A DNA stretch of 64,000 nucleotides, taken from IMG/VR virus record IMGVR_UViG_3300035438_000194, positions 1 through 64,000 of that record; one strand, 5' to 3'. Shown here in pieces: positions 1 to 64,000 of this stretch. Source of the stretch: a virus. Under the pieces are notes generated by a model. The model saw nothing but the letters and a program-made list of their open reading frames with translations. It did no database searches and was not told where the DNA came from. Both the position numbers and the translations under genes were made by a program. The stretch's first letter is position 1. The number at the start of each line of letters is the position of its first letter.

Positions 1-436
1 TCTTCTCTTCAATCAACTTATTGACAATCTGTAACTTGGAAACACCAAGGTCCTTGAATTCAACAGTGCTAATATAAGTAGGATCAATATCACACGCAAA
101 CTTTTCTTTGTAGTCCTTGGCCAATGCGCTATGCCAGAACAGTTTGGACAACAGGTCACTAGCCCAATTATTGGTTAGCTCTTGTTTCCATAGATTCAAA
201 ACGTGTTGAGCTCGGTTATGCACCTTCTCAATACGTTTCTTCTTGTCCCAATGCATCTTACTCAGTTCTTCCTCCCCATACACAGATAGACCAAATAATG
301 CACGCTTGTACAGAAAATTCTGATAAGGTGTAAACGGGTCTTTCTCAAATTGAACTTTAGACTTTTGGAACTGCTTACCATAACGCTGGTAGCTACTTAA
401 CTTACCTTCATAGGTAACTTTTTGATAGGAACTCAT
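1..436 (-). CDS. Hypothetical protein, N-terminal part (runs off left edge)
   Basis: An open leftward frame begins at the ATG complementary to 434-436 and continues past base 1, giving 145 codons without a stop. The protein is basic and rich in Trp, Tyr and Lys (start MSSYQKVTYEGKLSSYQRYG) and looks helical and soluble. It follows the 537-986 gene on the same strand, with a hairpin between them. I do not recognise the family, and the missing C-terminus prevents a length comparison. Confidence 0.75.
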   Translation of the reverse strand, partial: MSSYQKVTYEGKLSSYQRYGKQFQKSKVQFEKDPFTPYQNFLYKRALFGLSVYGEEELSKMHWDKKKRIEKVHNRAQHVLNLWKQELTNNWASDLLSKLFWHSALAKDYKEKFACDIDPTYISTVEFKDLGVSKLQIVNKLIEEK

Positions 437-488
437 GATTGAATTGTGGGGTTAGATTATACAATAAGACAATACAGAACAGAACAGA

Positions 489-514
489 GGTGATAGTAAA
501 TCAATACTACCACC
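489..514 (-). terminator. Intergenic hairpin of the GGTGATAGTA type
   Basis: GGTGATAGTA (489-498) is complementary to TACTACCACC (505-514). On the minus strand all ten pairs form, one as a G-U wobble. On the plus strand the same position is an A-C mismatch, so the minus strand is the transcribed one. It lies just after the stop of the 537-986 gene. Similar GGTGATAG sequences follow two other leftward genes, at 8108 and 11191. There is no long U tail, so it may act as a 3'-end stabiliser or processing hairpin rather than a classic terminator. Confidence 0.5.
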
Positions 515-536
515 CCCGCAATGAACATTTAACAAC

Positions 537-986
537 TTACAAACTGATTTCTTCAGACTCTACTTCCACAGAGTTGAAGGCTTCACGGATAGCCTCAGTA
601 TTGGTATGAGCAATTAACTCATCCATATCTGTACCCGATACATTATAGAAACAGTTACGGTAGATTGGTTGACCATCAACACAACATACAATACCTGTAT
701 CACCTGCCATCTTATAATCCTTCTCTGGATTCTTAGTATTGAATGGCTCTAAAGACTCTTTAACTACAATCTTACCAGGTAGTTCCTGATCAGCCTTGTA
801 ACCAAACATTTCTAAGTGCTCAACCTTACCTTTGATAAGTGCACTTAATACCACTGGTTTAGCAAACCCTGTCTTCTCATCAATACTCATACGAGTTTGA
901 GATACACGGATGAAACCATAACCTTTACCGTTAGAGGTAACAACAAGACCTGCTTTATTAGCAGTAACGCGAACTGATGTGTTCAT
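537..986 (-). CDS. Hypothetical protein, possibly ssDNA-binding-like
   Basis: 149 aa from the Met complementary to 984-986 (MNTSVRV). An upstream in-frame ATG would add 22 residues translated from AT-rich leader, so the internal start is preferred. The protein looks beta-rich (VRVTANKAGLVVTSNGKGYG) and ends in an acidic tail (VEVESEEISL). A compact beta domain with an acidic tail is reminiscent of phage ssDNA-binding proteins, but no diagnostic motif is visible and the function is unassigned. It sits downstream of the acidic 1049-1339 gene on the same strand. Confidence 0.7.
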   Translation of the reverse strand: MNTSVRVTANKAGLVVTSNGKGYGFIRVSQTRMSIDEKTGFAKPVVLSALIKGKVEHLEMFGYKADQELPGKIVVKESLEPFNTKNPEKDYKMAGDTGIVCCVDGQPIYRNCFYNVSGTDMDELIAHTNTEAIREAFNSVEVESEEISL

Positions 987-1048
987 TTTAATAAAAGATT
1001 TAATTAGTTGATTGTTAGTAGAATAGGGCAACAATCTCACCCGTAAGA

Positions 1049-1339
1049 TCACTCTGGATCAATGTCCAGATCTGTAGCATCAAACCCGTCTTCATCAATG
1101 ATGTCATGACCGAAGTATTCATTGTGATATCTCTCATGGTATTCAACATCATCAATAGGCTCATCATCCTCATCAGGATCAATGATAGGTGCCTTCTTAA
1201 TAACTGAACCGTGAAAGGGATTTGTTACATGCTCTCCAGCATTAATAGATATAAGGTATTGTATATCAGCATCACTCAGATCAAGTATGTCCGAGATGTC
1301 TAAGTTTACAACCTTTCCATTGGGTAGCTGGTAATACAT
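1049..1339 (-). CDS. Acidic hypothetical protein
   Basis: 96 aa, strongly acidic in its second half (DPDEDDEPIDDVEYHERYH and DIIDEDGFDATDLDIDPE), pI clearly low. The N-terminus (MYYQLPNGKVVNLDISDILDL) looks like a short strand-helix segment. It is probably co-transcribed with the 537-986 gene 63 nt downstream. Its low pI recalls small acidic phage proteins that bind basic partners or mimic DNA, but that is only a composition-based guess. No family recognised. Confidence 0.65.
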   Translation of the reverse strand: MYYQLPNGKVVNLDISDILDLSDADIQYLISINAGEHVTNPFHGSVIKKAPIIDPDEDDEPIDDVEYHERYHNEYFGHDIIDEDGFDATDLDIDPE

Positions 1340-1417
1340 TTACATAGTGTTACACAAATATAGATTGCATAAGAAGAAAACCGTTGATTTACAATAAGAT
1401 AAGAAAGATATGTTACA

Positions 1418-1597
1418 TTATATAACAAAAGCCACTAAGGCAATTACTAATGCAACACCGGCCAAGATGGTATTATACTTTATTAACAACTTCATAGCTG
1501 CTAACTGAGTAATTATATCATCGTGCTTAACCTGTAATTCTTTCTTATATCTCTCGTATGTGCCCATATATAATGGACGCTTATCTTGCTCACTCAT
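1418..1597 (-). CDS. Small single-pass membrane protein
   Basis: 59 aa from MSEQDKRPLYMGTYERYKKE. A charged N-terminal half with coiled-coil character is followed by one hydrophobic helix at about residues 40-59 (LLIKYNTILAGVALVIALVA) that ends the protein, so it should be a C-tail-anchored protein with its N-terminus in the cytoplasm. It fills the gap between the acidic 1049-1339 gene and the divergent metallophosphoesterase at 1668. Function unknown; a lysis or membrane role is possible but unsupported. Confidence 0.55.
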   Translation of the reverse strand: MSEQDKRPLYMGTYERYKKELQVKHDDIITQLAAMKLLIKYNTILAGVALVIALVAFVI

Positions 1598-1667
1598 ATT
1601 AAAAAATTGTTTAAAGCTTGGATAATCAATGAATTATCCCTAATCTTGTATAAGATATCCACACTCT

Positions 1668-2669
1668 ATGAATAAGATCACCATTAATGGTAAGCTTGCA
1701 AAGCAGTATCTTAAGAAGTATCCTAAACTTCCCATCATGACCATCGCTAAACTTATGTACTCTGAGAATGATATGCACTTCAATAGTGTGGATCACGCTC
1801 GGTCACTACTTAAGAATCATGCAGGACTAGCGGGTAAAGAAAAAAGAAAGACCGTAGATCCAGAATTACAAAGACCTATTACCTACAACTATGCACCATT
1901 TAATGATATACCAAAATCATATAAGTCTGGACCTAATGACTTTGTACTACCAAATGATGCTAATCATATCCTTGTTCTTTCTGATGTACACTTCCCTTAT
2001 CATGATGAAGAAGCTCTTGGTACTGCTATTCAATATGGTATTCAACAACAAGTAAACACAATACTTCTTAACGGTGATATCTTAGATTTCTACCAGTTGT
2101 CACGCTTTGATAAGGACCCAAGCAAACCTAAGATGCAAGTAGAACTTGAGCAAGGTAGATGGTTTATGAAAGCACTACGCACAGCATTTCCTAAGGCTAG
2201 GATTTACTACAAGATTGGTAATCATGAAGAACGCCTAGAGAAATGGCTAAGACTTAAGGCACCCGAGTGGATTGGTATGGATGAGTTTGAGTTAAAGATG
2301 TTACTCCGTTTTGGGGAGAATCAAATACAACTCATAGACTCAACATCAACAATCAAAGTAGGTAACCTTAATATCATCCACGGTCATGAATACCTTGGTG
2401 GTGGTACAGTGAACCCTGCAAGGAACCTATACCTAAAAGCAAAAGCAAGTACTATCTGCGGTCACTTCCATAGAAAATCAGAATTTACAACTCGTGATAT
2501 AAACAACAAAATCCAAGGGGCTTGGACTACAGGTTGCTTATGCGAGTTATATCCTGAGTATATGAAAGGGCATTCAGATTGGGTACATGGATTTGCAGTA
2601 GTTAAAGTAGAAAAGGACGGTACCTTTTCAGTAGACAACAAGTTGATCATTGACGGAGTAGTAATGTAA
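1668..2669 (+). CDS. Calcineurin-like metallophosphoesterase
   Basis: 333 aa. The complete dinuclear-metal signature of the metallophosphoesterase superfamily is visible in order: DVH at 106-108, NGD at 135-137, GNHE at 184-187, HGH at 238-240 and GHFH at 265-268. An N-terminal region of about 95 residues precedes the catalytic core and contains a helical stretch that could bind nucleic acid. The family hydrolyses phosphomono- or diesters; the phage substrate cannot be deduced. The gene points rightward inside a mostly leftward region and is followed 7 nt later by the 2677-2898 gene, so the two form a small operon. Confidence 0.9.
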   Translation: MNKITINGKLAKQYLKKYPKLPIMTIAKLMYSENDMHFNSVDHARSLLKNHAGLAGKEKRKTVDPELQRPITYNYAPFNDIPKSYKSGPNDFVLPNDANHILVLSDVHFPYHDEEALGTAIQYGIQQQVNTILLNGDILDFYQLSRFDKDPSKPKMQVELEQGRWFMKALRTAFPKARIYYKIGNHEERLEKWLRLKAPEWIGMDEFELKMLLRFGENQIQLIDSTSTIKVGNLNIIHGHEYLGGGTVNPARNLYLKAKASTICGHFHRKSEFTTRDINNKIQGAWTTGCLCELYPEYMKGHSDWVHGFAVVKVEKDGTFSVDNKLIIDGVVM

Positions 2670-2676
2670 GATAACT

Positions 2677-2898
2677 ATGGCAACGTATATAAAGGCAGGA
2701 ACATACCAAGTGCCACACTCTGATGAGCAGATTGAGGCTAACATTTATATAGATGCACGAGTAATACAAGTACTAGACAGTGAAGAGGATCTTGTTATAG
2801 AACTTACATATGAGGAACTCCGTGGTATTATGGCCATTATGGCAGCAGAGCAGGAGAAGACTCACTTAAGAATACAAGCCTTGGGTAGAAATAATTAG
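2677..2898 (+). CDS. Hypothetical protein
   Basis: 73 aa, starting MATYIKAGTYQVPHSDEQ. A short predicted beta N-terminus is followed by a helix (YEELRGIMAIMAAEQEKTH). It follows the metallophosphoesterase by 7 nt on the same strand and overlaps the convergent 2895-3251 gene by 4 nt at its stop. No recognised domain; probably translated together with the phosphoesterase. Confidence 0.65.
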   Translation: MATYIKAGTYQVPHSDEQIEANIYIDARVIQVLDSEEDLVIELTYEELRGIMAIMAAEQEKTHLRIQALGRNN

Positions 2899-3251
2899 CC
2901 AAAGATACTATTCCATATCCTTCTAAACACACCCGCCTTTGGGTTCTTGCGAGCCTTTCTAGTAGATCTCTTAGCTTTTGGTTCTGTAGTATTCTCACGA
3001 AGAGGATATCTTTTTCTATAAAGATCTTTCTGATAGTCATAATAGAGTTTTATAAAGTTATTATAACGCTCATCGTGTATGCGTATTCTTCCTTGCCACT
3101 TTCCCGTAATAGAATCTTTGTAAAGAATACCCGATTCAATAAGATGTTTAGCCAGAGGCATACCTTCTAACCTTGCTGCGGTAGTTGGACTCATACCCTC
3201 ATTTACATTTTTGCATACCTTTAATACGCGTTCTTTGGTTAATTTACCCAT
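2895..3251 (-). CDS. Basic hypothetical protein, possible HTH DNA-binding
   Basis: 118 aa. Residues about 5-45 (LTKERVLKVCKNVNEGMSPT then TAARLEGMPLAKHLIESG) have the rhythm of a helix-turn-helix, with a GMSPTTAARLEG turn like that of Hin/terminase-small-type HTHs. The C-terminal third is very basic (KAKRSTRKARKNPKAGVFRR). This suggests a DNA-binding protein, but the assignment rests on pattern only. It converges on the 2677-2898 gene, sharing 4 nt. Confidence 0.65.
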   Translation of the reverse strand: MGKLTKERVLKVCKNVNEGMSPTTAARLEGMPLAKHLIESGILYKDSITGKWQGRIRIHDERYNNFIKLYYDYQKDLYRKRYPLRENTTEPKAKRSTRKARKNPKAGVFRRIWNSIFG

Positions 3252-3345
3252 ATAATTGTTTGTTTAATTGATACTTGCTTAACCCTAACTGCAAAGTGGG
3301 AGAATCGTAACTCCCACAATGCATCAGGTCTCTTCACCCTTAAAA

Positions 3346-4491
3346 TTACATCCAATCAACTTCCACCAGTTGAATAGGATCACCTAAAGAATTAACCTTA
3401 TAGTTATCCTTGAACCACTGCTGTACTTCAGGTTTCTCTAACCATTCTTTCACATAATCGTGATAGCATTGGTCAACAGACTTGTTATTCTTACTATACA
3501 TCTGGTTAATAATGAAGTTATCATCTTCCCAGTTTTTAGTAATACCAACAGTAGCACGTGCATCACGGTCAGCAAACTTCAATACAAAGTAACTCTTGTC
3601 AGTAACCTGTGTATTATAGTTAGTATACACACAGTGAGACATCATTCTGCCTTCTATATATAGGTCCTTACTATTAGTGATTAATTCTAGACAACCGTTA
3701 TGTGGTAAGCTGTTAAGATACTTATAGTCAACAGACTGTACAGAATCTTGCTCAATATCCATTATCTCTTTGGTCCAATCTTGGTGAACTTCTTTGACAC
3801 GGTTATTTGACCACTTAAAGTCTATCTTACGCCCTAACATTTGAGCCTGCTTGATTAAGTCTTGCATTATCCAATCTACAGCACCATTTGAAATTACATA
3901 TTCAATAGCGTGGTTAGGATCCTTGGCAACACTTAATGTATCAGCAAGACCCTGAATTCTAAAGCCTTGATTCTTATTAACATAGTCCCATACTAACTCG
4001 GTAGATATATTCATACCACGCATAGTTGGGTTAGTCTTAATGATAGCCTTGATTAAGTCTCTTGGATTAGTAATCTTACCTAACAATACCTTATTGATAT
4101 TGCTATTGGTAGTACTCATTTGTAATCCCATAGGTGAATTGGTAAACCATTCAGCCTTAAAGTACTTACACATATCACCGAGTAGAAGAGTACCGTTAGT
4201 AGCAGCCTGCTTACCATACCACCACTTAAATTTCTTGGTAGCCTTCTCATATGTACAACCAAAGGTGGAATCTCTTTTAAGATATAACCCTGTTTTGTTA
4301 TTCCATCTAGGGTTGCAGTTATTACTTGCCCAATAGATATGAGTATCAGACTCTGCTCTGGTATCTTCTGTCCAAACATATAAAGAACCCTTAAAGTAGT
4401 GGAACCTTTGCTTATCAATAGGTTGACTCTTAACGTTCAGATATGTAGTTTTTTGAATAGGAGTAAAATCCGTAATATTAGTTACTTGCAT
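3346..4491 (-). CDS. PcfJ-like domain protein
   Basis: 381 aa. The C-terminal third carries the PcfJ-like signature: EGRMMSHCV at 280-288, followed by YFVLKFADRDARATVGI and then IINQMYSKNNKSVD at 327-340. PcfJ-domain proteins occur in conjugative plasmids and many phages; their biochemical role is not established. The N-terminal 250 residues are unassigned, with several Trp and Lys clusters. The gene begins 34 nt downstream of the tRNA-like RNA (4526-4603) on the same strand and could be read from the same transcript. Confidence 0.75.
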   Translation of the reverse strand: MQVTNITDFTPIQKTTYLNVKSQPIDKQRFHYFKGSLYVWTEDTRAESDTHIYWASNNCNPRWNNKTGLYLKRDSTFGCTYEKATKKFKWWYGKQAATNGTLLLGDMCKYFKAEWFTNSPMGLQMSTTNSNINKVLLGKITNPRDLIKAIIKTNPTMRGMNISTELVWDYVNKNQGFRIQGLADTLSVAKDPNHAIEYVISNGAVDWIMQDLIKQAQMLGRKIDFKWSNNRVKEVHQDWTKEIMDIEQDSVQSVDYKYLNSLPHNGCLELITNSKDLYIEGRMMSHCVYTNYNTQVTDKSYFVLKFADRDARATVGITKNWEDDNFIINQMYSKNNKSVDQCYHDYVKEWLEKPEVQQWFKDNYKVNSLGDPIQLVEVDWM

Positions 4492-4525
4492 TTGAGTTGG
4501 TTTTTTAGTTGATATAAATTTTAGA

Positions 4526-4603
4526 AGCCAGGGTGAGACTCGAACTCACAACGCACAACCATAAAGGGTGTGATACCATTTCCACATTACGTGCTACCTG
4601 ACT
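4526..4603 (-). tRNA. tRNA-like element, non-canonical
   Basis: Read on the minus strand, 78 nt begin AGTCAGG and end CCTGGCT, a 7-bp acceptor-type stem with one U-G pair. U8-A9 follow, and the 3' half has a perfect T-arm: GTGAG, loop TTCGAGT, CTCAC. One reading of the anticodon arm (loop CTTTATG) has U33 and anticodon UUA, but its stem has a mismatch, and the D region is about 5-6 nt too long for a canonical fold. An alternative fold pairs GCAC with GTGC and contains a TGTGG/TCACA hairpin. No CCA is encoded. It may be a degenerate tRNA or a tRNA mimic; I favour a mimic. Confidence 0.4.
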
Positions 4604-4691
4604 GGGTTACCCCGCGTCACCGTTGTATTTAACAGTAACTAAACTTAATTTGAGGACCGTTGTCCTTCCCGATGAAAAAAGTTGTGACGCG
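4526..4691 (-). ncRNA. Candidate structured RNA ending in a tRNA-like domain
   Basis: Upstream of the tRNA-like domain, on the same strand, CGCGTCAC/GTGACGCG (4684-4691 with 4613-4620) form an 8-bp helix. It encloses a perfect AGGAC-AACG-GTCCT hairpin (4653-4666). A GGG-GUAA-CCC hairpin with a GNRA loop (4604-4613) links this helix to the tRNA-like domain. The succession of three local helices and a tRNA-like end over 166 nt, with no coding frame, argues for a functional RNA. It lies between the lipoprotein gene (stop at 4704) and the PcfJ-like gene, downstream of the DUF2828 operon. Confidence 0.5.
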
Positions 4692-4703
4692 AGGTAGTAT
4701 TGT

Positions 4704-4871
4704 TTACCACTTGTTGTGTTTCTTATAACACTTGGAGGGCTTAGCATTGTGAGACTTCTTATGATGAGTCTTATAATCATACCCGTGTTGTGAACTTGAG
4801 CAGGAGGTTAACAATGCGACCAATGTGATTAGGGCAAAATACATTATGATGTACGCATTACTCTTCTTCAT
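4704..4871 (-). CDS. Small lipoprotein with lipobox
   Basis: 55 aa. MKKS is followed by a hydrophobic signal helix and the lipobox LLTSC with Cys24, then a mature part of only about 31 residues that is Ser, His and Lys rich (SSSQHGYDYKTHHKKSHNAK). Signal peptidase II processing and lipid anchoring are expected. Phage-encoded mini-lipoproteins such as T5 Llp block superinfection by masking receptors, so an exclusion role is plausible but inferred. The start overlaps the 4858-5025 gene by 14 nt, implying coupled translation. A paralogue is at 10693-10845. Confidence 0.7.
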   Translation of the reverse strand: MKKSNAYIIMYFALITLVALLTSCSSSQHGYDYKTHHKKSHNAKPSKCYKKHNKW

Positions 4872-5025
4872 TCTCTTTTGTGTTTAAGGGTTGGTTGTCT
4901 TCTTCTGCTAATTCTCTGAAGAGTAGTTCTCTTTCCTGTTCTTGTTCTTGGTAATGAAAGGAAGCAGATAACTCTTGCTCATCTAACATCTTCTGAAACT
5001 CGGGGCTATTCTTTGTCTTACTCAT
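4858..5025 (-). CDS. Small acidic coiled-coil protein
   Basis: 55 aa, Glu/Gln-rich and predicted helical throughout (MSKTKNSPEFQKMLDEQELS, then EQEQERELLFRELAEED). The reading frame is intact and its end overlaps the start of the lipoprotein gene by 14 nt in another frame, the typical arrangement of coupled phage genes. Function unknown. With the DUF2828 gene upstream it seems to form one leftward transcription unit. Confidence 0.55.
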   Translation of the reverse strand: MSKTKNSPEFQKMLDEQELSASFHYQEQEQERELLFRELAEEDNQPLNTKENEEE

Positions 5026-5104
5026 AAGGCTTTAGTTATTTATTAGCACTGAAAAAAATATAAAAGGGACACCATTACAGCATCCCTTTTAATATATGTA
5101 ACCA

Positions 5105-6508
5105 CTAATCCAACTTGATACAACTGTATCTATCAGAGTTAACGGTCTTTAGCATTACTGCTAACGGATTCAAATCATCACCACCTAATACAGACTTGAT
5201 AATGCTCGGACTATATCCGCTCACAAGTGCAGTGTTTGGTGTGTCAACCTTCACAGGTACATTACCCAATCTACCATTCACATTCCAAAAGATTATACCT
5301 GGCATCTGATAGCCTGCAGCAGCATACATACCCTTGATTGCATCAAAGTTAGTACGTCTATCACACGCTTGGTCAAACTCCATATCACTGATAATCAGTA
5401 ACTTGGTTGGCATATCTTCCTGTGATACTTTACCTGCAATTGCACGGTTAAGTAACACATTGAATGTCTTGAATAAGTCAGTGTTCATACCCCAATCTGC
5501 TTGACGTAGGTTAACTACTCTCTCTGCAAGAGTATTACCTTGTATCAGGCGGAACTGTGGACTCTCACTAAACGTCAATACTAAATCCTTGAAAGGACCT
5601 TCATTGCGTTCAGAGATATACAAACCTAACCCGATTGATACGTCCATTGGTGTACCCATCATACTACCTGATACATCACAGATTGGTAAGATACGCTCTG
5701 TACAACCTTCCATATAATTAGGTAAAGACTTCCACATAGCATCATATGCTGCTGCGTTAGACTCTTCACCCCAATTCATATTTGTGATCTTGTTAACAAT
5801 ATCACTTGGAAACAGTACCGAAGCGTTCATCTTCTGTTTACCTTCCATAACATCACTGATATAAGAACTGTATCTTACACCATCGTGCTTGGTAAAAGAG
5901 TTACTATATCTCTTTCCTGCAACAGATGGAACTGTACTATACTGAATAGTTTCCCATTCATTAGCACACATCTTCTGCTCAACAGTATTAGACATAGCAG
6001 TTAGTCTTCTACGGAAGGTACCCGCTGATACATTGAGGTACTTATGCATAGCAACAAACCATTCACCTTTACGGGGAAACCATTTGGCTAACAGATTAGC
6101 ATTCTCATTCTCCTTCAGTTGGTGGTCCAACCAATTAAGAGTATTATCACTCGGTCTTTCAATGATGAAGATGTCTTTCCAATAACCAAACACAGGTATA
6201 TGTATAGCAACTTGCTCATACACATCTGGGAATGATATCAAAAGACTTCTCATTATCACTTGGAAGAAACGCTTCTCACCTGCACCACCGCGTGCATCAC
6301 GTGCCCAAAATACTATCTTAAGAGCAGTAAGTTTATCTTCACGATAAGCCCTGATAAATGCTTTTATGATATCTTCTTCAGGCATAAAACGGCTCGCACC
6401 TGCTATAAAGAACAGGTCAATACAGAAATTACCCGCAGTACTATGTGTAACTGCTCCGTTATTGGTAAGACTGTCATTAGAAAACATTGCGTTGGTAAAA
6501 GTATCCAT
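5105..6508 (-). CDS. DUF2828 protein with von Willebrand A domain (Ro60/TROVE-like plan)
   Basis: 467 aa from the Met complementary to 6506-6508 (MDTFTNAMFSN); an in-frame ATG 23 codons earlier would start inside the leader. The N-terminal part is helical and contains ARDARGGAGEK (residues 69-79), typical of DUF2828. The C-terminal vWA domain has the MIDAS motif DVSGSM at 278-283, the MIDAS Thr in GMNTD near 343 and ISDMEFD at about 374-380. Helical repeats followed by a vWA domain are also the plan of Ro60/Rsr, which bind Y RNA. Kinship with Ro60 is a structural inference. A Y-RNA-like helix lies 30 nt upstream and a tRNA-like RNA follows the operon. Confidence 0.85.
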   Translation of the reverse strand: MDTFTNAMFSNDSLTNNGAVTHSTAGNFCIDLFFIAGASRFMPEEDIIKAFIRAYREDKLTALKIVFWARDARGGAGEKRFFQVIMRSLLISFPDVYEQVAIHIPVFGYWKDIFIIERPSDNTLNWLDHQLKENENANLLAKWFPRKGEWFVAMHKYLNVSAGTFRRRLTAMSNTVEQKMCANEWETIQYSTVPSVAGKRYSNSFTKHDGVRYSSYISDVMEGKQKMNASVLFPSDIVNKITNMNWGEESNAAAYDAMWKSLPNYMEGCTERILPICDVSGSMMGTPMDVSIGLGLYISERNEGPFKDLVLTFSESPQFRLIQGNTLAERVVNLRQADWGMNTDLFKTFNVLLNRAIAGKVSQEDMPTKLLIISDMEFDQACDRRTNFDAIKGMYAAAGYQMPGIIFWNVNGRLGNVPVKVDTPNTALVSGYSPSIIKSVLGGDDLNPLAVMLKTVNSDRYSCIKLD

Positions 6509-6538
6509 TGCTTTAAGGGTTTTGGTTAAACAAATTAT

Positions 6539-6629
6539 GAGATTGGTAGGCCACGGTATCACTACTCGGCTTTGCACATACTACAGAATGAAGAGAGCCT
6601 AACAGTTAACTGTTGTGACCTACCATCTC
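6539..6629 (-). ncRNA. Y-RNA-like hairpin upstream of the DUF2828 gene
   Basis: On the minus strand, GAGATGGTAGGTCAC at the 5' end pairs with GTGGCCTACCAATCTC at the 3' end: 15 bp with one U-G pair and a single bulged A. On the plus strand the U-G position is a C-A mismatch, which favours minus-strand transcription, co-directional with the DUF2828 gene that starts 30 nt downstream. The enclosed loop of about 60 nt holds an AACAG-UUAA-CUGUU hairpin and a GGCU/AGCC helix. Y RNAs likewise close on a long terminal helix with a bulge that Ro60 recognises. It could also be a 5'-UTR regulatory element. Confidence 0.55.
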
Positions 6630-6936
6630 GTTTTGCATTGTATTTTTTTTACAGTGCTGATTCATTCTTTAATGTGCGGGGTTATCTTATGCTAAACAGA
6701 ATAGTTGTTTAACCTTATTATAATTGTAGTTTTAATAGTGCTGAACTATACTTCACTAACATAAGACGGGTTGTAAAGATACAGAATGCAGTTTAACTTA
6801 CCATAGTTTTTTATAGTGCGGTTAACATTCTTCACTTTACAATAGGGTACGTGATAATCAGTAAAGGTGCAGGGGGCTACCCATTTTTTGAACCTTGCGG
6901 GTTTTTACCGCTTCTGCATTACCACAATATGAGTAG
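6630..6936 (-). repeat. Non-coding stretch with three imperfect ~80-bp repeats
   Basis: No credible ORF. AGTGCTG/AGTGCGG recurs at 6653-6659, 6737-6743 and 6815-6821, spaced 84 and 78 bp. Each copy is flanked by similar sequence: an A/T run on one side; CATTCTT or CTTCACT, a G-rich patch and ACAGAAT or ATAATCAG on the other. On the minus strand each reads roughly C(A/C)GCACT(A/G)T followed by A-rich sequence. At 6868-6918 TGCAG/CTGCA flank further inverted sequence. Possible roles are tandem promoters, operators or small-RNA copies. Confidence 0.4.
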
Positions 6937-7101
6937 TTATAACATATCAAGAATCGGTAACTCATCATCTTCATCACTAATAACTTTGCGGTAGTTATCA
7001 TCATCACACATAAGAGAGTAAACAGAGTAGAAATCTAACTTACTAATAGAGGAGTAGACTATCAGAGCAGTAGGCTTATGTACTAATAGGTAGGTAATCA
7101 T
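6937..7101 (-). CDS. Small hypothetical protein
   Basis: 54 aa (MITYLLVHKPTALIVYSSIS at the start; acidic C-terminus with DDDNY and SDEDDELP). The frame is intact and on the same strand as all neighbours. The N-terminal half is moderately hydrophobic and beta-like, not long enough for a clear membrane helix. No family recognised. An AT-rich leader without a Shine-Dalgarno sequence precedes it. Confidence 0.45.
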   Translation of the reverse strand: MITYLLVHKPTALIVYSSISKLDFYSVYSLMCDDDNYRKVISDEDDELPILDML

Positions 7102-7233
7102 AGTTTTTTAATTTGCTATATATTACAGTAATTGTACTATAAGGGTGATTTTCAGTGAGTTGTAACTGTTACAAGAGTGCAGTGTGTGTTGCTGTCACAC
7201 ACACTAACACGCTTATAATCAATTAGTTAACCA

Positions 7234-7698
7234 CTAAAATATGGTTGGGTCAGGGTTTTCACTCTGATTCACTACCACTTCCTTCTGAACAGGTGCTTGG
7301 TTCAATTGTGGACGCTTTGTACCACCTGCAAGACCTCTAATCTCCAAATATCTTTGAGCCTGTGCGGTTGCAACTGCTGCCTGCATTGCTGGAGACTTGC
7401 GTAATGCACCTTCTAACTCAAAAGTCTCAAGGTCACCGTTAACAACACTGCCATTTTCAGTAATGACAAGGTCTGTAGCGTAATCACCTATCTTTTTGCA
7501 ACCGTGTTTATCCCACAATGTTACTCGTGGAACTTCCATAATGTCACCGTTTAACTCTACCATATCACTACGGAAGTTCTCACCTTTGTTTTTCTTGATT
7601 GCTGCAATCTCTTCATCTGTACAGTTGTACAAGTGGAAGGTGTAACAAGGTGTGCCTGTACCTTTTGCAAGGTAGAAATTGTTCAATTTTGCTTTCAT
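7234..7698 (-). CDS. Hypothetical early protein, paralogue of 8155-8595
   Basis: 154 aa (MKAKLNNFYLAKGTGTPCYT). A beta-rich N-terminal domain is followed by a helix containing LRKSPAMQAAVATAQAQRYL, a Gln-rich linker and the C-terminal tail NPDPTIF. The 8155-8595 protein has the same plan: a KSPAL helix and a terminal PPTAF. Similar architecture plus an aromatic Pro-containing tail recalls the protein-interaction tails of single-stranded-DNA-binding proteins (IPF/PPF ends). That is suggestive only. The degenerate early elements at 7775 and 8032 lie upstream. Confidence 0.7.
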   Translation of the reverse strand: MKAKLNNFYLAKGTGTPCYTFHLYNCTDEEIAAIKKNKGENFRSDMVELNGDIMEVPRVTLWDKHGCKKIGDYATDLVITENGSVVNGDLETFELEGALRKSPAMQAAVATAQAQRYLEIRGLAGGTKRPQLNQAPVQKEVVVNQSENPDPTIF

Positions 7699-7701
7699 AA
7701 G

Positions 7702-8117
7702 CTGTTGATTTTGAGGGTTTTAAGTTATTAAATTGTTTATTGTTAACTGACACATCTATGAGGAAGTGCAAATTATTAAGGAAAGTAGTCGGGGAAGAAA
7801 GAGGCAGATAGGGACAGGACAGAGCAATAGGATTACAAGAATGAGCAGTTTGCTAACTGACTGATTATCAGTACCAAGTTATCAGTTTTCCCAGAGTAGT
7901 ATACTAACAACCTGCTATGTTAGGAATCCAATAGTCTGACATATGAGTAGTAATAGAGTAGTAAGTTAATAGCCTGTTAGATACTGACCACTGCATACTG
8001 TCTGCTGTTAGGCTGTGTACGCATTTCAATCATTAAGGACCGTAGTCGGGGAGGAAGGCACACGTTAATGTCCACGCATAAGGTCACGCATTGCCCTGTT
8101 GTGCAGAGGTGATAGTA
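7702..8117. other. Non-coding stretch with two copies of a 25-nt early-element variant
   Basis: About 415 bp without a convincing gene. Two 25-nt segments at 7775-7799 and 8032-8056 match at 22 positions. Each starts ATTAAGGA and continues into AGTAGTCGGGGA or CGTAGTCGGGGA, so they are degenerate relatives of the ATTAAGGACTTT element seen further right. Neither is close to a start codon. GTAGTAATAGAGTAGTAAG near 7945 is locally repetitive. I see nothing else. Confidence 0.4.
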
Positions 8118-8151
8118 AAAACCCCACGCACCGTAAGGCACGCAGGGTTTT
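8118..8151 (-). terminator. Rho-independent terminator after the 8155-8595 gene
   Basis: On the minus strand AAAACCC pairs with GGGTTTT. Between them TGCGTGCC and GGTGCGTG pair completely if G-U wobbles are allowed, closed by a UUAC loop, giving about 15 bp followed by a U-rich tail. It lies 4 nt after the stop codon of the leftward 8155-8595 gene. A GGTGATAG motif (8108-8115) follows immediately. Confidence 0.7.
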
Positions 8152-8154
8152 AAG

Positions 8155-8595
8155 TTAGAAGGCGGTAGGTGGAAGGTCACTGTTCACTTCAATTTCAACA
8201 GGTTCTTCTTGGAACTGCATCAAGTATTGAGCACGGGCTTTTCCTTCAAGCATAGCAAAGCCACGGTCAGTATTAGCCAACGCAGGGCTTTTTGCTACCA
8301 AAGAGTCAAGGAATGATTCTTCCGTCTTCAAAGGATACCACGAGAATTTGCCATTCTTACCCGTTGAGCGTCTGACAATAATTTCAGCACCCAAATTGTC
8401 ATTGCAACGGAAGGAAGGTTTTCCCGCGTTAGGTCCTACACTGATATCACCGCTGTAATAAGATTTCCCGTTTTCAGGGTTTACACCGCAGTCATCAATG
8501 TATTGGGCTTTGGAGTCAGCGTCCATACCAATAATAGCATAAAAGAATTTACCCGTCTTGGAAGGGTTGTCATAAACGGCTTTGAATTGTGCCAT
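8155..8595 (-). CDS. Hypothetical early protein, paralogue of 7234-7698
   Basis: 146 aa (MAQFKAVYDNPSKTGKFFYA). Beta-rich N-terminal domain with many Gly/Tyr turns, a helix with AKSPALANTDRGFAMLEG, then an acidic tail ending NSDLPPTAF. The domain order and KSPA helix match the 7234-7698 protein. An early element lies at 8630-8641, 34 nt upstream of the ATG, further than usual, and a second one sits at 8729-8740. A strong terminator follows. Possible ssDNA-binding or replication accessory role, unproven. Confidence 0.7.
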   Translation of the reverse strand: MAQFKAVYDNPSKTGKFFYAIIGMDADSKAQYIDDCGVNPENGKSYYSGDISVGPNAGKPSFRCNDNLGAEIIVRRSTGKNGKFSWYPLKTEESFLDSLVAKSPALANTDRGFAMLEGKARAQYLMQFQEEPVEIEVNSDLPPTAF

Positions 8596-8892
8596 AGGTT
8601 AAAAAAGTTTAAAGGGTTAACATTAGAAGATTAAGGACTTTGAAAGCACAGGCAACACGCAGCGTCTCCCGCTAACCCCCGATATAGAAGGTGTGTGAGG
8701 TAGGAAAGAGGCTGTGTGTGTGCAGTTCATTAAGGACTTTGACGCAGAGGAGTAGTAGGTAAACCACCCTAACTTCCGCGCTTGGGCCACGGTAATACAA
8801 CAGGACAGAGCACCCACAACGGAGTACCCTGTCCAACACAGCAGGACCCCGATTAGAGTGCACTGCTGTGTTTGTTTTAGTAACGAGCCTTA
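8596..8892 (-). other. Intergenic region with two early elements and stacked hairpins
   Basis: About 300 bp with no supported gene. It contains two exact ATTAAGGACTTT elements (8630-8641, 8729-8740), a structured repeat at 8744-8789 shared with 10884-10927, a GGACAG/CTGTCC inverted repeat (8803-8808 with 8829-8834) and a perfect 10-bp hairpin AACACAGCAG/CTGCTGTGTT (8835-8844 with 8863-8872). The hairpins sit just downstream of the 8893-9192 gene and probably mark its 3' end. Confidence 0.45.
8744..8789 (-). repeat. Conserved structured element, copy 1
   Basis: Read on the minus strand, GGCCCAAG, GCGGAAGTTAGG, a short loop and CCTACTACTC precede an early element (8729-8740). The same order occurs at 10884-10927. 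TAGG (8768-8771) can pair with CCTA (8756-8759). Loop bases differ between copies while the flanks are kept, as expected of an RNA hairpin or a protein-binding site just upstream of a promoter. Confidence 0.4.
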
Positions 8893-9192
8893 TCAGAAGC
8901 AACCTACAACATTAGCAACAGTATCCGCAGATGACTGTCTCGCAAGTTGTGCTGCCTCCATAAGTTGAACTGATAAGAACTCGGTTGTGATAATCTCCTT
9001 GAAACTCTCAAGGGCATTGTCGCCATATTCACCACGGGCTATAGAATACAAGGCATTTGCGACATTGTCAGCCTTATTTCTGATACCAATGGTGTCAGGT
9101 TTGAAACTCAATAAGAGTTCCGTTAATAATGCAGAGTCAATTGACACTGCTTCTCTACCCGCGCAGGATAAGATTGGTTGGTCTTTTTTCAT
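8893..9192 (-). CDS. Hypothetical early protein
   Basis: 99 aa, largely helical (LLTELLLSFKPDTIGIRNKA and EFLSVQLMEAAQLARQSSAD). No recognised domain. An exact early element lies at 9214-9225, 21 nt upstream of the ATG, and a stack of hairpins follows the stop. It is typical of the series of small leftward genes here. Confidence 0.65.
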   Translation of the reverse strand: MKKDQPILSCAGREAVSIDSALLTELLLSFKPDTIGIRNKADNVANALYSIARGEYGDNALESFKEIITTEFLSVQLMEAAQLARQSSADTVANVVGCF

Positions 9193-9247
9193 AACTTTAG
9201 TTTAGTTTAAATCATTAAGGACTTTGAGGACAGAGAGGAGGAAGGCC

Positions 9248-9481
9248 CTAAAGCCCACCATACATCTCACTGTAATCATCACCGTGCATATAGTCTATCT
9301 CATCTTCCATAAAGTTAGACTCAATGTTACCTATTGGTTTACGCACGGTAATAGGTTTGTTTGCTAACAGACCTTCATAGTAGGCAATTATGTGACCTAC
9401 ACTGATTCCGTTTAACACTTTACCGTCAAGTAAGTTAGTAAACTTACGCTCTGTTTCTTTTAACGCTGTTTCTTTGTCCAT
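9248..9481 (-). CDS. Hypothetical early protein
   Basis: 77 aa. A helical N-terminal half (KETALKETERKFTNLLDGKV-like rhythm) is followed by an acidic, Tyr/Met-rich C-terminus (DEIDYMHGDDYSEMYGGL). Unlike its neighbours it has no early element directly upstream; only 43 nt separate it from the 9525-9743 gene, so it probably shares that gene's transcript. Confidence 0.6.
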   Translation of the reverse strand: MDKETALKETERKFTNLLDGKVLNGISVGHIIAYYEGLLANKPITVRKPIGNIESNFMEDEIDYMHGDDYSEMYGGL

Positions 9482-9524
9482 ATATAAGGTTTAAAAGTTT
9501 ACATAAGAAAGAGATAGCACAAGG

Positions 9525-9743
9525 TTACATACCCTGTGCTGTCTCATACGCAGATATTTCTGTTTCAATCTGCTCTTGGAAGTGTTCTGCAAGTCTTTCA
9601 AACCTGCGTATAACAGATACTGTTGCAAAGTCTTCTTCAAATGAGAGGGACTCGGCACTCTCACTTGCTAAATAGTCTCTGTCTGACTTGATTTCAGCCT
9701 GAATATAGGCTACTACTTCCATTAATACTGATGCTTTGTTCAT
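9525..9743 (-). CDS. Hypothetical early protein, acidic helical
   Basis: 72 aa, predicted almost entirely helical and acidic (SESAESLSFEEDFATVSVIR, EHFQEQIETEISAYETAQGM). It is preceded by an exact early element at 9760-9771, 16 nt before the ATG. No family recognised. Short acidic helical proteins of this kind in phage early regions often bind host proteins, but nothing here shows a partner. Confidence 0.6.
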   Translation of the reverse strand: MNKASVLMEVVAYIQAEIKSDRDYLASESAESLSFEEDFATVSVIRRFERLAEHFQEQIETEISAYETAQGM

Positions 9744-9799
9744 ACTGTTATTTTGTTTGATTAAGGACTTTTAAAAGAAAAGCACAAGGGAGTTACCCC

Positions 9800-10012
9800 T
9801 TATGCCTGAACACCATAAGTGTCATCTTCAACCACCATTTCAATAAAGTCCTTGCTAATGAACTTGATTTCAATAGGCTCTATCAAACCTTTGCAGTATT
9901 GAAAGGTAGTAAGAGCATCAATGATGCTGTCACCTGCAACATAAAGAATTTCTTCTACACCTTTGTAAAGGTGATGCGGGTAAGTAATTAAGTACAAGTT
10001 TTTTGTTCTCAT
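9800..10012 (-). CDS. Hypothetical early protein
   Basis: 70 aa, alpha/beta in character (NLYLITYPHHLYKGVEEILY, IKFISKDFIEMVVEDDTYG). Early element at 10030-10041, 17 nt upstream of the ATG. Domain unknown. The compact beta-alpha-beta pattern could be a small ferredoxin-like fold, an impression only. Confidence 0.6.
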   Translation of the reverse strand: MRTKNLYLITYPHHLYKGVEEILYVAGDSIIDALTTFQYCKGLIEPIEIKFISKDFIEMVVEDDTYGVQA

Positions 10013-10084
10013 ATTATTAGATTTGAACCATTAAGGACTTTGTATTAGATAAGAACACAGCCCCCTATTACGAGGGCTATGTTA

Positions 10085-10408
10085 TTAGTTTGACAATTCA
10101 GCAGCGTCAAGTTCCGCTTGAAGTTCATCAGTTACAGGCAGTGTGAATACAATATGTCCTGAACATACTTGCATTTTACCGTCTTTAACATAGAACCCAA
10201 TACCTGAAGTACACTTGTGCCCGTCAGGTTGAACAAGTACAACAGTGCAAGAATAGTGGTCCCAACCTACGAACTCCGTATCAAAGAAGATTGTGCCTTC
10301 TCTGTATACTGTCTTACGCAGTGGTCCAACTTCACCTGTTGGCGTTTCACCATAGTTGTCTGAACCTTCTTTAAAGGCTTTGATTGCAATTTCTGATAAG
10401 TTTTTCAT
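10085..10408 (-). CDS. Hypothetical early protein, beta-rich
   Basis: 107 aa. A short N-terminal helix (LSEIAIKAFKEGSDNYGETP) is followed by a series of strands (TVYREGTIFFDTEFVGWDHY, CTVVLVQPDGHKCTSGIGFY) and a C-terminal helix (DELQAELDAAEL). Early element at 10433-10444, 24 nt before the ATG. Possibly a single beta-sandwich domain; family not recognised. Confidence 0.65.
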   Translation of the reverse strand: MKNLSEIAIKAFKEGSDNYGETPTGEVGPLRKTVYREGTIFFDTEFVGWDHYSCTVVLVQPDGHKCTSGIGFYVKDGKMQVCSGHIVFTLPVTDELQAELDAAELSN

Positions 10409-10466
10409 AATAAAAGGTATTAATTTTAAATCATTAAGGACTTTGTGCTAAAAGAAAACCACGGTG

Positions 10467-10670
10467 TTACCCGTGATTCTCCTGTGCACGCATCTCTCTC
10501 ACTTGGAATACAACTATCCAAGTGATAAAGGCGGTGATGATACCAAAGAATATGTTCATTGGTGTTGACAGCTCTCTTACTTCTTCATTACAGGTGAAGT
10601 TGATGATATACAAGATTGTAATAGCATCTAATAGAGCAATGATTGAGATGATGAGGGTGAATAGTCTCAT
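10467..10670 (-). CDS. Two-helix membrane protein
   Basis: 67 aa from MRLFTLIISIIALLD. Two hydrophobic helices are clear, at about residues 3-24 and 37-57, joined by a short polar loop with CNEEVREL, and the tail is charged (QVREMRAQENHG). An in-frame ATG 35 codons upstream would read through the preceding gene's 3' end, so the internal Met is chosen. A degenerate early element (ATTAAGAGTTTA at 10684-10695) overlaps the stop of the lipoprotein gene. Possible membrane-exclusion or holin-like protein; not assignable. Confidence 0.6.
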   Translation of the reverse strand: MRLFTLIISIIALLDAITILYIINFTCNEEVRELSTPMNIFFGIITAFITWIVVFQVREMRAQENHG

Positions 10671-10692
10671 AGGTTTATAATTGATTAAGAGT

Positions 10693-10845
10693 TTACCACC
10701 AATTGGTACCGCGAGAATTGTAGTTCCCGTTGTGTTTAGGTTGAAATGTATCGTGACAACTGTGTGTGGTTGCACAAGATGTGAGCATTGCTACTATTAA
10801 GATGGTTGCAATGTAGAGTAGAGCATAGGCTGTTGACTTTTTCAT
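10693..10845 (-). CDS. Small lipoprotein, paralogue of 4704-4871
   Basis: 50 aa. It starts MKKSTAYALLYIATILIVAM and reaches the lipobox MLTSC with Cys24, the same position as in the 4704-4871 protein, with which it shares MKKS-AY and LTSC. The mature part is only about 26 residues (ATTHSCHDTFQPKHNGNY) and ends in TNWW. Preceded by an exact early element (10865-10876) 19 nt before the ATG, so it should be made at the start of infection, fitting a superinfection-exclusion or envelope-modifying role (inference). The two-helix membrane gene follows directly. Confidence 0.7.
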   Translation of the reverse strand: MKKSTAYALLYIATILIVAMLTSCATTHSCHDTFQPKHNGNYNSRGTNWW

Positions 10846-10883
10846 AGGGTTATAATTTACATTGATTAAGGACTTTTGTGCTA

Positions 10884-10927
10884 ACAGAGTAGTAGGCCAA
10901 AAGACCTAACTTCTGCCCTTGGGGCCC
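10884..10927 (-). repeat. Conserved structured element, copy 2
   Basis: Minus strand: GGGCCCCAAG, GCAGAAGTTAGG, then CCTACTACTC, matching copy 1 at 8744-8789 in order and spacing. TAGGTC-UUUU-GGCCTA forms a 6-bp hairpin with one U-G pair (10893-10908). It lies directly upstream of the early element of the lipoprotein gene. Confidence 0.45.
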
Positions 10928-10950
10928 AGAGGCGCTAACACACCACGAGA

Positions 10951-11136
10951 TTAACTCTCGGGTGCATCAGCATTGCCAATGGCTTTATTAACAAGTAAGT
11001 TGAATAACAACTCACCCGTAGGTAAGATGTGTATTTCAAACTTCTTGATGTGACCTGTGGTCAACCAAGTGTTAATCTTCTGTTGCATCTTCTTGTGGTC
11101 TGCAACAGGAACTATTTCAAATTGAACTTTATACAT
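10951..11136 (-). CDS. Hypothetical early protein
   Basis: 61 aa (MYKVQFEIVPVADHKKMQQK, then HILPTGELLFNLLVNKAIG). Alpha/beta pattern with alternating strands; no motif recognised. Exact early element at 11154-11165, 17 nt before the ATG. Confidence 0.6.
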   Translation of the reverse strand: MYKVQFEIVPVADHKKMQQKINTWLTTGHIKKFEIHILPTGELLFNLLVNKAIGNADAPES

Positions 11137-11190
11137 AGGTTTACATTTGAATCATTAAGGACTTTTGTGAGCGTGAGTGGGAAGGAGAGA

Positions 11191-11220
11191 GGTGATAGTA
11201 AAAAATAGAAACCTACCACC
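11191..11220 (-). terminator. Intergenic hairpin of the GGTGATAG type
   Basis: GGTGATAG (11191-11198) pairs with CTACCACC (11213-11220), 8 bp including one G-U pair on the minus strand only. It lies 8 nt after the stop of the leftward 11228-11377 gene, matching the position of the similar hairpin at 489-514. Confidence 0.5.
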
Positions 11221-11227
11221 CCTTCAA

Positions 11228-11377
11228 CTACTCTGTTATCTCATACCACGTGTCATCCTTCCGCACTACCTTATAGGTAATAGTTCCGTCTTCATTGAGT
11301 CTAACATCTCTAATGAAGTCACCGCGGAATCTCTTCTTGAGACCCGCGATGATTTGTGTTAGGCTGTTAACTCGCAT
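11228..11377 (-). CDS. Small hypothetical protein
   Basis: 49 aa (MRVNSLTQIIAGLKKRFRGD, then RLNEDGTITYKVVRKDDTWY). A basic helix is followed by a beta hairpin. The start lies inside the end of the 11359-11553 gene (19-nt overlap, other frame), indicating coupled translation, and a GGTGATAG hairpin follows the stop. This is more convincing than the antisense plus-strand frame covering the same bases. Confidence 0.55.
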   Translation of the reverse strand: MRVNSLTQIIAGLKKRFRGDFIRDVRLNEDGTITYKVVRKDDTWYEITE

Positions 11378-11553
11378 AACTTCTTCATCAAGTAAAGGTT
11401 ATACAGCAACAGGGCTTCCGCAGGTGCTTCAAACATTCTCTCAAATGATTGAGCATCAATAGGTTGCTTGGTTATAGTTGTATACAACTTGCAATTCAGG
11501 ACACATAGGTCTCTACGCTGTTTTGCAGTAAGCGTGATTTTCTCTTGTACCAT
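11359..11553 (-). CDS. Hypothetical early protein
   Basis: 64 aa from MVQEKITLTAKQRRDLCVLN. A longer frame would add residues containing KVLN, which is only the early element (11569-11580) read in frame, so the Met 15 nt after the element is the start. Helical and rather hydrophobic C-terminus (EALLLYNLYLMKKLCELTA). No family recognised. Confidence 0.6.
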   Translation of the reverse strand: MVQEKITLTAKQRRDLCVLNCKLYTTITKQPIDAQSFERMFEAPAEALLLYNLYLMKKLCELTA

Positions 11554-11600
11554 ATTATATTTTAAACTATTAAGGACTTTATACAACAAGCATAAGCCCC

Positions 11601-11795
11601 CTAAGAAGGGAGCTCAGCTGTTGGTTCTATTCTGAAGGCAAAGCAGGTAAGGTCTCCGAAGTCTCCTTCAGAGAATTGCCATTTGATTGTCTCTGCTTTC
11701 TCAAGTGAATCGCAAATTGTTGAATGCGTCTCAATTGTTTCTTCTGCATCTCCTTCATAGGTGATGGCTGTCTTGTAAGTCAGTTTGTAGTGCAT
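11601..11795 (-). CDS. Hypothetical early protein
   Basis: 64 aa (MHYKLTYKTAITYEGDAEET, SLEKAETIKWQFSEGDFGDL). A beta-alpha-beta pattern with acidic patches. The early element at 11811-11822 differs by one base from the consensus (GGATTTT) and lies 15 nt before the ATG. Confidence 0.6.
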   Translation of the reverse strand: MHYKLTYKTAITYEGDAEETIETHSTICDSLEKAETIKWQFSEGDFGDLTCFAFRIEPTAELPS

Positions 11796-11845
11796 AATGT
11801 TATTTCAATCATTAAGGATTTTACACACAAAAGAAAGGAAGAGGC

Positions 11846-12031
11846 CTAAGCCTCAACCTCATTACAACCATAGAGCTCAGCCTTCCGTTGGACTAACCTT
11901 GCCTCTACATCATCAAGCGCACTAATATAACCGTCAGAATATTCATCCATACCGTTGGCCCTAATATCTTCCCAGGTATTCTTAATAGCGTCCTTAACAA
12001 TAGCAATAGCCAAATCTAAATCTGTTTTCAT
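11846..12031 (-). CDS. Hypothetical early protein, helical
   Basis: 61 aa from MKTDLDLAIAIVKDAIKNTW; the six residues of an earlier ATG come from the leader. Helical and acidic (MDEYSDGYISALDDVEARLV). Exact early element at 12048-12059, 16 nt before the start. No family recognised. Confidence 0.6.
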   Translation of the reverse strand: MKTDLDLAIAIVKDAIKNTWEDIRANGMDEYSDGYISALDDVEARLVQRKAELYGCNEVEA

Positions 12032-12076
12032 AATGTTATTTAAAAGCATTAAGGACTTTACAATCAGAGAACAGGG

Positions 12077-12304
12077 TTATTCACCCTGCTCATCTGTTGC
12101 ATTGAAGAACTCGAGTTCCCCACACTCACATAGGTTGTCATCATAAGTAAAGACTCCCGTCTCTAACCACTGATAGACTTCACCTTCACAAGCGTCATAC
12201 ACCCAATCATATTGGTTGTTAACATCAATGTGAATATTGTACAGCGGACCGTGCTGCTCCATTCTACCCGTCATAAGGTAGAAGATAATAAATAAAGACT
12301 TCAT
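12077..12304 (-). CDS. Hypothetical protein
   Basis: 75 aa with a short hydrophobic start (MKSLFIIFYLMTG), too short for a confident signal peptide, then an acidic soluble part with CECGELEFF near the end. Starts at Met11 or Met15 are also possible. The leader lacks a canonical early element; the multibranched RNA at 12340-12440 lies immediately upstream on the same strand and may form its 5'-UTR. Confidence 0.5.
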   Translation of the reverse strand: MKSLFIIFYLMTGRMEQHGPLYNIHIDVNNQYDWVYDACEGEVYQWLETGVFTYDDNLCECGELEFFNATDEQGE

Positions 12305-12339
12305 ACTATAAGGTTTAAATGATTACGGAGTTAAAACAT

Positions 12340-12440
12340 ATTACTTCCGCACCGTAGGTCCGCCTAAGTCTTCATTGAAGAGACCGCATATGGCAAGAGT
12401 TATCTCGGCTACCCTAGTCTGTAACAGACGCAGAAGTAAT
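12340..12440 (-). ncRNA. Candidate multibranched structured RNA
   Basis: On the minus strand AUUACUUCUGC pairs with GCGGAAGUAAU: 11 bp with one U-G pair. On the plus strand that pair is a C-A mismatch, so the minus strand is favoured. Inside are four local hairpins: GUCUG-UUA-CAGAC; GGUA/UGCC with inner GAG-AUAA-CUC; UCUUC-AAU-GAAGA; and UAGG-CGGA-CCUA. There is no reading frame. It lies between the 12459-12662 and 12077-12304 genes and could be a free small RNA or a leader element. Confidence 0.55.
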
Positions 12441-12458
12441 AGTTAAAGAAGAGAGAGG

Positions 12459-12662
12459 CTAAAAGCCCCCCTCTTGGTTCATCAACTTAGCCACGTGGCT
12501 TGGGTCAACAAAGCGTTTGGTTATCTTGAATGCTGCTGCAGGTGGACAGCTGTCAAGATATTGTTGCGCTAAGAATGCGCTATGTTTAGTGGTTGAAGTC
12601 CATTGAAGGCGTTCAACTTCTGTACCCTTGTGGTCAAGGATGTAAGCAAAGTAAAGTGTCAT
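12459..12662 (-). CDS. Hypothetical early protein
   Basis: 67 aa (MTLYFAYILDHKGTEVERLQ, then SAFLAQQYLDSCPPAAAFKI). A beta start and central helix; no known domain. Exact early element at 12680-12691, 17 nt upstream of the ATG. Confidence 0.6.
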   Translation of the reverse strand: MTLYFAYILDHKGTEVERLQWTSTTKHSAFLAQQYLDSCPPAAAFKITKRFVDPSHVAKLMNQEGGF

Positions 12663-12733
12663 ATCTGTTATTTGAATGCATTAAGGACTTTCCATCACGC
12701 TGAGAGAGCGAGGGGATTTCTCCCCCTCTCTCA

Positions 12734-12958
12734 TCACATCTTGTTGATGATACTTCTGATTTGAGTCAGTTGCTTTACAACATCAGGCTGTGCCTCTCTA
12801 AGTTCTTCAACAAGAATTTCATAGGCATCTTCAAGACCTCTGCGTACGCCCAATTGGAATTGTTCATCATCCTTTGGAAACGCGTTTATGCTAAGACGTC
12901 TTTCTTGTTGTTTGATTGCAGAATCAACCGTGAAGGTTGCAATAAGTAAATGGTTCAT
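12734..12958 (-). CDS. Hypothetical early protein, helical
   Basis: 74 aa from MNHLLIATFTVDSAIKQQER. The longer frame reads the early element as KVLN and is rejected. Mostly helical with GRRGLEDAYEILVEELREA-like charge pattern near residues 40-58. Exact early element at 12977-12988, 18 nt before this Met. Confidence 0.6.
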   Translation of the reverse strand: MNHLLIATFTVDSAIKQQERRLSINAFPKDDEQFQLGVRRGLEDAYEILVEELREAQPDVVKQLTQIRSIINKM

Positions 12959-13011
12959 AGTATTATATTTGAATTGATTAAGGACTTTACTATACAATCA
13001 AATGAACCCCC

Positions 13012-13251
13012 TTAGAAAGGAGGTCCATCTGGAAATGATGCAGCCCAACGCTCAGCATCACGTTGCTTTTGGTGTTCAGTGTTACACTTAGGACAATAGT
13101 CTTCAAAGCCAACTATCTCATAGTTATCAGTGACTATTGGGTCAAACTCTTGGCCTGTCTCATCAAAGTCGTGATAGATAACCACAGGCTTCTTGATGAA
13201 GTTTGTTTCTTCTTGCATGCAGCATAGGCATATTGAACTTTCTGTTTGCAT
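13012..13251 (-). CDS. Small zinc-finger-like early protein
   Basis: 79 aa from MQTESSICLCCMQEETNF. Two Cys pairs, CLCC near residue 8-11 and CPKC near residue 54-57, can form a four-Cys zinc site. Between them is a beta-like acidic segment, and the end is FPDGPPF. The longer upstream frame reads through the early element (KVLN) and is rejected. Exact element at 13270-13281, 18 nt upstream, making this the first gene of the leftward series. Confidence 0.6.
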   Translation of the reverse strand: MQTESSICLCCMQEETNFIKKPVVIYHDFDETGQEFDPIVTDNYEIVGFEDYCPKCNTEHQKQRDAERWAASFPDGPPF

Positions 13252-13281
13252 AATGTTGTTATTTAACTCATTAAGGACTTT

Positions 13282-14022
13282 CATACATATACATCTCTGC
13301 CTCGCTCGCTCCCTCCCTCCTCTCTCTGTGCTTGTGCTTGGCTCGTTGTTCCTGGCCACGTCAGACCATCCATCTCACTCAGACCACAAACTTTCTTCTG
13401 CCACAGCTTTTTTTTGCAACATCTGTCTAATAGGTAAATTGAGCCTTGCCATTTGATAGGGGGTACCACCCTTTGGAAAGTTTTGCCGGGGATTGTTTTG
13501 GATCCACCCATTACATCCTCTCACACAGTAAAAATCCCCCACACCAGATCAGCCCAGGGGTGTCCCGATAAACCTTACTACCCGGGGACTATATGTCCCT
13601 ACATATAGAAGTGTCCCGTGGAGTCTTATTATATGTAGATGCATGTAGTTTTTGGAAAAATTCATGCAAAATTATATAGGGTAACTCGGTAAACTTCCGA
13701 GTTTGGCTCTGTTTTGTTACGGAGTTTGGCAAGGGGGTTGGGGATTATTTTCCACTAAAAGCCTAATTCTGGTGATTATTTTCCACAATAGCTGTCGCAA
13801 AAGTCTACTATACTTGCGACAGATGTCAAGTTTATTGAGCAGGAAACTTGTCACAATTTTAGCAAACATTTGTGACAGATGTTATAAACCACATCTAACT
13901 CATATGGATAATGTCCCTTATAGGGTATAAGAATGAGGTTTTTTGTTTCTTATAAACCACATTATTGTATGGTATACTATGCAGCCTAGTATAAAACTAG
14001 CGCTTTTGCATATTAAAACATG
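13282..14022. promoter_or_regulatory. Dyad-rich non-coding control region
   Basis: About 740 bp between the first early gene and the GIY-YIG/XRE gene, with no credible ORF. It holds two matched inverted repeats (13793-13821, 13849-13877), a perfect hairpin CTATATGT-CCCT-ACATATAG (13589-13608) flanked by CGGGGAC/GTCCCG, a hairpin ACTCGG/CCGAGT (13684-13702), a direct repeat GATTATTTTCCAC (13743-13755, 13774-13786), and GACAGATGT at 13818, 13874 and inverted at 13419. A replication origin or a regulatory switch is plausible. Confidence 0.5.
13793..13877. repeat. Paired covarying inverted repeats (operator-like)
   Basis: TGTCGCAA-N13-TTGCGACA at 13793-13821 and TGTCACAA-N13-TTGTGACA at 13849-13877, 56 bp apart. 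Both have 8-bp arms, 13-bp spacers and a following GATGT. The arms differ by a compensated G-C to A-T change, so symmetry is conserved although sequence is not. This fits binding of a dimeric regulator, or paired RNA hairpins. Confidence 0.6.
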
Positions 14023-14589
14023 TTATAATGTGATTTGCCTAGCTCTTTTACCAATGACCTTTGTCTTAAGATCTACCGCTTTAAGTGCCAGTACACATTT
14101 CTGAATAACTGCTAAACTTACGTTATCCCCTTTTTCTAATAGAGAGAGGGTAGACCTTGATACTCCCATTAATTCGGATAGCTGCTGTTGGGTTAATTTT
14201 CTACACAACCTTTCTTTTTTTAGTATAGATGATATGTTATGCATGATTCTAAACAATCCATCAAAGTCTTTTGCGTCATCATCTGATCTTGTTTCTACTA
14301 ACTGCCCCGGCATTAGCATTATATTAAGCAAGCTGGGATTTATGTCATAGTAGTAACCTATCCAGTATTTTTCTCTATCAGCTAGATCGTTAATATCCTT
14401 TACCTCTTCTATGATATCTATTTTGGGGTATAGCCAGTTCTCTTCTAGAGTTTTTACCCAATCATTAACGTGCGAAGAATGTGACTTAGTTAAATGTTGC
14501 AGAGGTCTTTTCTCACCTACCGTGCTTTTGCCTATGTACTGGTATACATCATTTCTGGGATCTCTTAGTCCATAGATTATGTTCTTCAT
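14023..14589 (-). CDS. GIY-YIG nuclease domain fused to XRE-type HTH
   Basis: 188 aa. The GIY-YIG module comprises IIYGL at 4-8, YQYIGKS at 16-22 and DREKYWIGYY at 71-80, whose Glu73 would be the catalytic acid. Residues 118-170 form an XRE/Cro-type helix-turn-helix (LTQQQLSELMGVSRSTLSLL). Free-standing homing GIY-YIG enzymes usually carry NUMOD or other DNA-binding tails, so a repressor-type HTH suggests a regulated or regulatory nuclease. The leader (14590-14728) contains a 9-bp dyad that may be its operator. Confidence 0.85.
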   Translation of the reverse strand: MKNIIYGLRDPRNDVYQYIGKSTVGEKRPLQHLTKSHSSHVNDWVKTLEENWLYPKIDIIEEVKDINDLADREKYWIGYYYDINPSLLNIMLMPGQLVETRSDDDAKDFDGLFRIMHNISSILKKERLCRKLTQQQLSELMGVSRSTLSLLEKGDNVSLAVIQKCVLALKAVDLKTKVIGKRARQITL

Positions 14590-14728
14590 ATTTAGTATGT
14601 ATTATATATACTACAAAGGTATGAAATATAATACACATAAACAATACCTCTCGTAACATTTTTATATATGTTTTTGTTACGAGACATACTTTAGTGTGGT
14701 AACAATTTTACGCTATATTTGTTACAAG
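14590..14728. promoter_or_regulatory. Divergent promoter region with 34-bp dyad
   Basis: CTCGTAACA (14650-14658) and TGTTACGAG (14675-14683) are perfect inverted repeats separated by 16 AT-rich bases. The dyad lies between the leftward GIY-YIG/XRE gene and the rightward 14729 gene. A Bacteroidota -7 box TATATTTG (14714-14721) faces right, and GTAACAA/TTGTTAC half-sites recur around it. It is a likely binding site for the HTH protein encoded next door (inference). Confidence 0.55.
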
Positions 14729-14893
14729 ATGAAGGTAGATATCACTATAGAAGAACTAGAACGGGTTGTTGTTAACGCCTTCATGGCTGGGTACAATACT
14801 ACTAAGGAGGAAATGAACACTCTTAGTGATAATGACCCGGTCACTGATCAGATCTTATTCCTACTTGCAAAATATCGGGTGAAGAATATGTAG
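14729..14893 (+). CDS. Small hypothetical protein
   Basis: 54 aa from MKVDITIEELERVVVNAFMA; an upstream GTG would include promoter sequence. Helical, with no known domain. It is the first gene of the rightward block, directly after the TATATTTG promoter and operator-like dyad, so it may be controlled together with the divergent GIY-YIG/XRE gene. Confidence 0.55.
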   Translation: MKVDITIEELERVVVNAFMAGYNTTKEEMNTLSDNDPVTDQILFLLAKYRVKNM

Positions 14894-14909
14894 TTCCCAG
14901 AATTTTGTA

Positions 14910-14917
14910 TATATTTG
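14910..14917 (+). promoter_or_regulatory. TATATTTG -7 box upstream of the GroES-like gene
   Basis: The sequence matches the Bacteroidota -7 consensus TAnnTTTG and lies 22 nt before the ATG at 14940. The matching -33 TTTG is not convincing. Confidence 0.4.
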
Positions 14918-14939
14918 CTCTACACTAAACCAATGAACT

Positions 14940-15233
14940 ATGTCATTATTTAAACAACTACGTGGTAAACGCGTAATGATTCAGAAGCCTGAGCCAGAGA
15001 CTAAGAACTCTCTCGTACAACTTACCCCAGAGATTGAAGCACAACTTGAAAAGGAAGCTATTGCTAAGTGGACCCGTCTTACAGTATATGCTGTAGGTAC
15101 AGATGTTGCTGATATCAAAGCTGGTGATGAGGTATATATCACACCAGGTATCTTAGCTACAGCAGAGATCTTCAAAGTTGAAGAAGAAGTATTTATGATT
15201 GTACCGGAACACGCGGTTGCAATCTTGTATTGA
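14940..15233 (+). CDS. GroES-like co-chaperonin
   Basis: 97 aa, the size of GroES. GKRVMIQKPEPETK near the start corresponds to the GroES first strand and mobile loop region. VYAVGTDVADIKAGDEVYIT and EEEVFMIVPEHAVAILY match the conserved VGxGxxxVKxGDxV and EYLIVREDDILAI segments. Phage GroES homologues such as T4 gp31 replace host GroES for capsid protein folding. No GroEL is in this window, so it would pair with host GroEL. A strong hairpin follows the stop. Confidence 0.75.
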   Translation: MSLFKQLRGKRVMIQKPEPETKNSLVQLTPEIEAQLEKEAIAKWTRLTVYAVGTDVADIKAGDEVYITPGILATAEIFKVEEEVFMIVPEHAVAILY

Positions 15234-15238
15234 TTTAC

Positions 15239-15315
15239 GTAGGGTCTACTTTACTCCAAACGCTTTTTATCTCGGGATAGAATCGCGCTCGTAATGTAGA
15301 CCCTACTCCCTTTTT
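15239..15315 (+). terminator. Long-dyad terminator after the GroES-like gene
   Basis: GTAGGGTCTAC (15239-15249) and GTAGACCCTAC (15296-15306) are perfect 11-bp inverted repeats, extended inward by TTTAC/GTAAT-type pairing. A T run (CTTTTTG) follows. The enclosed 46 nt may carry secondary structure of their own, so it could be more than a simple terminator. Confidence 0.6.
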
Positions 15316-15363
15316 GCACCTATAATTCTTGTGGTGCTCCTAAAATTATTGTATCTTTATAAT

Positions 15364-15654
15364 ATGAGAAACAGTCTAGCTGGAAAATCTACAGGTAAGT
15401 CTAAGTCTGCTAAGTACTTTGCTGCTAATCCAGAAGCGCGTGCTAAGAAGAATGCTTATAACAAAGAGTATCATAGCACACCTGAGAGGAACAAGTATAG
15501 AGCTAAGCTGAATATGGCTAACAGAGCTGCTGGTACTTATGGTAATGGAGATGGTAAAGATGTTTCTCACACTAAAGCGGGTAAGCTTGTTAAGGAGACT
15601 AAGTCTACTAACAGGGCTCGTAATGGTAAAGGAACCAATAAGAGACTAAAATAA
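15364..15654 (+). CDS. Small basic phage protein
   Basis: 96 aa from MRNSLAGKSTGKSKSAKYFA; an upstream in-frame ATG lies before the TATAAT-like leader. Very Lys/Arg/Asn-rich, with AYNKEYHSTPERNKYRAKLN, then AAGTYGNGDGKDVSHTK. I have seen this composition in small proteins of aquatic phages, usually near structural genes, but no function is established. Likely nucleic-acid binding. Confidence 0.65.
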   Translation: MRNSLAGKSTGKSKSAKYFAANPEARAKKNAYNKEYHSTPERNKYRAKLNMANRAAGTYGNGDGKDVSHTKAGKLVKETKSTNRARNGKGTNKRLK

Positions 15655-15718
15655 TTTGGTTGTCTCCTAGACTTTCCTTATATTATAGTATATACTAATC
15701 CATTAATCAAATCTAATC

Positions 15719-16213
15719 ATGGACATTCTAAACTGGCTATATCTAGTCAAAAACAAGTTCACGCGAACTACAATTGAAAACCCAGATACTGACCTTGTTG
15801 TGCTTGGAGCAGACGTAGGCTTTCAAAAACGAGGAGACAAGTACCAAAACTATGTAATGACCGCACAGGACTTCGGTATCTCTGCAAAGGGCTATAAGTC
15901 TACAGTGCTTGTTATTTCTCAAAAAGATATAAATGCGCCTGTAATACAAAATGTATTAATAAATGAGATAGGTGGCACATGGACAGGTACATATGATGCT
16001 GTTGGTAATTATACTTTAAACAATTCTGATACAAGTTTAGTTTTTTTAAATGCTACCACAGCTATATTCTATACAGATGGTGATAACACCATCCCTGGTG
16101 AAGTAGCTTTTTATAATAATGGTAGTAACATACGTATTGCAACCTGGAATTCTGCAGGTGTAGCAACAGATGAGATCCTATACGGATTTCTAGAAATTAG
16201 ACAATACATCTAA
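15719..16213 (+). CDS. Tail-fibre-like protein with MDILNW anchor, copy 1
   Basis: 164 aa. The first about 55 residues (MDILNWLYLVKNKFTRTTIE, DLVVLGADVGFQKRGDKYQN, AQDFG) recur in the 16226 and 16975 genes. The remaining 110 residues differ completely and look like a beta-rich tip. A conserved N-terminal anchor with variable C-termini is the pattern of phage fibre or receptor-binding proteins that share an attachment site. Virion location is inferred. Confidence 0.75.
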   Translation: MDILNWLYLVKNKFTRTTIENPDTDLVVLGADVGFQKRGDKYQNYVMTAQDFGISAKGYKSTVLVISQKDINAPVIQNVLINEIGGTWTGTYDAVGNYTLNNSDTSLVFLNATTAIFYTDGDNTIPGEVAFYNNGSNIRIATWNSAGVATDEILYGFLEIRQYI

Positions 16214-16225
16214 TAACACACTACA

Positions 16226-16861
16226 ATGGATATCTTAAACTGGCTTTATATAAAGAAGCAAAACTTAATCAGAACTACCCTAGATAGTCCAAAGGACTTG
16301 GTAATACTAGGAGCTGATGTATCATTCCAAAAGCGTGGTGATAAGTACCAATCTTATGCTATACCTGCTGAGGACTTCGGTTTAGCTGTGGGTGTTAATC
16401 CGCAGTTTATTGGTACTACCGATGGTACTGCTGTAACAGGTAATACAATAGCAACTAAATCTACAAGTGTGCTTATACCAGCTAACACAGTAGCTGCTGG
16501 AGACAGCATATTTGTAAGAACCCGTTGTAGAAAAACCGGTACTGCAGGGATTGCTTCTCAGTTAATAACTATAAATACATCAGATACTGTTGGTGGTAAT
16601 AACATTGCTATTGCTGCTTTAGGCGCTAATGCAACATATGCACAGTCGTCAAGAACGCTTGTTGTAAAGTCAAGCACTTCTACTGAGGTGTTTCCTTATA
16701 ACACTGGTGGATTTGATGATGATGCCTCTTCTACTACAGCAGTTTCTACATATAATATAAACTGGGCGGTAGACCAATACTTTATATTTTCTATGCAGAA
16801 TCTTAGTGCAGCAGATTCAACTGTAGTAAGCTATTATGAGGTAACAGTAAATAAAGGATGA
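16226..16861 (+). CDS. Tail-fibre-like protein with MDILNW anchor, copy 2
   Basis: 211 aa. Same N-terminal anchor (MDILNWLYIKKQNLIRTTLD, DLVILGADVSFQKRGDKYQS) as copy 1, then an unrelated beta-rich C-terminal domain of about 140 residues with Ser/Thr/Ala-rich strands (SFIV-type alternation, VSYYEVTVNKG at the end). Stops with TGA one base before the 16863 gene. Confidence 0.75.
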   Translation: MDILNWLYIKKQNLIRTTLDSPKDLVILGADVSFQKRGDKYQSYAIPAEDFGLAVGVNPQFIGTTDGTAVTGNTIATKSTSVLIPANTVAAGDSIFVRTRCRKTGTAGIASQLITINTSDTVGGNNIAIAALGANATYAQSSRTLVVKSSTSTEVFPYNTGGFDDDASSTTAVSTYNINWAVDQYFIFSMQNLSAADSTVVSYYEVTVNKG

Positions 16862-16862
16862 T

Positions 16863-16973
16863 ATGGCACTGGGTAACGGTAACTACACTAACGGTAACAA
16901 AGGTTCTAACTTTAACTTTCAGTTGAAAGTGTTACAGTCTTTACAAAGAATCCTGAACGCGATTAATAACTAA
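16863..16973 (+). CDS. Mini protein, MALGNGN anchor only
   Basis: 36 aa (MALGNGNYTNGNKGSNFNFQ, LKVLQSLQRILNAINN). It corresponds to the first about 34 residues of the 17663-18100 protein and then stops. It sits between fibre copies 2 and 3 as 17663-18100 follows copy 3, so a fibre plus MALGNGN pair seems to have duplicated and this copy lost its C-terminal domain, or the anchor alone is sufficient. Confidence 0.6.
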   Translation: MALGNGNYTNGNKGSNFNFQLKVLQSLQRILNAINN

Positions 16974-16974
16974 C

Positions 16975-17661
16975 ATGGATATTTTAAACTGGGTATATCT
17001 ACTCAAAAACAAACTAGTAAAAACTACAGTACAGGATCCTGAGAAAGACTTGCTCGTTCTTGGTAATAATGTGTCATTTGCAAAACGCGGAGATAAATAC
17101 CAGTCTTATGGTATGACCGTACAAGACTTTGCTGCATCAATAGTACCTGGTACTTACGGGTTATATGCACAAACTGCAAACAGTACTCCTATAACAGGTA
17201 CTATTGTTGAAACATCTTTAGTAAACGGGGGTGTAGGAACACTCTCTGTACCAGCAAATGGATTTAAAGTAGGAGATAGTTTTAGAGCGGTAGTAGGAGG
17301 TGTTCTAAATGCGGCAAATAACCAAACTATAAGAATTAGGGTAAAGGCAGGAGCTCTTACCCTTCTAGATAGTGGGGTACAACCTATTTCAAATATTACT
17401 AATGACATATTCTCTTTGAATGTAGATTTTACTATTAGACAATTAGGTGGTCCTGGTACAGCTTCTATTGTATCTTTGGGTAGTTTTCACTATGCTAAGA
17501 CATCAAATGCTAGTGTTCAGGGATTTGCATTTAACGTAGTGAATAGTACAACCTTTAACACTACTATACCCAATACACTAGATATTACGGTGCAATGGGG
17601 AAGTACTAACGTTGGTAATAATATTTATAGTGACATTTTTATATTAAATAAAACATACTAA
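16975..17661 (+). CDS. Tail-fibre-like protein with MDILNW anchor, copy 3
   Basis: 228 aa. Anchor MDILNWVYLLKNKLVKTTVQ and DLLVLGNNVSFAKRGDKYQS as in copies 1 and 2. The C-terminal part (NSTPITGTIVETSLVNGG, VPANGFKVGDSFRAVVGG) resembles phage receptor-binding head domains of the jelly-roll kind in its strand pattern. It is followed by the 17663 gene 1 nt later. Confidence 0.75.
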   Translation: MDILNWVYLLKNKLVKTTVQDPEKDLLVLGNNVSFAKRGDKYQSYGMTVQDFAASIVPGTYGLYAQTANSTPITGTIVETSLVNGGVGTLSVPANGFKVGDSFRAVVGGVLNAANNQTIRIRVKAGALTLLDSGVQPISNITNDIFSLNVDFTIRQLGGPGTASIVSLGSFHYAKTSNASVQGFAFNVVNSTTFNTTIPNTLDITVQWGSTNVGNNIYSDIFILNKTY

Positions 17662-17662
17662 T

Positions 17663-18100
17663 ATGGCATTAGGAAACGGAAACCCCAAAGACGGGGATAA
17701 AGGCTCAAACTTTAACTATGAGCTAAAAGTATTACAAGGACTTCAAAGCATTATTAATAATGTTATTGCGGGCATTGATGTCACTGTAGTAAATGGTGCA
17801 GGAGCTGCAGCAGTAAACATCCAGGATGGAGGTAACTCTATTACTGTAGATGGAGGAACGGGGGTACAAAGAACCCCAACATTCCTTAGACCTGCTAATA
17901 CCTCAGGTACTATACCAGCAGGTAGATACTCTATGTCATTTGCTAATGTAGGAACCATCAACGCAACAGTTGGTGGTGTTACATTAAAGCCTGGTGAAAC
18001 AATAAACTTTGATGCAGGAGCAATTAATAATACACTAGGTTCTGTAGCTTATAGTGCTACCGGAGCAGGTGGAGAATTATTAATCATCTCAATTGTATAA
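17663..18100 (+). CDS. MALGNGN protein, probable fibre component
   Basis: 145 aa. The N-terminus (MALGNGNPKDGDKGSNFNYE, LKVLQGLQSIINN) matches the 36-aa protein at 16863. The C-terminal 90 residues are beta-rich and glycine-rich (RPANTSGTIPAGRYSMSFAN, GGVTLKPGETINFDAG), resembling small phage structural or baseplate-associated beta domains. Encoded between fibre genes, so a fibre-tip or adaptor role is likely. Confidence 0.7.
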   Translation: MALGNGNPKDGDKGSNFNYELKVLQGLQSIINNVIAGIDVTVVNGAGAAAVNIQDGGNSITVDGGTGVQRTPTFLRPANTSGTIPAGRYSMSFANVGTINATVGGVTLKPGETINFDAGAINNTLGSVAYSATGAGGELLIISIV

Positions 18101-18102
18101 TT

Positions 18103-19989
18103 ATGCCTACAAATATAAATTTTGTAGAAAAACTAGATGCTGGCTGTGATACTCAGGTTAGTTTTAACTTGCCCAAAACTTTATCACTAGGTACAGTAAA
18201 GAAGTCTTTTGATAATAATGGATTATCTGAAGCAGAGGGTTGTTCCTATCTTGCTTTAAATACACTAAATCAAGTGGGTCTTTTAGGTAAAGCGTCTCTT
18301 ATTGTTAACCCATCTTCTTTTTCAGAGAATACCTTATATGCAGATTTACCAGCTAATAGTACATTAGGGGATCTAACTTTTACAAGGGCTACTGACGCTT
18401 GGCGTGTCAACTCACAAGGGTTGGTGCAGAGAACGCCTTGGAATATACTTAGATTTAGCGAGCAGTTTGACAACGCAGCTTGGGACAAGACAAGAGCAGG
18501 GGCAGGAGTAAATTCTGTAGTTACTGCTAACGCAGGAATAGCTCCTAATGGTACTAATACAGCAGATAGAGTTCAATTTAATTGTGTTGGAAATACATCA
18601 GCAGATAGGTCTATTTTAAAACAGCAAATTACCCCTGTTGTTGGTACTAATTATACTGCGTCTTTTTATATTAAAGCATTTTCTGTAGGAGAAGTAGGAA
18701 AACAACTACGGGTAGTTGTAGAAGGAGCAAGCATACCTTCTACCATAATTACATTAACTGCTGATTGGACAAAAGTAATCATAACAGGGTCAGTAGCAAG
18801 TGTTATTACAGGTAATTATATATTTGAAACAAGAGGTACTGCTACTGCTAACACTACAGCTGATATTTTATTATGGGGTGCTCAGTTAGTAGAAGGCTCA
18901 TCAGCCTTGGAGTACTTCCCAACGACAGACAGACAAGACGTCCCGCGTATTGACTACTCATTAGGCGGATGCCCTACCTTATTGGTAGAGCCGCAGAGGA
19001 CGAATATTGCGCTTCAGTCTGAACAGATATCAACATCTCCTTGGACAAACAATGGAGGAACTACTACATTAGATGCTATCACCGCTCCGACAGGGCTTAC
19101 TACAGCTGATAAGTTTATTGAAGATGCGTCTACAGGGCAGCATTACATAGGTCAGCAGATTACAGGATTAGCTTCAACAACTTATACAATGTCTGTCTTT
19201 GCTAAAAAGGCAGAGAGAGACATTATATATATTCGATGCTTTAACTCTGCTTTTGGAGTTACATATTGCGATGTCAATTTTAATTTAACTACAGGTGTAG
19301 CCACGGGTGCTTCAACAAAAATTGAGGCGTATCCAAATGGATGGTACAGATGTTCTGTTACTTTTACTACAGGCGCTGACCCTATTATTCAAGTTAGATT
19401 GAATATGACCGTCAATGGGAACTACAACGGAATAGTTGGATATGGTATGTATATGTGGGGTGCTCAGCTTGAAGCCGGCTCATACCTTACTTCATATATC
19501 CCAACCACTACCGCGAGTGTGACGAGGAACGCGGATAGCTTTGTTCGTAATAATATCTATAGTAATGGGCTAATAACTGCTGCGGGTGGTACTTGGTTTG
19601 TGGAGTTTAGGAATAATATTGTATATACCGGGGGGATTACTCAAGCACAACTTTTAGGACTTGGAAATGATACTATTGGAGCAACTGCTAACAATATATT
19701 TTTAGCTTGCTCGAGTGGTACTAGAATACGAGTTTGGAAGCAAATTGCCGGAACTCTTACAACATTGTATGTAACTTCAACTGATACTTCGAAAGTAGCT
19801 ATTAAATGGAACGGAACTACTGCTGACATTTTTGAGAATGGTGTTAAAGTTGTAAGCGCAACTGCATTTACACCTACTGCTTTAGAAACATTACGGACTA
19901 TAGCAACTCAACATCCTTACTATATCAACGAAATGGCTTTATTCCCTACACCACTAACCGATATGGAATGCCTGCTCATCACTAGTTAA
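18103..19989 (+). CDS. Large tail fibre/receptor-binding protein with carbohydrate-binding-like modules
   Basis: 628 aa. After an N-terminal region comes LTFTRATDAWRVNSQGLVQ (about 90-108), a phage fibre signature. There are two carbohydrate-binding-module-like beta-sandwiches (about 115-280 and 305-475), each ending in LLWGAQLVEGSSALEYFPTT or MWGAQLEAGSYLTSYIPTT. Between them lies PTLLVEPQRTN, and NADSF follows the second. The last about 140 residues look like a concanavalin-type lectin domain. Surface-glycan binding is the expected role. It follows the small fibre paralogues; a homing endonuclease gene follows. Confidence 0.8.
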   Translation: MPTNINFVEKLDAGCDTQVSFNLPKTLSLGTVKKSFDNNGLSEAEGCSYLALNTLNQVGLLGKASLIVNPSSFSENTLYADLPANSTLGDLTFTRATDAWRVNSQGLVQRTPWNILRFSEQFDNAAWDKTRAGAGVNSVVTANAGIAPNGTNTADRVQFNCVGNTSADRSILKQQITPVVGTNYTASFYIKAFSVGEVGKQLRVVVEGASIPSTIITLTADWTKVIITGSVASVITGNYIFETRGTATANTTADILLWGAQLVEGSSALEYFPTTDRQDVPRIDYSLGGCPTLLVEPQRTNIALQSEQISTSPWTNNGGTTTLDAITAPTGLTTADKFIEDASTGQHYIGQQITGLASTTYTMSVFAKKAERDIIYIRCFNSAFGVTYCDVNFNLTTGVATGASTKIEAYPNGWYRCSVTFTTGADPIIQVRLNMTVNGNYNGIVGYGMYMWGAQLEAGSYLTSYIPTTTASVTRNADSFVRNNIYSNGLITAAGGTWFVEFRNNIVYTGGITQAQLLGLGNDTIGATANNIFLACSSGTRIRVWKQIAGTLTTLYVTSTDTSKVAIKWNGTTADIFENGVKVVSATAFTPTALETLRTIATQHPYYINEMALFPTPLTDMECLLITS

Positions 19990-19990
19990 T

Positions 19991-20713
19991 ATGGCAGTAG
20001 TATATTCACATATGAAAAAGGATAGTAGAGAAATCTACTATATTGGTATCGGCAAGGATATTAAGAGAGCATACCACACTGGTTCTAGAAGCGAGATATG
20101 GAAGCGTCACTATGCCAAATATGGATTAATTGTAGATATACTTTGTAACAACATAGACCTAGATTCAGCAAAAAACATTGAGAAATTTCTTATTGCTCAG
20201 TATGGAAAAAATCAGTTATGCAACAGGACTGATGGCGGTGAAGGTTTTTTTGGAGGCAAACATACTGAAGAAACCAAAAAAATTATTAAAGAGAAAAACA
20301 CTGGAAAAAAAGCAAGTCAAGAGACATTAATAAAAATGTCTTTATCTTCTAAAGGTCACAATAGAAGGCCAAAAGGCACATGGAATCAAAAACCTGAATC
20401 TGTAGAAAAGATATCTAAGGCATTTAAAGGCAAAAAAAGAAGTGAGTATTTTTGTCAGCAAGTGAAAAAATCAAAGGTAGGATATAAGCCCGCTAAAGTA
20501 ACATTGGAAGCTGCTGCTAAGAAAAAGAGAGAGAACGCTTGCCTAATTATTGAAAATAAAACAGGCTTTATAGGCAATATATTTGATGTTATGGATAAGT
20601 TTAATCTAGATAAGAGTCATATATATAAGCTTTGCAAAAGAAAAGAGCCAATAAAATATGGTCCAAATGAAGGGCTTGATTTTAAAAAACAACATAACTA
20701 TGAATATTTATAA
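19991..20713 (+). CDS. GIY-YIG homing endonuclease
   Basis: 240 aa. VVYSH at 3-7 and IYYIGIGKD at 15-23 are the GIY-YIG motifs, with a catalytic-type Glu in NIEKFLIAQYG near 64. NUMOD3-like repeats follow (GGKHTEETKKIIKEKNTGKK and NQKPESVEKISKAFKGKK), then a C-terminal helix-turn-helix (NIFDVMDKFNLDKSHIYKLC). This is a standard free-standing homing endonuclease. It lies 1 nt after the fibre gene and overlaps the next gene by 14 nt, so it has integrated without breaking either. Confidence 0.88.
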   Translation: MAVVYSHMKKDSREIYYIGIGKDIKRAYHTGSRSEIWKRHYAKYGLIVDILCNNIDLDSAKNIEKFLIAQYGKNQLCNRTDGGEGFFGGKHTEETKKIIKEKNTGKKASQETLIKMSLSSKGHNRRPKGTWNQKPESVEKISKAFKGKKRSEYFCQQVKKSKVGYKPAKVTLEAAAKKKRENACLIIENKTGFIGNIFDVMDKFNLDKSHIYKLCKRKEPIKYGPNEGLDFKKQHNYEYL

Positions 20714-21014
20714 GTTAAAATTTGCTGATAAGGCAGAAGCACTCACAGTGTTAGAAGAAAAGCAAATCCTTATTCCTAATGATGAGGGTTTTACTTATGG
20801 AGAAGGAGTACAAGCCGTTGTTGAGATAGGACTAATATGCTTAGATCCTACAGTTGAACCACCTGTATATGTAGAGGGTTATCACTATGATGTGATGGCA
20901 GAACAAGTAATTGATTTTGGCGCATATCTTATTGAACCTAAGAATCCTAAGCATGCATTTGCGGGTTACCCAACTACTGAAGAATATGTCCCTGCAATAG
21001 AGGATATTAGCTAA
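20700..21014 (+). CDS. Hypothetical protein, possibly fibre-associated
   Basis: 104 aa from MNIYKLKFADKAEALTVLEE, inside the end of the endonuclease gene; a longer frame would begin within it. Alpha/beta with many acidic residues, ending in EPKNPKHAFAGYPTTEEY, a composition common in small proteins encoded after phage tail fibres. Function unassigned. Confidence 0.65.
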   Translation: MNIYKLKFADKAEALTVLEEKQILIPNDEGFTYGEGVQAVVEIGLICLDPTVEPPVYVEGYHYDVMAEQVIDFGAYLIEPKNPKHAFAGYPTTEEYVPAIEDIS

Positions 21015-21051
21015 TTTTTTAGTATATTAAGTATATATATTTATTACAGTT

Positions 21052-21405
21052 ATGGGATCAGCAGAAGCGTGGGTATTTACCACTAAAGATGTTATCTGGA
21101 TAGTGATGACAATAGGCTCGGGTTTATCAGCATATTATGCTCTTAAGCAGGAACTGGGAAAGTTGAGAGGGAAAGTAGATAAACTTACGGGTGATATGGA
21201 ATCCCTAGAAACTGACCTAATGGCTAAAGAAACAAGCATCTACAATAGAATGGAAATACTTAAAGAAGATCAGAAAGCTGCACACGAGAAGCTTGATCTA
21301 AAGATGGACAACTTAACTACACACATGACGCAGTTGAGTACTAACATAGCTGAGTTAACAGGATACATAAAAGCAAAGAGAGAAGAAGACGGTAAACGCG
21401 CTTAA
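21052..21405 (+). CDS. Membrane-anchored coiled-coil protein, lysis candidate
   Basis: 117 aa. One transmembrane helix near residues 12-31 (VIWIVMTIGSGLSAYYALKQ) is followed by an almost continuous coiled coil (GKVDKLTGDMESLETDLMAK, MDNLTTHMTQLSTNIAELTG) and a charged end. This is the layout of inner-membrane spanins and of some holin-associated proteins. No endolysin is recognisable nearby, so the lysis assignment is tentative. A terminator follows. Confidence 0.65.
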   Translation: MGSAEAWVFTTKDVIWIVMTIGSGLSAYYALKQELGKLRGKVDKLTGDMESLETDLMAKETSIYNRMEILKEDQKAAHEKLDLKMDNLTTHMTQLSTNIAELTGYIKAKREEDGKRA

Positions 21406-21437
21406 CTCTTGTGGTTGATATATGATTTAGGTTAAGT

Positions 21438-21479
21438 ACCCACTGGCATACCGTGAGATCTGCTAGTGGGTCTTTTTTT
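21438..21479 (+). terminator. Rho-independent terminator
   Basis: ACCCACT (21438-21444) pairs with AGTGGGT (21465-21471), with an extra CA/TG pair inward, followed by CTTTTTTT. It follows the 21052-21405 gene and ends the fibre block. Confidence 0.8.
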
Positions 21480-21510
21480 GTTTAAATGTTGTAAGTTTAA
21501 ACTTTTAGCA

Positions 21511-21518
21511 TATATTTG
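21511..21518 (+). promoter_or_regulatory. TATATTTG -7 box, packaging block promoter
   Basis: TATATTTG with a TTG about 18 bp upstream (21490-21492) fits the Bacteroidota TTTG-N-TAnnTTTG promoter. It lies between a terminator and the ATG at 21542, a position expected for a promoter reading into the packaging genes. Confidence 0.5.
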
Positions 21519-21541
21519 TCTAAACCTAAATAAGTTACATC

Positions 21542-21775
21542 ATGGAAAACCAACCAAAAGAGATGTCTCCTCAGGAGATGGCTGAAAGAAAATCTAAGCT
21601 ATCTGCATTCTATAAAGAACAAATTGAGTTCCTTAAAGTACAACTAGAATATGAAACCTTAGTAGCTGATGTAGAAGATCAACGTGCTCGCGCTACATAC
21701 GCTCAGGTTAAGCTTGCTCAAATGCTAGCTGGACCATCTAAAGAAGCACCAGAACCCTCTAATACAGAAGACTAA
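21542..21775 (+). CDS. Hypothetical coiled-coil protein
   Basis: 77 aa, predicted helical throughout (EMAERKSKLSAFYKEQIEFL and LADVEDQRARATYAQVKLAQ-like heptads) with a Pro/Glu-rich tail. First gene after the 21511 promoter. It shares one base with the next gene's start, implying a tightly packed operon. Confidence 0.7.
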   Translation: MENQPKEMSPQEMAERKSKLSAFYKEQIEFLKVQLEYETLVADVEDQRARATYAQVKLAQMLAGPSKEAPEPSNTED

Positions 21776-22158
21776 TGGCTATTGTAAATCAGGTACGTAA
21801 GACTGTTAAGATGGACCTATGGAGTATAGTTAAGTTTCAACTTTCTGTACACTGTCATCTTAAGCATTTGAATTTATCAGATTTGGACCTTAATTGTGTT
21901 ACGTTCTTAGCATTATCAGGAGAGACAGAGCTTACAGAGTTTTGTGAAAACGCTACAAAGAATAAGATCTTTAGTAGTGCACAGTCAGTAAGGAACGCTG
22001 TTACTAAAGCGGAGAAGAAGAACTTGTTGAAGAAGAATGGTAAGAACAAGAAGACAATTGAACTGAACCCAGAGCTGAACATTCAGATTACAGGCAACAT
22101 ATTATTAGAATATAAAATACTACGAGTTGAAACCAAAGAGTCTGAAACTACTGCTTAA
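21775..22158 (+). CDS. Hypothetical protein, possible winged helix
   Basis: 127 aa. Residues about 60-100 (SSAQSVRNAVTKAEKKNLLK, then KKNGKNKKTIELNPELNIQ) have the helix-helix-wing rhythm of a winged-helix DNA-binding domain. The overlap with the HU/IHF-like gene (32 nt) and position just before the terminase block would suit a DNA-packaging or architectural role. Not assigned to a family. Confidence 0.65.
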   Translation: MAIVNQVRKTVKMDLWSIVKFQLSVHCHLKHLNLSDLDLNCVTFLALSGETELTEFCENATKNKIFSSAQSVRNAVTKAEKKNLLKKNGKNKKTIELNPELNIQITGNILLEYKILRVETKESETTA

Positions 22159-22513
22159 CGAGTTTGCTTCTCAACAAGAGGATCCAGCTTTTGCAGAAGA
22201 GCTGATTAGATTCTACTGGGAGTACTTAAGAAAAGCTATGTCTAATAAGGACCACTTTAATCTTAAACTTAAGGGGTTTGGTACATTCAGTATCAATGAA
22301 GCTAAACTTAATAAAGTTTTAGCCATTAGCCATGAGCATCTTAAGACACTTAACCCTAAGGAGTTTACAGGATTCAGTAGATATGAGTCTGTGCACAATA
22401 AGCACCAGCAACTTGTAAGAATTAAGGATATGATTGTTAAAGAAAAAGACAGACGTATAAAACACAAACAAAGCGTGTATGCTACAAAAAATAAGAAAGA
22501 TCTGGAAGAATAA
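22127..22513 (+). CDS. HU/IHF-like DNA-binding protein
   Basis: 128 aa. ELIRFYWEYLRKAMSNKDHF followed by LKLKGFGTFSIN corresponds to the conserved helix and Gly-Phe-Gly-x-Phe turn that begins the DNA-bending arm of HU/IHF proteins. The basic C-terminus (KEKDRRIKHKQSVYATKNKK) is a further DNA contact. The frame opens with TTG at 22127; no better ATG precedes the core. Crass-like phages carry two IHF-like genes around the structural block; the second here is at 43200. Confidence 0.65.
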   Translation: MKPKSLKLLLNEFASQQEDPAFAEELIRFYWEYLRKAMSNKDHFNLKLKGFGTFSINEAKLNKVLAISHEHLKTLNPKEFTGFSRYESVHNKHQQLVRIKDMIVKEKDRRIKHKQSVYATKNKKDLEE

Positions 22514-22805
22514 GTGGTTTATTCTAGAAGGAGTATTCAACTACTACTTTACTAGAAAGAAGATCAAGCGTGTTGCTTATTGGCGCAATGAGATATGTAA
22601 AGCGTGTCCACTTATTGATCTAGAAGGATCTAAATGTGAGGTGCCTGGTACACAGCCTTGTTGCGGTGACTGCGGATGCTCTCTTAAGTATAAGACACAT
22701 AGTATGTCATCAGCATGCCCACAAGGAAGATGGTTTGCTATAATGACAGAAGATGAAGAAGATGATATGAACGCTAAACTAGAAAACTATGGCGATAGTA
22801 TTTAA
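22479..22805 (+). CDS. Cys-rich hypothetical protein
   Basis: 108 aa. A basic aromatic N-terminus is followed by a cluster of Cys residues: CKACPLIDLEGSKC, then CCGDCGCSL and a later CPQGRW. The spacing fits a structural zinc site. The end is acidic (TEDEEDDMNAK). Overlaps both the HU/IHF-like gene and the nuclease gene. This Cys-rich family appears in Bacteroidota phages near the terminase; role unknown. Confidence 0.7.
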   Translation: MLQKIRKIWKNKWFILEGVFNYYFTRKKIKRVAYWRNEICKACPLIDLEGSKCEVPGTQPCCGDCGCSLKYKTHSMSSACPQGRWFAIMTEDEEDDMNAKLENYGDSI

Positions 22806-23610
22806 ACCCGATACTCACAGTTATACAAGCATTGACCCTAATGAGAACATATCTTGGATTAGTGTAACTGGTGTTATATCTAAGTTCAAGAAACCATTTG
22901 ATGCTGATACTATTGCTGCTAAGTCTGTAAAGAATAAGAAGAGCAAATGGTATGGTATGAGCGTAGATGATGTTAAAGAAGCTTGGAAGAATGAGTCACA
23001 GAAAGCTGTAAACCTAGGTACATGGTATCATAACCAGAGAGAAGCTGCTTACACATCATGCGATACTATAGAGAAGGATGATTGCATCATACCTATCTTT
23101 AAACCTATTGAAGTAGATGGTATTAAGAATGCGCCTAGTCAAAAGTTAGAAGAAGGTATATACCCGGAACATATGGTGTATCTTAAGAGTGCAGGACTAT
23201 GCGGTCAGGCAGATAGGGTGGAAGTAATTAAAGGAACTGTCAACATATATGATTACAAAACTAATAAAGAAATTAAGACTGAGTCTTATGTTAATTGGGA
23301 AGGAGTTAGTGATAGAATGCTTGCTCCACTCAATCATTTGGATGATTGTAATCTTAACCATTATGCGTTACAGTTAAGTCTGTATATGTATATGATCATC
23401 AAGCATAACCCTAAGTTAAAACCGGGTAAGATGATTATAGAACACATCGTGTTTGAAGAAGCTGGTAAAGATGCTTATGATAACAGAGTTGTACTATACG
23501 ATGAGTTGGGAGAACCCCTAGTTAACAAGATAGTAGAATACAATGTACCTTATCTTAAGGATGAGGTCATTAATATAATAAACCAACTTAAAGAAAATGG
23601 CACAGCTTAA
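22789..23610 (+). CDS. PD-(D/E)XK nuclease (RecB/Cas4-like)
   Basis: 273 aa. The nuclease core is visible: GTWYHNQ at 77-83, a Glu in YPEHMV (127), GQADRV with Asp142, and IYDYKTNKEI with Asp155 and Lys157. This is the RecB-type PD-(D/E)XK exonuclease pattern. The C-terminal helix (LNHYALQLSLYMYMIIK) also fits, matching the QxxxY-like motif of RecB/Cas4 nucleases. Likely role: recombination, host DNA degradation or end processing before packaging. It overlaps both neighbours by 14-17 nt. Confidence 0.8.
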   Translation: MAIVFKPDTHSYTSIDPNENISWISVTGVISKFKKPFDADTIAAKSVKNKKSKWYGMSVDDVKEAWKNESQKAVNLGTWYHNQREAAYTSCDTIEKDDCIIPIFKPIEVDGIKNAPSQKLEEGIYPEHMVYLKSAGLCGQADRVEVIKGTVNIYDYKTNKEIKTESYVNWEGVSDRMLAPLNHLDDCNLNHYALQLSLYMYMIIKHNPKLKPGKMIIEHIVFEEAGKDAYDNRVVLYDELGEPLVNKIVEYNVPYLKDEVINIINQLKENGTA

Positions 23611-24238
23611 TGCAAATATTCCTTTTACAGAATGCTACATTCGCAATAAGTATATAAACCAAGAAGAGGGTTTAACATCAGGATATCTATTTGGTGCTAA
23701 GTCTATGATTAATAGACCTCTTCATTTTCATTTTCAATCTTGTTTTGGTGCAATATTTTGGAACATGCCTATTTCAGCGTTTACTCATCTTGAAGATTTT
23801 GATATATTAGATGAGGATGAACAAAAAAGATTATCAATGTTGCAGTCTTGGGATTGCCAAAGTAATAACATAGCGGTTACTACATTTTCTTTTTTACAAA
23901 ATAAAGTAGTAGATGTTTTTTGTAGAGATATGAAATGGCGTTCTGGTAGGTACATTACTACAATAGATGATTATGAGGGTGATTTAAACGAGTTAAACTT
24001 AGGATATTCTAATCATCAGGACAGCAAGTGTTACCATATTATAGCACTTGAAGATGGTAATTTTTGTGCACAGCCTAATAATTTACTAAGATGGCATAAT
24101 CCTGATTTTATTATACCTTATGATAAAGACAATCCTCCCAAGTTAAAAATATTTAAAGAACAGTTGTCCTCAGAAAAAATAGACAGAAGTTATGGGAATA
24201 GTCCATACTACTTTTATTGTGTTGAAGATAAAAAATAA
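23597..24238 (+). CDS. Hypothetical protein
   Basis: 213 aa (MAQLNANIPFTECYIRNKYI). Rich in aromatic residues, His and Cys (RPLHFHFQSCFGAIFWNMPI, HIIALEDGNFCAQPNNLLRW). Mixed alpha/beta, no motif recognised. Base composition looks slightly more A/T-rich than its neighbours, and a gene inserted between nuclease and terminase could be a late addition. It overlaps the nuclease gene by 14 nt. Confidence 0.7.
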   Translation: MAQLNANIPFTECYIRNKYINQEEGLTSGYLFGAKSMINRPLHFHFQSCFGAIFWNMPISAFTHLEDFDILDEDEQKRLSMLQSWDCQSNNIAVTTFSFLQNKVVDVFCRDMKWRSGRYITTIDDYEGDLNELNLGYSNHQDSKCYHIIALEDGNFCAQPNNLLRWHNPDFIIPYDKDNPPKLKIFKEQLSSEKIDRSYGNSPYYFYCVEDKK

Positions 24239-24243
24239 AAATT

Positions 24244-24762
24244 ATGCTAGTAAAACTATTTGATATTGAGAATGGTACACTGATACCAAGCGAGAGTTGT
24301 TTTGCTTTACCTACTTTGAGACGCATAATGGATGAGTATCCTGAGAACTACCTTAAGGTTTATCAGTATCTTTTCTATATGAGTTGTCCGAACCCAGATA
24401 TAAATCCTTTCTTTCATATTGCAGATGATGACAAAGAAGAGCTTATATTAGCGGAAATAGATGCGGACTTTACATCTGAAGATGACTACATCCCAGGAGC
24501 GTTAGAGTTCTGTAAGAAACTTTATGAGACACCAACCTCCAGAGCTTACAATGGTATTAAGCAGATGCTTGATAGACTTGGTAGGTATATGGAAACAACA
24601 AACATAACCGATGGAAGAGATGGCAACCTCACAGCGCTCGTTAACGCAGCGTCAAAGTATCAACAAATCAGAGAAGCCTACAAAGGCGCGTACAAAGACC
24701 TCCAGGAAGAGCAGGCGGGCCGTGCTAGAGGTGGGGCGGGGCTTGCATATGACCAAATGTGA
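24244..24762 (+). CDS. Hypothetical protein upstream of TerL
   Basis: 172 aa, mostly helical and acidic (DDDKEELILAEIDADFTSED), with a C-terminal Gly/Ala/Arg tail (GRARGGAGLAYDQM). The position two genes before the terminase large subunit suggests a terminase small subunit or packaging accessory, but no HTH is evident. Not assignable by sequence. Confidence 0.7.
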   Translation: MLVKLFDIENGTLIPSESCFALPTLRRIMDEYPENYLKVYQYLFYMSCPNPDINPFFHIADDDKEELILAEIDADFTSEDDYIPGALEFCKKLYETPTSRAYNGIKQMLDRLGRYMETTNITDGRDGNLTALVNAASKYQQIREAYKGAYKDLQEEQAGRARGGAGLAYDQM

Positions 24763-24931
24763 TTACTTATATGACTATATGCTACACTATAATATCTACA
24801 CTGAGAAATGGCATGCTGTCCTTAGAGAAGATATTGAAGCATATCTTAATGGGCAAATCAAACTCAGAGGTTTTAAAGAACTTAAAGATCTTTTGCACAC
24901 ACTAAAAAAGAAACATGCTAAAACAGTTTGA
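24749..24931 (+). CDS. Small hypothetical protein
   Basis: 60 aa from MTKCDYLYDYMLHYNIYTEK, beginning 14 nt inside the previous gene and ending 17 nt inside the terminase gene. Basic C-terminus (FKELKDLLHTLKKKHAKTV). A longer frame starting at 24611 lies wholly within the previous gene in another frame and is rejected. Possible terminase accessory by position only. Confidence 0.6.
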   Translation: MTKCDYLYDYMLHYNIYTEKWHAVLREDIEAYLNGQIKLRGFKELKDLLHTLKKKHAKTV

Positions 24932-27128
24932 TATAGAGATTCCTACATGGGAGAATGGAGAGTGGTCAGTAACTACTTTTCCTACCCGTGATGACTTTAA
25001 GGAGTTTGTAGTTAGCATATTTAAAGAACCAGGTCAGTATCAGTTTGATGAAACTAGCTTAATGTTTAATGAACAGGCTAGACAATTCAATACTCAAGGG
25101 TTCTACTGCAAGTCTCCTCAGGGTACTAAGGACTTTATTGTATACTGGAATGATCAGAAGAACAAGTGTAGAACCGGAGCTATTTATAAAAGCAATGGTA
25201 ACGCTTGGTTTATTCCACGTGACTATTATATGTGGTTAAACTTTCTACCTATTTTTAATAAAGAGATTCAGAAGTTTGGTTTTGCGGATGTGAGAGATGC
25301 TCAGTATCATCTAGCTCTGTATGAATGTTTAGCAGAGTTACACTATAGACATTCTGCTATCTTAAAGAAACGTCAGATTGCATCATCATACTACCATGCT
25401 GGTAAGTTAATTAATCAGATCTGGTTTGAAGAAGGGGTTACTCTCAAGATGGGAGCTAGCCTCAAAGACTATATAAATGAGAAAGGTACATGGAAATTCT
25501 TAAATGAATATGAGGCATTCTTAAATCAACACACCGCTTGGTACCGTCCTATGAACCCTAACAAGGTTATGATGTGGCAACAAAAGATTGAGACTACCAC
25601 AGGTATACAGAAACGTAAATCTGAGATAGGTCTTAAGGGTGTAATGCAAGGGATGTCATTTGAGAAAGATCCTACTAACGGGGTAGGGGGACCATGTAAG
25701 TACTTCTTCCATGAGGAAGCTGGTATTGCTCCTAAGATGGATACAACCTTTGAGTACATCCGCCCTGCTATGAAATCAGGATTTATGACTACCGGGATGT
25801 TTATTGCCGCAGGATCTGTGGGTGACTTGTCTCAGTGTGAGCCACTGAAGAAGATGATAACTAGACCTGATGCTAATGATATCTACGCTATTGAGTCTGA
25901 CTTAATTGATGAGACTGGTGTTACAGGTAGAACAGGATTGTTTATTCCTGAACAATGGTCAATGCCGCCATACATTGACAACTTTGGTAACTCTAAGGTG
26001 GAGGAAGCATTACTAGCATTAGATGAACAGTTTGCTGAGTGGAAGAGAGAGTTAGATCCATCTGAGTATCAGCTCCGTATATCTCAGCACCCTAGAAATA
26101 TTAAAGAAGCATTTGACTTCAGAACTGTATCAGTATTCCCTTCTCACTTAGTGACTGCTCAGATACGCAGGATTGAAGATAAGATGTATCCATATGAGTT
26201 CTTAGATATCTACAGAGATGATCACGGTCTACCTGCTGTAAAGGAAACAAACAAGTTACCTATATCAGAGTTTCCAATTACTAAGAATACAGAAGATAAG
26301 ACCGGCACCCTTGTAGTGTATGAACGCCCTGTAAAGGATCCTGAGTTTGGGATGTACTATGCAAGTATTGACCCCGTGTCAGAAGGTAAGACAACTACGT
26401 CTGAATCCCTATGTTCTATCTATGTGTATAAGACACCTGTAGAGGTAACTAGGAATGATGGTGAAAAGGTTGAGACCTTTATAGAGAATGATAAGATTGT
26501 AGCAGCTTGGTGTGGACGCTTTGATGACATCAATAAAACACACGAGCGCTTAGAGTTAATTATTGAGTGGTATAATGCCTGGACTATTGTGGAGAATAAC
26601 ATTAGCCAGTTCATCAACCACATGATGTACAGAAAGAAACAGAAGTATCTGGTGCCTAGATCACAGATCTTGTTCTTAAAGGACATTGGTGCAAATGCCA
26701 ATGTGTTCCAAGAGTATGGATGGCGCAACACAGGTACCTTATTTAAAAGTCATATGGTAAGTTATGCTATTGAGTTCTTGAAAGAAGAGATTCATCAGCA
26801 AACAACTGATGATGGTAAAGTGGTTAAGACAACCTATGGTATTGAGAGAGTCCCAGATATAATGTTGCTCAAAGAAATGATGGCTTACAGAGATGGAGTC
26901 AACGTGGATAGACTTGTATCCTTTGCAGCCTTAATTGCTTTTGCTAAAGTACAGCAAGCAAATAGGGGTTATAAAAAACGTTATGAGGAAACAGGAGCAG
27001 CAAAAAACTTGGATAACCGCAATAATTTCAGTAAATTAAATATGAGCCCTTTCCGTCACATGGGTGGTGGTGGGCATAAGTTTGATGGTATGAAAATACC
27101 ACGATCACCTTTTAAAAATTTCAGATAG
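24915..27128 (+). CDS. terL: Terminase large subunit
   Basis: 737 aa. The ATPase domain has a basic KKRQIASSYYHAGK segment (151-164) where Walker A is expected, and KYFFHEEAG (262-270) as Walker B with the catalytic Glu. The C-terminal RNase H-like nuclease begins with YYASIDPVSEG (481-491), Asp486 being the first metal ligand, and continues through a Glu near 560 (TIVENN). It translocates DNA into the prohead and cuts it. Walker A lacks the canonical GK(S/T). It overlaps the upstream small gene by 17 nt and is followed 1 nt later by the portal gene. Confidence 0.85.
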   Translation: MLKQFDIEIPTWENGEWSVTTFPTRDDFKEFVVSIFKEPGQYQFDETSLMFNEQARQFNTQGFYCKSPQGTKDFIVYWNDQKNKCRTGAIYKSNGNAWFIPRDYYMWLNFLPIFNKEIQKFGFADVRDAQYHLALYECLAELHYRHSAILKKRQIASSYYHAGKLINQIWFEEGVTLKMGASLKDYINEKGTWKFLNEYEAFLNQHTAWYRPMNPNKVMMWQQKIETTTGIQKRKSEIGLKGVMQGMSFEKDPTNGVGGPCKYFFHEEAGIAPKMDTTFEYIRPAMKSGFMTTGMFIAAGSVGDLSQCEPLKKMITRPDANDIYAIESDLIDETGVTGRTGLFIPEQWSMPPYIDNFGNSKVEEALLALDEQFAEWKRELDPSEYQLRISQHPRNIKEAFDFRTVSVFPSHLVTAQIRRIEDKMYPYEFLDIYRDDHGLPAVKETNKLPISEFPITKNTEDKTGTLVVYERPVKDPEFGMYYASIDPVSEGKTTTSESLCSIYVYKTPVEVTRNDGEKVETFIENDKIVAAWCGRFDDINKTHERLELIIEWYNAWTIVENNISQFINHMMYRKKQKYLVPRSQILFLKDIGANANVFQEYGWRNTGTLFKSHMVSYAIEFLKEEIHQQTTDDGKVVKTTYGIERVPDIMLLKEMMAYRDGVNVDRLVSFAALIAFAKVQQANRGYKKRYEETGAAKNLDNRNNFSKLNMSPFRHMGGGGHKFDGMKIPRSPFKNFR

Positions 27129-27129
27129 T

Positions 27130-29880
27130 ATGCAGGTATATAATGCGATGCAGTTAAAGAATGGGGCTAAGGGTGAGTACAACCGTATGGGTACTCTCAA
27201 TCAACCTGTTCAGTTTTTACCTAAATCTAAGAAGGACCAGGAATGGGCTGCTTGGAATATGGACTGGTTAGAGTGGGAGGGATTGAAACATGTACGCAGA
27301 AATGCGCGCAGATTCATGAAGAACTACAAACTAGCTAAAGGTATCATTGATAGAACTGACTATGTTGTTGAAGAAGACAATGAGCATGCTGATCTTATTG
27401 ATACACTTACAAGAGAAGATGCTTCTGCACTAGAACTAAAGTTCTATCCTATTGTACCTAACGTAATCAATACATTAGTATCTGAGTTTGCTAAAAGAAA
27501 TACCCGCGTTAGTTACACAGCTGTTGATGAGTACTCTTACAATGAGATGCTTGAACAGAAGCGTTCTAAGATTGAAGAGGTGCTTTTATTTGATGCACAG
27601 CAGAAGATGGCTATGAAGCTTGCAGAGATGGATCAAGATCCAGAGTCTGAAGAGTATCAACAAGCTATGCAACCACAGAACTTAAAGACACTACCAGAGA
27701 TTCAAGAGTTCTTTAATAAGGACTATAGAAGCATGGTAGAACAATGGTCTGAGCATCAGCACCGTGTGGATGTAGAAAGATTTAGAATGGATGAGTTAGA
27801 AGAGCGTGGTTTCCGTGATATGTTAATCACTGACCGTGAGTTCTGGCACTTCCGTATGTTGGAGGATGACTATGATGTTGAGTTATGGAATCCGGTTCTT
27901 ACATTCTACCACAAGTCACCAGCTTCACGTTATATCTCTCAAGGCCAATGGGTTGGTAAGTTTGATATGATGACTGTAGCAGATGTTATTGACCGTTATG
28001 GTTGGTGTATGACAGAAGATCAGATGAAAGCATTAGAGCTTATCTACCCTGTACGTTCTGCTGGTTATCCTATTCAAGGTTATCAGAATGATGGTACCTA
28101 CTATGATGCTACCAAGTCTCATGACTGGAATACTAAGATGCCTTCATTAGGTTACCGTCAGTTTACATCTATGTGGGACAATGCTCACTATGGTGGGGAC
28201 ATTGTTAACTGGATCATGATGAATGATGAGGACTATCTAGATATGGGTATGAGTAACATGTTACGTGTTACAACTGTATACTGGAAATCACAACGTAGAG
28301 TTGGCCATCTTACTAAGATCTCTGATAATGGTAACATTACACAAGATATTGTTGATGAGACATATAAGGTTACAGATAAGCCAGTTTACAACGCTAACAT
28401 TATCAAGAATAAGACTAAGGATAACTTAGTATTTGGTGAACACATTGACTGGATCTGGATTAATGAGGTATGGGGTGGTGTTAAAATTGGACCTAACCGT
28501 CCTACATTCTGGGGAAGTAATAACCCTGGAGGTATTAACCCTATCTACTTAGGAATTAATGAGAATAACATTAAGCCTATTAAGTTCCAATTCAAAGGTG
28601 ATAACTCTCTATATGGATGTAAGTTACCAGTAGAAGGTTCTGTATTCTCTGACCGTAACACAAGATCTACTTCTCTAGTAGACTTAATGAAACCATTCCA
28701 GATTGGATACAACATTGTAAATAACCAGATTGCTGACATCCTAGTAGATGAATTAGGAACTGTTATCTTACTGGATCAGAATGCTTTACCAAGACACTCA
28801 CTAGGAGAAGATTGGGGAAAGAACAACTTAGCCAAAGCATATGTGGCTATGAAGAACTTCCAGATGTTACCATTGGATACTTCTATTACTAATACAGAGA
28901 ACGCATTAGCATTCCAGCATTACCAGAAGCTTGACCTTGAGCAAACTAACCGCTTGATGTCACGTATTCAATTGGCTAATTACTTTAAGTTACAAGCGTT
29001 TGAAACTATTGGTATTACACCACAACGTCTAGGACAACAGATTGGACAACAAACTGCTACAGGAGTTGAGCAATCAGTTAATGCTAGCTATGCTCAAACT
29101 GAAACTTACTTCATACAACACTGTGATTATTTGATGCCTCGCGTGCATCAGATGCGCACAGACTTAGCACAGCACTATCAATCAACCAAACCATCTACAA
29201 GATTACAGTACATCACATCAATGGATGAACGTAAGAACTTTGAGATCAATGGTACTGATTTGCTTCTAAGAGACCTTAACATATTCTGTACTACCAAAGC
29301 TAATCATAGAGCTATGCTTGAGCAACTTAAGCAGATGGCTATCCAGAACAACACAACTGGTGCTAGCATCTATGACCTTGGTAATGTCCTTAAGTCTGAG
29401 TCTATCGCTGAAGTATCTAACATCCTTAAAGAGGCTGAGAAGAAACAACAAGCTGAGAAACAACAACAGATGCAGTCTCAACAACAAATGCAAGATCAAA
29501 TGCTTCAGGCTAAGGCTGAGGAAGCTAAGATGAAGATGGAGTTTGAAGCTGCTGAGAATGCTAAGGATCGTGAAGCTGATATCCTCCAGGCTCAAATTAA
29601 GGCTGCTGGATACGGTGCTATGCAGGATATGAACCAGAACCAAGAGAGTGACTATGTAGACTACATGGATAAGCTACAGAAGACTGAACAGTATCAGGAG
29701 ACTATGAACTTTGATCGTCAGAAAGAGACCACAAAGCAAATGGAACACCGTGATAAGATGAATATAGAACAACAAAAAATACAAGCTCAACAACAAATAG
29801 CTCAGACTCAATTGCAAATTGCTCGTGAAAACAAGAACAAATTTGACAAGGCGTCTGATGATAAAAAGAAGAAGAAGTAA
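27130..29880 (+). CDS. Portal protein
   Basis: 916 aa, long for a portal but in the range of crAss-like and other large podoviral portals. Position directly after TerL, followed by scaffold and capsid genes, supports the call. The C-terminal 200 residues are Gln/Glu/Lys-rich coiled coil (EAEKKQQAEKQQQMQSQQQM, DKLQKTEQYQETMNFDRQKE), as in portal barrel or tunnel extensions. The N-terminal core contains many aromatic-rich helices. It forms the dodecameric DNA entry channel at one capsid vertex. Confidence 0.8.
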   Translation: MQVYNAMQLKNGAKGEYNRMGTLNQPVQFLPKSKKDQEWAAWNMDWLEWEGLKHVRRNARRFMKNYKLAKGIIDRTDYVVEEDNEHADLIDTLTREDASALELKFYPIVPNVINTLVSEFAKRNTRVSYTAVDEYSYNEMLEQKRSKIEEVLLFDAQQKMAMKLAEMDQDPESEEYQQAMQPQNLKTLPEIQEFFNKDYRSMVEQWSEHQHRVDVERFRMDELEERGFRDMLITDREFWHFRMLEDDYDVELWNPVLTFYHKSPASRYISQGQWVGKFDMMTVADVIDRYGWCMTEDQMKALELIYPVRSAGYPIQGYQNDGTYYDATKSHDWNTKMPSLGYRQFTSMWDNAHYGGDIVNWIMMNDEDYLDMGMSNMLRVTTVYWKSQRRVGHLTKISDNGNITQDIVDETYKVTDKPVYNANIIKNKTKDNLVFGEHIDWIWINEVWGGVKIGPNRPTFWGSNNPGGINPIYLGINENNIKPIKFQFKGDNSLYGCKLPVEGSVFSDRNTRSTSLVDLMKPFQIGYNIVNNQIADILVDELGTVILLDQNALPRHSLGEDWGKNNLAKAYVAMKNFQMLPLDTSITNTENALAFQHYQKLDLEQTNRLMSRIQLANYFKLQAFETIGITPQRLGQQIGQQTATGVEQSVNASYAQTETYFIQHCDYLMPRVHQMRTDLAQHYQSTKPSTRLQYITSMDERKNFEINGTDLLLRDLNIFCTTKANHRAMLEQLKQMAIQNNTTGASIYDLGNVLKSESIAEVSNILKEAEKKQQAEKQQQMQSQQQMQDQMLQAKAEEAKMKMEFEAAENAKDREADILQAQIKAAGYGAMQDMNQNQESDYVDYMDKLQKTEQYQETMNFDRQKETTKQMEHRDKMNIEQQKIQAQQQIAQTQLQIARENKNKFDKASDDKKKKK

Positions 29881-29985
29881 ACTTTAGCTATAGTATGGCA
29901 TTTAAAAAAAATAATGCATCAATCTTTAAAGTTTAAACCACTACTTTTGTGTATATTGATATTGTAGACTAAAACCAACAAACTA

Positions 29986-31227
29986 ATGGCTACTGAAGAA
30001 AAAACCAACCAGATGGAGACAACCTCCATTGAACAAGTAGAAATGAACCTAGATGAACTTCTAGGTACACCGGGTGCAGAAAACGTTATGCTCCCAGAGG
30101 CTGATAAGAAACCGAGTATTTTTACTCAGGAGAAAACAGACCTTTCCTTTATTGATAATGACACAGATGAAGAGGACTCTGAGTCAGATGATAAAAAACC
30201 TAAGGATAATCCTGCGGATGTTATTAAAGAACTTGATGATGAGTTCTTAGGAGCACCTGCAGATACTGAGGATGAACCAAAGAAATCTAGTGCAGGGAGA
30301 CCTAAAGTAGATAAGAGTGGTGTTAGTGAACTTTTCAATAAACTTATTGAGAAGGGACAGATTGTACCATTTGATGATGACAAACCATTGGATGAGTATA
30401 CTCTAAAGGATTTTGAAGAACTTATGGAAGCTAACATAGCTGAAAGAGAGAACAAGATCCGTGAGACTACACCAGTTGAATTCTTTGATTCATTACCAGA
30501 AGAACTACAAGTTGCTGCAAAGTATGTAGCAGACGGTGGTGAAGATCTAAAAGGTTTATTCCGTATTCTTTCTGAAGTAGAAGAAGCACGTCAGTTAGAT
30601 CCTAATGATGGTAAAGATCAAGAACACATTATTAGAGAATACCTAAGAGCTACCAATTTTGGTAATGAAGAGGAGATTGATGAAGAGATCTATGAATGGA
30701 AAGACAGAGGTGAGCTAAAGGCTAAAGCTTTAAAGTTCAAACCAAAGTTGGATAAAATGCAAGAGCAAGTAGTTGCTCAGAAGTTAACCCAACAGGAGAA
30801 CATGCGTAAGCAACAGCAGAATGCAGCTCAAGCGTATATGCAAAACGTATACAACACTCTGAATGCAGGTGAGGTAAACGGTATTAAGTTAGACAAGAAG
30901 GTACAAGGTTTATTGTATACAGGTCTTGTTCAACCTAACTACCCATCAATCTCTGGTAAACAAACTAATATGCTAGGACACCTCCTAGAGAAGTATCAAT
31001 ATGTTGAACCAAGACATGACCTTATTGCTGAAACACTTTGGTTACTAGCTGATCCTGAAGGATACAAGGCTAAGATCAGAGAGCAAGGTAAAACTGCACA
31101 AGTGGAGAAAACTGTACGTCAACTTAAGACTGAACAAGCTAAGATGGCAAGTAGTACTCCTGTTATAGAAAAAGAAGAAACAACTCAAAGAAGAATCCCT
31201 CGCGGGGGTGGCTTCTTTAAGCGATAA
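29986..31227 (+). CDS. Scaffold-like protein
   Basis: 413 aa. A very acidic, low-complexity N-terminal half (DNDTDEEDSESDDKKPKDNP, LDDEFLGAPADTEDEPKKSS) is followed by helical segments and a Gln-rich coiled coil (QKLTQQENMRKQQQNAAQAY), with a basic tail ending GGGFFKR. Acidic and helical composition with position immediately before the capsid gene is typical of internal scaffolding proteins. No protease motif is visible. Confidence 0.7.
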   Translation: MATEEKTNQMETTSIEQVEMNLDELLGTPGAENVMLPEADKKPSIFTQEKTDLSFIDNDTDEEDSESDDKKPKDNPADVIKELDDEFLGAPADTEDEPKKSSAGRPKVDKSGVSELFNKLIEKGQIVPFDDDKPLDEYTLKDFEELMEANIAERENKIRETTPVEFFDSLPEELQVAAKYVADGGEDLKGLFRILSEVEEARQLDPNDGKDQEHIIREYLRATNFGNEEEIDEEIYEWKDRGELKAKALKFKPKLDKMQEQVVAQKLTQQENMRKQQQNAAQAYMQNVYNTLNAGEVNGIKLDKKVQGLLYTGLVQPNYPSISGKQTNMLGHLLEKYQYVEPRHDLIAETLWLLADPEGYKAKIREQGKTAQVEKTVRQLKTEQAKMASSTPVIEKEETTQRRIPRGGGFFKR

Positions 31228-31257
31228 TTAATTAACCCTTAAATAAACAAAAAAAAC

Positions 31258-32877
31258 ATGGCAACTCCAGTTTTAAACAATGGTATATTTCTACGAGATA
31301 CCAACTACGCAGCTAGTTCACACGTAGATTCTTACCACTTGGTTAACATGCTCAAGAATGCTGAACCTATGGATTTAGGACCAGTAGATCTTTGGGCAAT
31401 GGCGCAAAAGGTAGAAATGCCTTTGTACCAAATGTCTAGCTTTGGTGGAAAGAACGTTATCAATGTTGACAATGCAAGAGGTGAGTACAAATGGCAAACG
31501 CCAATTGTAATGGATCTTCCTTACATTGTTGATGATATCTTGACCGATGGTGATACCTTAGGAAGAGATGGTCAAACTTTCCAAATCAAAATGTCTCGTA
31601 GAGAATTTGGACATGGTGATATCATCACTTATGACAAATACAACGGGGCTGAGATGTACATCGTTCCTACTGAGGATATCATTCCATTAGGTGACGGTTT
31701 CTTGTACACTGTTCAATTGGTGAACAACGACAGTACTTATGGATTGGATACTTCTATCCTTGCTCCAGGTACTAAGATCTTCCGTAAAGGTTCTGCTCGT
31801 GGTGAGTACGGAGAGCGTTTCTCTGACATCGTGACTGCAACTGGTTTCCGTGAATTCTACAACTTTGTAGGAGGAGCTGAAGCACACGTACACTATTCTG
31901 TATCTTCACGTGCTGATCTTATGATCAAAGGTGGAATGAACGCAGATGGTACTGTACCAGTAGTAGAGATCTGGCGCAACTTTGACAAAACTTCTGATCC
32001 ATCTGTAACTAGTCTTGAGACTATGGTTTCACGCATGGGTAAGGACTATGTTAAGCGTGCTGTAAACAACGGTTCATTATCTCGTACTTTCTTAACTGCA
32101 ATGGAAGCAGCTCACTTGACTAAAGTAGCTACTGACATCGAGACCTACTTAATGTGGGGACAAGGTGGACGTGTACGTCAAGACGGTCCGGATGACTTGC
32201 GTTTATCTGTGGGTCTTTGGAAGCAATTGGATAACTCATTCAAGCGCATCTATAACAAGTCTAACTTCAACTTGGATTTGTTCCGTTCAGAGATTTATAA
32301 CTTCTACGCTGGTAAGGTTGACTTCCAAGGACCAGATCCTAAGCGTCAGTTGATTGTACAAACTGGAATGGGTGGTATGCGTATGGTTAACGAAGCAATC
32401 AAGCGTGAAGCAATGTCTTCTGGATTGTTGATCCAAGCTGCTGACATCGGAGCAATCACTGGTAAAGGTATGGACTTGAACTTTGGATTTGCTTACACTT
32501 CTTATGTTATCCCATTCTTGGCTAACGTTAAGTTTGTGTTGAACCCAGCGTTTGATAACTTACATACTAACGACATTGAAAACCCAATCATTGATGGTTT
32601 CCCATTGTCTTCTTACTCATTCATTATCTTTGATATCACAGATAACACTAATGACAACATCTTCTTGTTGAAGTTATCTTGGGATAATCAATTGAAGTGG
32701 TGGTACCAAAACGGAACTATGGATTACATGGGACGTACCCAAGGTTTCCAAAGCTCTGGTCAATTCAACGGATACCGTGTATTCATGACACAAACAATGC
32801 CTGCGATCTGGGTTAAAGACCCAACCAAAGTATTGAAGATTGTTATGCGTAACCCGGTTACTGGCGGATCATTCTAA
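31258..32877 (+). CDS. Major capsid protein
   Basis: 539 aa, following portal and scaffold genes and ending in a strong terminator, as expected for the most abundant virion protein. Sequence features fit an HK97-type capsid protein: an N-terminal arm, a mixed alpha/beta core with conserved VFR- and GEYGERF-type loops, and a C-terminal strand-rich part (WVKDPTKVLKIVMRNPVTG). Codon choice is cleaner than in neighbours, consistent with high expression. Fold assignment is inferred from position and composition. Confidence 0.8.
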   Translation: MATPVLNNGIFLRDTNYAASSHVDSYHLVNMLKNAEPMDLGPVDLWAMAQKVEMPLYQMSSFGGKNVINVDNARGEYKWQTPIVMDLPYIVDDILTDGDTLGRDGQTFQIKMSRREFGHGDIITYDKYNGAEMYIVPTEDIIPLGDGFLYTVQLVNNDSTYGLDTSILAPGTKIFRKGSARGEYGERFSDIVTATGFREFYNFVGGAEAHVHYSVSSRADLMIKGGMNADGTVPVVEIWRNFDKTSDPSVTSLETMVSRMGKDYVKRAVNNGSLSRTFLTAMEAAHLTKVATDIETYLMWGQGGRVRQDGPDDLRLSVGLWKQLDNSFKRIYNKSNFNLDLFRSEIYNFYAGKVDFQGPDPKRQLIVQTGMGGMRMVNEAIKREAMSSGLLIQAADIGAITGKGMDLNFGFAYTSYVIPFLANVKFVLNPAFDNLHTNDIENPIIDGFPLSSYSFIIFDITDNTNDNIFLLKLSWDNQLKWWYQNGTMDYMGRTQGFQSSGQFNGYRVFMTQTMPAIWVKDPTKVLKIVMRNPVTGGSF

Positions 32878-32895
32878 TCAAACTATATGTAAAAC

Positions 32896-32922
32896 GGGGG
32901 AGAGTCAAATCTCCCCTTTTTT
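32896..32922 (+). terminator. Terminator after the major capsid gene
   Basis: GGGGAGA (32897-32903) pairs with TCTCCCC (32910-32916), loop GTCAAA, followed by TTTTTT. A TACCTTTA box, a relaxed -7 element, follows at 32925-32932 and probably restarts transcription for the next gene. Confidence 0.9.
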
Positions 32923-32961
32923 ACTACCTTTACAAAAACCAATAAAATAAAACCAACTATT

Positions 32962-33975
32962 ATGAGCTTTACACTTGTAGAAACTAAGTCCAGTACTAAG
33001 CGTAGTCCTGTGGCTGTTAAACCTTACTTTGACGGAAATTTATCAAACATGGGTCTAGAGAAATACGGACTATCATTGTTTGAAGGAGTAACCCACTATG
33101 AACAACTAGCATGCCTTGAGAACAATGGTATCAAGCGTTATGTTACAGGTCTTAATGAGTTTGCACCGGATGTTAGAAACATTCCAGATCCTGAGAAGCG
33201 TGAGGCAAAGATTAGAGAGATTAGATCAGCTGTTGCTGAACTAGAAAAGATTCTAGCTGCTAATACAGTAGACATAGATGACAAAGACTTCTGGCACAAA
33301 GTTGAATTGTTAAAACCTAACAATGATGAATTTTGGGGCAAGATTGAAATGAAGTGTGGTAATGATCCTATATTCTTAGATCCTACAGATCCTTATGATT
33401 TGATTAAGATCTACGCAATTAATGCTGGAGGATTCAGCATCATTGCAAAGAGCTATGAGGATGCACGCTCACGTCAGAAGGCACCTAAGTTCTTTTTAGA
33501 TAGATTTGAAGACACTGTATCTACTAAGACTGAAAGTAAGAAATTACGTAACAAAGCACTTGCTGAGTTACAGAAGATATTTGATAAGAATACAAACAAA
33601 CTACTTTTTGTAGCTAAGGTTGTAGACATTGCTGGAGCACAATATAAGAAAGCTACTTCTAATGATGTTGTTTATGATAACATGGATAGCTTTATTAATG
33701 GAGAGGGAAGTGAGAAGAATCTAAACAGAGCGGCCCAAATGTTTTTGGATACCTGCAATTTGGATATGGAGACGTTGAAGTTACGTGCTATGGTTAAGGA
33801 TGCTACTTACTACAAGATCATCATTACAAAAGCAGATGGATTTATCTACCACAAAGATAACGCAGCGTTATTAGGTAGAAACCAAGCGGATGTAGTTGAG
33901 TATCTTAAGAACCCGTTGAATGATGAAATTCTTCAGGATATTACAAAAAAAGTAGAGAAGTTTTGGAATTCTTAA
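32962..33975 (+). CDS. Hypothetical virion-block protein
   Basis: 337 aa (MSFTLVETKSSTKRSPVAVK). Mostly helical; many Lys/Asp/Asn; central segment DLIKIYAINAGGFSIIAKSY and C-terminal LLGRNQADVVEYLKNPLNDE. It lies between the capsid gene and the GG-motif cluster and has its own upstream -7-like box after the capsid terminator. Possibly a DNA-binding or capsid-interior protein; family not recognised. Confidence 0.75.
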   Translation: MSFTLVETKSSTKRSPVAVKPYFDGNLSNMGLEKYGLSLFEGVTHYEQLACLENNGIKRYVTGLNEFAPDVRNIPDPEKREAKIREIRSAVAELEKILAANTVDIDDKDFWHKVELLKPNNDEFWGKIEMKCGNDPIFLDPTDPYDLIKIYAINAGGFSIIAKSYEDARSRQKAPKFFLDRFEDTVSTKTESKKLRNKALAELQKIFDKNTNKLLFVAKVVDIAGAQYKKATSNDVVYDNMDSFINGEGSEKNLNRAAQMFLDTCNLDMETLKLRAMVKDATYYKIIITKADGFIYHKDNAALLGRNQADVVEYLKNPLNDEILQDITKKVEKFWNS

Positions 33976-34008
33976 TTAACTTAGTATAAACTATATATAT
34001 TAAATACA

Positions 34009-34842
34009 ATGCCAAAAAATCCAGTAAGAGCGGCCCGTCAAGCATCTAGACAGGCAATCCGCACTGCAAAAACTGCAAATCGTCAAGATGCACGTACTTT
34101 AAAGACTACTGCTAAAGTAGAAAAGATTGCTAATAAAACAGCTAGCAAGATAGCTAAGATCAAAGCTGCTGCACCTAAGAGAGCTGCTGAAGCTCCAATG
34201 GAGAAAATAGAAGCTAAAGGAATGACTAAGATTAGTTCACCTAAATCTTCAGGACCAGTTAAGTCTACTCCACGTTCTATGACTGAAGTAGCTAAAGGAA
34301 TGAAGCCTAAGAAGTCTGCTTCTAGGTCAGGTTCTAGATCTGGTTCAGGTGGCGGTGGTGGAAGACCAGCTCCAGCAAGAACTACTCCTGTTTCAGAAAC
34401 TATTAAAAAGTCTGCTGAAAAAATGGGATGGGATCTTAATAAGAAGAACACACCGAAAGGTAAGGGTATTTATGATGGCATGAGCAAAGATGCTATGGAC
34501 TATTCTGCTCGTGATATTATTAGAGGTGGAAAGAATACCGTAAAAGAGACTGGAAGACAGATCAAGATGTACGGTGAGGCTAAAGGGCGTCAAGCTAATG
34601 ACAGTTATGAAGGTGCGAAACAAGCTGTAAAACGCGGTCTTGATATGATCAATCCTTTCAGCACTAAGAAAAAAGGTGGATCTGTTAAGAAATATCAAAC
34701 TGGCGGTAAGGTAGATCCTTATACAACTAAGCCTACAGCTACATCACCTATGTACAAAAGATCAGGTGTTACTTTAAAAAAGAATCCTGATGGTACATAT
34801 ACTAAAGCTAAAGTAGGTGGAATGGTTAAACGTAAAAAATAA
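34009..34842 (+). CDS. Basic Ala/Lys-rich protein with GG motifs
   Basis: 277 aa. Low-complexity Ala/Arg/Lys N-terminus (RAARQASRQAIRTAKTANRQ), a Ser/Gly/Arg spacer, then GGSVKKYQTGGKVDPY and a C-terminal GGMVKRKK. The aromatic-x-x-GG and KGG motifs recur in at least five other proteins here. Strong positive charge suggests binding to packaged DNA; the repeated GG motif is common in aquatic-phage virion proteins but its function is unknown. Confidence 0.75.
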   Translation: MPKNPVRAARQASRQAIRTAKTANRQDARTLKTTAKVEKIANKTASKIAKIKAAAPKRAAEAPMEKIEAKGMTKISSPKSSGPVKSTPRSMTEVAKGMKPKKSASRSGSRSGSGGGGGRPAPARTTPVSETIKKSAEKMGWDLNKKNTPKGKGIYDGMSKDAMDYSARDIIRGGKNTVKETGRQIKMYGEAKGRQANDSYEGAKQAVKRGLDMINPFSTKKKGGSVKKYQTGGKVDPYTTKPTATSPMYKRSGVTLKKNPDGTYTKAKVGGMVKRKK

Positions 34843-34848
34843 TATATT

Positions 34849-35064
34849 ATGAAAGCTTCAGGAAAAGGGATTGGTGGAAAATCCAACCCAAACAACAAAT
34901 CAGTATTTAACTATACTCCTACATCATTAGGTAAGTCATCAGGTCATGTTAACGCATCACCAAAGGCTACTAAGATTTCTGCTGGTAAATCTTCAGGTCA
35001 TGTGAACAAACCAGTTCCTATGCCTAAGAGAAGTGGTGCTACACAAATGCGTAGAGGATACTAA
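34849..35064 (+). CDS. Small basic Ser/Gly-rich protein
   Basis: 71 aa with an internal duplication: GKSSGHVNASPKATKISA and GKSSGHVNKPVPMPK. Basic, without hydrophobic core, so probably disordered. It ends 1 nt before the ATG of the 35066 gene. Likely a virion or DNA-associated small protein by context. Confidence 0.65.
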   Translation: MKASGKGIGGKSNPNNKSVFNYTPTSLGKSSGHVNASPKATKISAGKSSGHVNKPVPMPKRSGATQMRRGY

Positions 35065-35065
35065 G

Positions 35066-35197
35066 ATGAATACTATACTAGATAAAAAAGAGGCTAGTAA
35101 ATTAATTGGTGCTTCAAAGTCCCCAGCCTATAAAAAGGGCGGGGCTTTGACATCTATCTACCCTACTAAAAAAGATGGCTGCGGCTGCAAGAAGTAA
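35066..35197 (+). CDS. 43-aa GG-motif protein
   Basis: MNTILDKKEASKLIGASKSP then YKKGGALTSIYPTKKDG and a terminal CGCKK. The stop overlaps the next ATG (TAATG), indicating coupled translation. It shares the KGG motif of its neighbours and adds a Cys pair at the end. Function unknown. Confidence 0.6.
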   Translation: MNTILDKKEASKLIGASKSPAYKKGGALTSIYPTKKDGCGCKK

Positions 35198-35535
35198 TGC
35201 CTAAAGATGCTTGCTATAGTAAAGTAAAAGCACAGTATGCTGTGTTCCCCTCAGCGAGGGCTTCTCAGGCTATTGCTAAATGTAGAAAAGGATCTGGTAC
35301 AGTTAGAAAAACTAAAGCAGGTTCTGATCTAAAAAGATGGCAAGCTGAAAAGTGGCAAGATACTAAGAGTGGTAAAGCTTGTGGTGCAGGTGGTAAGAAT
35401 GAATATTGCAGACCCACCAAGAAAATATCTAAGGATACGCCTAAAACAAAATATCAACTTACTCCATCTAAACTAGCTGCTAAGAAAGCAGAAAAGTCTA
35501 GAGTGGGTATGGGTAACAGAGTTAAAAAAGCATAA
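35197..35535 (+). CDS. DUF5872-like protein
   Basis: 112 aa. MPKDACYSKVKAQYAVFPSA, RASQAIAKCRKGSG and LKRWQAEKWQDTKSGKACG match the two signature blocks of DUF5872, a small basic family found in giant viruses and large phages. It is Lys-rich throughout, so likely nucleic-acid associated. Role unknown. It lies within the GG-motif cluster between capsid and connector genes. Confidence 0.8.
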   Translation: MPKDACYSKVKAQYAVFPSARASQAIAKCRKGSGTVRKTKAGSDLKRWQAEKWQDTKSGKACGAGGKNEYCRPTKKISKDTPKTKYQLTPSKLAAKKAEKSRVGMGNRVKKA

Positions 35536-35536
35536 T

Positions 35537-35809
35537 ATGGCAAAGACACCAGCTTGGACCCGCAAGGAAGGTAAAGACCCAAAAGGAGGTCTTAATAAAA
35601 AAGGTGTAGCATCTTATAGAGCTGCTAACCCGGGAAGCAAGTTACAGACCGCTGTAACTACTAAACCTTCCAAGTTAAAACCTGGAAGTAAAGATGCTAA
35701 CAGAAGAAAGAGCTTCTGTGCTAGAATGTCTGGTATGCCCGGACCTATGAAAGATGAGAAAGGCAAACCTACAAGGAAAGCCTTATCACTTAGAAAATGG
35801 AATTGTTAA
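35537..35809 (+). CDS. DUF6321-like protein
   Basis: 90 aa. MAKTPAWTRKEGKDPKGGLN and the C-terminal RKSFCARMSGMPGPMKDEKG plus LSLRKWNC are the hallmark blocks of the DUF6321 family of small phage proteins. Usually encoded near other basic proteins such as DUF5872, as here. No biochemical role is established. Confidence 0.85.
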   Translation: MAKTPAWTRKEGKDPKGGLNKKGVASYRAANPGSKLQTAVTTKPSKLKPGSKDANRRKSFCARMSGMPGPMKDEKGKPTRKALSLRKWNC

Positions 35810-35828
35810 ATATTAAAACTTATATACA

Positions 35829-36488
35829 ATGAGAAACGCAGCTAAAGCAGGTGGTCCTGTTACTAAAAAGAAAAAATATAATACAGGTGGTGGTTTTATC
35901 ATGGGAGATCCCAAAAAAGCTATCAGAATAGATAATAGAATGGAGCGTTTGGGTGAAAGAAGTCAAAGACTTCAGAGTAAAGCAAATAATTCTAGTACCA
36001 TGAGCCAAAAAAGAGATGATAGGCTTATGGATAAAGTTCAAAAGATACAAGAAAAAAAAGGAGCATTACGTAAAGAACGCAATGCTTTAACTAATTATAC
36101 TGAAGGTTATATGGCAAAAGGTGGTGTGGTTAAAAAGAAAATGGCCAGTGGTGGTGCTGTTATAGCATCTCCTATTCAAACACGTCTAGGTAATAAACCA
36201 GTTGCTGGTGGTAACATGGCTAAAGGTGGATCTACATCTTTTGGTATGCTCTCTGTAAAAAAAGGAGTAGACAATAATCCTGCTCCCACAAAAGCTGATC
36301 AAATTGCAGGAGCTACTATGAAAAAAGGCGGTGGTGTAAAACACCCTGGATTCAAAGCAGTTCAAGCAAAGATTGCTGCTAAATCTGGTGTATCTAAAAA
36401 AGCTGCTGGAGCTATCTTAGCTGCTAGCACGCGTAAGGCTTCTGCTAAAGCAAAGGCTGCTAACCCAAGACTAAAGAGAGTTAAATAA
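35829..36488 (+). CDS. Basic GG-motif protein
   Basis: 219 aa. Four GG motifs (KKYNTGGGFI, MAKGGVVKKKMASGG, MAKGGSTSFG, MKKGGGVKHPG) alternate with Lys-rich helices, and the last 50 residues are Ala/Lys-rich (ILAASTRKASAKAKAANPRL). Composition suggests binding to DNA within the capsid. Similar motifs occur in the 34009, 50506, 51739 and 54298 genes. Confidence 0.75.
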   Translation: MRNAAKAGGPVTKKKKYNTGGGFIMGDPKKAIRIDNRMERLGERSQRLQSKANNSSTMSQKRDDRLMDKVQKIQEKKGALRKERNALTNYTEGYMAKGGVVKKKMASGGAVIASPIQTRLGNKPVAGGNMAKGGSTSFGMLSVKKGVDNNPAPTKADQIAGATMKKGGGVKHPGFKAVQAKIAAKSGVSKKAAGAILAASTRKASAKAKAANPRLKRVK

Positions 36489-36490
36489 GA

Positions 36491-37198
36491 ATGAACAACA
36501 CAACCCTACAGCTTAAAATTAAGCAGAGACTTAACAAGCTTGATAGCCAAGACTATGACAACATTGAATGTTGGCAAATGGTTGAGGCTTTCAATAAGGG
36601 TCAGGTTGAATGGGTGAGACGTCAGATCCAAGGCTTGAACATTACCAAAACTGGTGATGAGCAAACTACCATGCGTGTAGATGACTTACAAAGACTTCTT
36701 ACAGAGGAAAGATTAGATATGACTTCTAGAGATAGTTTCTATGAGTCAGACCTACTACCTTCTAATTATATGTATTATAAGAGAGTTAATATCCATGCTC
36801 ACAAAGATTGTTGTGAGACCAGAAAGGATATGACTGTTACTTATCTTGCAGAAGAAGAGAACGTATCCTTACTTCTAGGTGATTCTTTAAAGAAGCCTAG
36901 TTTTGAATGGGGTGAAACATTCTGCACATTTGTGGGTAACCATCTTAGAGTTTATACAGGTAATGATTTTGAAGTAGCAACAGCTATCTTAATGTACTAT
37001 AGATTCCCGGTTAATGTTCAGTTTGCTGGATGCGTGGATCCTTATACATTACAAGCATCTGCAACAGATGTAGAGTGCGAGTTCAAAGATGATATTGCTG
37101 AAATCTTAGTTGATGAAGCAGTACAGATTCTTGCAGGAGACATGGAGTCAATTACTCAGTATCAGATAGCCCAGTCTACATCACAAAGCAATACATAA
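36491..37198 (+). CDS. Hypothetical connector-type protein
   Basis: 235 aa. Begins with helices (LQLKIKQRLNKLDSQDYDNI) followed by a beta-rich centre (KDMTVTYLAEEENVSLLLGD, WGETFCTFVGNHLRVYTG) and a C-terminal helix (IAEILVDEAVQILAGDMESI). This helix-strand-helix layout and its position after the capsid block fit a neck or head-completion protein. The assignment is by layout, not motif. Confidence 0.7.
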   Translation: MNNTTLQLKIKQRLNKLDSQDYDNIECWQMVEAFNKGQVEWVRRQIQGLNITKTGDEQTTMRVDDLQRLLTEERLDMTSRDSFYESDLLPSNYMYYKRVNIHAHKDCCETRKDMTVTYLAEEENVSLLLGDSLKKPSFEWGETFCTFVGNHLRVYTGNDFEVATAILMYYRFPVNVQFAGCVDPYTLQASATDVECEFKDDIAEILVDEAVQILAGDMESITQYQIAQSTSQSNT

Positions 37199-37209
37199 AA
37201 TTATATATC

Positions 37210-37731
37210 ATGGCGGAAGCACCTAGAAATTTATTAAAGAGAGATTCAGAACCGGTTAAGAAAATTAGCAGACCTGTTGCTACAGTAACACAACCTAAAG
37301 AAGAATCTGCTAAACCTGAGCCTACTCCAGATGCTGGTGTTGGTGGTAGTTCATTAGATACTATGACTGCAGCTTGTGCAACAGAAATGATGAACGCTGC
37401 AGTAAGTTTTCATAGACTGCATCTCAAAGTAAAAGGTGATGGTTCATATGCCGCTCATAAAGCGTTGGGTGGATTCTATGAAGGATTGCACGGTTATGCT
37501 GATACACTTATAGAAGGTTATCAAGGTGTAGCTGAAAAGCTTTTAAGTTATAAAGATATGCCTATCCGTACACTAGATACTACAGCAGATGCGGTAGCTT
37601 ATCTTAGAGATATGTATAACTCTATCAATAAACTTCAAGGTATGATGCCTTACTCTGAGATAGTTAATAACTTAGATTTAGTTAAGGATTCTATTAACTC
37701 AACTAAATACAAACTACTTTTCTTGAAATAA
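37210..37731 (+). CDS. DUF5856-like protein
   Basis: 173 aa. After a charged, disordered N-terminus (residues 1-45), a helical bundle begins with TAACATEMMNAAVSFHRLHL and contains AHKALGGFYEGLHGYADTLI. The pattern resembles the DUF5856 family found in large phages, which has a ferritin-like helical appearance. Function unknown. Confidence 0.75.
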   Translation: MAEAPRNLLKRDSEPVKKISRPVATVTQPKEESAKPEPTPDAGVGGSSLDTMTAACATEMMNAAVSFHRLHLKVKGDGSYAAHKALGGFYEGLHGYADTLIEGYQGVAEKLLSYKDMPIRTLDTTADAVAYLRDMYNSINKLQGMMPYSEIVNNLDLVKDSINSTKYKLLFLK

Positions 37732-37796
37732 TTTGGAGAATCTAAAAGTTCTTCTTATATTGAATATATATTTATAACCCTTAAAAAAACAAAAAC

Positions 37797-39095
37797 ATGG
37801 CTTATTTTAATCATGCCTTTCAAAAGATGTTTGTTGGAACCAGTGGTTTCCGAACAGCTGCTGGACAGTCTACGACTAGCCTTGATTTAGGAGAATTCAC
37901 TTTTGTGGATCCTAAAACTTGGTTAACTCCAGACTTAATTCCTGCTACTACTGTTAAGTGCCCATTGGTGCTTGTATCAGGTTCAATTCACGAAGGAAAA
38001 GACAAGATTGGTCCTTACCACGGTGGATATGCTGAGACTGTAAAGTCTAAGACTATCAATCCTAAGTATGTATCAGCTTTCTATCGCGTTGATCCATGTC
38101 CTGCACAACAAGCTCAACTTACAGTTGGTGCTACAGAGACTAGCTTTGAGACTGCTTCTTGCACAAAAGATTTCTTGTGTGGAGAAACTTACAACCTACG
38201 TGTTGACATCAAAGGTTCACCAGTATTGCGTACGTTAACTCGTAACACTTACTATACTGCTGCAGCTTATACAGGATGTTGCGCTGAGGATGCAATTGCT
38301 CCAGTAGCAGTTAATCCTTTGATTGTATACGTACAATGGGCTTACCAATTGTTGAACTCACCTTTGATCAATCCGTTCATTCAAGTAGGTATCACTTACA
38401 CTACTGATAGCGGTACAAGCTGGTCTGAACTTGGAGATGGTACTTCTTCAAAATCTAACTTAGATGAGTTGTTAGGATATATCCAAGATCCAACTTCTCT
38501 TCCTACAGTTGACCCTACTGCTGCTACAGATGGAGCTGGTTTGATTGTTACTGGCGCTTACGTTGATACACGCTTTAGCAACTGTACTTTCTACCCAAAT
38601 GATTCTATCATTGCTTTCTTAGAGCCAGTTAAGCTTTATGCTTCTGAAGTAGATCTTAATGGTGATCCATGTGCATTTAACGGTATCTGTGTAAATCAAG
38701 GTTGTCCTGGTTATCAGTTGAAAGGGTCAGGAGAGAATATCATCCGTGATCTTATCTTGACTGAAGGTTACATGCAACAACCTTTCTATACTGGATCTGA
38801 CTTGCGTATCCGCGAGATCACTAACGGTACAGATGTGTATGATGCAATTGATCGTTTCTCTACATACACTCGTTACTACTTGCAACACAGTGTACCACGC
38901 TTTAACAACCCTTCTGGAACATTTGATAATGACCAGTACTTGTTAGAGATTGTTACTGATGGTGATGATGCTGCTTTTGAAGCATTTGTTGCAGCATGGT
39001 TGACTAACGCTGGTTCTGATTGTGTAATATCTGACCCATATGGTTGTCCAGATGAGTGTGTTTACACTGAGCCTGCTATATTTCCGGTAGTCTAA
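37797..39095 (+). CDS. Probable abundant structural protein
   Basis: 432 aa, beta-rich, with 16 or so Cys residues (DPCPAQQAQ, SCTKDFLCGETY, GICVNQGCPGY, DPYGCPDECVYTEP). An AT-rich leader and a strong terminator on the downstream side give it the same insulated layout as the major capsid gene, so I infer high expression. Candidates are an auxiliary capsid protein or a tail-sheath/tube-like component. No recognised domain. Confidence 0.75.
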   Translation: MAYFNHAFQKMFVGTSGFRTAAGQSTTSLDLGEFTFVDPKTWLTPDLIPATTVKCPLVLVSGSIHEGKDKIGPYHGGYAETVKSKTINPKYVSAFYRVDPCPAQQAQLTVGATETSFETASCTKDFLCGETYNLRVDIKGSPVLRTLTRNTYYTAAAYTGCCAEDAIAPVAVNPLIVYVQWAYQLLNSPLINPFIQVGITYTTDSGTSWSELGDGTSSKSNLDELLGYIQDPTSLPTVDPTAATDGAGLIVTGAYVDTRFSNCTFYPNDSIIAFLEPVKLYASEVDLNGDPCAFNGICVNQGCPGYQLKGSGENIIRDLILTEGYMQQPFYTGSDLRIREITNGTDVYDAIDRFSTYTRYYLQHSVPRFNNPSGTFDNDQYLLEIVTDGDDAAFEAFVAAWLTNAGSDCVISDPYGCPDECVYTEPAIFPVV

Positions 39096-39111
39096 TCTTA
39101 ACTAAACTTAT

Positions 39112-39143
39112 AAAAAGGGAGGGAGCAAATCCCTCCCTTTTTT
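39112..39143 (+). terminator. Terminator after the 37797 structural gene
   Basis: GGGAGGGA (39117-39124) pairs with TCCCTCCC (39130-39137), followed by TTTTTT. Perfect 8-bp stem, loop GCAAA. An HNH endonuclease gene begins 6 nt after the T run. Confidence 0.9.
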
Positions 39144-39148
39144 ATATA

Positions 39149-39472
39149 ATGAAAACCTGTGAATATAGAAATTGTAGTAACGTCTTTAAAGAAAGAGGTC
39201 CTAAAAAGTTTTGTTCTAGAAACTGTAAGCAGTATAATAAACACGTTAACTGTGAAAAAAGAAAACTGATTAAGAAAATTAAGAAAAGACCCTATATTGT
39301 TTATAGAAAAAATTACTGCGAGAACTGTAAATTTGTAGCCTTACACAAGTGTCAACTTGATGTGGATCATATAGATGGTAACCATAAGAATAATGATCCA
39401 AGTAATCTTCAGACACTGTGTGCAAACTGCCACAGATTAAAAACTTACTTGAATAAGGATTGGATTCCATAA
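39149..39472 (+). CDS. HNH endonuclease
   Basis: 107 aa. An N-terminal zinc-binding region (CEYRNCSNVF, KKFCSRNCKQYN) is followed by the HNH core: CENCKFVALHKCQLDVDHID, GNHKNNDPSNLQTLCANCH. All catalytic His and Asn positions are present. A free-standing homing-type HNH gene between a terminator and the next structural gene is a typical mobile insertion. It has little promoter of its own and may depend on read-through. Confidence 0.85.
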   Translation: MKTCEYRNCSNVFKERGPKKFCSRNCKQYNKHVNCEKRKLIKKIKKRPYIVYRKNYCENCKFVALHKCQLDVDHIDGNHKNNDPSNLQTLCANCHRLKTYLNKDWIP

Positions 39473-39504
39473 AAAAACTCCTTCCCTTTTTATTTTTTAC
39501 CTTA

Positions 39505-39512
39505 TATCTTTG
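39505..39512 (+). promoter_or_regulatory. TATCTTTG -7 box
   Basis: Matches TAnnTTTG and lies 12 nt before the ATG at 39525, downstream of the HNH gene. It would restart transcription into the Cys-rich cassette. Confidence 0.5.
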
Positions 39513-39524
39513 TAACTTAGTACT

Positions 39525-40079
39525 ATGGCACAACACGCACTCTCAATAGAAATTCCAGATGTTCTTACTACATGTATCTTTAGAGTTATTGATACAAGTA
39601 CATATAATGAGAACGTACCGCTGGAATGCCCTAAGCTGCAAATAACAGCTCCGGGATTTACCACTGCAACTGAGTTGCAACCAGGTACAGACTTCTCAGT
39701 TAATTACACAGCTTGTGATTTAGGTCTACAGCTAACTAACTGTGCGACAACTAGAAATGCAATACCTGACGGTGTGTATGTTGTTAGATATAGTGTAGCT
39801 CCCAATGAGACTGTTTATGTAGAGTATAACCACTTGCGTATTACTCAGGCATTGAACCAGATCAATGAGTTACTTTGTTGTCTTGATGTTCCTAGTTGCG
39901 AGCCTCAGGGACCAATTAAAACTAAATTACAAGAAGTGCAACTTCTTTGGACCATGTTGCAAGCTGCTAAAGCACGTGTAGAGTATTGTCACAATCCTTC
40001 TGAAGGTATGGCAATGTATACATATGTTATAGGTAAGCTTAGAAAGCTAGCTTGTGGATGCGGGTGCGGATCATGTTAA
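39525..40079 (+). CDS. Cys-rich hypothetical virion-block protein
   Basis: 184 aa. Beta-rich N-terminal half (HALSIEIPDVLTTCIFRVID, GVYVVRYSVAPNETVYVEYN), then helical segments and a C-terminal Cys tail (KLACGCGCGSC). About ten Cys in total. No recognised family. Composition resembles the next genes, so they probably form one structural cassette. Confidence 0.7.
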   Translation: MAQHALSIEIPDVLTTCIFRVIDTSTYNENVPLECPKLQITAPGFTTATELQPGTDFSVNYTACDLGLQLTNCATTRNAIPDGVYVVRYSVAPNETVYVEYNHLRITQALNQINELLCCLDVPSCEPQGPIKTKLQEVQLLWTMLQAAKARVEYCHNPSEGMAMYTYVIGKLRKLACGCGCGSC

Positions 40080-40100
40080 TAATTTAAAAACCAACATATT

Positions 40101-40232
40101 ATGAAATGTCCAAATTGTGGTGCAACGTTTACTTGCGGTTGTCAGAAGAGAGCAACTGCTGATGGAAAACAAGGATGTACAAAATGTATAGCTACCTTAA
40201 AGAAAGATAAGGTAGCATCAAAAATTAAATAA
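40101..40232 (+). CDS. 43-aa zinc-ribbon-like protein
   Basis: MKCPNCGATFTCGCQKRATA followed by GCTKCIATLKKDK. Cys4, Cys6-type and Cys12/14 plus CTKC give a plausible treble-clef or zinc-ribbon site. A complete small frame with AT-rich leader on the coding strand between two structural genes. Function unknown. Confidence 0.65.
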   Translation: MKCPNCGATFTCGCQKRATADGKQGCTKCIATLKKDKVASKIK

Positions 40233-40238
40233 AACAAA

Positions 40239-41012
40239 ATGGCAGTAGCAACCTGTTCTTTTATAGATTGTAAGGGTGAGTTACCCGATATGCGTACAAC
40301 GGTGGCACTGACTCCTGCGCTATCAACTTTTCCTGCAAATCTTAATAACGTAATAGTTTATCTTGCTGAGTATCCTGACACTTGTTGGAGAGCTTTAAAA
40401 ACGGGAGACCCTGCGTTGCAATTGCCATACAATGTATTAAACGTATATACAGAATGCGCTGCTTGTATAGATGCTATACCCGTACCAGCTATAGTTAATG
40501 TTTATATTCTAGAAGACTGTTTAGAAGTTGAAGATCCTATATATTCTTTCTCATCAGCTCTTGAAGATGCTGTAGGTAAGGTTATAAAGATTGAAGGATC
40601 AGAACTTTGTTGGGGTGTATCAACAGTATTATTTGATGATCAAACTATTACTAATGTTGTAATAGCTACTAATAAAGCTGATGTTCCTCAGATATTTGCA
40701 GACTGTGAGTGCTGTCTTCCTACACCGGAACCAGCTCCTATTAAGTATACTAGAGTTATACCTAAGCCTGATAGAAAGTTTTATCAGATTAAGCAGAGCC
40801 AGTGTGATATAAAAGCTAACATACGATTTGCAGATGGATACTATAGACTATTCAAGCAATTAAAGTACGGTATAGATAGTCAATGTGATAATGTTAATCT
40901 AGAAAGATTGTGGATAAAAAAGAATCTATCTGATCTAGCGGTGATTAATGATCCTACAGCTTGTATTATAACTACTCCTGTTACTCCAGTTATTTGTCCA
41001 GAACCTAGTTAA
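40239..41012 (+). CDS. Cys-rich hypothetical virion-block protein
   Basis: 257 aa (MAVATCSFIDCKGELPDMRT). Twelve or more Cys, with CECCLPTPEPAP near the middle. Strand-rich N-terminal half; the C-terminal part contains KFYQIKQSQCDIKANIRFAD. Begins 6 nt after the zinc-ribbon gene. Unassigned; likely a tail or head surface component by context. Confidence 0.7.
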   Translation: MAVATCSFIDCKGELPDMRTTVALTPALSTFPANLNNVIVYLAEYPDTCWRALKTGDPALQLPYNVLNVYTECAACIDAIPVPAIVNVYILEDCLEVEDPIYSFSSALEDAVGKVIKIEGSELCWGVSTVLFDDQTITNVVIATNKADVPQIFADCECCLPTPEPAPIKYTRVIPKPDRKFYQIKQSQCDIKANIRFADGYYRLFKQLKYGIDSQCDNVNLERLWIKKNLSDLAVINDPTACIITTPVTPVICPEPS

Positions 41013-41020
41013 TTAGATAA

Positions 41021-41037
41021 AAATTTTGTAAATTATA
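41021..41037 (+). promoter_or_regulatory. Repeated promoter-like element AAATTTTGTAAATTATA, copy 1
   Basis: The identical 17-mer occurs again at 43174-43190, and both precede a start codon closely (41041 and 43200). AATTTTGTAAATTATA contains a TTTTG and a TA-rich box, so it may be a compact late promoter or leader element. Confidence 0.4.
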
Positions 41038-41040
41038 TAT

Positions 41041-42507
41041 ATGGCACTTCCAATTCAACCTTCAGATACACAAGCAGGATGCAATCCTGTTTCTAGTAAC
41101 TGCGTAATCTGGCAAGGGCCAGATATTCCATGCATTACATTATGCAGAGGGGATAGCATTTCTGATGTTACTTATAAGGTAGCAACAGAGCTTTGCACAT
41201 TAGTTAATCAACTTGATATTGTTAATTTTAACGTATCGTGTTTTCCTCCTATTTGTCCTAAGCCTGAAAATATTAATGATCTAATTCAATTTATATTAGA
41301 TCAACTTTGTCTATTACAGGGCGATGTAGCTACTACTAAATCTAATACAGGTTTTGATTGCACTGATGCTTTAAACTGTCAAATATCAATCGCGCCTTGT
41401 TTCCAATACACTAATGCATTTGGTGACTTAGTTACTCAAATGTCTTTGAGCGATTATGCTACAGCTATTGCTACTAAAGTATGTGATATTGTAGATGATA
41501 TTACAACTATCAATGCTACACTTGTAACTATTGATGGACGCTTAGATGTACTTGAGGCATGTGTACTTCCATGCACACCTCCTGTATTTAATGTAACCAT
41601 TCCTACTAGCTGCTTATCAGCTGAAACAGATATTCCACTTGAGACATTTGTAGAAGATCTTGAGGCTGCTTTCTGCGCATTGCAAACAGCAACTGGTAAT
41701 CCTACTGAAATTGCAGGTGCTATTGCTCAGCAATGCATTAACTTAGATACTACTCCAACTATTAATAATGCAGCTGTTACTTACAATGCATTACCAGGTT
41801 GGGTAAATGCTGGTTCATATAATACAATGGCGGATGCTATTAACAATATGTGGATTACAATCTGTGATATCAGAACTGCTGTGCAAAGTGTTGTAACTAA
41901 CTGTTGCAATCCAACATGTGCTGATGTGGATATTACAATGACCTCTAGCTTTACTAGCCCTAACTTATCACTTGTATTTAATGGTACAGCACCCGGTTTC
42001 TCAGATTGTTATCCTGCAGGTATGTATGTAACAATTACAGATGCTTATGGAGTATCTTATATAGAACAGGTTTCAGTTATTCCTAACTTAGGCGCTGGTG
42101 CTCAAATTATTGATCTTACATTATCAGGATTGAACTTATTTACAAACTTCACAGTTCAGTTAAATGTTTGTGCTGATAGTGCTGGTCTTAAGTGTAATGA
42201 TACTATTATTCAAACTGTTGAGAATACAGCGCTTTGTCCAGCTATGACTTATGCAGCTGAAACAACCTATATTGACTATACATTTACTAACCCATTGTCC
42301 AGTCCTGTAACATACATTATTGAATGTTGGAACTCAGGTCTTACTGCAATCATTGCATCGAGCACTGAAGTGAATCCTGCAGCTGGTGCTGTAACAGGAT
42401 CTATTACAGGTCTTGTAGCAGCAACTACATATAAATTACGTTTAAGAACAATCATTGGTTCTACAATCAGAGACTGCTCTTATACATCAGTAACTACTAA
42501 ACCCTAA
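41041..42507 (+). CDS. Cys-rich structural protein with C-terminal Ig/FN3-like part
   Basis: 488 aa. More than 20 Cys. The N-terminal 300 residues are helical, with repeated segments around Cys pairs (FDCTDALNCQISIAPC; LEACVLPCTPP; NCCNPTCADVDI). The C-terminal 190 residues look like two beta-sandwich domains of Ig/FN3 type (SSFTSPNLSLVFNGTAPGFS; CPAMTYAAETTYIDYTF). Such domains decorate phage heads and tails and bind surfaces weakly. Assignment by fold impression. Confidence 0.7.
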   Translation: MALPIQPSDTQAGCNPVSSNCVIWQGPDIPCITLCRGDSISDVTYKVATELCTLVNQLDIVNFNVSCFPPICPKPENINDLIQFILDQLCLLQGDVATTKSNTGFDCTDALNCQISIAPCFQYTNAFGDLVTQMSLSDYATAIATKVCDIVDDITTINATLVTIDGRLDVLEACVLPCTPPVFNVTIPTSCLSAETDIPLETFVEDLEAAFCALQTATGNPTEIAGAIAQQCINLDTTPTINNAAVTYNALPGWVNAGSYNTMADAINNMWITICDIRTAVQSVVTNCCNPTCADVDITMTSSFTSPNLSLVFNGTAPGFSDCYPAGMYVTITDAYGVSYIEQVSVIPNLGAGAQIIDLTLSGLNLFTNFTVQLNVCADSAGLKCNDTIIQTVENTALCPAMTYAAETTYIDYTFTNPLSSPVTYIIECWNSGLTAIIASSTEVNPAAGAVTGSITGLVAATTYKLRLRTIIGSTIRDCSYTSVTTKP

Positions 42508-42511
42508 TTAA

Positions 42512-43060
42512 ATGGCTTGCTCAAATTGTAATTGTAATAATAACACATGTGGTTGTAAGGATACTCCCCTTACAACTGCACCTGTATATACATGCCCTCC
42601 CGATATAACTTGCCCGGATCCAACTCCGTGCTATGAGACTATCCAGGACACTTGTGTAAAACACAGTTCTCTATACTCTATATATCAGTTTGGTATTGGT
42701 ATAGCTAATAATGATTATTATCCGGTACTATCTGCAGGTGCATCTTTAGAAAATGCATATCAAGCATTATCAGTTGGAACTCTAAATACAGACTGTCTTC
42801 CTCCTATTAATGTGCATCCTAGTTACGTGGGTACAACAGCTATTATACTTAACTGGGAAGATACTGGTGCAGATAGTTACACTGTAGATTATGGTACAGT
42901 ACCAGGTGTGTATACAACTACACCTAGCTTAACAACTCCTACATTTACACTTACTCTTTTAAATTCTAATACCAACTATTATTTTAGAGTAAGAACAGAT
43001 TGTGATGGCGATAGTTCTATTAGCGCAACCATTATAGTAAAGACATTACCCGTATTATAG
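42512..43060 (+). CDS. Metallothionein-like Cys cluster fused to an FN3-like domain
   Basis: 182 aa. The first 50 residues hold about 12 Cys (MACSNCNCNNNTCGC, TCPPDITCPDPTPC). The C-terminal 85 residues are a fibronectin type III-like domain (VGTTAIILNWEDTGADSYTV, NTNYYFRVRTDCDGDS). FN3 domains are common on phage virion surfaces. The N-terminal cluster could bind metal or form disulfides after release. It ends the Cys-rich cassette; a terminator follows. Confidence 0.75.
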   Translation: MACSNCNCNNNTCGCKDTPLTTAPVYTCPPDITCPDPTPCYETIQDTCVKHSSLYSIYQFGIGIANNDYYPVLSAGASLENAYQALSVGTLNTDCLPPINVHPSYVGTTAIILNWEDTGADSYTVDYGTVPGVYTTTPSLTTPTFTLTLLNSNTNYYFRVRTDCDGDSSISATIIVKTLPVL

Positions 43061-43096
43061 TCCACGTTTGTTGGTTTAGCGTGACTAAACAGGAGG

Positions 43097-43124
43097 ACCC
43101 CTGGGCGAAGGCTCGGGGGTTTTC
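43097..43124 (+). terminator. Rho-independent terminator
   Basis: ACCCCTGGGC-GAAG-GCTCGGGGGT forms a continuous 10-bp stem with two wobble pairs, followed by TTT. It ends the Cys-rich cassette. Confidence 0.8.
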
Positions 43125-43127
43125 TAC

Positions 43128-43190
43128 TATATTTGTTTAGTAATCAGTAATGTATTACTTTTAAAGCTGCGAGAAATTTTGTAAATTATA
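43128..43190 (+). promoter_or_regulatory. Promoter region of the tail block
   Basis: TATATTTG (43128-43135) fits the Bacteroidota -7 box and follows the terminator. The 17-mer AAATTTTGTAAATTATA (43174-43190), identical to that at 41021, lies just before the ATG at 43200. Confidence 0.45.
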
Positions 43191-43199
43191 GTAGGGGAT

Positions 43200-43790
43200 A
43201 TGGAAACTTTTGAAAAAGTAGATCTTAGTTTACCTAGATATAGGGCTAAGGCACATGAGGTGGACGGTAAAGACTTCTTTAAGGCTTTATGTAAGAAGAT
43301 GCCAAAGGCTAAAGAGCTGGGTCATTCTAAAGTAAAGAAACTTATAAAGGCATTCAATGAGAGCATCACTGATGTTGTTATTGAAAACCGAGATGGAGTT
43401 GAACTATTAGAAGGCATAGGATACATCTTTATACTTAGTTGTAACATTAAGGTTAAAGAGAATGTAGACTACGCCAAGTCTAAGAAGTATGGTGTAAAGG
43501 TTTTGCATAAGAACTGGGAGACAGAAGGTAAAGTTGGTAAAATAGCTTACACTAACTGTAAGGTAAAATATAAGATCAAAGACAGCAATGTGTGGTTGTT
43601 TAGACCATGCAGAAGATTTAAGAAAGCTGTCTCCAAAGCTTATGTTGAAGACTGGACAAAATATATTGAACTAGCTAGAAATGAAAAGGTTTCTGCTCTG
43701 ATAGACAGACAGGTTAAACAAAGAGACTATGGTAGGAAACTAACGTCACAAAAGCTAGAGACTTATAATGAATTTGATTTAAACGATTAA
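43200..43790 (+). CDS. HU/IHF-like protein, second copy
   Basis: 196 aa. HSKVKKLIKAFNESITDVVI, then ENRDGVELLEGIGYIFIL, mirrors the helix and arm-initiation region of HU/IHF proteins, though the Gly-Phe motif is altered to GIGYIF. The extended basic C-terminal part (KKAVSKAYVEDWTKYIELAR) is unusual. Crass-like phages encode an IHF-like protein next to the tail-tube genes, matching this position. Homology is inferred, weaker than for 22127. Confidence 0.55.
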   Translation: METFEKVDLSLPRYRAKAHEVDGKDFFKALCKKMPKAKELGHSKVKKLIKAFNESITDVVIENRDGVELLEGIGYIFILSCNIKVKENVDYAKSKKYGVKVLHKNWETEGKVGKIAYTNCKVKYKIKDSNVWLFRPCRRFKKAVSKAYVEDWTKYIELARNEKVSALIDRQVKQRDYGRKLTSQKLETYNEFDLND

Positions 43791-43791
43791 C

Positions 43792-44457
43792 ATGAATACA
43801 ATAGGAGAAGCAATATCAAGGGTTAGAAACGGTATCAAAGCTGTTGATACTGATTCCTTCATCACTGATAGATTGATATACAGTAACATTATTAAGTATG
43901 CTAAGATGTATATCAAACAACAAACAGCTCAAAGCAGTCAGACTAGATTTAATAGTCTTTATGTTAAGCTTCCTTGTGTGGATCTTATTGAAGTAGACAA
44001 AGTAGAAGCATGCTGTGAGGTTAAGTCTGGTGTTCTTATTAAGAGAACAAAAGACAAACTACCGGGTGTACTAGAGGGTGGTCAGGGTTTATTACTTAGA
44101 ACCGTGGCATCAGTAGATAACTCTATTGAAGCTTACAGAAGCACACCACAGTTTTATACTGCTCAACAGAAAACATCTGGAGCACGTTACAACAAAACAA
44201 AATATTACTGGTATCTTAATGGGTATTTATATCTACCTAATGTAGACTGGGATGCAATCACTATAGAAGGAATCTTTGAGAATAAGTTAATGCCTACATG
44301 TGATGATCCTTGTGCACCTATTCAAGACCAGTTTCTCAATATACCTGCAGAGTTGTTTGCTCAAGTAGAGCAGCAAGTTATTAATGACTTTATCAGAATG
44401 TCTCAGATTAATACTGATCCAGCTATTGCGGATAAACAATCACAACTTAGATCATAA
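43792..44457 (+). CDS. Probable tail tube/adaptor protein
   Basis: 221 aa (MNTIGEAISRVRNGIKAVDT). N-terminal helices precede a beta-rich central part (KTKYYWYLNGYLYLPNVDWD) and a C-terminal helix (FAQVEQQVINDFIRMSQINT). Small helical-then-beta protein right before the hub gene matches the gp4/adaptor position in P22-like and crAss-like tails. Shares one base with the next gene. Assigned by position and layout. Confidence 0.65.
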   Translation: MNTIGEAISRVRNGIKAVDTDSFITDRLIYSNIIKYAKMYIKQQTAQSSQTRFNSLYVKLPCVDLIEVDKVEACCEVKSGVLIKRTKDKLPGVLEGGQGLLLRTVASVDNSIEAYRSTPQFYTAQQKTSGARYNKTKYYWYLNGYLYLPNVDWDAITIEGIFENKLMPTCDDPCAPIQDQFLNIPAELFAQVEQQVINDFIRMSQINTDPAIADKQSQLRS

Positions 44458-45359
44458 TGAACTACAACTACACACTTAAATATAGAACCTTTACTTCATT
44501 ACTTGAAGATGTAAGAACAGACTTGAAGAGTCTAACTACTGATGGTGTAATTGATCCTTCTCAATTGATCAAAGTTGCTATGAGAGTTAACTATGATCTT
44601 GGTCTTAGAATCTACATGACTAAGGAAAGAGTATTAACTATTGAGAAAGGTAGAGTTAGATTACCAGATGACTTCTATGTAATGAACTTTGCTATGCTAT
44701 GCGGTGAGCAAACGGTTAGTACTGTTAGCCCGCAAGGTACTAATATTCAAGAAGTTGTACCAGAGTACAGACCTTGGATTGATGAGCTACCTTGTACTAA
44801 TGATATAAATCTTGGAGAGAAAGCGTGTCTTACCAAATGCGGTAACAGCTATGAACTTATCCAAGTTATTGGTACTCAGGAGAGAACATACAAGTTAATG
44901 GAGCCTGTATCTTTTAAGAACTCTCAGTATGTAGATTGTGACTGCCCTAACTTAAGTTACAGAAGTCATAATGCTGCTTATATAAAAGATGGATGGATCT
45001 ACATAAACCTTGAAGACGGTAAGATGTATCTTAACTACCAAGGTACTCTTGAGGATGATGAAGGTGACTTGATGGTACCAGATCATCCAATGATCAATGA
45101 GTACTATGAATATGCCCTTAAGAAACGTATACTAGAGAACTTAATTATGGACGGTGCTAATGTAACTAACCAATTACAATTAGTTATGCAAGAGTACAGA
45201 ACCGCTAGAAACTATGCACTCTCTATTGTTAATACTCCTAACTTCTCTGAGATGGAAAAAGTATGGGCTATGAACCGTAAAGCAATGTACGCTAAGTACT
45301 ACGATATGTTCAAGTCTTACTTTATACCAACTAAGTTTAATATAAATAACGCTGTATAA
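44457..45359 (+). CDS. Probable tail tube or stabilisation protein
   Basis: 300 aa (MNYNYTLKYRTFTSLLEDVR). N-terminal helices with DPSQLIKVAMRVNYDLGLRI, a beta centre (IEKGRVRLPDDFYVMNFAML) containing several Cys, and a C-terminal helix (VTNQLQLVMQEYRTARNYAL). It resembles the preceding protein in layout, consistent with two ring proteins of a short tail. Followed 2 nt later by the hub gene. Confidence 0.65.
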   Translation: MNYNYTLKYRTFTSLLEDVRTDLKSLTTDGVIDPSQLIKVAMRVNYDLGLRIYMTKERVLTIEKGRVRLPDDFYVMNFAMLCGEQTVSTVSPQGTNIQEVVPEYRPWIDELPCTNDINLGEKACLTKCGNSYELIQVIGTQERTYKLMEPVSFKNSQYVDCDCPNLSYRSHNAAYIKDGWIYINLEDGKMYLNYQGTLEDDEGDLMVPDHPMINEYYEYALKKRILENLIMDGANVTNQLQLVMQEYRTARNYALSIVNTPNFSEMEKVWAMNRKAMYAKYYDMFKSYFIPTKFNINNAV

Positions 45360-45361
45360 GT

Positions 45362-48300
45362 ATGGCTAAAAATATGCAAGGCGGCATCAGCGCTGAAACA
45401 GATGTTTTTAATAAAGGTCTGGTTAAAGATTTTGATGATGTTTATAATCCTGAAGGAGCGTGGTCTCATGCCCGCAATGCTGTTAACAATAGTGTAACGG
45501 GTAAGATTGGTGTGCTTGGTAATGAACCTGCAAATGGTTTCTGCACACAAGCCCCCTACACGGTAATTGGTGCAATCAACCTAACATTAGATAAGTGGAT
45601 TATATATTCTACTGATGATACTAATAGTGAGATTGGATACTTTGAAGAAGATGCTTGTGCATATACAACTATAGTAAATGATCCTTGCTTAGGTTTTAAA
45701 AAGACCAACTTAATTAGTGGTATTTCAAAGGAGAACTTTGATTGCTCTTGGCAAGTATACTGGGCAGATGGTTTGAATCCAGATAGAACTCTTAATGTAG
45801 GAAACTATCTTAATGCTCCTTTCACACAACCTTGGCCAGGTGTACCCTATGTATGTAGAGATACTTTAAGCGGACCGTGTGAGAACTGTGAGCCTATCTT
45901 ACCATTACAGTTAGACTGTGATAAGATAAGACTATCTAAGTTAATGAGCACACCTTGTGTGACTGTAAGTAAAGGTTCTTCAGGTGGTACACTTCAGAAT
46001 GGATCCTATTATGCAATTATTGCATATTCCGTTAACCAGCAAAAGGTAACTGATTACTTTACACCTAGTAACGTACAAGCGTTATTTGAGCATGATAACT
46101 TATCAGGATCTTTATTGATCACTGTTACAAATGCGGAAACTGAAGTATTTGATGAGTTTGAATTGACTATAGTAAGAACTATTAATCAACAAACTAGTGC
46201 TAAGAAGATTGGGTACTACAATACTAATGGTGTTGTAGAGATCCCGTTAGATTATATTAATGAGGCACTTGTAACAGTTCCTATTGAGACTATTCCTATC
46301 AGAACTCCTGAGTATGAAAAGTCTGAGGCTATTTATAGAAATGGAACATATGCATTGCGTGTGGCTCCTACTAGTAAGTTTGACTTTAACTACCAACCAT
46401 TAGCTAATCAGATTGAAGCTGAATGGGTTATGGTAGAACAACCATATAACTACTATGCAAAAGGTGGTAATGAAACAGGGTACATGCGTGATGAACAGTA
46501 TGCATTCTGGATCAGATGGGTCTATAATACAGGAGAGAAATCTAGCTCTTACCATATCCCAGGTAGGCCTAAGCAAGTAGGACTTGAGATTGATAACGCA
46601 GGATTGGATCTACCAACTCCTGGTTTGGGTTCTGCAGACAATATTGAACTAGCTCAGTTTAATGATGAGGGTGGTGTGTATCAGGCCCCTAAGTTATGGG
46701 AGATGATAAATACTGCTTATGCAACAACATCTAACTTACCTACTGATGCTGCACCTGTAGTTTCAGGTCAAGTTGTAGCACGCGGTAAAATGGGTTACTG
46801 GGAATCAACAGAAACATATCCTGCTGATAATCATGAAGTATGGGATGCAAGTGCTCACACTTGGTCTAATACTGGTATGAGTTATCATGACTTATGCGGT
46901 AAGCCTATCAGACATCATAAGATGCCAGCTGACATAGTTAATACTACATCTAACAGTGATGGTAGTGTATCTAACTACTCGCGCGTGCGTACAGACGGAG
47001 CTGTTCCAAAAGCAATTAGAATACTAGGAACATCCTTTAGTAATATCAGACCTCCTGTAGATAACAACGGTGTGTTGATACCAGGTATTGTGGGATATGA
47101 AATACTTAGAAGTTCTCGTGAGGGAAACAAATCTGTAGTAGCAAAAGGTATTATTAATAACATGCGTTCTTATCAGAATGCGGATAATGATAAAATATAC
47201 TACCAGAACTATCCATATAATCCACTAGGTACTGACTACAGTTTAACAACAAAACCTTGGACGGATACTGATGGTTGGAATGATGATAAGAACTTACTTA
47301 AGTCTTATAGTAAATCATTATTTACTTTTCACTCGCCTGATACTCAGTTTAAGAATCCGTTCTTATCTGCACAAGAGTTAAGACTCTATGGTGAGGTTGG
47401 ATCTGAGAATAATGTTAGTGGTAACTTTCAAAAGGTTAATGAGCATCCTAAAGAAAAGCTACCAACTAATATTGCGTTTGCCGTATCAATGGCTGTAGGT
47501 ATAGCCCTTGCTGGTAAAGCTGTGCAAGGTAAAGAAACAAGAGCTATTGAATTACCTAGAATTTTTAATGCTGGTGTTAATGGTACAGCTGGAGTTTCTA
47601 CAGGTAGTGCTGTAATAGTAAATCCTATTACAGGTTCAAATACATCTGAGGCTACTTATCAAGAAACAGCTTCATCCACTATTAATACAGCAGCCGTTGC
47701 TGTTGGATTACCTAGTGCAATAAATGTTTTAAATGCAAGTGCAGAAACTATGAACGCTACGCTTGTGGGCGTTCCTACAGTAGGTGGCGGTATAGGTGGT
47801 GCAAAAAATAATACTATTGAGAAAAGTGATACTGAGTATATGCCTGCCGGTGTAAAAATCTTTGGTGGTATTATAACTTATGCTCAGTATATGGTGCAAG
47901 GAGCTGATGCTACTTTGGATATTATAAGAGGTTTTTCTAAGTACCAGCAGTTTGCAGTATCTTATATATCACATGGTGATATGCATAAGCACAACATAGG
48001 TAACGCTAAACATACTACAGGTACTTCTAGACGTTATATAAGAAACTCTAATTATTTAGATAATCAGTTACAACAGTTTGGTGAACTTACAATTAATAAC
48101 GCATACAGAGGTAGAGCTGTTGTTGTAGATTTAGTTAAAGCAAACGGTGGTGGTATAATAGAAGGTGATATTAATAACCCTTCTCAAACAGATAACACTG
48201 CACAAATTATAAGTACTGCTATGACCAGCGGATTGCTTACTTATAATCCAAACAAACCAATGGATGGTGATAATAATGCTCAACATCACTTTGATACATT

Positions 48301-50506
48301 TAATACAACAGCAATTTCCTACTATGCTGGTATGAAGATTAGACTTCGTAACCAGTATGGTCAGTTAGATTCTATTAGACAGCTTACAACTGGTTGTTAC
48401 AATCCTGTAAGAAATGTAACATTAGGATCAAGATTTACATCAGCTGTTACATTTGGTGGAGATGTTTATATAGGAAGATATACTGAGAAAAATACTTTCT
48501 TTTATTTCTATGACTGGATGGTAAATCAACCTGATGGGACTGAGTTTGATTATAGACTTAGATCAATGATTAACAATCCTAGATTCTGGGCTGACTTTAC
48601 TAAGTTTGACACCAACCAGTTTATACAGAATGTAATAGGAAGTATTATAAGTTTACCACCACAACTAGGAAACTTAATATCAGATGGTATTCCATCAGCC
48701 CTTAGCAATCTTGATTTAACCATTGGTACAAATACTATTAATGGAGGAGGTATTTCTTTTGGGGATATGGCTCAATCAATTGCTGCTTTCTTCAGGTTAA
48801 TGAAGAAGAACTGTTACTTCTACTTATTCCAATCAGGTGTAAGAGACTTCTTTGTTGAGTCTGAAATAAATGTAGATCTAAGAGACTGGGGAACACAACC
48901 AAGTGAATGGCACTATGATCCATACAGAAGAACAGACCTTCAACAATTATTTAATATTGATATTATTAAGTCTGGTAACTACTTTAAGTATGACCTTTCA
49001 TTAAGTGTATCTAGAATATTTAACAACTTCATTTCATGGGGTAACATGCAGCCTAGATATTATAATCCGTATATTGCTGAGACATGTTATACACATTATA
49101 AGAATAGAATTGTATATTCATTACCGCAAACACAAGATGCTATAAGAGACTCATGGAAAGTTTATCTAGCTAATAACTATAAAGATTTTACATCACGAGT
49201 TACTGCAGTTAAACCTATTGGTAAGACCGGAGCTTTAATATTATTTGATAGAGACTCTCCTGTGCAATTCTTAAGTAGTGAATCAATGGAGTTAGACTTG
49301 GGAACTAAGATAACTATTGGTGACGGTAGTTTATTCTCTCAAGCAATGCAGAACTTATCTAACTCTGATCCTGAATACCAACATGGTTCTTGTCAGAATA
49401 GATTATCTGTAATTAATACCCCAGCTGGTATATACTTTATGAGTCAGTCCCAGGGTAAGATCTTTGCTGTTACGGGAGAAGGTTTGCAAGAAATATCAGC
49501 AGCAGGAATGCGTTGGTGGTTTAATAAGTATTTACCATATACTTTATTAGAAGACTATCCTAACTTTGAGTTAGTGGATAACCCGGTTGTAGGTATTGGT
49601 TGTCAGTCTACATTTGATAATACTAATATCTTATTGTATTTCTGTAAGAAAGACTATAGAGTTAGACCGGAGTATAAAGATAGAATCACATACGGTAGAG
49701 CAAAGGACCCACGTTACTTTACTTTAGACGGTCTTCACAATATCATATTAGGTGATCCTATATATTTTGAGGATACATCTTGGACTATTAGTTATGACCC
49801 TAAAGCGCAAGCATGGATATCATTCCATGACTGGCACCCAGAGTTAGCTATTGCAAGTAAAACAAACTTCTTAACTACTCAGACCGGCCTTCTTGGGGAA
49901 GGTAAGATATGGAGACATAACCAAAGAACTGATGCATTTGCAAACTACTATGGTCAAGACTACCCATTTGAAATTGAGTTTATTAGTAATACAGGACAAC
50001 AGGTAAACACACTTAAGAGTATTGAGTACCAGTTAGAGTGTTACACATACCGCACAGATGGGTTAGATACATACCATGTGCTCGATCACAACTTTGATCA
50101 TGCTGTAATATCCAACACTGAACAAGTTTCTGGTTTACTTAACTTGAATATTATGCCTAAGAACAATGCACCAGCATTGGTAAACTATCCTGTAGTAAAC
50201 TTAGGTAGCATTGATATTCTTTATAGTAAAGTAGAACAGAAATATAGATTCAATCAATTCTGGGATATTACTAGAGACCGTGGTGAGTATACTTACCCTA
50301 ACGTTCAACAACCTATTTGGAATACAGAACTAAATGGTTATATTAGAACACTGAATCCTAACAACTTGAACTATCAGAAACCTGCATTCCAGCATAAGAA
50401 GTTTAGACACTACACATCTTATGTACTGTTATACAGAAATGTATCAGGACCTGTGAAAATGTTGTTCAGGTTATCTACTAATAAGAATCTTAACTCACCT
50501 AGATAA
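45362..50506 (+). CDS. Giant tail hub/stabilisation protein
   Basis: 1,714 aa, beginning MAKNMQGGISAETDVFNKGL and followed by GAWSHARNAVNNS. The N-terminal opening (GGI..DVFNKGLVKDFDD..NP..AW..ARN) matches the conserved start of the stabilisation protein (P22 gp10-like) of crAss-like and related podoviruses. Much of the chain is beta-rich with long loops; a central segment (about 690-860) is Ala/Gly/Thr-rich and may be an insertion. It should form the tail hub that seals the portal and anchors fibres. Its TAA overlaps the next ATG. Confidence 0.75.
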   Translation: MAKNMQGGISAETDVFNKGLVKDFDDVYNPEGAWSHARNAVNNSVTGKIGVLGNEPANGFCTQAPYTVIGAINLTLDKWIIYSTDDTNSEIGYFEEDACAYTTIVNDPCLGFKKTNLISGISKENFDCSWQVYWADGLNPDRTLNVGNYLNAPFTQPWPGVPYVCRDTLSGPCENCEPILPLQLDCDKIRLSKLMSTPCVTVSKGSSGGTLQNGSYYAIIAYSVNQQKVTDYFTPSNVQALFEHDNLSGSLLITVTNAETEVFDEFELTIVRTINQQTSAKKIGYYNTNGVVEIPLDYINEALVTVPIETIPIRTPEYEKSEAIYRNGTYALRVAPTSKFDFNYQPLANQIEAEWVMVEQPYNYYAKGGNETGYMRDEQYAFWIRWVYNTGEKSSSYHIPGRPKQVGLEIDNAGLDLPTPGLGSADNIELAQFNDEGGVYQAPKLWEMINTAYATTSNLPTDAAPVVSGQVVARGKMGYWESTETYPADNHEVWDASAHTWSNTGMSYHDLCGKPIRHHKMPADIVNTTSNSDGSVSNYSRVRTDGAVPKAIRILGTSFSNIRPPVDNNGVLIPGIVGYEILRSSREGNKSVVAKGIINNMRSYQNADNDKIYYQNYPYNPLGTDYSLTTKPWTDTDGWNDDKNLLKSYSKSLFTFHSPDTQFKNPFLSAQELRLYGEVGSENNVSGNFQKVNEHPKEKLPTNIAFAVSMAVGIALAGKAVQGKETRAIELPRIFNAGVNGTAGVSTGSAVIVNPITGSNTSEATYQETASSTINTAAVAVGLPSAINVLNASAETMNATLVGVPTVGGGIGGAKNNTIEKSDTEYMPAGVKIFGGIITYAQYMVQGADATLDIIRGFSKYQQFAVSYISHGDMHKHNIGNAKHTTGTSRRYIRNSNYLDNQLQQFGELTINNAYRGRAVVVDLVKANGGGIIEGDINNPSQTDNTAQIISTAMTSGLLTYNPNKPMDGDNNAQHHFDTFNTTAISYYAGMKIRLRNQYGQLDSIRQLTTGCYNPVRNVTLGSRFTSAVTFGGDVYIGRYTEKNTFFYFYDWMVNQPDGTEFDYRLRSMINNPRFWADFTKFDTNQFIQNVIGSIISLPPQLGNLISDGIPSALSNLDLTIGTNTINGGGISFGDMAQSIAAFFRLMKKNCYFYLFQSGVRDFFVESEINVDLRDWGTQPSEWHYDPYRRTDLQQLFNIDIIKSGNYFKYDLSLSVSRIFNNFISWGNMQPRYYNPYIAETCYTHYKNRIVYSLPQTQDAIRDSWKVYLANNYKDFTSRVTAVKPIGKTGALILFDRDSPVQFLSSESMELDLGTKITIGDGSLFSQAMQNLSNSDPEYQHGSCQNRLSVINTPAGIYFMSQSQGKIFAVTGEGLQEISAAGMRWWFNKYLPYTLLEDYPNFELVDNPVVGIGCQSTFDNTNILLYFCKKDYRVRPEYKDRITYGRAKDPRYFTLDGLHNIILGDPIYFEDTSWTISYDPKAQAWISFHDWHPELAIASKTNFLTTQTGLLGEGKIWRHNQRTDAFANYYGQDYPFEIEFISNTGQQVNTLKSIEYQLECYTYRTDGLDTYHVLDHNFDHAVISNTEQVSGLLNLNIMPKNNAPALVNYPVVNLGSIDILYSKVEQKYRFNQFWDITRDRGEYTYPNVQQPIWNTELNGYIRTLNPNNLNYQKPAFQHKKFRHYTSYVLLYRNVSGPVKMLFRLSTNKNLNSPR

Positions 50507-51699
50507 TGAAAGGTAACGTTACCAAAACAGGATACTGGCCAGATAGTCCAGACAGAAATAATGACTTTAATATCATACCCTCCAATGAAATAACAATGGA
50601 GGGTATGGACATGCCTTTAATGGGTGTAAGTAATACAGGTGATAAGAAGCTTATGCTTCCCGGTAAAAATTATAAATTCAAAGGTGAATCAGTTATGGAG
50701 ACTCCTCTAGACAAAGGTATATTCCTAGGTGCTTACAAACAAGTTGGTGGTCAACTAGTACCACATGATATATCAGTACCTAATCTTAGTAGACAGCAAG
50801 GTGGTTCTAATTTTAAAACTAAATTGAATCCTCAAGAGGAACAACAGTTTAAACAGTTTTACCAAACACTTCCTGGTAACCTAAGAGAGGATGATGCTAG
50901 CTATGATACACGTGGTTATTGGGATGCATCAGGAAGACCTTCAGAGTTTGATTACTCACAGCCTACAGATGAAGATGGTTATTACCATGCGTTTAGTAGA
51001 CATCCTGAAACCGGTAAGATATTAAAGTCACCAGGACATCCTACATTCAAGTATGCTGTAGATAAGACACCTATTGATGGTAACACTTATATACCTACCG
51101 TAGGAGTTGACGGTAATGTTTATATGAGAGATCTTAATCAAGATGCTGAAAGTCTACAAAGACAGAAGGGAGGTCCTGCTAAAAGATTTAATACAAATCT
51201 TAGGGGTGCTGAACTTGAAGCATTTAATCAACATGCTCAACAATTTCCATCATTAACAACAGATACTGGAGATTACGATACACAAGGTTTTTATAAAGAA
51301 GTTTATAATAAGAACAATGGTGACATGAATGCAATTACTGCAGCATTAACCCCGGGTTCTCCAACAGCGCATGTTGGTAATGATAGGTATAAGAAACCTA
51401 ATCATCCTACTTTCTCTAAAGAATCAAAGTATCATATACCTGTCTTAAGACCTGCTGGTGAATGGGGACATAATGAAGAGGGTGATTATGATTACTTCAA
51501 TGCCTCTAGACGTAATATTAAAAACATGACTAAGTCTGATGGGTCTCCTTTAGATTATTTTAAAAGAGCGGAAGATTATAATCAAGATGGTACACCCGAT
51601 GTCAAGTTGTTTTATAAAGGACAACCCGTGTTTAAAGAAGGAGGATCAGTAAAGAAGGTTAAGATAAAGTCACTACCTAAGAATTGGAAAACCCAGTAA
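50506..51699 (+). CDS. Virion protein with duplicated HPTF domain
   Basis: 397 aa. Two copies of a domain with FxTxLxxxExxxF, DYDTxGY/F and KxPxHPTFxxxSxYH-type motifs are visible, at about 105-190 (YDTRGYWDASGRP, SPGHPTFKYAVDKTP) and 225-320 (YDTQGFYKEVYN, KKPNHPTFSKESKYH). This domain occurs in several phage tail or internal proteins; its role is unknown. The C-terminus carries FKEGGSVKKVKIKSLPKNWK, shared with the start of the 54298 protein. Confidence 0.7.
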   Translation: MKGNVTKTGYWPDSPDRNNDFNIIPSNEITMEGMDMPLMGVSNTGDKKLMLPGKNYKFKGESVMETPLDKGIFLGAYKQVGGQLVPHDISVPNLSRQQGGSNFKTKLNPQEEQQFKQFYQTLPGNLREDDASYDTRGYWDASGRPSEFDYSQPTDEDGYYHAFSRHPETGKILKSPGHPTFKYAVDKTPIDGNTYIPTVGVDGNVYMRDLNQDAESLQRQKGGPAKRFNTNLRGAELEAFNQHAQQFPSLTTDTGDYDTQGFYKEVYNKNNGDMNAITAALTPGSPTAHVGNDRYKKPNHPTFSKESKYHIPVLRPAGEWGHNEEGDYDYFNASRRNIKNMTKSDGSPLDYFKRAEDYNQDGTPDVKLFYKGQPVFKEGGSVKKVKIKSLPKNWKTQ

Positions 51700-51738
51700 A
51701 AATCAGTATCTTATAAATAATTAGTATATTAGCAAATT

Positions 51739-54294
51739 ATGGATAATAACTATCTTTTTTTAGCAATGCAAACCGGAGGTCAGTTATCTCCTGAGCAATT
51801 GCAACGTGCCCAACAGATGGGTCAATTACCCCAAATGAATATGGGTGCAGGTCTTAATGATATTCAGAAAAAGAATATGGCAGAGGCTCAACATTACAAT
51901 ATGTTTAGAAAGGGCGGTGTACCTAAGAGGTATGCTGAAGGTGGAGAACAAGAAGAGATTGATCAGCAATATATGTCTCCATATACACAATATAATCAGC
52001 GTGTATCTGATTTCTTACAGAATCTTAGAGCTACATCAATGAATGCATTGCAAGATGAGATGGTTGGTGTTAATGATGAGTATGCTGAAGAAGCTGATCA
52101 GATTGAGATGGAACAAGCTCAGTATGGTAGACAAGTATCACAATCTACAGTAAACCCTCAGGGTATGGCTGCGGTTAATGCTTGGACTCAAGCTGCTCAA
52201 AATACAAAAGATTTAACTAAACCTCTTGCTCAAACAGCAGGACTAATGTCTGGTCTTAAAGGATACTTTGGAGATAAAGCGTCTTATGAGGCTAACCCTT
52301 ATAATGCTGCATGGAATCCTACAAGACTTACTATGACTAATGTAGGCACCGGTGAGAAGACTGTGACCCGTGCTGGACGTGATGGATTCTTTTCACAACC
52401 TGCACCAACAGGTACTCAAGCACCTGCAAATACAAATACTGAAGAATGTACCCCAGGTATGAATTGTTTTGAATATGGTGGACAATACTTTCAAATAGGT
52501 GGTTCAAACTGGGAACAACAATTGTTTCAAGGTACACCTATGGCTCCACAACAAGCTCAACCACAACGTGGAACAGGTGACATGTTAAGAGTGCAGCCAC
52601 AAGGATCTCAGTATAGTGCAGAAGCTATAGCAAATGCAAGAGCTATGGGATGGGGTGATGATGTAGCTGGTTATGCTAATTCTGGATGGGGAGTGAATCC
52701 GGCAAGTCTACCAAAAACTACTAAAAAGAAATCGGGTACTAAAACTACTCCTGCGGCTACTACAACTACAACTGCACCAGCTGCAACTACAGACGCTACT
52801 AAAAAAGCTGAAGAGGAAAAGAAAAAAGCTGATGAAGCTAAAAAGGCTGAAGAAGATAAGAAGGCTAAAGAAGAAGGTAAGACTACAACTACTGAAGAAA
52901 AGCCTAAGGAGGAACAAAAGAAAACAGGTGAAGTAGATTACTTAGCAATGTTAGCAGATCCAACTGGTCAGAATGCTGGGGGAGTGTATAGAACTGATAA
53001 GAATGGTAATCCTGTTCCTATGGCTTTCTATGATCCAAACATGCGTTTGACAGGAATGGATGCTACATATAGAAACAATGCTGCGTCATGGTTTAGAAAG
53101 AATAAGAAACCTGGGCAGATGAAGTCTGTATCATTTGACTTTGCATCAGGAACACCTTATACAGTTCCTGGTACACAAACTCCTGCTGCAAATACAACAG
53201 CACCAACTGTTGCAAATAATGCAACAACTCCACAACCTGGAACTACAACAACTCCAGCTAGTAATCAATCAGCACCAGCTGCTCAACCAGTACCTAACCA
53301 AACTAGTAGATTTTTCCCACAGGCTCCACAGCCTACAACAACATATCCAGGAGGACCATTTCCTGCTGGTAATGTAAGTGATGCTAACTTTATAGATGAG
53401 CAATGGAAAGAAGCTGCTGCTAACTGGCGTCCTGGTATGCAATGGAATGGTCCGCAAAATATGCTACCGTCATCTATTAGACAGACTCCAAAAGTAGCAC
53501 CAGGATCAGCAACTCAAAGTATGATTGCTCCTAGTATTACACCAGGTATGCAGAATGTATTTCCTTACGCTCCTGCAACAGGTCCTGTACAACCTCAAGT
53601 TCAACCACAAGCTCCTGCTCCTCTTTCAGGAAGAGAACAAAGACAGCAAATAAGACAAACTGGTAGAGAGAACAGACGCAACTCAATTGAAGAAGCTAAT
53701 AGAAGAGCAGCTGAAGAAATTCAAAAAGCTATACAAGGTTATGCTTATGGAGGTCAGTACTTTCAAATAGGTGGTGAAGAAGAAGGTATTGGAGTTTTAG
53801 CAAATCCTGTAGCACCAGAAACTAATACCAATTTCTTTGAGACTGGTTTATTACCTAAAGCAGAAGAATCAAACTATATGTCTCCAGCTTTACCAGGTGA
53901 AACTGTTATAGAACAAGACAAGATGTTTAGAGCCACTTATGATAAGAATAAGAAGAGTAATCCATTCTTTGCTCCAGCTATGTTAGCTGGTCTTAATCTA
54001 GTAGCAGGTGCTGCTGAAAATATGGATGCTAAAAAGAAAGAAAAAGAAGCAAGAGGTAAGTTTTCATATGATCAAATCTATACTGCTAACCCTGAGACAT
54101 CAGGTAGCAGAGGTGACTGGACAGTCAATGAAGGTTACAAGAGACCTAATGATACGGTAGCAACTCAGTTTACTGGAGCTGGTAGACAAATGCAATGGGG
54201 TGGAGCTTATGCTGAAGGTGATGAACTATACTTAGATGAAGATGCAATCCAAGCATTCTTAGCAGCAGGTGGTCAGTTAGATTATTTAGATTAA
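51739..54294 (+). CDS. Low-complexity virion protein with GG motifs
   Basis: 851 aa. Gln/Pro/Ala/Thr-rich with many short repeats: FEYGGQYFQIGG, YAYGGQYFQIGG, MQTGGQL, YAEGGEQ, AAGGQLDYLD. A Lys/Glu-Ala helix (about 340-390, EEEKKKADEAKKAEEDKKAK) and a Thr/Pro/Ala linker separate structured parts. Likely a flexible internal or tail-tip protein. It lies between the HPTF protein and the 892-aa protein, in the presumed ejection/cargo block. Confidence 0.65.
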   Translation: MDNNYLFLAMQTGGQLSPEQLQRAQQMGQLPQMNMGAGLNDIQKKNMAEAQHYNMFRKGGVPKRYAEGGEQEEIDQQYMSPYTQYNQRVSDFLQNLRATSMNALQDEMVGVNDEYAEEADQIEMEQAQYGRQVSQSTVNPQGMAAVNAWTQAAQNTKDLTKPLAQTAGLMSGLKGYFGDKASYEANPYNAAWNPTRLTMTNVGTGEKTVTRAGRDGFFSQPAPTGTQAPANTNTEECTPGMNCFEYGGQYFQIGGSNWEQQLFQGTPMAPQQAQPQRGTGDMLRVQPQGSQYSAEAIANARAMGWGDDVAGYANSGWGVNPASLPKTTKKKSGTKTTPAATTTTTAPAATTDATKKAEEEKKKADEAKKAEEDKKAKEEGKTTTTEEKPKEEQKKTGEVDYLAMLADPTGQNAGGVYRTDKNGNPVPMAFYDPNMRLTGMDATYRNNAASWFRKNKKPGQMKSVSFDFASGTPYTVPGTQTPAANTTAPTVANNATTPQPGTTTTPASNQSAPAAQPVPNQTSRFFPQAPQPTTTYPGGPFPAGNVSDANFIDEQWKEAAANWRPGMQWNGPQNMLPSSIRQTPKVAPGSATQSMIAPSITPGMQNVFPYAPATGPVQPQVQPQAPAPLSGREQRQQIRQTGRENRRNSIEEANRRAAEEIQKAIQGYAYGGQYFQIGGEEEGIGVLANPVAPETNTNFFETGLLPKAEESNYMSPALPGETVIEQDKMFRATYDKNKKSNPFFAPAMLAGLNLVAGAAENMDAKKKEKEARGKFSYDQIYTANPETSGSRGDWTVNEGYKRPNDTVATQFTGAGRQMQWGGAYAEGDELYLDEDAIQAFLAAGGQLDYLD

Positions 54295-54297
54295 GCT

Positions 54298-56976
54298 ATG
54301 AGAAAAGTAAAAATTACAGGTTTACCAAAAAATGCCAAAGGCGGTACAGCTCCAACAAGTTTGTACAAACAGATAGCGCCTAGCTATATGGCTGACTCTT
54401 TATCTACTAAAGAGTTAAAAAAGAAAACTACCTTAGGACCTGTACCTGAGGGTATGGCTAATCTTGAGGCGGAGAAGGGTGAAACAGCACTTGTTCCAGA
54501 TGTTGATGGTTTACCAGCTCACTACCAGATTGGTGGTAAGCGTCACTCACAAGGTGGTACTCCATTAAACTTACCAGAGAACTCATTTATCTTTAGTGAT
54601 ACATCTTCTATGAAGATTAAAGATCCTAAAGTTCTTGAGGAGTTTGGTATGCCTAAGAAGAAAGGTGGTTATACTCCAGCTGATGTAGCTAAAAGATATG
54701 ATATCAATAAGTACCGCGAGATACTTTCTGATACAACTACAGACAAGATGGCTAAGGAGACAGCTGAGAAGATGATCTCTAACTATAACGTTAAGTTAGC
54801 TAAGCTTGCTTTATATCAAGAATCTAAGAAAGGTTTTCCTGATGGTATTCCTACAGTAGCATTACCATACTTAGCAATGAATGCTGTTCAACCTCAGGAT
54901 ATATTACCTCTAAAAGAGGCTCAGACTCCCGCAATGCAAGGAGCTGAAGCTGAAGTTGAAGCTGCAAGTAATCCTACTGAGGCACAATTTGAAGCACAGC
55001 AAACTGAACCAATGGCTCGCTATGGTGGTGTTGCTAATAAGATTAAAGGTAACCCTTTGCTTAAGAAAGTATACGCTAAGTTAGGTGGATCTAAAAACAG
55101 ATTCAAACCTGAGACTGGTATATATATGACTATGGCTGAAGGGGGTCCTGTATTTACTGATGGTAATGGTGTACAGTATTCTAAGAATACAAGTGACATT
55201 GATATTCCAGCTATGTTTGGATATGGTGGTCAAGCAATGTATCAGAAAGGTGGTGATGTACCAAACACTCCTGTAGATGCTTCTAAACCAGCTGATAATA
55301 AAATACCAGAGGGTAAGATTAAAAAGATTGATGATCCTTCACTAGCTGTAGGTGATTACTATAAAGATGCTGAAGGTAAAGTTAGAAAGGTAACTAAGAT
55401 TAAGGCTACTGATAAAGTAGTAAACAAGTCTGTATCTGGTAAAGAGAACTACAAGCCTAAGTATGGTTCTGTAGAAGAAGATGTAAAGAAAGCTGAAGAG
55501 ATCATGAAAGGTCTTGAAGCTAAAGGTTACGCTAAGAAAGGTGATACAGGATGGATTGTATATAGAGGTGCTGCTAAAGCATTGAACCTACAAGATAAAG
55601 ACTTCTTAACTGGACTATCTTCTTATAACAAAGGAGAAGACGGTAAGTCACTTGGTGCCCCAGGATTTAAAATTGCTAAGCAATCCTCATATGAGGACAA
55701 GACTATGAAGAAAAGAGTTAGTGATGGCTTCTATGGCTATGCTGACCCAAGCATGGTTGAGTTACGTTACTGGCAGGCAAGAAATCCAAATGCTCCTATA
55801 GAAGAGTTTGATAAACTTGATGATAAAGCTAAGGTTCAGAACCGTAAGGAAATGCTTAAGTTTTATAACTACTCAGATGATGAGATTAACAAACTAGGTG
55901 ATGCTATCAATGACCCTGCTAAGTTATATACCAAAGACTTTGTATCTAATAAAGAAAAAGGTTTAGTAAAGAGAAACCAACAGAAGTTTGAGACTTCAGG
56001 TTATCGTTCTCAATTAGGAGATGACTTTATGTTTGGTCTTGAGCATATGGACAAGTACAATATGGAGATGGCTCCAGAAGGTGATCTTGCTGATGCAGAA
56101 GTTACTAAAGAAAAGGATAACAAAGAGATACCAAAAAATGAATCAGAAGATCCAGCAGCTAAGCCTCAGATGGGTCCTGAGTGGTGGTTACAAGATGTAA
56201 TCAAAACTGCAGGAGCTGCTGGTGATATGGCTCGTGTGCAAAAACGTTTACCTTGGGCACCTAAGTTAAACCCTGTATTAATGGATCCTACATTCTATGA
56301 TCCAACTAGAGAGTTAGCTGCTACACAAGAACAGTATAACATAGGTATGCAAGGAGCAACTGCTTATGCACCATCTCAAGCTTTGAATTCTCGTCAGTCT
56401 CAAATGGCTGGTCAAGGAGCTAAAGCTGCAGCAGATATACTAGGTAGATACAACAATATGAATGTAGGTCAAGCTAATCAGTTCTCAGCAACTAAAGCAC
56501 AAGTCCTAAATCAGGCTAATGCAAGCAATGCTGAGATTACTAAAGGATTGTTTGATGCTACTACTATTGCTAATCAGCAGTATGACAACGCTAAGAACCA
56601 AGCTCGCCAAGAATTACGTCAGTCTTACATTGATGCAATTACTAATAAGGAACAAGCATATGCGTTGAACCAACTGTACCCTAACTATCAGATTGATCCT
56701 TCTCAAGGAGGTAGACTTATATTTTCAGGCGGTGATGATCTTACTGGTCAAACTACTGGAGATAACGCTAGTGTTGCAGCATTTAAGAAACTTAAGGATG
56801 ATCCAGCTATGCAAGGTATAGATGATAACACATTGCTTCAGTTGGTTACAGGTAAGGGTTATACTCAACAACCTAAGTCTGAAAGTGACTCATGGTTGGC
56901 AGCAATGCAGAATATAGCTCCGGGTGGTGCAGGATTAGGACCTTACTACCAACAAGGACCAGAGGATCAAGGATAA
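54298..56976 (+). CDS. Large virion protein of the ejection/cargo block
   Basis: 892 aa. Begins MRKVKITGLPKNAKGG; residues about 60-110 hold ETALVPDVDGLPAHYQIGGK and SQGGTPLNLPENSFIFSDTS, a conserved block in phages of this group. Then mixed helices, GG motifs (ARYGGVANKI, MYQKGGDVPN) and a long helical C-terminus (ALNSRQSQMAGQGAKAAADI). Probably a capsid-interior or ejected protein in the series of giant proteins typical of crAss-like phages; assigned by context. Confidence 0.7.
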   Translation: MRKVKITGLPKNAKGGTAPTSLYKQIAPSYMADSLSTKELKKKTTLGPVPEGMANLEAEKGETALVPDVDGLPAHYQIGGKRHSQGGTPLNLPENSFIFSDTSSMKIKDPKVLEEFGMPKKKGGYTPADVAKRYDINKYREILSDTTTDKMAKETAEKMISNYNVKLAKLALYQESKKGFPDGIPTVALPYLAMNAVQPQDILPLKEAQTPAMQGAEAEVEAASNPTEAQFEAQQTEPMARYGGVANKIKGNPLLKKVYAKLGGSKNRFKPETGIYMTMAEGGPVFTDGNGVQYSKNTSDIDIPAMFGYGGQAMYQKGGDVPNTPVDASKPADNKIPEGKIKKIDDPSLAVGDYYKDAEGKVRKVTKIKATDKVVNKSVSGKENYKPKYGSVEEDVKKAEEIMKGLEAKGYAKKGDTGWIVYRGAAKALNLQDKDFLTGLSSYNKGEDGKSLGAPGFKIAKQSSYEDKTMKKRVSDGFYGYADPSMVELRYWQARNPNAPIEEFDKLDDKAKVQNRKEMLKFYNYSDDEINKLGDAINDPAKLYTKDFVSNKEKGLVKRNQQKFETSGYRSQLGDDFMFGLEHMDKYNMEMAPEGDLADAEVTKEKDNKEIPKNESEDPAAKPQMGPEWWLQDVIKTAGAAGDMARVQKRLPWAPKLNPVLMDPTFYDPTRELAATQEQYNIGMQGATAYAPSQALNSRQSQMAGQGAKAAADILGRYNNMNVGQANQFSATKAQVLNQANASNAEITKGLFDATTIANQQYDNAKNQARQELRQSYIDAITNKEQAYALNQLYPNYQIDPSQGGRLIFSGGDDLTGQTTGDNASVAAFKKLKDDPAMQGIDDNTLLQLVTGKGYTQQPKSESDSWLAAMQNIAPGGAGLGPYYQQGPEDQG

Positions 56977-57028
56977 CTCTTAAAAGTTTAAACTTAAATC
57001 ATTTAATAAACTTCTAAGATTTTATTTG

Positions 57029-57036
57029 TATATTTA
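57029..57036 (+). promoter_or_regulatory. TATATTTA -7-like box before the 943-aa gene
   Basis: The sequence TTTGTATATTTACAA contains TATATTTA, a one-base variant of TAnnTTTG, 11 nt before the ATG at 57048. It lies in the only sizeable gap of this block. Confidence 0.35.
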
Positions 57037-57047
57037 CAATATAAACT

Positions 57048-59879
57048 ATGGCAACGTACTTACAAGGTGTAACCGATTATATCCCACAGATTCAACCCTT
57101 CAAACCGGACTTGAATTTCTATCAGGGAGTGCTTGAAACTAAACAGGCACAATACAAGGCTGGCTATGACCAGCTTAACAACATTTATGGAACTATGCTT
57201 AACTCAGAGTTGTCTCGTACAGATAACAATGAGAGAAGAGATGAGTTCTTTAATAAGATTCAGACAGACATTCAGAAGATATCTGGTTTAGATCTTTCTC
57301 GCAATGAGAATGTTGAGGCGGCACAAAAAGTATTCCAACCTATTATTGATGATAAGTACATCCTTAAAGACATGTCTTTTACCAAATCTTACAGAAGAGA
57401 ACAAGGTAAGGCTGATGCTTTTATGAATTGTACAGATGAAAAGAAGTGTGGTGGTAAGTATTGGGAAGGTGGTGTAAGAGCTTTAGATTATCAGAGACAA
57501 GACTTTATGGATGCTGATATTGACCAATCACTTGGTTATCAGAATCCAACGTATACTCCTTATGTTAACGTGTATAAGAAAGCTATGGACTTTGCTAAGG
57601 ACATGGGCTTTGATACTAAAACTGTAAGCTGGAGTCCAGACGGTAGATATATTATTACTACCAAGAACGGTCCTCAGATGGTTACAGGATTAACTGATGC
57701 TTTTGTAAATGCATTTGCTGGTGACCCTACGGTTACAGGTATGTATAAAACACAAGCGTACTTAGATAGAAAAGATTATACATCAGCAAACGCTGAAAGA
57801 TTTGGTGGTGATAAAGTAGCTGCTGAAAAAGAATACCTTGTTGCAGAATCTAATAAGATTAACGAGTACATGCGTAACCTTCAAGCTCAAGCTGAAAAGG
57901 ACAAAGAACAAGTTAAAGTAACTAAGGCTGCTGCACAAGAATCTGTAGAGAAGACTCCAATCAATCCTGATCTTGACCAAGGCTTTGCTGCTATGATCAA
58001 TGGTTTGGATGCAGATGAGCAAAATGCTAATACAGTAGCTACTGTAGCAACAGAAAGTTTAGATGCAACAAATGGTATAGACTACAATAAGATGAGTCTA
58101 GAAGCATTGCGTTACAGAGTTGATACAGCTAAAGCTAATCAGTTATTATACTCTGATATGGCTGGCGCTGCTGAGAACTATGCAATGAATACTATGGAAC
58201 AAGAAGTAGAGGTAGACAAGTATGCCTTTGCTAACTTTGAACATGGTCTTAGAATGTCTGAGATTGCTTATAAGGATTCTCTTGAGCAAGCAAAAAAGAA
58301 AAAGGAAGATGAAGAGGAAGCTGCACTAGAAGCTGAGTATACCTTAAATGGTGAAATGGGAACTCCTGTAGATACTGGTGCTGACAGCGGTCTAGTAGAC
58401 ATGCAGAAACTTATTACAGATGCTCAGAATGAATCTGTTAGTGAAGTTACTGGTGCAACTGATAAGAAGTCATTGTATGTATATGAAAAGTTAAATACAA
58501 TTGCTAACGGTTCTGGATACACAGATGCACAAAGAGCATCAGCTAAAGCGTCAATGCAAAATATCTTTGGTGGATTAGGTAGTACAGATGCTGAAATACG
58601 CGAGGCATTATCTACTGGTGGTCAAGGTGGTCTAGCTGAAATGTGGGGAACATTTAAAAAAGCAGTAAGAGGTAAAGACCTTAACGCTAAACTTGACGCA
58701 TTTACTTCAACAGGAGGTAACGGTTTATTTAGAGAGGATGCTGCATTCTCTGCAGATATGGCTAGATTTGATGCTCAGTTGGAACCAGCTAAGATGAAAG
58801 CTGAAGCTATTACTCAGGCTACTAAAGAAAACAATAAGGCTGTTAGACAGCAAATGATAGCTGAAGGTATGGATCCTACTAAAGCAGATATGTTCATTGA
58901 TGCTTCAGGAAATCTACGTGGAGTTAGTGAATTCAAGAAACGTTGGAACGGTAAGTATGGTGATAACTATATGATCAATGACTGGGAGGACGGTTTAGAT
59001 GATTTACAAGAAAGATATAAGAAAATATATAATGGTGGTAAAGTTCCTATCAAATCTCACTTACAAGGTATGGATGAAGTAGGAGCAAGTGGTTTGCATG
59101 CTATGGCTACTATGTTTAGCATGGACCCTGCACAACTTGGAGGAATGCGTACTAAAGCTAAGGAATTATATCAATCTGATATTATGCCAGCTATGATGGA
59201 TCCTGCTAAAGGTAACGCACGTTTCTTTACTGGAGATATTATTGGCAAAGATGCAGATGATATTGCTGATCTAGAAGTAGATGGTGAAGACGCTGTATTA
59301 GCTAAGAACATGCTTAATGACATTATGCGTTCTGCATTCACTACTAAGTGGAAAGGTGAGAAAGCTGAAAGACCTACAATGGATATCACAAGACACTCTC
59401 TAGTAGGGGGTGATCCTAATAAAGTAGGTGTTACATTTACCATTAACCAAAACTATATTGACGGGTTCAAAGGTTCTGCAAAAGAAAAAGGACTGTTAAA
59501 TAGTATGTTTGGAGCAGCTGGTAACAATAAGATATCAGTTGTAATGGATAAGAAAGCTGCTAACTCAACGTTCTTTAGAGAGCTTGAGCCAACACCAGTA
59601 GAATATGTATTCAACAGTAAGGGTAGCATAGCAGTTAATGCGTTCGCTAACACAGCAGGGGCTGCTACTATTTCTAAAACACCAAGTGGATTTATTTCTA
59701 TTACGGGTAATATGAAGGTGTTTGATCCAGACTCAGGAAGACTTGTAGACATGCCTAATGCGTGGAACGGTTTACTTGAGAATGATGCAAATATTAATGA
59801 TGCATACGCAATGGTTACCCAAGCTTTACATGAACAAGCTCAAGACAACATAGCTCAGTCTAGAGGCTTAATAAAATAA
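57048..59879 (+). CDS. Large virion protein of the ejection/cargo block
   Basis: 943 aa, mostly helical. The N-terminus (MATYLQGVTDYIPQIQPFKP, NFYQGVLETKQAQYKAGYDQ) is a conserved opening in this phage type. A Lys/Glu-rich coiled coil lies near 390-430 (SLEQAKKKKEDEEEAALEAE). No catalytic motif recognised. The helical composition suits an ejected, unfolding-tolerant internal protein. An own promoter-like box precedes it. Confidence 0.7.
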   Translation: MATYLQGVTDYIPQIQPFKPDLNFYQGVLETKQAQYKAGYDQLNNIYGTMLNSELSRTDNNERRDEFFNKIQTDIQKISGLDLSRNENVEAAQKVFQPIIDDKYILKDMSFTKSYRREQGKADAFMNCTDEKKCGGKYWEGGVRALDYQRQDFMDADIDQSLGYQNPTYTPYVNVYKKAMDFAKDMGFDTKTVSWSPDGRYIITTKNGPQMVTGLTDAFVNAFAGDPTVTGMYKTQAYLDRKDYTSANAERFGGDKVAAEKEYLVAESNKINEYMRNLQAQAEKDKEQVKVTKAAAQESVEKTPINPDLDQGFAAMINGLDADEQNANTVATVATESLDATNGIDYNKMSLEALRYRVDTAKANQLLYSDMAGAAENYAMNTMEQEVEVDKYAFANFEHGLRMSEIAYKDSLEQAKKKKEDEEEAALEAEYTLNGEMGTPVDTGADSGLVDMQKLITDAQNESVSEVTGATDKKSLYVYEKLNTIANGSGYTDAQRASAKASMQNIFGGLGSTDAEIREALSTGGQGGLAEMWGTFKKAVRGKDLNAKLDAFTSTGGNGLFREDAAFSADMARFDAQLEPAKMKAEAITQATKENNKAVRQQMIAEGMDPTKADMFIDASGNLRGVSEFKKRWNGKYGDNYMINDWEDGLDDLQERYKKIYNGGKVPIKSHLQGMDEVGASGLHAMATMFSMDPAQLGGMRTKAKELYQSDIMPAMMDPAKGNARFFTGDIIGKDADDIADLEVDGEDAVLAKNMLNDIMRSAFTTKWKGEKAERPTMDITRHSLVGGDPNKVGVTFTINQNYIDGFKGSAKEKGLLNSMFGAAGNNKISVVMDKKAANSTFFRELEPTPVEYVFNSKGSIAVNAFANTAGAATISKTPSGFISITGNMKVFDPDSGRLVDMPNAWNGLLENDANINDAYAMVTQALHEQAQDNIAQSRGLIK

Positions 59880-59883
59880 TTTT

Positions 59884-62800
59884 ATGGCGGAACAAAATAC
59901 TCCTGAGAAAGGTGCGCTTGTCACACCTGCTACTTTAAAATTGCAAAATGCACAAGGTGCTAAGTCACCTGTTAGTGGTGCTCCAGTAACTGGAGATATA
60001 AAAAGGGCAGCTGGTACTTCAGCAGGACCGCCTAATAAGCAGCCTGCTAACATGTCTAATCAGGAGAGGGCATTAGCACGTATGAACGGAGCTATGCTTA
60101 ATGCATATACTCCAGATACAAATAAGTATAATAAGATTACTACCTATAATGCAACGCATCATGGTAGAAACTTTGAAAGATACTATGCTCACCCTAAGTT
60201 TAAAGAGTTAGGCTTTAGTCCGTTTAGAGATAACGAGGCTCACTATAATAAGAACTCTTCTCTATGGGATGATGCACAAAGAGGTATTGTAACCGCTGGT
60301 AAGCTATTTGGTGGAGCATTTGTTGGGGCAGCTAAGAACTGGTCTAACCCGTTTTCAATGGAGCCTGATACAGAAGCTAGTGATGAAATGGAAAGACTTA
60401 TGTCTATTGGTTCCTCAAATAGAGGAGGCTTTGGCTCAAGTGTAATCAACTTTGGAGTTAACTCAGCTTACGGTTTTGGTGTAATGGGTGAGGTACTTGC
60501 TGAAGAAGCAGCGCTTGCATTAGGTACAGCTTTTTCTGGTGGTGCGTTAGGAGGGATGGCAGGTTTAAGAACCGCTTTAAATGCTAAGAAACTAGCAGGA
60601 GCATTTAGTTTAGGTAAAGCTGCAAAGTCTTTTACTAGTGCATTTAAAAATGTGACTAAGATAAATGAAGCACGTCAACTATGGGGTGCTGCAAAAGGAA
60701 TTGGTAAAGCAGCTGATTATCTTACACCGTTTAGTCAAACAAGATCTTTACTTACTCAAGCAGGTAGAGCTGAAGCTAAATGGGATAGTCTCGATAACAT
60801 GGCTAAAGTATCTAAAGGCTTTGGTTCATTCTACAGAGACTTACGTGAGATTAATGCTGTTACATATGAATCTAAATTAGAAGGTGGTGGAGTTCAGACT
60901 GAGGTTATTAACAACTTGATGTCTGACTTTAGAAAGAAGAACGGTAGAGACCCTAATGACCAAGAGGCACAGCTTATGTACCAACAAGGTCATAAAGCTG
61001 GGTACTTAAATGCTCAGATGAATGCTGTTGGTATTTATATATCTAACAAGATTGTATTAGACAAAGCATTAAAGGGTATACCGGGAATGGCTCAAGCTGA
61101 TAATGTAGCTAGAAGAACCATGAAAGGTACATTACTAAAGGTTCAGGACTGGGCTAAGAAAGGAGTTAATCCTTGGGAAGTTGCGTCTGGTATTAAGAAG
61201 TATGGTAAAGCTGCTTTCTACAAACAAACATTCAATCCAAAGAACTTAGCTAAAGGTGGTTTAGGTTACCTGTCTGCTAACTTAATGGAAGGTACTCAAG
61301 AGGTATACCAAGAAGCAATTGCTAATGGTATTACTAGTTATTATATGGACTCATTTAATAATCCATCTCGTGTAGGTGGAGCAGAGTTCCAAGCTAAGAT
61401 GTTAGGTGGTTTAAAGTCACAGATGAGTGGACAAGGTATGGAAACATTCTTATCTGGATTCTTGATGGCTGGACCAATGACTGCAGCTCAGTCAGCATTC
61501 TTTAAAGGAATGGACATGACTAGAAGAGCTAAGTTAAAGATGCAAGATAAAGCTTTTAAAGCTGATCCTGCTAATGCTGGTAAGGCAAGTCCATTTGAAG
61601 AACAACTCAATGCAGAGAAAGACTACGACAACAAAGTTGTAGATGCGTTGAATGATATGACAATGGATCCTAAGAAGTACTTCTCTGCTATTGAGCAGAA
61701 CGCAAGAACTCAGGCTGACTTAGAAAGATTAGGAGAACAAGCCGCAGCTGATGGAGACATGCATGCTGCTAAAAATATTAAGGATGAATCATTGACCAAC
61801 CACATTATTACAATGTTGGAGTCTGGTCACTTTGAAATATTCCAAGACCAACTTAAAGGTCTTAAAGAGTTAGATACTCAAGAGTTACAAGAAGCTTTTG
61901 ATGAGCCTGGTGATGCTAAGAAAACTGTAGCACAAAGAATTGATGCTGTACTTAAAAGAACAGAACAAATCAAAGCTACTTATCAAAAGTATCAAGAGAA
62001 AACAAATCCATTCTCAATGCGTGAAGACCCATTGAGCTATATGGCATTTGAACAAGCTAGAAATATTGCTATTAGAAATGATGTGACCTACCAGCGTACT
62101 GGTGAGCGTATGACTGATATCTTAAATCAGTTTAATAGTAATATGCCTTTCACAAATGCTGATGCTACAGACTTTACTAATTTGTTTGTAGTAGGAGGTA
62201 TGACTGAAGGCGGTAGTCCTAGAATAGGTTTAGGTAGTGAAATCAACTTATTGGATCAACAAATCCAAGGTTTAGATCCAGACATCCCAGAACAAAAAGC
62301 TGAGATGGACCGCCTTACTGAGAAGAGAGATAATCTTAAAAGTCTTAGCGGAACCTTACAAGCTTTTGCGTCTGCTTATAAAACAACACAGTCTGCTGCT
62401 CAAACTGAAGAGAAACATGCTACTAACATGGATACCTTCATTGAGACTGAGAAAGTATTCAAAGAAGCTTATGCTACTTATGTAAGAGGATTGGCTAAAG
62501 CTTCTGGTCAAACTGTTCTTGATTCAGCAATAGATGAAGGTTTCCAACAACTAGCTGACTTCTGGAAACTTAATGCAGATAGACAAGATGTAGCTAATGC
62601 TGTTAACATGATGCAGAATCCTGACATGTACAGAAACGCTACGGAAAAGATAAGAGATGCAATGGATAAAGCATTTGCAGCTCGTAAAGAAAGTTTAAAG
62701 AAAGCACTAGATGGCTATAAGAAAAAGCATTTAGTTAACGCTTTCTTTAATGACTTATTTGAAAAGTATAATGCGTTTGTAGAACCAGAGGAAGCTAATG

Positions 62801-64000
62801 GTTATATAGATAAGAATATAGTACCTGAAACATTCTATGATGCTGATACCCTAGAAGAAATTGAACCGGGGTCAGAAAAGTATAAAGGTATCATGGCACT
62901 GATTGATCAGTATGATGAAATTTACTTTGAAGAAACTGGTGAGCGTCTTATAAGAACAGAGTTACCAGAGAACATGCAAAGACTTGCAGGTTACAACACT
63001 GAGACTAAAGAAGCTATTTACCAAGAGTTCACACCTAGAGATCCTAAAGATAAGAGAAGTATTGCAGCTCTTGCAAAGGAGTTTGGGTTTAACAACATAG
63101 ACACTGAGTCACCTGTTGAGGCCCTGGAGGTACTTAAAGCAATTGCTAGAAGCAAACATGGTTATGTACCAAGAGCGCAAAAGAAACTGGCTCAAGCCTT
63201 ACTAGGATTTATTAAACCAGGTACATTAATCAGATTTAAGAATGGTCACCGTACAAATAGTACGTTTGATCCTGTTAATGGTATTATTGTAGATGCTAAC
63301 TTCAGTGCAGAAGGTTTTCAAAATGCTAACATTCCTATTGAGTTCTCTATCTTAAATGCAGTAATGCAACAAGTAGCTTCTGAGTCATTAGCTGACCCGG
63401 ACTTCAATAACAGAATAACAGCTCTTAGAGAACAGTTCAATGAGTCATTAGAAGCAAACGATAGAAACTACTTTAAGTATGCTTTAGCAAATAACCAACA
63501 GTTTGTTGCAGAGGCGATGACCAATGCAGACTTACAAGCTGAGATGGGTAAGAAGCCATTTGAGGGAGAGATGACTGAACAAACCGCAGAGGCTAAGACC
63601 ATGTGGGAATCATTCATGGACTCCATCTATGAGGCACTTGAGAAGATATTTGGTGTTACAAGAGGTAAGAGCCTTTACCAAGAGGCTATGAATGTTATCA
63701 CAAACAAGCTTGCTCAACCTGGCGTTGCTGGTCCTTCAGCTGTACCTAGTGTATTAGCTGAAGATGAGGTCATTGAAGATGATATTGATATTGAGGAAGA
63801 TGAACCAGAGTTGGATCAAATGCTTCGTGCTAAATTCAACGAGATAGTAAATGCAATGCCTGCTGCAGACAAAGTAGGTATGAACTTTGAAACTTGGAAG
63901 CAAAGTGACTCAGTAGCTATCAGCATGCGTAATAAGTATAATGCTGATAAGATTAAGAAAAAAACTGGCACCCCTGGTGGAGCTACAGTAATGACTGAGG
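59884..64000 (+). CDS. Giant virion protein, N-terminal 1,372 residues (runs off right edge)
   Basis: An open frame from ATG 59884 continues to the right edge without a stop. Start MAEQNTPEKGALVTPATLKL. A hydrophobic Gly/Ala region lies near residues 200-230 (GEVLAEEAALALGTAFSGGA), possibly membrane-active. Most of the rest is helical. Near residues 1150-1260, IPIEFSILNAVMQQVASESL, then NQQFVAEAMTNADLQAEM, resembles the peptidase-like segment of large polyvalent phage proteins but lacks the HExxH. Giant proteins of this kind in crAss-like phages include packaged RNA polymerase; no polymerase motif is visible here. Confidence 0.75.
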   Translation, partial: MAEQNTPEKGALVTPATLKLQNAQGAKSPVSGAPVTGDIKRAAGTSAGPPNKQPANMSNQERALARMNGAMLNAYTPDTNKYNKITTYNATHHGRNFERYYAHPKFKELGFSPFRDNEAHYNKNSSLWDDAQRGIVTAGKLFGGAFVGAAKNWSNPFSMEPDTEASDEMERLMSIGSSNRGGFGSSVINFGVNSAYGFGVMGEVLAEEAALALGTAFSGGALGGMAGLRTALNAKKLAGAFSLGKAAKSFTSAFKNVTKINEARQLWGAAKGIGKAADYLTPFSQTRSLLTQAGRAEAKWDSLDNMAKVSKGFGSFYRDLREINAVTYESKLEGGGVQTEVINNLMSDFRKKNGRDPNDQEAQLMYQQGHKAGYLNAQMNAVGIYISNKIVLDKALKGIPGMAQADNVARRTMKGTLLKVQDWAKKGVNPWEVASGIKKYGKAAFYKQTFNPKNLAKGGLGYLSANLMEGTQEVYQEAIANGITSYYMDSFNNPSRVGGAEFQAKMLGGLKSQMSGQGMETFLSGFLMAGPMTAAQSAFFKGMDMTRRAKLKMQDKAFKADPANAGKASPFEEQLNAEKDYDNKVVDALNDMTMDPKKYFSAIEQNARTQADLERLGEQAAADGDMHAAKNIKDESLTNHIITMLESGHFEIFQDQLKGLKELDTQELQEAFDEPGDAKKTVAQRIDAVLKRTEQIKATYQKYQEKTNPFSMREDPLSYMAFEQARNIAIRNDVTYQRTGERMTDILNQFNSNMPFTNADATDFTNLFVVGGMTEGGSPRIGLGSEINLLDQQIQGLDPDIPEQKAEMDRLTEKRDNLKSLSGTLQAFASAYKTTQSAAQTEEKHATNMDTFIETEKVFKEAYATYVRGLAKASGQTVLDSAIDEGFQQLADFWKLNADRQDVANAVNMMQNPDMYRNATEKIRDAMDKAFAARKESLKKALDGYKKKHLVNAFFNDLFEKYNAFVEPEEANGYIDKNIVPETFYDADTLEEIEPGSEKYKGIMALIDQYDEIYFEETGERLIRTELPENMQRLAGYNTETKEAIYQEFTPRDPKDKRSIAALAKEFGFNNIDTESPVEALEVLKAIARSKHGYVPRAQKKLAQALLGFIKPGTLIRFKNGHRTNSTFDPVNGIIVDANFSAEGFQNANIPIEFSILNAVMQQVASESLADPDFNNRITALREQFNESLEANDRNYFKYALANNQQFVAEAMTNADLQAEMGKKPFEGEMTEQTAEAKTMWESFMDSIYEALEKIFGVTRGKSLYQEAMNVITNKLAQPGVAGPSAVPSVLAEDEVIEDDIDIEEDEPELDQMLRAKFNEIVNAMPAADKVGMNFETWKQSDSVAISMRNKYNADKIKKKTGTPGGATVMTE

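What the first reader, a model, noticed from the sequence alone, without database searches (positions are those of the whole stretch)
6539..6629. Y-RNA-like bulged helix directly upstream of a Ro60-like (DUF2828) gene
A 15-bp terminal helix with one bulged base encloses about 60 nt of internal hairpins. It works only on the minus strand, where a plus-strand C-A mismatch becomes U-G, the same strand as the DUF2828 gene 30 nt downstream. Y RNAs have the same plan and Ro60 contacts the bulged terminal helix. DUF2828 has helical repeats plus a MIDAS vWA domain, as Ro60 does. A phage Ro/Y-type particle would be new for this protein family.
Basis: partly seen in the sequence, partly recalled or inferred. 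Interest (0 to 1): 0.85.

Follow-up and report, generated by a model that had tools for sequence, protein, structure and literature searches.

The report
Y-RNA-like array beside phage Ro gene

Summary
The helix is real: minus strand 6629-6539, z -3.5. It is not the Ro-binding helix. The 730-nt leader of the DUF2828 gene holds three units of an RNA element, at 6842-6771, 6765-6686 and 6677-6574. S2 recurs with unrelated sequences in four further lineages. The element follows DUF2828 almost everywhere. A motif-only search of IMG/VR gave 68 records, 59 with DUF2828, and a scrambled core gave none. In bacterial genomes 48 of 61 stretches had DUF2828, all on the same strand and 46 upstream. Some units elsewhere enclose a tRNA-like module matching Rfam YrlA, the bacterial Y RNA (E down to 6e-7). 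The window protein's model matches Ro60/TROVE structures. So a phage Ro/Y-type particle is the best reading. Y RNAs in mycobacteriophages have been reported and Y RNAs were suggested for a Listeria phage, so the idea is not new. The CAGCA-stem family is not in Rfam 15. Its presence in a crAss-like phage and the pseudoknotted leader appear new. Expression and binding are untested.

The parts
5105..6508 (-). DUF2828 + DUF7788 (vWA) Ro60-like protein gene, 467 aa
   Evidence: Pfam PF25043 2e-53 and PF11443 1.5e-31; PHROG 850 'RNA-binding protein' 2e-133; AlphaFold pLDDT 88, Foldseek best matches TROVE/Ro60
6771..6842 (-). Unit U1: outer helix TTGTAAAG/CTTTACAA, S1 AGAATG/CATTCT, core CCGCAC
   Evidence: sequence; model R1, built without the window's close relatives, hits 6835-6777 at 21.6 bits, E 0.07; same unit in L008 44.1, L005 36.6, L010 32.2 bits
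6686..6765 (-). Unit U2: outer helix CTTATG/CATAAG, S1 AGTATAGT/ACTATTCT (one mismatch), core CAGCAC
   Evidence: sequence; R1 16.9 bits in the window (weak), 28.3 bits in L004; outer helix replaced by ATTCTTACTCT/AGAGTAAGAAT in L007 with pairing kept
6574..6677 (-). Unit U3: outer helix GCACAT/ATGTGC, S1 AGAATGA/TCATTCT, core CAGCAC; its insert holds the 5' strand of S2
   Evidence: exact descriptor hit; S1 and outer helix paired in 100% of cells in 11 close relatives; different sequences with the same plan in L011-L014, L034, L044
6539..6629 (-).
   Evidence: (0-4 of 200 shuffles as good in every relative where the right unit was picked)
6655..6659 (-). CAGCA core of U3, the sequence signature of the element
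   Evidence: scrambling the core removes all hits in IMG/VR

Best explanation
The leader of the phage DUF2828 gene encodes a tandem array of Y-like small RNAs. Their stem, with the CAGCA core and a trailing G, is the docking site for the DUF2828 Ro-like ring protein, and the variable insert is the effector module. SHOWN by computation: the helices, their conservation, the Ro60-like fold, the co-directional linkage, and YrlA-like modules in sister units. INFERRED: that the RNAs are separate transcripts, that the protein binds them through the CAGCA stem, and that the particle works like bacterial Ro60-Y RNPs (gating the ring and tethering it to a nuclease or to tRNA/RNA-repair enzymes). The step from the last unit to feedback control of its own mRNA is speculative.
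For: Descriptor hits cluster at DUF2828, 60 against 3 in shuffled loci. Motif-first searches with no protein input: 13 of 15 records and 59 of 68 records carry DUF2828, scrambled core 0 hits; bacterial genomes 48 of 61 stretches, 48/48 same strand, 46 upstream, mostly 10-520 nt from the gene. Rfam YrlA falls on CAGCA units next to DUF2828: L056 E 6.4e-7 and 9e-4, L051 2.3e-5, L031 1.1e-3. Model R1 finds units in 11 of 12 whole DUF2828 phage genomes, four of them (nt-1, phiWae14, Ci1, avDM12) not used in training, and none in T4, SPO1, phiKZ, crAss001, lambda. Protein fold: Foldseek 9kop 2e-7, 1yvr, 2i91 TM 0.63, phage phiLo Ro60 9l5y. In Listeria phage CKA15 three units (25553-25289) lie directly upstream of CKA15_055; PMC12282133 reports three highly transcribed non-coding regions within 2 kb upstream of that gene and itself suggests Y RNAs.
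Against: No expression or binding data for this phage. The window's own units score low with R1 (E 0.07-0.7) and show no tRNA-like module; Rfam finds nothing in the window at gathering threshold. S1 is invariant among the close relatives, so covariation in the window's clade alone is weak; the large S1 covariation count comes from units chosen for a perfect S1. Of the CKA15 transcribed regions, the one located in the text (26,236-26,727) is not the CAGCA array. Location directly in the mRNA leader also fits a cis-regulatory element.
Confidence: 0.74

Rival explanations
1. Cis-regulatory leader: the CAGCA stems and S2 pseudoknot act in the DUF2828 mRNA itself, as protein-bound autoregulatory operators or as stability elements, and are not released as separate RNAs.
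For: Units are usually 10-520 nt upstream of the gene on the same strand; U3 and S2 end 30 nt before the start codon; S2 position is nearly constant, 33-46 nt before ATG for its core, in all S2-bearing relatives.
Against: Units also lie downstream of the gene (LeBron, S-CoN_Ph7, wV8), among tRNA genes, or about 10 kb away (nt-1, phiWae14, Ci1, avDM12), where they cannot act on that mRNA in cis. Arrays of 3 or more units and tRNA-like modules do not suit a simple operator.
Confidence: 0.18
2. The element is an unrelated structured RNA (riboswitch, ribozyme or sRNA) that sits by DUF2828 because both belong to an accessory-gene and tRNA cluster.
For: Units are often in or near tRNA clusters; nine of 68 motif records have no DUF2828 in the held sequence.
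Against: Linkage is far tighter than cluster sharing: same strand 96 of 96, mostly adjacent, in phages and Firmicutes genomes. Most of the nine negatives are short fragments. YrlA modules lie inside several units.
Confidence: 0.06
3. One reading: the 15-bp S2 helix with its bulged base is itself the Y RNA and the Ro60 contact.
For: Stable helix, conserved as a helix with replaced sequence in L011-L014, L034, L044.
Against: S2 is missing in L022, L031, L032, L033, L037, L050, L052, L054 and L056, all of which have DUF2828 and CAGCA units. The lower five pairs below the bulge are poorly conserved even among close relatives: the pairs at columns 87, 89 and 91 fail in 5-9 of 11.
Confidence: 0.04

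Closest known systems
Bacterial Y RNA YrlA (Rfam RF02553) with Ro60/Rsr
   Same: Encoded beside a Ro60-fold gene; terminal stem plus variable effector module; several DUF2828-linked units contain the YrlA tRNA-like module.
   Different: Conserved stem signature here is AGNNNN-NNN-CAGCA...NNNNCU-G, not visible in the YrlA consensus printed by cmscan; most units are short and lack the tRNA-like module; window units do not match YrlA.
Y RNAs of mycobacteriophages (Chen et al. 2014, RNA 20:1715; not held, known through PMC12282133 and from memory)
   Same: Phage Ro-like gene of the same protein family with units nearby; LeBron units carry the CAGCA core and one matches YrlA.
   Different: Whether that paper described the CAGCA stem, the short units or crAss-like phages could not be checked.
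Putative Y RNAs of Listeria phage CKA15 (PMC12282133)
   Same: Authors propose Y RNAs upstream of the DUF2828 gene CKA15_055; three CAGCA units lie just upstream of it.
   Different: Proposed from transcription level and an HHpred match to Rsr; no RNA element described in the text read; their most abundant RNA (26,236-26,727) is not this element.
Vertebrate Y RNA-Ro60 particle
   Same: Ro60-like fold with vWA domain; in the window units a terminal helix interrupted by a small internal loop.
   Different: No sequence similarity seen; arrays in the leader of the protein's own gene; pseudoknotted last unit.
Ro60 of Thermus phage phiLo (PDB 9l5y)
   Same: Phage-encoded Ro60 fold; Foldseek match E 6e-5.
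   Different: Not found by a sequence-profile search with the DUF2828 alignment.

Membership tests
Ro60 / TROVE protein family | Ro60 fold: helical-repeat ring plus vWA domain | tested here: met
   AlphaFold model pLDDT 88.1; Foldseek probability 1.00 to 9kop, 1yvr, 2i91, 9nfa, 9l5y, TM 0.5-0.63
Ro60 / TROVE protein family | Sequence match to the TROVE profile or to solved Ro60 sequences | tested here: not met
   Pfam gives DUF2828 and DUF7788, not TROVE; no PDB Ro60 sequence match even with the profile
Ro60 / TROVE protein family | MIDAS residues (DxSxS) of the vWA domain | tested here: met
   D278, S280, S282 invariant in 31 DUF2828 proteins
Y RNA | Encoded beside a Ro60-type gene | tested here: met
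Y RNA | Terminal helix formed by the two ends of the RNA, interrupted by a small loop or bulge | tested here: met
   outer helix, internal loop and S1 in U1-U3 of the window clade; outside that clade an outer helix is only modestly above chance. The true RNA ends are unknown.
Y RNA (YrlA type) | tRNA-like module in at least one Y RNA | tested here: not met
   no YrlA match in the window or its surroundings; met in L031, L051, L056
Y RNA | Discrete stable small RNA | not testable with these tools
   no RNA data for this phage
Y RNA | Bound by Ro60 | not testable with these tools
   needs co-purification or binding assay

The most novel reading that the evidence does not exclude
DUF2828 proteins of phages and Firmicutes genomes form a separate Ro/Y ribonucleoprotein class with its own RNA family (CAGCA stem), found mainly as arrays of short, non-tRNA-like RNAs. 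In crAss-like phages the last RNA of the array is a pseudoknot embedded in the Ro mRNA leader, so that free Ro protein reads out Y RNA supply and controls its own synthesis.
Probability: 0.25. Interest if true: 0.78.

Novelty: new variant of a known kind. Interest (0 to 1): 0.63.

Why it matters
Ro-like proteins are carried by at least 677 of 50,697 catalogued phage records, and what they do is unknown. A sequence-level signature of their probable RNA partner, absent from Rfam, can be searched for in any genome. It turns 'does phage Ro have Y RNAs, and where do they bind?' into a direct pull-down and mutation test in laboratory phages such as Felix O1 relatives or mycobacteriophages. The crAss-like case extends the system to a very abundant phage group with its own pseudoknotted form.

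Tried and rejected
tRNA reading of the element: ARAGORN finds no tRNA in the window. Cloverleaf reading of the S2 domain: three hairpins are not the optimum in most relatives and no T-loop or D-loop signature is present. Chance: shuffles, scrambled-core control, control phages. RtcB link for the window phage: no RtcB in the record. A general outer helix in all lineages: only modestly above shuffled flanks. The CKA15 abundant RNA at 26,236-26,727 as direct proof of expression: it does not contain the units. A first pattern search of the own genome was set with too tight a gap and found nothing.

Full report
CHECK OF THE OBSERVATION. The helix described is present at the stated coordinates. The minus-strand RNA 6629-6539 folds at -32.0 kcal/mol against a shuffled mean of -20.5 (z -3.5). 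The plus strand folds nearly as well, so 'works only on the minus strand' is overstated. The gene downstream runs 6508-5105 on the minus strand, 30 nt after the helix. It is DUF2828 plus DUF7788 by Pfam and PHROG 850 'RNA-binding protein'. The window is part of a 113,846-bp virus record with a Crassvirus-type major capsid protein at 31258-32877, so the phage is crAss-like.

WHAT ELSE IS THERE. Forty-six relatives of the gene were fetched with their flanks, and their leaders were read side by side. A recurring motif appears: AGNNNN(N), 2-3 nt, C[AC]GCA, a variable insert, the reverse complement of the half-stem, then G. An exact-stem descriptor found 60 hits in the loci, nearly all near the DUF2828 gene and on its strand, against 3 in shuffled sequence. 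Later, 283 units gave a G directly after the stem in 264 cases, a core of mostly CAGCAA, and a median insert of 41 nt, range 9-117. The window has three units in its leader: U1 6842-6771, U2 6765-6686, U3 6677-6574. In these an outer helix and a small internal loop (5' TGA/TAA, 3' GUNNN) precede the S1 stem.

In the window clade S1 never varies, and S2 has one double change, which alone proves little. The stronger evidence is that the same crossing pair of helices recurs with unrelated S2 sequences: GGTAGGCCAC in the clade, GGGAAGG in L011-L013, CCTAGCC in L014, GGGGAAACC in L034, TAAGGGGAGAA in L044. At most 4 of 200 shuffles were as good in each locus where the right unit was picked; L006 and L009 were mis-assigned by the script in that test, but S2 is visible in their alignment. 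S2 is not a crossing partner in L022, L031, L032, L033, L037, L050, L052, L054 or L056. The three inner hairpins are not generally conserved.

IS THE UNIT TIED TO THE RO-LIKE PROTEIN? This was tested from the RNA side, without the protein. AAGATGC-NNA-CAGCAA-...-GCATCTTG in IMG/VR gave 15 loci, 13 of whose records encode DUF2828. AAGACAC-NNA-CAGCAA-...-GTGTCTTG gave 69 stretches in 68 records; the same stem with a scrambled core gave none. DUF2828 is in 43 of those records within the fetched stretch and in 16 more in the rest of the record, 59 of 68 in all; 48 of 48 matches with the gene in the stretch are on its strand, 37 upstream and 11 downstream. Most of the nine without it are short fragments. 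In one-per-species bacterial genomes the same motif gave 61 stretches; 48 have DUF2828 within the stretch, 48 of 48 on the same strand, 46 with the unit upstream, mostly 10-520 nt away. A covariance model (R1) was built from 40 short units of other phages, with no sequence of the window or its close relatives L001-L010 (it does include units of the more distant L011-L014). It found units in 11 of 12 whole DUF2828 phage genomes, four of them new to the model with units about 10 kb from the gene. It found none in five control phages, of which only crAss001 has a weak vWA-like match to DUF2828. R1 recognises U1 in relatives of the window (44, 37, 32 bits) and, weakly, U1 and U2 in the window (21.6 and 16.9 bits).

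LINK TO Y RNAs. In L031, L056 (Enterococcus phage EfV12-phi1) and L051 (Mycobacterium phage LeBron) the insert of some CAGCA units matches Rfam YrlA, the bacterial Y RNA with a tRNA-like module: E 1e-3 in L031, 6e-7 and 9e-4 in L056, 2e-5 in L051. In L031, L056 and Bacillus phage FADO (L054) the insert reads as a permuted tRNA: T-arm, closed acceptor stem, D-arm. These scores are below the Rfam gathering score of 69 bits, but they fall inside units defined independently by the CAGCA stem. The protein model (pLDDT 88) has its best solved-structure matches in TROVE and Ro60 entries, including a phage Ro60, although no sequence search reaches them. The MIDAS residues are invariant.

EXPRESSION EVIDENCE FROM A RELATIVE. 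PMC12282133 reports for Listeria phage CKA15 three highly transcribed non-coding regions within 2 kb upstream of CKA15_055, which is its DUF2828 gene, detects that protein in virions, and suggests Y RNAs. Three CAGCA units lie at 25,553-25,289, directly upstream of that gene, behind a promoter-like sequence (TTGACA ... TATCAT). The one region whose coordinates are given in the text (26,236-26,727) is something else, so this is suggestive only.

MECHANISM. Most likely the CAGCA stem is where the DUF2828 ring binds, and the insert is the effector part, as in bacterial Ro60-Y particles where a Y RNA tethers the ring to an RNA-processing enzyme (the Deinococcus Rsr-PNPase case cited in PMC12282133). 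Frequent placement of units in or near phage tRNA clusters would fit a role in RNA quality control or repair during infection; this is inference, and no RtcB is found in the window's record. For the last unit of the window, the pseudoknot may stabilise the RNA end or couple Y RNA supply to DUF2828 expression; this is speculative.

KNOWN OR NEW. Phage Y RNAs as such are not new: PMC12282133 cites Chen et al. 2014 for mycobacteriophages, and Ro60-related proteins are noted in jumbo phages in PMC7824862 and PMC7765460. From memory, the 2014 abstract speaks of more than 250 bacterial and phage species. Not found in Rfam 15 or in the papers searched: a defined RNA family with the CAGCA stem, its near-universal link to DUF2828, its presence in crAss-like phages, and the pseudoknotted leader form. 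Chen et al. 2014 and the later reviews are not in the library, so the motif itself may have been described there.

Noticed in passing
window 4490-4700, minus strand: Sequence with a perfect tRNA T-arm (GTGAGTTCGAGTCTCAC) and a possible acceptor 3' strand, next to an inverted repeat CGCGTCAC/GTGACGCG, between the DUF2828 and PcfJ-like genes. ARAGORN and Rfam call no tRNA; perhaps a broken, split or intron-bearing tRNA, or another tRNA-like RNA.
   Followed up: partly
window 3346-4491, minus strand: PcfJ-like protein gene (Pfam PF14284, 1e-9) downstream of the DUF2828 gene; function in phages unclear.
   Followed up: no
L060 (Listeria phage CKA15) 6489-6980: About 490-nt highly abundant non-coding RNA upstream of the DUF2828 gene; about two thirds of phage transcripts at 40 min map to two of its spurious ORFs (PMC12282133). 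Does not contain CAGCA units; identity unknown.
   Followed up: partly
L034, about 300-450 nt upstream of DUF2828: Sequence CTGATGAGTCC...GGACGAAAC typical of a hammerhead ribozyme, close to the Y-like units.
   Followed up: no
L011, L012, L013, L034 upstream regions: Repeated pair AGTTGTAATGC ... ATTACAACTGAGTGCAGAGGGG around variable inserts near the units; looks like another structured RNA or mobile element.
   Followed up: no
L056 (Enterococcus phage EfV12-phi1) 5200-5780: Each Y-like unit is preceded by a similar leader (GGTTTTGGC...CATAGTTCC...GCCGGAACATAAAG) with a small hairpin, perhaps a repeated promoter or processing signal.
   Followed up: no
L032 2689-3084: tmRNA gene (Rfam RF00023, 2.6e-21) about 1 kb upstream of DUF2828 in a phage contig; L056 also carries a tmRNA at 845-1195.
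   Followed up: no
Listeria phage CKA15, gene CKA15_055: The DUF2828 Ro-like protein was detected in purified virions by mass spectrometry (57% coverage), as reported in PMC12282133, which raises the possibility that it is injected.
   Followed up: no

What the first reader, a model, noticed from the sequence alone, without database searches (positions are those of the whole stretch)
12340..12440. Multibranched RNA with an 11-bp closing stem in the early region
The closing stem is perfect only on the minus strand (a G-U replaces a plus-strand mismatch). Four internal hairpins, two with perfect 5-bp stems, fill the 101-nt interval, with no coding frame. Like the 6539 RNA, a small hairpin follows the 5' strand at once, and both contain GCCGAG and CUCUUCA, so they may be related.
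Basis: seen in the sequence. Interest (0 to 1): 0.7.

Follow-up and report, generated by a model that had tools for sequence, protein, structure and literature searches.

The report
Conserved five-stem phage early RNA
A crAss-like bacterial virus carries, among its early genes, a 103-letter RNA that does not code for protein but keeps the same five-stem fold in related viruses while its letters change; it matches no known RNA family and probably works as a stand-alone RNA bound by a protein.

Summary
Folding energy alone is only modest (z about -2). Comparative evidence is strong. Two other phages (L137 = L094/L293, and L151 = L292) carry the RNA at 73-89% identity. All 99 pair-cells are standard pairs, and 8 pairs show changes on both sides. 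The consensus energy is -31.6, against -12.3±2.8 for shuffles that keep the conservation pattern (0 of 1000 reach it). No Rfam family matches. The RNA lies in the early gene arm of a crAss-like phage, between genes. The genes after it are unrelated in the three phages. In L094 it has its own copy of the early-gene promoter-like motif. This points to an independent, trans-acting RNA, not a leader. The partner is unknown. The phage's own Ro60 protein (fold confirmed) is a candidate, but Ro60 and this RNA do not co-occur strictly. Kinship with the 6539 RNA is not supported. I read it as a new, rare structured-RNA family with function inferred only.

The parts
12339..12441 (-). whole structured RNA, 103 nt, five helices
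   Evidence: cmsearch R1/R2 hit and alignment A3; covariation
12430..12441 (-). P1 closing stem, 5' strand (12 nt)
   Evidence: pairs with 12339-12350; 5 of 12 pairs changed on both sides, 2 on one side
12339..12350 (-). P1 closing stem, 3' strand
12417..12429 (-). P2 hairpin GUCUG-UUA-CAGAC, stacked directly on P1
   Evidence: one compensatory pair G-C to A-U
12392..12413 (-). P3/P3b arm GGUAG.CC.GAG-AUAA-CUC.UUGCC
   Evidence: all cells paired; two pairs vary on one side, none on both
12385..12391 (-). joint J3/4 (AUAUGCG), conserved unpaired A.AUGC
   Evidence: invariant columns in A3
12368..12384 (-). P4 hairpin GUCU....AGAC
   Evidence: two compensatory pairs
12355..12366 (-). P5 hairpin UAGG-YGGA-CCUA; stem invariant, so unproven (CCUA could also pair with the UAGG at 12416-12413)
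   Evidence: the alternative appears in the single-sequence fold of the window
12452..12471 (-). terminator-like hairpin after the upstream gene, just before the RNA
   Evidence: consensus match only
12322..12332 (-). degenerate copy (AACTCCGTAAT) of the early-gene upstream motif AAAGTCCTTAAT, between the RNA and the next gene
12459..12662 (-). upstream small early gene (67 aa, unknown), its motif at 12679-12691
12077..12304 (-). downstream small early gene (75 aa, unknown); homologues in relatives are not preceded by the RNA

Best explanation
It is a stand-alone structured small RNA made from the minus strand during early infection by a crAss-like phage. It folds into a five-way junction: a long closing stem that protects the ends, plus four short hairpins. 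The single-stranded joints and loops are almost invariant, which suggests that they form a specific surface for a protein, so that the RNA acts in trans as part of a ribonucleoprotein or as a decoy for a host enzyme. Shown: the fold, the strand, the conservation and the position. Inferred: transcription, action in trans, protein binding. Its particular partner is unknown. The phage's own Ro60-like protein is one candidate (about 0.15).
For: Fold and strand: three distinct sequences, 99 of 99 pair-cells standard, 8 pairs changed on both sides; RNAalifold recovers the same five helices unaided; consensus z -7.0. Constraint: the RNA is 73-89% identical between phages whose matched neighbouring proteins are mostly 37-60% identical (some L292-L293 pairs up to 79%). 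Position: in all three phages it lies at the start of, or within, the early arm, next to shared flanking genes. The early arm of crAss001 also carries a TROVE protein, and that of phi14:2 is read by a virion RNA polymerase (PMC8375218). Not a leader of one gene: the next gene differs in all three phages, and in the window and L094 a copy of the early-gene motif stands between the RNA and the next gene. In L094 a motif copy also stands directly before the RNA and a T7 run directly after it. No ORF.
Against: There are no expression data. In the window no clean motif copy precedes the RNA, so it could be a processed 3' end of the upstream transcript. The family is known from only three distinct sequences. 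It is absent from close relatives that cover the syntenic place, so it is dispensable. P5 is invariant and therefore untested.
Confidence: 0.6

Rival explanations
1. A cis-acting leader (riboswitch-like or protein-responsive) that controls the gene or genes directly downstream.
For: Compact junction with conserved joints, typical of aptamers; it lies 35 nt before the 12304 gene in the window and about 40 nt before the next gene in L094.
Against: The downstream genes are unrelated in the three phages. The next ORF in L292 starts about 300 nt away. Homologues of the 12077-12304 gene elsewhere lack the RNA. A motif copy separates the RNA from the gene in two phages. No anti-terminator or start-codon-sequestering partner was seen.
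Confidence: 0.2
2. A Y-RNA-like partner of the phage Ro60 protein encoded 5.8 kb downstream: the closing stem is gripped by Ro60 and the inner hairpins form the effector module.
For: The phage encodes a Ro60 fold. Y RNAs have paired ends and a branched inner part. L094/L293 has both genes. Putative phage Y RNAs near an Rsr-like gene were proposed for a Listeria phage (PMC12282133).
Against: Close Ro-carrying relatives lack the RNA. The L292 fragment has the RNA and no Ro, although it covers the place where Ro lies in L293. No Rfam Y-type family matches at E<=10. Two other RNA elements, a pseudoknot and a tRNA-like RNA, lie closer to Ro.
Confidence: 0.15
3. A structured 3' end or terminator of the upstream early transcript (stability element) without a trans function.
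For: In the window it follows the upstream gene directly, with no motif copy of its own. U-rich tracts follow P1 in all three phages.
Against: A terminator-like hairpin already sits before the RNA. The joints are far more conserved than a terminator needs. L094 has its own motif copy before the RNA.
Confidence: 0.1
4. A chance fold of a non-functional spacer.
For: Single-sequence energy is only about 2 sd below shuffles.
Against: Eight pairs changed on both sides, z -7.0, homologues in other phages.
Confidence: 0.01

Closest known systems
Bacterial and phage Y RNAs (YrlA/YrlB, bound by Rsr/Ro60)
   Same: Small RNA of about 100 nt, ends paired in a long stem, branched inner part, encoded in a phage arm that also encodes a Ro60-fold protein.
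   Different: Not next to the Ro gene, does not co-occur strictly with it, no match to any Rfam Y family, no tRNA-like (T-arm) module.
Orphan structured RNAs found by comparative genomics in bacteria and metagenomes (for example PMC2864571, PMC8040213)
   Same: Defined by covariation with conserved joints; no known function.
   Different: This one is confined so far to a few crAss-like phages and matches none of the Rfam families.
Riboswitch aptamers with multi-way junctions
   Same: Closing stem, several hairpins, invariant junction letters.
   Different: No conserved downstream gene, no visible expression platform, no Rfam match.

Membership tests
Y RNA (Rfam Y_RNA, YrlA and related) | Match to the family covariance model | tested here: not met
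   no Y family among matches up to E 10 for the window region, nor up to E 5 for the L094-type copy
Y RNA (Rfam Y_RNA, YrlA and related) | 5' and 3' ends paired in a stem | tested here: met
   P1 12 bp with covariation
Y RNA (Rfam Y_RNA, YrlA and related) | Encoded with a Ro60/Rsr protein | tested here: inconclusive
   Ro present in G000 and G013, absent from the syntenic place in the L292 fragment; Ro carriers without the RNA exist
Y RNA (Rfam Y_RNA, YrlA and related) | Binds Ro60 | not testable with these tools
   needs co-purification
Riboswitch / cis-regulatory leader | Conserved downstream gene or function | tested here: not met
   downstream genes unrelated in three phages
tRNA / tmRNA | ARAGORN or Rfam tRNA match | tested here: not met
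6539 RNA of the same window | Homology by covariance model or collinear shared sequence | tested here: not met
   R1/R2 give no match there; shared words in opposite order and not conserved

The most novel reading that the evidence does not exclude
A new class of phage early RNA whose invariant junction is recognised by a protein (host defence or RNA-decay enzyme, or the phage Ro60), so that it works as a trans-acting RNP component or decoy during takeover of the host.
Probability: 0.45. Interest if true: 0.75.

Novelty: new variant of a known kind. Interest (0 to 1): 0.55.

Why it matters
Structured RNAs of crAss-like phages are hardly described, although these are among the most abundant phages known. 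A small early RNA with a covariation-supported five-way junction is a concrete object to look for in infection RNA-seq and to fish for a protein partner. It lies in an arm that also holds a Ro60 protein and two further RNA elements.

Tried and rejected
Y RNA membership (weakened by co-occurrence and Rfam). Cis-regulation of the 12304 gene (its homologues lack the RNA). Kinship with the 6539 RNA. tRNA. Pattern scans of viral contigs gave only two distinct true homologues; the other pattern matches I inspected lay in coding or unrelated DNA and none scored as a homologue with R1. A genome contigs pattern scan gave no homologue. A search for relatives of the downstream 75-aa protein by peptide patterns found none, though tblastn on fetched loci did. 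An unfiltered model search of four close relatives gave only noise. A weak hit in Cellulophaga phage phi17:2_18 (14 bits) was not pursued. The 2-kb region has no match among 50,697 phage records.

Full report
What the window is. Portal, major head and terminase proteins match crAss-like phage families. The record is 113,846 bases long. Minus-strand genes from about 14.6 kb down to 5 kb form the early arm. Nearly every small gene there is preceded by the motif AAAGTCCTTAAT and many follow a terminator-like hairpin. The early arm of the cultured phage crAss001 likewise holds a TROVE protein, and that of phi14:2 is read by a virion RNA polymerase (PMC8375218).

The observation. Energy alone is weak evidence: z is about -2, and the region holds many windows with better z-scores. 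On energy alone one could not have claimed much.

Homologues. A DNA search of related records found one copy at 78% identity. Pattern scans found a second contig with that sequence (L137) and a further, distinct copy in L151. Two covariance models give these copies 107-122 bits and find no other convincing copy: R1 in 48 related records and R2 in 22 records, of which 6 are named crAss-like or related phages.

Structure. Alignment A3 has 103 columns. P1 1-12/92-103, P2 13-17/21-25, P3 29-33/46-50 with P3b 36-38/43-45, P4 58-61/71-74, P5 76-79/84-87. All 99 cells are standard pairs. Eight pairs have changes on both sides: five in P1, one in P2, two in P4. RNAalifold gives the same five helices without being told. 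With columns shuffled inside conservation classes, the mean consensus energy is -12.3 (sd 2.8) against -31.6 observed, 0 of 1000; the opposite strand scores -24.2. The structure conservation index is 1.08. P3 varies on one side only, and P5 does not vary. P5 competes with an alternative in which the first UAGG (columns 26-29) pairs with the same CCUA, so P5 is unproven. The joints UAG, A.AUGC, C.GU and the loop YGGA are invariant or nearly so.

Genomic setting. In L293 and L292 the RNA lies 0.6-0.7 kb inside the early arm after the last opposite-strand gene. In the window it is 2.5 kb in, counted from the last shared opposite-strand gene. Shared flanking proteins are mostly 37-60% identical, less conserved than the RNA. 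In L094 the RNA has a copy of that phage's early motif (ACAACTTTATAAT) in front, a T7 run behind, and then the next gene's own motif. In the window a degenerate motif stands between the RNA and the next gene. The genes after the RNA are unrelated between phages, and homologues of the window's downstream gene do not carry the RNA. That is why I prefer a stand-alone RNA to a leader.

Possible partner. The protein encoded at 5108-6508 (minus) matches phrog_850 and two DUF models and finds no solved structure by sequence. Its predicted structure (pLDDT 87.5) matches Ro60/TROVE structures as the nine best PDB hits. A Y-RNA reading is therefore natural. But close relatives with Ro lack the RNA, and the L292 fragment has the RNA without Ro at the syntenic place. 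Two other RNA elements lie nearer to Ro: a pseudoknotted element just upstream and a tRNA-like RNA downstream. I give the Ro partnership about 0.15.

The claimed link to the 6539 RNA. The shared words are in opposite order, are not conserved in either family, and are only slightly more than chance gives (P about 0.03). The models do not cross-match.

Verdict. A real, conserved, strand-specific structured RNA. It is a new family with no Rfam counterpart, rare and patchy. Its function is not shown, and the best-supported mechanism is a trans-acting RNA recognised by a protein.

Noticed in passing
window 6540-6677 (-): The '6539 RNA' is the 3' part of a larger pseudoknotted element directly upstream of the Ro60 gene: GCACAU..GAAUGA pairs with UCAUUC..AUGUGC inside the loop of GGUAGGYCAC/GUGGCCURCC, with a compensatory change in L087 (GCACGU/ACGUGC). 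Similar architecture is visible before distant Ro genes such as L092-L094.
   Followed up: partly
window 4525-4603 (-): tRNA-like RNA about 0.5 kb downstream of the Ro60 gene: Rfam tRNA 22.8 bits, below threshold, with a clear T-arm; ARAGORN sees no tRNA in the window. A 92% identical stretch in L084 and an 85% one in L093. Possible tRNA mimic (YrlA-like) or decayed tRNA.
   Followed up: partly
window 5108-6508 (-): Phage Ro60-fold protein (DUF2828/DUF7788, phrog_850) whose Pfam names do not say TROVE; the predicted structure matches Ro60. tblastn finds relatives in 677 phage records.
   Followed up: yes
window 8600-13300 (-): Motif AAAGTCCTTAAT, 13 exact copies, about 16-20 nt before nearly every small early gene; L094 has ACARCTTTATAAT in the same role. 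Candidate early promoters.
   Followed up: partly
window 6797-6841 (-): Sub-threshold PreQ1 riboswitch-like match (16.4 bits, cutoff 39, E 0.9) in the spacer upstream of the Ro element.
   Followed up: no
window 14023-14589 (-): Protein with a GIY-YIG-like N-terminus and a C-terminal HTH near the start of the early arm.
   Followed up: no
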